In this document: piece after piece, positions 1 through 12,189 of the stretch
How positions within the stretch are numbered: the first letter of the stretch is position 1
Layout: each line of letters starts with the position of its first letter
Assembly: GCA_021826835.1 (NCBI GenBank)
Contig: JAKAYH010000029.1
Coordinates: forward strand, 1 to 12,189
Direction of reading: 5' to 3'
Source of the DNA: Thermoplasmata archaeon
GTDB taxonomy: Archaea > Thermoplasmatota > Thermoplasmata > Thermoplasmatales > Thermoplasmataceae
DNA length: 12,189 nt
The notes under the pieces: model-generated
Databases searched by the model: none
What the model was told of the DNA's origin: nothing
The model's input: the letters and a program-made list of their open reading frames with translations, nothing else
Position numbers and translations under genes: made by a program

Positions 1-21
1 TAATTATTAATCTTTACTTAA

Positions 22-970
22 TGCCATTCAAGCAAGGTGGTGAAGAACGGAACATGCCTTAGAACCATGGAGAACGGGATCATATTCCGCATCCAGAGAT
101 ATATCTGCAAAAACTGTAAATATTCATTTGTTGCACGTCCTCCCAATTACGGTTATGGAAAGCATTATCCTGAGGATGTAAAAGACAAGAGAGTGAAGAC
201 ATCCCTGAGGAAAGCTTCGTCCATGTTCCATATCATTGGAAACGTGATCATATCCCATGAGGTCATCAGGAGATATGTGCCTCCTGCACTTCCAGGCATC
301 ATGGAATCATCCGGTTACTTTGTTTATGACGAACAGTACTCCCATATCAGTGGTGTTGAAAATTACCGGGACCTTATGAAGGATTCAAAAAATGGAAACT
401 TTGTGGAAGAAATACTGGATGATCTGAAGGAAGACACACTGACAGGATTCTTCATAAGGGCACTGTCAAGGTTCAGCATCCCTGAAGAGATATTCATCAC
501 CACTGATGGATATCATTATGAATCCATATTGGAAGAAGTATCTGTAAGGTTGAATGCAAAAATAAGAAGGCAGAGATGCCTCTTGCACACAAGATGCAGC
601 TGCAAAGAGGATGATCAGGTACATGTTCTTCCAGAACGAAACAAACCTGAAGAAACTCGGAAAGAACATGGATGCAGTTGAAAAGATCACTGAAGGCATG
701 AATGAGAAGGAAATTGTAAAGATCATGCTGGAGAAGATCAACAGTTTGTATGGCGATGACAGGATCATTGCATCATTCCTCACATTCGTCATGAAGCACA
801 GGAAAGAGGTGTTCCTGTATCTTGAGGATCCAAAGATGGAGAAGACCTCAGACAAGGCGGAACAGCACTTCTCCATCCAGTCATGGCTGTTAAAGCATCG
901 GTTCAGGACAAAAGAGGGCCTGATAAGAACATCCTACTGGTATCACCGGTATCTATCAATCGGAATGTGA
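22..970 (+). pseudogene. Broken DDE-type transposase, 5'-truncated and frameshifted
   Basis: This is the remnant of an insertion-sequence transposase read in two frames. The first part (codons from 22, first possible start GTG at 37, stop at 681) carries half of an N-terminal zinc ribbon (CHSSKVVKNG, then CKNCKYSF), so the first cysteine of the ribbon is missing, and a stop at 19-21 precedes it. Two likely catalytic aspartates follow, in FVYDEQYSH and FITTDGYHY. Near RCLLHT, at about 585-610, the homology-like reading moves to the next frame, which continues to 970 and holds the likely third acidic residue in DKAEQHFSIQSW. A one-base indel explains this best; no typical slippery heptamer is visible. 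The architecture is that of a zinc-ribbon DDE transposase, but I cannot name the IS family with certainty. Inactive as it stands. No terminal repeats can be assigned. Confidence 0.8.
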
Positions 971-1056
971 CAATGTCAAATTTCAGATGAATTAAAGTCG
1001 GAGTCTGCGTAATTGATTAAAAATTATTAAGATCTGAAAGAATATAGTTCTATATT

Positions 1057-2241
1057 ATGACCACGGCAAAACGTTCAAGGCTTAATAAAAAATCAGAAGA
1101 TATCCTTAATGATCTGAAGGACTATTTGCCTTACGAATGAAAGGAATTGCTTCGTGACACTTCCACAACCAAAGATATAATCACGCAGTTTGCCAGAGAA
1201 CTTCCTGCCGAGGTTTATGAAATTGTAAGGGATAAAATAATATTGCAAATGTTTTCTATTGACAAATCATCCTTGTCAATCCTCTATTTTGTTGTTGATT
1301 CAAATATAATTATAAAGGATGCATTCAGAGTTGGCAAAGGAATGGTTTCTTCCACTGAGAGAATATTTTCATCCATATTTGTAAAGTTGTACGCGCCAAA
1401 GTCAATAGAAGAAGAAGTATTCTCACAAATAAAATTGGATCTTCCCAAAGGTTGTTCAATAGATATTGCAAACATTCAAGCAAAAAAGTTACTTTCAAAA
1501 ATAGAATTGATTGACGACACAAGACTGAAAGTTGAATACGCGGAGTTAAGTTAATTTCGAGAAAAATCCGGTAACGACGCTTCTTTCCTTAAGGTAGGAA
1601 TTGACTTGGGAATAAAAAGAATCATAACTGGCGACAAAGCATTCGATGAGCCTACGATCATACACAGATTCGAACTTGGAGAAGATGTAAGTATGATCGT
1701 ATCTGTTGAGGCTGGAGCTTTATCTCTTTCTTTCATTGTAGGTGCAACATATATTGGAACAATGGCAATCTATTGGATTTTATTATTGCTCTACAAGGTC
1801 CTTACTCAACTCTACGCTTTCCTAGCTTTGATAGTCTCTGCAGGAATTACTGGATTAGTGAATGTTTTTAGAAATCCACAAGACTGATTTTGGTATATTA
1901 TTATATTGATTTTATCCGGCACAGGAGTTGCATTTGTATTTTCTAAAGACATTAGAGAACACGCTATTAATTGGATCATGGATCTCTATGATTTTATTTC
2001 GAGCATATCAAAGTATGTGATGGAAGTACTTACCAATCTCTCGAAAGGTTCAGTGGATATCGCAGTAATATTCAAAGATGAACTTGGACCATATTTTGTA
2101 AGTGTTGGATTTGCATTGATGTTTTCGATTGCAGAAATGAATGAAAACTTGATGCGATATTCATACTTTTGGTGTCATCAAATTTTTACGTATATGGCGC
2201 CAAAATCCCATTTTGATCGCTCCATGTTAATGAGATTTTAG
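1057..2241 (+). pseudogene. PIN-domain protein with membrane C-terminus, three in-frame stops
   Basis: A single frame runs from ATG 1057 to TAG 2241, interrupted only by TGA at 1138, TAA at 1552 and TGA at 1885. Counting stops as residues, the PIN nuclease tetrad is readable: D81 in VVDSNIIIKD, the acidic cluster at 118-120 in KSIEEEVFSQ, D174 in SGNDASFL and D193 in RIITGDKAF. PIN domains are metal-dependent ribonucleases, often toxins or RNA-processing enzymes. From about residue 215 the protein becomes strongly hydrophobic, with several likely membrane segments (residues 217-275, 278-296 and one near YFVSVGFALMF). PIN plus membrane segments suggests a membrane-anchored nuclease, but I do not recognise the full architecture. 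An AT-rich TATA-like stretch at 1017-1030 lies about 30 bases before ATG 1057. The conserved frame and readable active site point to recent inactivation. No VapB-like antitoxin partner is seen. Confidence 0.72.
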
Positions 2242-2393
2242 ATCCCATGGTCAAGCCCATTAAATATATATTTATTTCTATAATATAGCCTTGGCGCATC
2301 ATTTAAGTTGTCGTACCATTAATAGTATGGCAAATTATGACGGTTATTCTATGTTAAACCATTCATCCTTGCAGAGCATCTTTTAACCTTACT
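2242..2393. other. Convergent AT-rich spacer, no gene recognised
   Basis: This spacer separates the 3' end of the PIN pseudogene (+) from the 3' end of the endonuclease gene (-). It holds an AT-rich run with the 12-base palindrome AAATATATATTT and only very short ORFs. No convincing terminator hairpin or T-tract is visible on either strand. Confidence 0.5.
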
Positions 2394-3449
2394 CTAAATG
2401 AACTGTCCATTGAATATTACCTTAAAGTTGTTAATATTTGCCTCATTTTTAACTTTGTCTAGTATTGCTTTACTTTTAATGTCCAAATCATTGTAACTGA
2501 TTTGCGAGGCCGTTGTCAACTTTAAAGCAGGAACTGAATTATAATTGAGTTGGTTGACAGTAACGGTACTTAGATTGGTGAAAATTATCATTTTAAGGAT
2601 ACCGTCTTTTATATCTTCCAGAGAGGGTAGTGCTCCATGACTTGTGTGTTTTGCTTCGACAAGGCATAAGTTTGTTCCGTCGAGAACTGCTTCATCAACG
2701 GTAAATGGATAAAAGCCATTGTAGAAATTAGTTATGGTTATTGTCGCCTTCTCTCCCTCTAGGGACTCTTTTGGTTGGATGGTTTTGCTCTCTCTGTATT
2801 GAGCATTTATTCCACGAGATCTGGATGCATCTCTGAAGATTTCTAAACCTGAAGCTAACTCGTCAATTTTCTTGCGGGCCCCATTTTCTAAATGCATTTT
2901 GACTCCTAAAGTGCGAGAAATATTGCTATAACTTTTGATGGCACATTCACCTATGTTTGCAACTTGCTCCAATTGGGTCATGTTCCAATGCAATGCATCT
3001 GAATAATATGATGCGATTTTCATAATGCGATCCCTGATGAAGTTGTGATCGAATTCCTGGTTTGTTATCTTGTTTTCATAATCTAAATTTTTATCGGCAT
3101 TATTGTAGTATGCTATGATGACATAGACACCGAGTAGAGACATCAATGAAATAGTGTCATACTGCAAAAAATCCCTATCTCCGTCAAACCCCTCATCCTT
3201 GTAAATTGGTATTACAGTAATTTTTTTCCCTGTGAACCCGAGTGTGTCATAAACTCGAGCGTAAGGATATGAACGAGTCCTTTTTGCAGATACCCATCGA
3301 CTAACTGCGAAGTAATCTCCATCCAGTTTTAATTTAAAAGCCCCTTTCATAGAAAGGATGGATCTCAATTGATCAATTGGATAAGCGAGAAGTTGGCTAC
3401 ACATTGTAGGAGTATACTTTATTTCTTTTATTTTTCCTAAAATGTCCAA
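2394..3449 (-). CDS. Probable Type II restriction endonuclease, PD-(D/E)XK-like
   Basis: 351 aa. The likely catalytic core is near the C-terminus: DE at 252-253, D257, then E265-A-K267 in CLVEAKHTSHG, which fits the D-x(n)-(D/E)xK pattern of PD-(D/E)XK nucleases, with a helix after it (LEDIKDGILKMIIF). An N-terminal block with RWVSAKRTRSYPYARVYDTL (51-70) and IYKDEGFDGDRDFLQYDT (82-99) is rich in charged residues and looks conserved; its role may be DNA binding or a second acidic site, which is inference. Translation probably starts at TTG 3449, directly after the TAG of the methyltransferase, with a GGGGGG stretch 8 bases upstream acting as ribosome binding site; an ATG at codon 16 (3404) is the alternative. 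The touching arrangement with a DNA methyltransferase is the main reason for calling it a restriction enzyme. The recognition site cannot be read from the sequence. It is the last gene of the - strand block. Confidence 0.7.
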   Translation of the reverse strand: MDILGKIKEIKYTPTMCSQLLAYPIDQLRSILSMKGAFKLKLDGDYFAVSRWVSAKRTRSYPYARVYDTLGFTGKKITVIPIYKDEGFDGDRDFLQYDTISLMSLLGVYVIIAYYNNADKNLDYENKITNQEFDHNFIRDRIMKIASYYSDALHWNMTQLEQVANIGECAIKSYSNISRTLGVKMHLENGARKKIDELASGLEIFRDASRSRGINAQYRESKTIQPKESLEGEKATITITNFYNGFYPFTVDEAVLDGTNLCLVEAKHTSHGALPSLEDIKDGILKMIIFTNLSTVTVNQLNYNSVPALKLTTASQISYNDLDIKSKAILDKVKNEANINNFKVIFNGQFI

Positions 3450-4319
3450 CTAGAGTGCCCCCCTTATTTGTCCTTCTGTGGTATTTTCTGCATAATCTCT
3501 CACAATCAATTCAAAGGTATCTCCTGTTAGATCTATACTCTCTTGGTTGCTAAAGCCGACTTTCTTCTTTATAATTGGTATAAGTTCCTTTTTCATTTCA
3601 ATTCCTATTGAGTTGCGTTCATTGAATCTTGCTACTTTCATGGTAGTTCCGGAACCTGAGAATGGATCTAAAACAGTTTCACCTACGTAAGAAAACAATT
3701 TTATCATCCGATACGGAAGTTCTTCAGGGTATGCCGCTATATTTTTTTCCAACTTTGAACCTGGGAGGACATTGGTCATTTCCCACAAAGTCTTATACCA
3801 TTTCTTCGCTTGAAACTCCTTCTTGTCAATTTTCGATGCTTCTCTAATATCTTTTGGAATGCATGAATAGTCAAATTTACCTTTTTGAAATATTATAATG
3901 CTTTCTAACAGATTATCTGGATAATAATACATAGGATATGGATTTTGAAGAACAACACCACTTCTTCGACTTATTCTCAAATAACCATCTGGTTTTTTCC
4001 AAATTATCCGGTCTCTATACCGGAACCCAGCATCGAGGAAAATTCTTGTTGCATCCGCCACTATGGGAAACTTCTCACCTTTAACAAGCATGTCGTCTAT
4101 ATTAAGGACAAAAATTCGACCAGGACTCAATACACGAAAACTCTCTTTGGCCATGTTTCTTAGCATCGAAAGATAGTGATCATATGAAGAATAGAGTTCC
4201 TCATAATCAAAAGGTGCATTGAAATAAGGAGGCGAAGTCACTGCTAGTTGCACTGAATTGTCTCCAATCTCATACATTTTTTCCGAACTGCCGATGATTA
4301 ATTTATGATTTGTAGACAT
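3450..4319 (-). CDS. Beta-class DNA amino-methyltransferase of a Type II R-M system
   Basis: 289 aa from ATG 4319. The enzyme transfers a methyl group from S-adenosylmethionine to an exocyclic amino group of a base in DNA. Catalytic motif IV is TSPPY near the N-terminus (residues 31-35 if counted from GTG 4328) and the AdoMet-binding motif LDPFSGSGTT lies near residues 220-229, followed by NSIGIEM. Motif IV before motif I is the permuted order of the beta class; (S)PPY favours N4-cytosine, though N6-adenine cannot be excluded. AAYPEELPYRMIKLF just before motif I is also typical. GTG 4328 would add three residues, but GGGTG placed 6 bases before ATG 4319 favours the ATG. The gene follows the 52-aa ORF by a few bases and abuts the endonuclease gene, so all three are probably co-transcribed. 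Its role would be to protect host DNA from the neighbouring nuclease. Confidence 0.92.
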   Translation of the reverse strand: MSTNHKLIIGSSEKMYEIGDNSVQLAVTSPPYFNAPFDYEELYSSYDHYLSMLRNMAKESFRVLSPGRIFVLNIDDMLVKGEKFPIVADATRIFLDAGFRYRDRIIWKKPDGYLRISRRSGVVLQNPYPMYYYPDNLLESIIIFQKGKFDYSCIPKDIREASKIDKKEFQAKKWYKTLWEMTNVLPGSKLEKNIAAYPEELPYRMIKLFSYVGETVLDPFSGSGTTMKVARFNERNSIGIEMKKELIPIIKKKVGFSNQESIDLTGDTFELIVRDYAENTTEGQIRGAL

Positions 4320-4334
4320 ATTGAACACCCGTTA

Positions 4335-4493
4335 CTAAATGAAGACTGTGAGCTCACTCCCTTTTGCTTTGGAGTCTGTGCCTTTGTAGTTGCAAAAATA
4401 GCATTCTACGGGTTCTTCATATTTCACAGGATTATATAGTTTGACTAAATATTTTAAATTGCCGAAGGATAGATATACAATTCTAGATGTCAT
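4335..4493 (-). CDS. Small CxxC protein (52 aa) upstream of the methyltransferase
   Basis: This short ORF starts at ATG 4493 and ends at TAG 4335, filling most of the spacer between the winged-helix gene and the methyltransferase. The product has a hydrophobic N-terminal half (TSRIVYLSFGNLKYLVKLYN) and a single cysteine pair in VECYFCNYKGTDSK, which resembles half of a zinc knuckle; a dimer could complete a metal site, but that is inference. Its stop lies 15 bases before the methyltransferase ATG, so translational coupling is likely. There is no helix-turn-helix, so it does not look like a classic R-M controller (C) protein. I do not recognise the family. Support is moderate: position, orientation, an uninterrupted frame and plausible composition. 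No strong ribosome binding site is seen, so translation may be leaderless. Confidence 0.5.
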   Translation of the reverse strand: MTSRIVYLSFGNLKYLVKLYNPVKYEEPVECYFCNYKGTDSKAKGSELTVFI

Positions 4494-4564
4494 AAATTAT
4501 ACTCTCATCATAACAATTGATAATTCTATTTTCTCAACATGTCAATCGCATTCTATTTTCTCTA
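4494..4564 (-). promoter_or_regulatory. Possible promoter region for the small CxxC gene and R-M genes
   Basis: This 71-base AT-rich spacer is the widest gap without an ORF in the - strand block. An AATTATC-like element at about 4520-4527 lies some 27-34 bases upstream of ATG 4493, at about the right place for a weak archaeal TATA box giving a leaderless or nearly leaderless transcript. The box is poor, so read-through from the upstream genes is equally possible. Confidence 0.3.
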
Positions 4565-5449
4565 TTATTTATAGGCTTTAATGTTATAAGAGAGATTCGA
4601 TTTAATGTCATTCACATTAAAGTCTGTTGAATTGCCCAGAATGGCAATTCTGTCCTCTTCTATTTCCTTAAGCAGTTCAACAAAAGCTATTCTTTCTTTA
4701 AAATCTAAAGGTTTATGATCGAATATACGTCTAAGGAGGAATGACAATTTTCCAGGGTCTATTCCTTGGCTTGAAACTAAGTCAAGATAATGACTTCCTC
4801 CCCCAGACTTGACATAGATAGAATCTGTTTTTAACTGTATGTCATCCAATCGCCGAAAGAAAGTTACAGCTGATTTCCCCTCTGTGCCACTGTGTGATAG
4901 TTTTTCACTCAAAGTATTTTCAACACCTAACATTGAAGAAAGAGATTCACCTACTGTTCCAAGACACTTATTAATCGCAATGTCTTCTTTTTCCCTCAGT
5001 AATGCAATATTTATTGAATAATTCTTTGTGAATGAAAGAAGTCCCATTAGAGTAATTAAGGCACATTTTTCTTCAAAATTAAGCGTATTATTTGCTTTCT
5101 TCAAAAAATCACCGTAAAACGTTTGATTTATATGATCCAATAAGTCATTAACTGAATTGGACTCTATTAACAAATTGTATTTCAAGATCAAATCTCCCTT
5201 GGCAGTAATGCACATCTCCCCTTTAGCCTCACTTGTATAATCGAGCACATTGAGTTCAATTAGATCTTTTAATCTATCAATAGGAATTCTAATTTCATTG
5301 GCTTCGAATGTCATTCCTCTGAAAAATTTCATTCTTTCAGAATCTCTCTTTTTTAAAATCTTCATTATGTCTAGCTTTTCTATAGATTTTCCCTTCTGTG
5401 ATACTATTTCCTTTAGAATGTTTATTTCGTCTTGATTTACGGGCTTCAT
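4565..5449 (-). CDS. Winged-helix-like protein, putative partner of the SMC-like ATPase
   Basis: 294 aa from ATG 5449. I do not recognise the family. The N-terminal third (to about residue 100) alternates short helices and ends in a beta-hairpin-like stretch, LNVLDYTSEAKGEMCITAKGDLIL, which resembles a winged-helix domain. The middle is mostly helical (FEEKCALITLMGLLSFTKN) and the C-terminal half contains KSAVTFFRRLDD and SGGGSHYLDLVSS. A TTG at 5467 overlaps the TGA of the SMC-like gene and would add six residues, but GAGGTG located 10 bases upstream of ATG 5449 supports the ATG. The stop-start proximity implies translational coupling with the ATPase. Winged-helix proteins are common accessory subunits of SMC complexes (MukE, MksE, JetB), so a structural partner role is plausible; this is inferred from context only. 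A transcriptional regulator is the other option. Confidence 0.6.
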   Translation of the reverse strand: MKPVNQDEINILKEIVSQKGKSIEKLDIMKILKKRDSERMKFFRGMTFEANEIRIPIDRLKDLIELNVLDYTSEAKGEMCITAKGDLILKYNLLIESNSVNDLLDHINQTFYGDFLKKANNTLNFEEKCALITLMGLLSFTKNYSINIALLREKEDIAINKCLGTVGESLSSMLGVENTLSEKLSHSGTEGKSAVTFFRRLDDIQLKTDSIYVKSGGGSHYLDLVSSQGIDPGKLSFLLRRIFDHKPLDFKERIAFVELLKEIEEDRIAILGNSTDFNVNDIKSNLSYNIKAYK

Positions 5450-5463
5450 AAACAATTTACACC

Positions 5464-7521
5464 TCAAACATCAATCGCTTCTACCATCACATGATCCATA
5501 TTTCTCTCGGCTAAATTCAGAGCTGCAAAGAGTATTTTACCCTCTCTTACTTGATTCTTAATTTCAGTTAAGAGAATATTGATGTTCTTTTCATCCATTA
5601 TCCCGATCTCGTCTAGCAGGAGTATTTTTTTTCTACCACCATATTCTTGTTTCATTTTTGCAAGTAAAGAATTTAACGCGTTAAATCCTGTGCTTATATC
5701 GTTAAATGTGAAAGGATAACCATTCTCCACATTGAAGGTTTCTTTGATTAGATCTATTTTCACAAGCTTCCAGCTACGTCCTTCATGGAATACTACTTCT
5801 AAGATGTTCGCCAAGTATTTTCCTAAAGCATCATAAAAAGGTGTGTCAGAAGAGGAAGTTTTGCTCTTATCGAGTATATTCGCTCCGCTCATGTTGCTGA
5901 ATAATTGCAACCACCCGTTTAGCTTAAATTGTATATTGCTGGCAATTTTGTCGAGATGACTCAGGTCATTTTTTGTATATTTTGGTGGAGTGGTTGAGGT
6001 TCTGGCGTTTTCTTCCAGTAGGGTTTTTGTAATTCTAATTTCATTTGTCACTTCTTCTATTTTCTGTTTCAATTTGTCAAATTCAGACTTAGTCGCAACA
6101 TATTCATCTTCATTGACTGAACGGTAATCAATTTGCTTTTCCTCATCTGATAGAGTCTGGTATTCATCCTTAATCTCTAAGTACTTTTTATATAAATCAT
6201 CATGCTTAGATTCAAGTTCATTCAACCTCTCCTTCATTTTATCAAGATCCTCCTGATTGTCCTCTTCAAAAGATGGAATCTTCTTCCACGTTGTCCTTAA
6301 ATCTTCAAAACTGTTTTTCAAATCGTAAACTTTATTTTTCACATTTAAAAATTTTTGCTTTTCGCTCAACTCTTTGCTCAATAACCTCTTTCGGGACTCT
6401 AAATCAGTCAAAAATTGGTTAAGAGTTTTACCATTGGTCCCCGGTATTTCCGGATTAACAGTAACGTATTTCTTTAGAACATCTATAATATTCTCAAGAA
6501 ACTCAAGTTCTTTATCATTCTTAGTGGGTTTATTTCTCACATCATTCTCTAATTTATGATTCATTTCAACTAATAAAGATAGGGTTTTATTAAATAAGAA
6601 CTCACTAAAGTCTTCGGGTCCTTTGAATTCTGTTATTTTTGTTATTCGATTATCTAAATTGAACAAATTTTTTAAAAACTCATTTTCGCTGATACTTTTC
6701 TCTAGCTCTTTTATTATCAATTTGATGTCATTGAGGGAATCAACAAAATTTTGTTTAGCTTTAGAAAATTTTGTCTGCTTGGCTTTTTTTGCCTTGGGAT
6801 CCATTCGTTTCTCAAGTTCATTAATCTGTTCTATTAATAAATTTATTTGATCAGGCCCCTCATTATATTTTTTAACTACATATGATTTTCTTAACTTCTC
6901 GTAGTTGTCAGTAACAGAATTCATTCGTTGTCTGTAATTTTCTAATTTTGTTTCTTCCTCGTTTAATTTGGTTTCTAACTCGCGTAATCGAGAAGTTTGA
7001 TTATCATATGTACTTATATTTTCATAGTGAGACTGTATATCTTTCAGGTAAGTCTTAGTGTAATCAATATATTCCCCTATCTCCCTCTTAATTACGACGA
7101 GAGATGAGTTTAGTTTTTTCGTGATTTCATCGGGCACGTCGAAAATGAGTTGAAATTGATCTGAGAAAGCAGTCTTGTTGCAAGGGGCTTTGTTTACTAA
7201 AACCCTCATTTCCTCGATATTTTTATTTTTCAATGACGAATTAATTTCAATATTTTTATCTATGCTCGAAATTTCAAAGAAAAAGCTAAAATCCTTGGTG
7301 TCTTCAGCTATCAATCTTTTCATTTTATTTTTAATTTCAGGACTTAATTCTTCGGAGTTTAAACCAAACATACCCATCGCTAGAATTTGCATCATTGTGC
7401 TTTTGCCCAACCCGTTTGAACCTTTAAATATGAAAATATTGTGATTTTCCTTCCCAGTATCTGGATAAGAATTATGGTATTCCGAATTTCCTCTTCGAAG
7501 TATATATTCTAGTTTAAACAT
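5464..7521 (-). CDS. SMC/Rad50-like coiled-coil ATPase
   Basis: 685 aa. The N-terminus has a Walker A motif, GSNGLGKST (residues 34-42). The C-terminus has Walker B ILLLDE (about 633-638), preceded by a signature-like helix start, NDISTGFNALN (about 607-617). Between them lie long charged helices from about 165 to 530, predicted by eye as coiled coil (for example LETKLNEEETKLENYRQRM and FDKLKQKIEEVTNEIRI). This is the layout of SMC, Rad50 and MukB proteins, which clamp DNA by ATP-driven head engagement. Differences: there is no CxxC zinc hook, the only cysteine being C114 or so in KAPCNKTAF, and the signature is S-T-G rather than LSGG. At 685 aa it is shorter than most Rad50 proteins. ATG 7521 follows the 34-aa ORF by three bases, with GGAG 9 bases upstream. 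Its place after nurA and herA suggests it takes the Rad50 role there. Confidence 0.85.
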   Translation of the reverse strand: MFKLEYILRRGNSEYHNSYPDTGKENHNIFIFKGSNGLGKSTMMQILAMGMFGLNSEELSPEIKNKMKRLIAEDTKDFSFFFEISSIDKNIEINSSLKNKNIEEMRVLVNKAPCNKTAFSDQFQLIFDVPDEITKKLNSSLVVIKREIGEYIDYTKTYLKDIQSHYENISTYDNQTSRLRELETKLNEEETKLENYRQRMNSVTDNYEKLRKSYVVKKYNEGPDQINLLIEQINELEKRMDPKAKKAKQTKFSKAKQNFVDSLNDIKLIIKELEKSISENEFLKNLFNLDNRITKITEFKGPEDFSEFLFNKTLSLLVEMNHKLENDVRNKPTKNDKELEFLENIIDVLKKYVTVNPEIPGTNGKTLNQFLTDLESRKRLLSKELSEKQKFLNVKNKVYDLKNSFEDLRTTWKKIPSFEEDNQEDLDKMKERLNELESKHDDLYKKYLEIKDEYQTLSDEEKQIDYRSVNEDEYVATKSEFDKLKQKIEEVTNEIRITKTLLEENARTSTTPPKYTKNDLSHLDKIASNIQFKLNGWLQLFSNMSGANILDKSKTSSSDTPFYDALGKYLANILEVVFHEGRSWKLVKIDLIKETFNVENGYPFTFNDISTGFNALNSLLAKMKQEYGGRKKILLLDEIGIMDEKNINILLTEIKNQVREGKILFAALNLAERNMDHVMVEAIDV

Positions 7522-7524
7522 AAA

Positions 7525-7629
7525 TTATTGCTCCATCAAATGACCTGATCCAGCAATGATCTTCATAAACAATTCAAATTCCTCATCTGTCAATAATTCC
7601 TTAAAAAGATTTTTAATTTCTTTTGTCAT
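7525..7629 (-). CDS. 34-aa ORF between the HerA-like and SMC-like genes
   Basis: This ORF starts at ATG 7629 and stops with TAA at 7525-7527. A near-perfect ribosome binding site, GGAGGTG (7636-7642 on this strand), sits 6 bases before the ATG. The start overlaps the last codons of the HerA-like gene in another frame, and the stop lies just before the ATG of the SMC-like gene. The product, MTKEIKNLFKELLTDEEFEL followed by FMKIIAGSGHLMEQ, looks like two short amphipathic helices with no signal peptide, membrane segment or cysteine. Coupling on both sides makes it likely to be translated. It could be a small adaptor linking HerA to the ATPase, or a leader that couples their translation; the function is unknown. 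Confidence 0.62.
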   Translation of the reverse strand: MTKEIKNLFKELLTDEEFELFMKIIAGSGHLMEQ

Positions 7630-9187
7630 TGAAAGCACCTCCTGGAGATAATGGAAATTTTACAAATCTTAGAGCACTCATTCCATAAATTCGAGTAATT
7701 GCAAAGCCCTCTTTTAACGCCTCAGATTCAACCTCAGTTCCTTTCACATCTATATTCTTGGAATCGGATCTAAAATGGATCTTTGTATTCACAATGCTAC
7801 TAATTCCTTTTGGCATGTCCTCTGGATTTTGTGACGCAAAAACTACCCCAATTCCTAAACTTCTACCTTTTCTCGTTATCGCATCAAGGGATTGTAATGC
7901 CTCTCTCCTCCTAGCATCTCCATAGAACTCATGGACTTCATCTATGATGATTAAAATTGGAACATTATTGTCTCCCCGACTTTTTGTTTCATAAATTTTA
8001 TCTAAAATGTCTCTAAGAAGGACTCCGCCAAAACCAATTTCACCCTTATCACCAACGTCTATCACGGACATCTTTCCAGTCTCAAGAATATCATCAACAT
8101 TAAGCTCAGTTGCTTCCGGTATATCGAAATACTGGGTATTTTTTGACAGCGTTCGTATTATATTATTAAACGTTCCTGAATGTAAAGTTATAGTGTAATT
8201 TTCCTCTCTTATGCTCATTGCATTAAGGTCTTTTGCGCCTTCCTCATTTAGATAATGAACAAACGCTCCTAGGGTGTCACCTAGTCGCATCTTTTTAATT
8301 TGCCAATATCTGAAAATGGCAGGAAGATGATCTGCGCCTTGAACTGATAGGTTTTGTACGAGAGCGGTCAATGACTCTGGGTCTATATTCTCTGTCTTCA
8401 GAGTTATTTTAATACACTTTTCTTTACTCACTTGTTGAGAATAAGAATTTATTGAATTTCCAGGATAATAAATTCGAAGGGCTGAAACTCCATGTGGCGA
8501 AATTCCCATTGTATTCCATTCACTCTTTATCTGCTCATTGGTAATGGTACTTGGTTTATCCATTCGAAGTAGGTCTTCTCCTTTAACGTTAATAGCTAAC
8601 ACTGCACCAGGTTTACCGTTAAATCCGTCTAGGACATTGCTGGTAAAATATTGAGCCATGTATTTCATAGCGACGGTTTTGCCGCTTCCTGTTTGACCAG
8701 TAATCAATATCTGGTGAAAAAACACGTCATCAGGGACTTTAGCTAGAACGAGCTTTCCATTAAAATCTCTAAGTATTTGATTATTTCGACCGTATGCTGA
8801 CCCCATAAATATTGGCATTCCAACAGTATTTCCCAAAGCAGAATCAATTTCTTCTTGTGTGGACAATCTAGCAACAGTTTGCGGTATTATAAAGCTGCTT
8901 TTTCCATCGTATCGATTGGGTAGTTCCATTATTCTCGTTGCATATATCATATTCTTGGTTTTTTGATCTTGTAGCAATGCGTTATACCCTAGATCCACTA
9001 TCATAGGGGAGGGATCGTATGGGCTATACTGAGAACTACTCTCTACCCTTAAGATAAATTTTACATTTTTTTCTCCCTCTATCGTTAAATAAGAGCCAAT
9101 GTGAATCAATCCAGTTTCATCAGAATTATCGTTCTTAGAAACTAATGCGATTTTACCCGAATCTTCTTTTAAAACTATCCATTTCAT
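7613..9187 (-). CDS. herA: HerA-like hexameric DNA translocase/helicase
   Basis: 524 aa. HerA proteins form hexameric rings of the FtsK/HerA class that move along duplex DNA with ATP and stimulate the nuclease NurA. The N-terminal ~100 residues are beta-rich, fitting the HAS-barrel domain. Walker A is GQTGSGKT (164-171), Walker B is ILIIIDEVHE (411-420), and the downstream sensor region ASQNPEDMP (461-469) and the arginines in TRKGRSLGIG (438-447) fit the family; the C-terminal SALRFVKFPLSP region is also HerA-like. Length is in the usual HerA range. ATG 9187 lies 4 bases after the NurA-like stop, and an AGGTG ribosome binding site overlaps that stop, so the two are translationally coupled. 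Because its neighbours are not Mre11-Rad50, it is probably a defence-associated copy rather than the housekeeping one; that is inference. SIR2- or DUF4297-type partners of other HerA defence systems are absent. Confidence 0.9.
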   Translation of the reverse strand: MKWIVLKEDSGKIALVSKNDNSDETGLIHIGSYLTIEGEKNVKFILRVESSSQYSPYDPSPMIVDLGYNALLQDQKTKNMIYATRIMELPNRYDGKSSFIIPQTVARLSTQEEIDSALGNTVGMPIFMGSAYGRNNQILRDFNGKLVLAKVPDDVFFHQILITGQTGSGKTVAMKYMAQYFTSNVLDGFNGKPGAVLAINVKGEDLLRMDKPSTITNEQIKSEWNTMGISPHGVSALRIYYPGNSINSYSQQVSKEKCIKITLKTENIDPESLTALVQNLSVQGADHLPAIFRYWQIKKMRLGDTLGAFVHYLNEEGAKDLNAMSIREENYTITLHSGTFNNIIRTLSKNTQYFDIPEATELNVDDILETGKMSVIDVGDKGEIGFGGVLLRDILDKIYETKSRGDNNVPILIIIDEVHEFYGDARRREALQSLDAITRKGRSLGIGVVFASQNPEDMPKGISSIVNTKIHFRSDSKNIDVKGTEVESEALKEGFAITRIYGMSALRFVKFPLSPGGAFNDKRN

Positions 9188-9191
9188 GCTA

Positions 9192-10220
9192 TCACCTATT
9201 AAACCTAATCCCGTTCATTGTTGGTGTAAAATTGAACATTCTAAGTTCTGAATTTTTTAAATATTTAAGTACTTCCCTTGCATATTTTTCGGCAATTGCA
9301 ATAGTTCTTATCTGAGGGTTTTTGTCGTTCCCGTTAACATTTAATAGATAAAAGCTAAGATCAACCACATCATTGATGATCGATCGATATTTTTCAAAAG
9401 TGTTAATATCAAATTCGATCCTTTGTACGGTAAGGTCAGAAGTTCTGAAGTATGCGAATATTTTTCCATTTTCTTTATTTTTCTGGTCAACGTATTTAAA
9501 AAAAGGGCTTCTTTCTCCCATCTTGAAATTCTTATGTGCCCAGTCCATGTCTGAATTATATTTATTTTTTAAATTATCATCATTATCAGTCACTAGATTG
9601 CTATTACTGTTCTTAACGAAGAAAACCGGTATAGCTCCCTTATCCAATAATCTATTATTCAGGTCTCTGGTTGCGTAGCTTAGATTACCACCTATCAAAG
9701 GGCCGTCAATAAAAACCAAAGAATCATTTGGCACATATTCTAATAAAAAATTCAATCTATCATTTGTATAATCTTTTTGCATTTCCTCTTCTATTTTCGG
9801 AGTACACCTTAAAACCATATCTACTTTAGAATATTTTTGGGAGCGAGTATAGAAATAGTAAGTGCCCAATACTACAGGTTTGAATTCATCCATTCCATGC
9901 AATGCTAAGCAGTGTGTAGTCAAACACGAACTACCTTCTAGCCCTTGAAAGATATACATACTTTCATCATAGCCTACAATAGTGGTAAACTTAGAAACCA
10001 TTTTTTGCCCATTTTGGATATTGAGGATTTTTAAGTCAGTATCTTCTATCTTCGTTAACAAATTTGTGCCTGAGGGATATGTAAAGGGATCAAAATCAAA
10101 ATCAGTTGGATTCGACGTTAGAAGCATTGAAAATTTATTTTTCTCTATGGCTTTAGTAGTATTATAGAAATCAGGGTGAATTATTATTTTTCCATATTCA
10201 ATATTATTATCTGTGACCAT
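9192..10220 (-). CDS. nurA: NurA-like nuclease, partner of HerA
   Basis: 342 aa. NurA is a manganese-dependent DNA exo/endonuclease that docks on HerA and degrades the 5' strand during end resection. Supporting motifs in order: an acidic strand TIVGYDESMYIF (about residues 79-90) in the place of motif I; VFIDGPLIGG (about 169-178), a characteristic NurA core strand; FKMGERSPFFKY (about 233-244); and a C-terminal helix QIRTIAIAEKYAREVLKY like the usual NurA end. Motif I lacks the common DGS form (here YDES), so the active site should be compared with characterised members. The gene is first in the - strand block and directly upstream of the HerA-like gene. ATG 10220 is supported by a TATA-like box about 25 bases upstream, implying a leaderless transcript. 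The family call rests on motifs plus the herA neighbour. Confidence 0.82.
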   Translation of the reverse strand: MVTDNNIEYGKIIIHPDFYNTTKAIEKNKFSMLLTSNPTDFDFDPFTYPSGTNLLTKIEDTDLKILNIQNGQKMVSKFTTIVGYDESMYIFQGLEGSSCLTTHCLALHGMDEFKPVVLGTYYFYTRSQKYSKVDMVLRCTPKIEEEMQKDYTNDRLNFLLEYVPNDSLVFIDGPLIGGNLSYATRDLNNRLLDKGAIPVFFVKNSNSNLVTDNDDNLKNKYNSDMDWAHKNFKMGERSPFFKYVDQKNKENGKIFAYFRTSDLTVQRIEFDINTFEKYRSIINDVVDLSFYLLNVNGNDKNPQIRTIAIAEKYAREVLKYLKNSELRMFNFTPTMNGIRFNR

Positions 10221-10244
10221 CTAAGGTAGATATGCGATGATGTA

Positions 10245-10259
10245 AATTTAAATCTTTGC
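10245..10259 (-). promoter_or_regulatory. TATA box with BRE-like bases for the nurA-herA block
   Basis: On the - strand, AAAG followed by ATTTAAATTT ends about 25 bases before the NurA-like ATG at 10220. This is the normal spacing from an archaeal TATA box to the transcription start, so the start codon would be at or near the 5' end of the mRNA. No ribosome binding site precedes this ATG, which agrees with leaderless initiation. Confidence 0.55.
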
Positions 10260-10286
10260 ATATATCTGTTGGCTCTCATTACCAAT

Positions 10287-11255
10287 ATGGAGTTGATAGG
10301 GAATGCTGGGAAAGTAGTAAAAAAGAGCATAGAAGACTACAAATCTCTTCATGGATTTAAGTTTGACCTTAGTGTTGGCACCTATGGGGATATCATCCAT
10401 CATTTGATAATAGAGCATGGGAAGGCCCATTGTGTGGAGTCCTCTGACTCAGATATCATTGAGTCATGCATACAGGGTGTTTCCACTATGAATGTCATGA
10501 ACGTTGTATTATCAGCTGGAGCTGAGGATATATCCGAGTCCTGTGTCTCAACACCTGAGTATGAACTTGACTCAAAGGTAAATAATTCCTTGAAATGAAA
10601 ATATACACAATATGAAATTCATCTGCATAGATGCAAAACACTTCAAGACAAGAGAAAGTTGGTAAGTATGGAAAAAGAGCGTTTTATGTGCGAATTTGCA
10701 TTGACAGTGGGGGGTCAAGAGATCTTTTCATGCAAGCTCTGTGATATGGAACTGAGATGTTGTTGGAATCTTTCTTCTATGAGCTGAAAGAGAAGGGCCT
10801 TAGAGGCATTGAACTGGTGATATCAGATGACCACATGGGAATACATGAATATGTGACAAGATCGTTTTAAGGTGCAGCATGTCAGTTCTGCCATTTGAAT
10901 TTCATGAGAAACCTCATGAAATTAATACCAAAGAAGAGACAGTCGTCTAAAATTCAGAACGCAAACTAGGCCCTCGAAAATTAATCCCCTGTATCAAGGA
11001 CACAGGATACTCTTATTAAAGGGGAGATTGGACAAGGCATCTGACATGTTTGAGAGATGGCATTCTTCCCGGTATAATTATAAATCATATAATGAATCAT
11101 GCCAGAAAAGACTGAGAACAACAGACGTGCTTGAATGACTGAATCTGGAATTCAAGAGACGTGCGAGAAAGATTGGAGCATTTCCATCTGAAAATTCTCT
11201 TCTGAGACTTGTTATAACTATTATGATGGATATGAATGAAGAGTGGAACACATGA
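10287..11255 (+). pseudogene. Degenerate IS256 (Mutator)-family transposase
   Basis: This is the remnant of a Mutator-type transposase with several frameshifts and stops. An intact-looking 5' ORF (ATG 10287 to TGA 10598, 103 aa; TTG 10269 would add six residues) carries QGVSTMNVMNV and AEDISESCVSTPEYELDSKV, which match the GMSTRDV...ISxxTVSxIT stretch that precedes the catalytic domain. In other frames downstream come FICIDAKHFKTRES (first catalytic D), KGLRGIELVISDDHMG (second D), a C..CHLNFMRNLMK block (the family's WQRC-HFMRN motif) and finally RLRTTDVLE, a stop, then LNLEFKRRARKIGAFPSEN. The reading frame is about 320 codons against roughly 400 in the family, so internal sequence is also lost, probably between HGKAHC and DIIESC. 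The first 45 residues match nothing I recognise. It is not functional. Confidence 0.82.
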
Positions 11256-11318
11256 AGTTCGTGTACACTATAAAACATTTACAAAATTATTTACAAATAA
11301 GAATTAATTAAACACATG

Positions 11319-11326
11319 TTTTTAAT
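11319..11326 (+). promoter_or_regulatory. TATA-like box for the MscS-family gene
   Basis: TTTTTAAT lies with its centre about 24 bases before ATG 11347 and no ribosome binding site intervenes. This fits a leaderless archaeal promoter for the channel gene. Confidence 0.42.
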
Positions 11327-11346
11327 CGTTGAGTGTATATCTAAAT

Positions 11347-12189
11347 ATGGCAACAAGCATAAGAAAAGAACTTCAGATGATACTCCTCGCCATAGCTGCC
11401 ACAGTTGCAATCACTGTTCTAATTCAATACTTGTTTCAGTACTTGGATATATATTTTCCCCAACTTACTCAATATGATATTTACATCCGTTATTCAACAT
11501 ATGCAGTAATAATATTTGGATTTGCTATCGTCATAAGTCACATTACAAAAAATGCCCTGGACATCCTTTCCGAAAAAATAGGAGGAAGAAACCTGAATGG
11601 GCTTTACACCATTCTCAGGGCCATCATATATGGTTCTGCAATAACCGTCATTCTCCTAATTATGGGAATTAGCCTGACAGGAGCTATTCTTGGTGGTACT
11701 GTAGGAGGCTTGGTTCTATCATTCGCACTACAGAATACCATATCCAGTGTCCTATCGGGCCTCATGCTCTCATCTTCGGGTGTCCTCAAGCCAAAGGAAG
11801 CAGTGTACATTTTTTCATGGATGTTTGACAACCCGGTGCTTGGAGTTGTGAAAGACATCAGGATACTTACCACCCAAATTAAGTCCATAGACGGCCTGAT
11901 AATTGATCTGCCAAGCACTGCACTTCTTTCTTCATCCCAATTCACTGATCTCACTTACCCTGGAGACAGAAAACTTCTTTCTCACCATATAATTATGGGA
12001 TTTGCTGTGGATGTTCCAGTCTGGGAAATGATGGAGATTGGAACAAAAAATCTTGAAGCTGCTAAAGAAACGGTTGGAATTGTGAAATTCCAGGCAAATT
12101 TCCAGATAAAGGGATTCAATACAAACTCGATCAAGGTCGTTTTTGTCTTTAAGAATATGTCCTTATACAACGATTGCGTTAATCTGATC
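11347..12189 (+). CDS. MscS-family mechanosensitive channel (3' end outside window)
   Basis: 281 codons are open to the window edge, so the protein is partial at its C-terminus. MscS channels sit in the cytoplasmic membrane and open under tension to release solutes after osmotic downshock. Hydrophobic segments lie at about residues 10-30, 48-66 and 88-107, followed by the pore helix at 111-141 with the family's Gly/Ala/Ser-rich pattern (GAILGGTVGGLVLSFALQNT). After it comes the beta domain (SSGVLKPKEAVYIFSW, then GVVKDIRILTTQIKSIDG and IIDLPSTALL), which matches the usual MscS order although IPN is LPS here. The cytoplasmic alpha/beta part begins near residue 210. ATG 11347 is chosen for its leaderless-type promoter spacing. 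It looks like a resident gene outside the accessory island. Confidence 0.85.
   Translation, partial: MATSIRKELQMILLAIAATVAITVLIQYLFQYLDIYFPQLTQYDIYIRYSTYAVIIFGFAIVISHITKNALDILSEKIGGRNLNGLYTILRAIIYGSAITVILLIMGISLTGAILGGTVGGLVLSFALQNTISSVLSGLMLSSSGVLKPKEAVYIFSWMFDNPVLGVVKDIRILTTQIKSIDGLIIDLPSTALLSSSQFTDLTYPGDRKLLSHHIIMGFAVDVPVWEMMEIGTKNLEAAKETVGIVKFQANFQIKGFNTNSIKVVFVFKNMSLYNDCVNLI

Follow-up and report, generated by a model that had tools for sequence, protein, structure and literature searches.

Gene content of the locus

The window, by which we mean the whole 12,189-nucleotide stretch of the Thermoplasmata archaeon contig JAKAYH010000029.1 that was analysed, carries a cassette of five genes in the order NurA–HerA–small ORF–SMC–winged helix, together with a type II restriction–modification (R–M) pair. 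These features are:

10221–10270, minus strand: putative operon promoter region, an archaeal TATA-like AT-rich stretch picked out by sequence inspection only
9192–10220, minus strand: NurA-family nuclease, first gene, 342 aa (Pfam NurA, 2.7e-7, above cut-off)
7613–9187, minus strand: HerA-family DNA translocase ATPase, 524 aa (Pfam HerA_C, 1.2e-11, above cut-off)
7525–7629, minus strand: small ORF, 34 aa counted from ATG, with AGGAGGTG directly 5′
5464–7521, minus strand: SMC/Rad50-like coiled-coil ABC ATPase without a zinc hook, 685 aa (Pfam AAA_23, 2.2e-7, above cut-off)
4565–5449, minus strand: winged-helix (wH) partner, 294 aa from ATG, or 300 aa if the start is the TTG at 5467
3450–4328, minus strand: DNA methyltransferase of the N6/N4 amino class, member of the R–M pair (Pfam N6_N4_Mtase, 3.4e-44; PADLOC MTase_II, 4.2e-75)
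2394–3449, minus strand: type II restriction endonuclease, neighbour of the cassette (PADLOC REase_II, 1.2e-91; nothing above Pfam cut-off)

All five cassette frames are open, which rules out a broken operon. NurA and HerA are separated by 4 nt, the small ORF shares 17 nt with HerA and lies 3 nt from the SMC gene, and the SMC–wH junction is a 4-nt overlap with the TTG start or a 14-nt gap with the ATG start (an identical protein, P0133, exists for the 294-aa version). An earlier note on this DNA had described five co-directional genes in this order with coupled ends, a type II R–M pair downstream and no Mre11, and each of these elements holds in the window: every cassette gene lies on the minus strand, all junctions are gaps or overlaps of 3–17 nt, the methyltransferase is encoded on the same strand 237 nt past the cassette with the restriction enzyme beyond it, and none of the nine window ORFs submitted to Pfam is a metallophosphoesterase. 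The nearest solved structure to the methyltransferase is 2zie, a putative modification methylase (3.3e-25), and the enzyme is a possible self-marking partner of the cassette. A sigma-70 promoter scan, a bacterial model and so no test for an archaeal host, gave no excess of sites over shuffles (27 versus 24.9). Broken-looking, transposase-like remnants at 37–970 and 10269–11257 appear, on our reading, to flank the island on both sides, and none of the three transposase-like ORFs exceeds a Pfam cut-off. An MscS-like channel gene that runs off the window (11329–12189) and a PIN_2-matching ORF (1147–1554) also fall below Pfam cut-offs.

The cassette recurs in archaea and bacteria

We gathered loci by the HerA profile alone and obtained 27 including the window. 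A scan of genome contigs returned 14 loci and a scan of virus contigs returned two; L014 and L016, in which HerA reaches only 24–25% identity over short stretches, were excluded from the 27. Four phylum surveys at HerA E ≤ 1e-30 yielded 18 genomes, 6 of them already known, and 12 new loci were taken with their flanks. Every phylum-survey match had E ≤ 1.3e-174, indicating that the HerA family is discrete. The reading in the earlier note turned on whether these genes recur together elsewhere, and they do so across distant phyla: by profiles built from the loci, all 27 of them hold NurA and HerA together with the whole SMC-like gene or a part of it, which rules out chance adjacency. The SMC gene is incomplete in four loci, of which three have a contig end inside the gene (L002, L005 and L006) and one retains a 104-aa fragment (L009). 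The wH profile matches 20 of the 27 loci; the seven others are these four cut or broken loci and the Bacteroidota loci L007, L012 and L013, where a gene of 285–291 aa, alike among the three and unmatched by the wH profile, occupies the wH position. In this Bacteroidota variant NurA (L007:13814–14824, L012:4089–5105 and L013:12038–13045) lies on the opposite strand, convergent with the wH-position gene and overlapping it by 4 nt.

Pairwise distances among the core proteins agree closely in the 20 complete loci. Correlations are 0.94 for HerA–SMC, 0.93 for SMC–wH and 0.90 for HerA–wH, and NurA distances correlate with those of the other three at r 0.75–0.77 (each P 0.0002, the lowest reachable with 5000 permutations), indicating that the unit has been inherited largely as a whole and NurA somewhat more loosely. 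In 26 of the 27 loci, all but L009, an ORF occupies the HerA–SMC gap (91–199 nt), and a ribosome-binding-site-like stretch often accompanies it; in L012 a 68-aa ORF is a better choice than the poor automatic pick. Changes in the small ORF are mostly silent in two close locus pairs (pS 0.58 and 0.90 versus pN 0.14 and 0.15), and each of the six genes tested in these pairs, the small ORF among them, has more silent than replacement differences per site. Its position, the ribosome-binding-site-like stretches and the silent changes together rule out a spurious ORF.

Hosts of the cassette include both archaea and bacteria. Record titles name Thermoplasmata/Thermoplasmatota, Methanosarcinales, Methanococcoides, Bathycorpusculum and Prometheoarchaeum among archaea, and Mucilaginibacter, Psychroserpens, Chryseobacterium, Crocinitomicaceae, Neomarinimicrobiota and Hyphomicrobiales among bacteria; many records are metagenome-assembled genomes (MAGs), and the Hyphomicrobiales contig, 3.7 kb long, may be misbinned. 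The cassette is rare, occurring in 8/389, 1/395, 5/392 and 4/398 genomes of the four phyla surveyed (0.3–2%) and, within two genera, in 1/30 and 1/10 genomes (one species each). This patchy distribution points to an accessory, horizontally moving system and not to core repair. One 45-kb contig from a virus collection (L015) carries a whole cassette and a convergent D12-like methylase; searches of phage and plasmid records gave no match.

Conserved motifs of the cassette proteins

Residues Y84-D85-E86, D172-G173, K203-N204-S205, N222-S223-D224, R267 and E269 of the window NurA are invariant in all 24 aligned cassette NurAs. In the Thermococcus kodakarensis enzyme Asp49 is essential (PMC12977600), and D85 may be its counterpart, judged by the motif; an alignment of three canonical NurAs proved too divergent for active-site numbers to be carried over. 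Searches of the PDB found no sequence relatives of the cassette NurA and wH profiles, nor of one canonical NurA. HerA carries a Walker A motif, GQTGSGKT (K170), and a DEVH motif (D416, E417, V418 and H419), in which the numbered residues are invariant in 21 of 21 aligned sequences. Its nearest solved chain is the HerA 4d2i (4.9e-11) and its closest named relative belongs to Cuniculiplasma (62%); of 7998 candidates scored, 775 are relatives at E ≤ 1e-5.

The window SMC protein contains no CxxC, and among the 24 cassette SMCs of at least 600 aa the motif occurs in L007 alone (residue 475). An EIPGTNGK-like motif lies between the coiled-coil arms at residues 358–365, at the place of the Rad50 zinc hook; its I359, P360, G361 and K365 are invariant in 11 close SMCs, but the motif is not conserved in the more distant cassette SMCs. 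Matches of the SMC profile in the PDB were P-loop and coiled-coil noise. The winged helix that had earlier been guessed in the fifth protein from its sequence is borne out by a predicted structure, with weak fold matches (nothing at E ≤ 0.001 with Foldseek).

Methyltransferases and defence genes beside the cassette

In the METHYLTRANSFERASE link, the largest neighbour family comprises 15 proteins of 269–309 aa identified as MethyltransfD12 from three scanned members. The 23 host genomes contain 26 D12 matches, one of them interrupted by internal stops; 13 are found no more than 5 kb from the cassette, against 0.17 expected (binomial P 4e-22, with rounded genome sizes). Taking all classes together, 20 of the 27 loci have a methylase no more than 5 kb away (the window, L001, L003, L004, L006–L008, L011–L013, L015, L035, L036 and L040–L046), identified for 16 by Pfam or the D12 genome search and for L006, L012 and L013 (C5) and L015 (D12) by motifs and membership of a BLAST cluster that has a scanned member. 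The D12 gene is on the cassette strand and overlapping or at most 106 nt away in 8 of the 14 D12-bearing loci (L003, L004, L011, L035, L036, L042, L043 and L044). Methylase class (D12, N6/N4 or C5) varies among loci while the core is constant, and methylase distances follow core distances loosely (r 0.51–0.67, P 0.0002–0.0012). No methylase was seen near the cassette at four uncut loci, L037, L038, L039 and L010, the last of which, with 3.5 kb of sequence on one side, has neighbours of housekeeping type. The loose fit and these methylase-less loci indicate that methylases accompany the cassette often and interchangeably but stand outside its invariant core. This link is an addition to what the earlier note had described. 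Neighbouring methylases may belong to separate R–M systems, as seems to be so in the window.

Other defence genes also lie close by. Four loci have a PD-Lambda-5_A-like gene paired with a D12 methylase near the cassette, the methylase lying no more than 8 kb from the cassette (pairs at L004:1310–3509, L001:2584–4841, L008:3179–5502 and L035:16945–19397); PADLOC matches the L001 protein at 3.8e-190, and the remaining three cluster with it by BLAST. The L004 pair leads directly into NurA on one strand; the D12 methylase abuts the cassette there and is 7.5 kb off in L035. In L007 a C5 methylase and MutH are encoded beside the cassette. A type IV methyl-directed restriction enzyme (L038:13656–16508; PADLOC 6.6e-218) lies directly downstream of one methylase-less cassette. 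Just past the methylase of L011, a Mu-type transposase gene and an ATPase-like partner (7151–9615; PADLOC label DrmD, 2.8e-33) mark mobile surroundings.

Relation to Mre11–Rad50 repair genes

NurA and HerA are best known from mre11–rad50 operons (PMC12977600). Annotated neighbours of the cassette, like the window ORFs, include no Mre11 phosphoesterase, with the exception of L013. Across the 23 host genomes SbcD/Mre11 is matched in 19 at E ≤ 1e-5 (3 over the model cut-off) and a second, canonical HerA in 13 at E ≤ 1e-10 (none over the model cut-off, as in controls); none of the canonical HerA places listed is the cassette. The NurA search covered ten host genomes. It found a NurA besides that of the cassette in G002, G004, G007 and G1579, the cassette NurA alone in G001, G006 and G009, and none in the bacteria G003, G005 and G008, where even the cassette's own NurA falls short of detection.

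The earlier note had asked whether a genome with the cassette also holds a separate nurA–herA–mre11 locus, and among relatives of the window the answer differs from genome to genome. In G167 (L048) and G1185 (L051), nurA, herA, mre11 and a rad50-like gene lie together, separate from the cassette, and in G004 matches to NurA, HerA and Mre11 fall within 2.6 kb on contig C36. In L047 and L052, herA, mre11 and a rad50-like gene occur together without an adjacent nurA; the genes upstream of herA, where a canonical nurA was expected, encode a transposase and a protein whose weak matches are unrelated. In G001 and G006, both MAG records, mre11 is elsewhere and no second NurA, nor a second HerA at E ≤ 1e-10, was found. 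In G009 the SbcD match (3.3e-55) is to ORF 443–1642 of L013, upstream of the cassette on the same strand and not within it; across L013:443–6983 this match is followed by an SbcC-like gene (1011 aa; PADLOC LmuB 7.3e-14; CxxC at 524) and a 768-aa gene, and then by HerA. The preceding SbcD match makes SbcC a likelier identity for the 1011-aa SMC-like protein than another defence gene. With sbcD–sbcC-like genes one gene from the cassette, Mre11–Rad50 is thus not always far off, and the evidence for a clean separation of cassette and repair is mixed, with L013, G001 and G006 speaking against it. These results leave the patchy distribution and the methylase link untouched, and so the probabilities that we assign to the explanations below unchanged.

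Comparison with known systems

The gene set of the window is distinct from the canonical operon and from Wadjet and, in its partner content, from Lamassu. It shares with the canonical archaeal nurA–herA–mre11–rad50 operon adjacent NurA and HerA families, a coiled-coil ABC ATPase and tight packing, but lacks Mre11, has a hookless SMC-like protein of ~690 aa and adds the small ORF and the wH gene. Wadjet and Lamassu use SMC-like proteins (PMC10586767). The window SMC matches Lamassu LmuB partially (4.9e-6, its best PADLOC match), but PADLOC finds no LmuA or LmuC match for the cassette NurA, HerA or wH, and the effector would be HerA–NurA; in LmuB the Walker B motif generally has Q, according to the same review, whereas it is DE in 22 of the 23 cassette SMCs in which it was found. 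Like Wadjet JetABCD and MukBEF, the cassette pairs an SMC-like ATPase with a winged-helix partner; unlike Wadjet, it has no JetA, JetB or JetD match and no Jet match for HerA, NurA or wH, and its SMC is shorter, with weak, partial JetC similarity (best 1.5e-4). PADLOC has no match of any kind for the window NurA or wH.

HerA–nuclease pairs such as Sir2–HerA and ‘HerA/FtsK capture’ systems resemble the cassette in combining a HerA ring with an effector, but here the effector is NurA and SMC-like and wH genes are added. Many HerA/FtsK defence systems are described in PMC10853773 and PMC12839542, whose main texts do not contain the word NurA; nor do NurA or HerA occur in the available text of the SMC-immunity review PMC10586767, or NurA in that of PMC4158269 and PMC12458937. 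The best PADLOC match of the window HerA, a partial one, is the HerA of PDLC01055 (‘Type III coevolved’; 3.3e-19), at 67 bits far below the scores within the cassette HerA family. Pyrobaculum carries nurA–csm6–herA clusters at CRISPR arrays (PMC3396285), which similarly supply a defence-linked nurA–herA pair besides a putative repair pair, but these are linked to CRISPR and not to a methylase and, as described there, have no SMC-like or wH gene. PD-Lambda-5, although near the cassette in four loci, is described as a separate two-gene, ‘RM+Abi’-like system (PMC9519451). As to membership of the R–M systems, the evidence points both ways: 20 of the 27 loci have a methylase no more than 5 kb away, and eight D12 genes abut the cassette on its strand, but four uncut loci show none, and the window methylase has a restriction enzyme of its own. 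The earlier note knew of no named system with this gene order, and we too find none: PADLOC-DB (2023) holds no matching system, and the set is not named in titles or abstract openings among the literature matches (mostly open-access papers, with supplements outside the search). This comparison suggests that the cassette combines SMC-sensor and HerA-nuclease immunity.

Proposed function and alternatives

We give an even chance to the explanation that the cassette encodes a self-contained complex for degrading invader DNA and that a DNA methyltransferase often guards it. The SMC/Rad50-like ATPase would, as a dimer, clamp or scan DNA, with the wH protein as a MukF/kleisin-like or DNA-reading partner, and non-self would be recognised from absent methylation, from ends that are free or unusual, or from both. 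SMC–wH would then load or release the HerA ring, with the small protein as coupler or inhibitor, and HerA would pump duplex DNA into the NurA dimer, in which both strands would be cut; the neighbouring methyltransferase (D12, N6/N4 or C5) would mark host DNA. In T. kodakarensis, HerA–NurA needs ATP for duplex cutting and cuts both strands without evident overhang, and a role in antiviral defence was raised by the authors (PMC12977600). The earlier note had proposed a self-contained defence complex. Recurrence across distant phyla, congruent core distances, patchiness and frequent methylase, R–M or defence neighbours speak for that proposal. The gene set and its methyltransferase linkage are established by the data; the assembly of a single complex, each mechanistic step, the gating by methylation and the defence function are inferred.

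The same neighbourhood could be read as that of a RecBCD-like clean-up helper, in which R–M or other nucleases cut the invader, the SMC-like protein recognises the ends and loads HerA–NurA, and the methylase belongs to the restriction enzyme. The complete R–M pair of the window, the PD-Lambda-5-like pairs and the C5 methylase with MutH at L007 would suit such a helper, as would the DNA ends that are the substrate of Rad50 complexes (PMC10586767) and the duplex DNA that NurA is fed in HerA–NurA (PMC12977600). We nevertheless consider it unlikely: among ten neighbours tested at nine D12-bearing loci one resembles a restriction enzyme (L036), and the four uncut loci show no methylase nearby. Surveillance of plasmids or other replicons, with topology sensed by Wadjet-like loop extrusion and the methylase a mere defence-island neighbour, seems distinctly improbable when the cassette SMC has 685 aa against 1068–1472 positions in the weakly matched JetC profiles and methylase enrichment is far above chance. 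Slightly more improbable still is an alternative DNA-repair or end-resection machine with the SMC-like protein in place of Mre11–Rad50. The familiar operon context of NurA and HerA, the intact nuclease and ATPase motifs, the genomes G001 and G006, whose only detected NurA and HerA are those of the cassette, and the sbcD–sbcC-like genes upstream in L013 agree with it; against it stand the rarity of the cassette, with 0.3–2% of genomes in each of the four phyla and a single species in each of two genera, and the matches to SbcD/Mre11 and to a second HerA in 19 (3 over cut-off) and 13 of the 23 hosts, and it leaves the methylase linkage unexplained.

Returning to a methyltransferase-guarded degradation complex, we tentatively advance a bolder form of it, towards which we remain somewhat sceptical. 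The cassette would be a new, ancient and horizontally spread methylation-guarded immunity of archaea and bacteria, in which an SMC-like clamp and a wH reader test the mark of an interchangeable methyltransferase, failure of the test licenses HerA to feed whole DNA into the NurA dimer, and the peptide of ~35–60 residues is the licence. If true, restriction would here proceed by processive shredding and not by site cutting, which would fit archaeal HerA–NurA cutting both strands instead of resecting; SMC-like sensors of foreign DNA would be united with HerA-driven nucleases, and the disputed HerA–NurA pair would gain a defence role. A methylase class that changes beside a constant core makes methyl-gating directly testable, and cassette relatives in two named bacterial strains, Mucilaginibacter straminoryzae RS28 and Psychroserpens algicola Dm15, make a defence role genetically testable.
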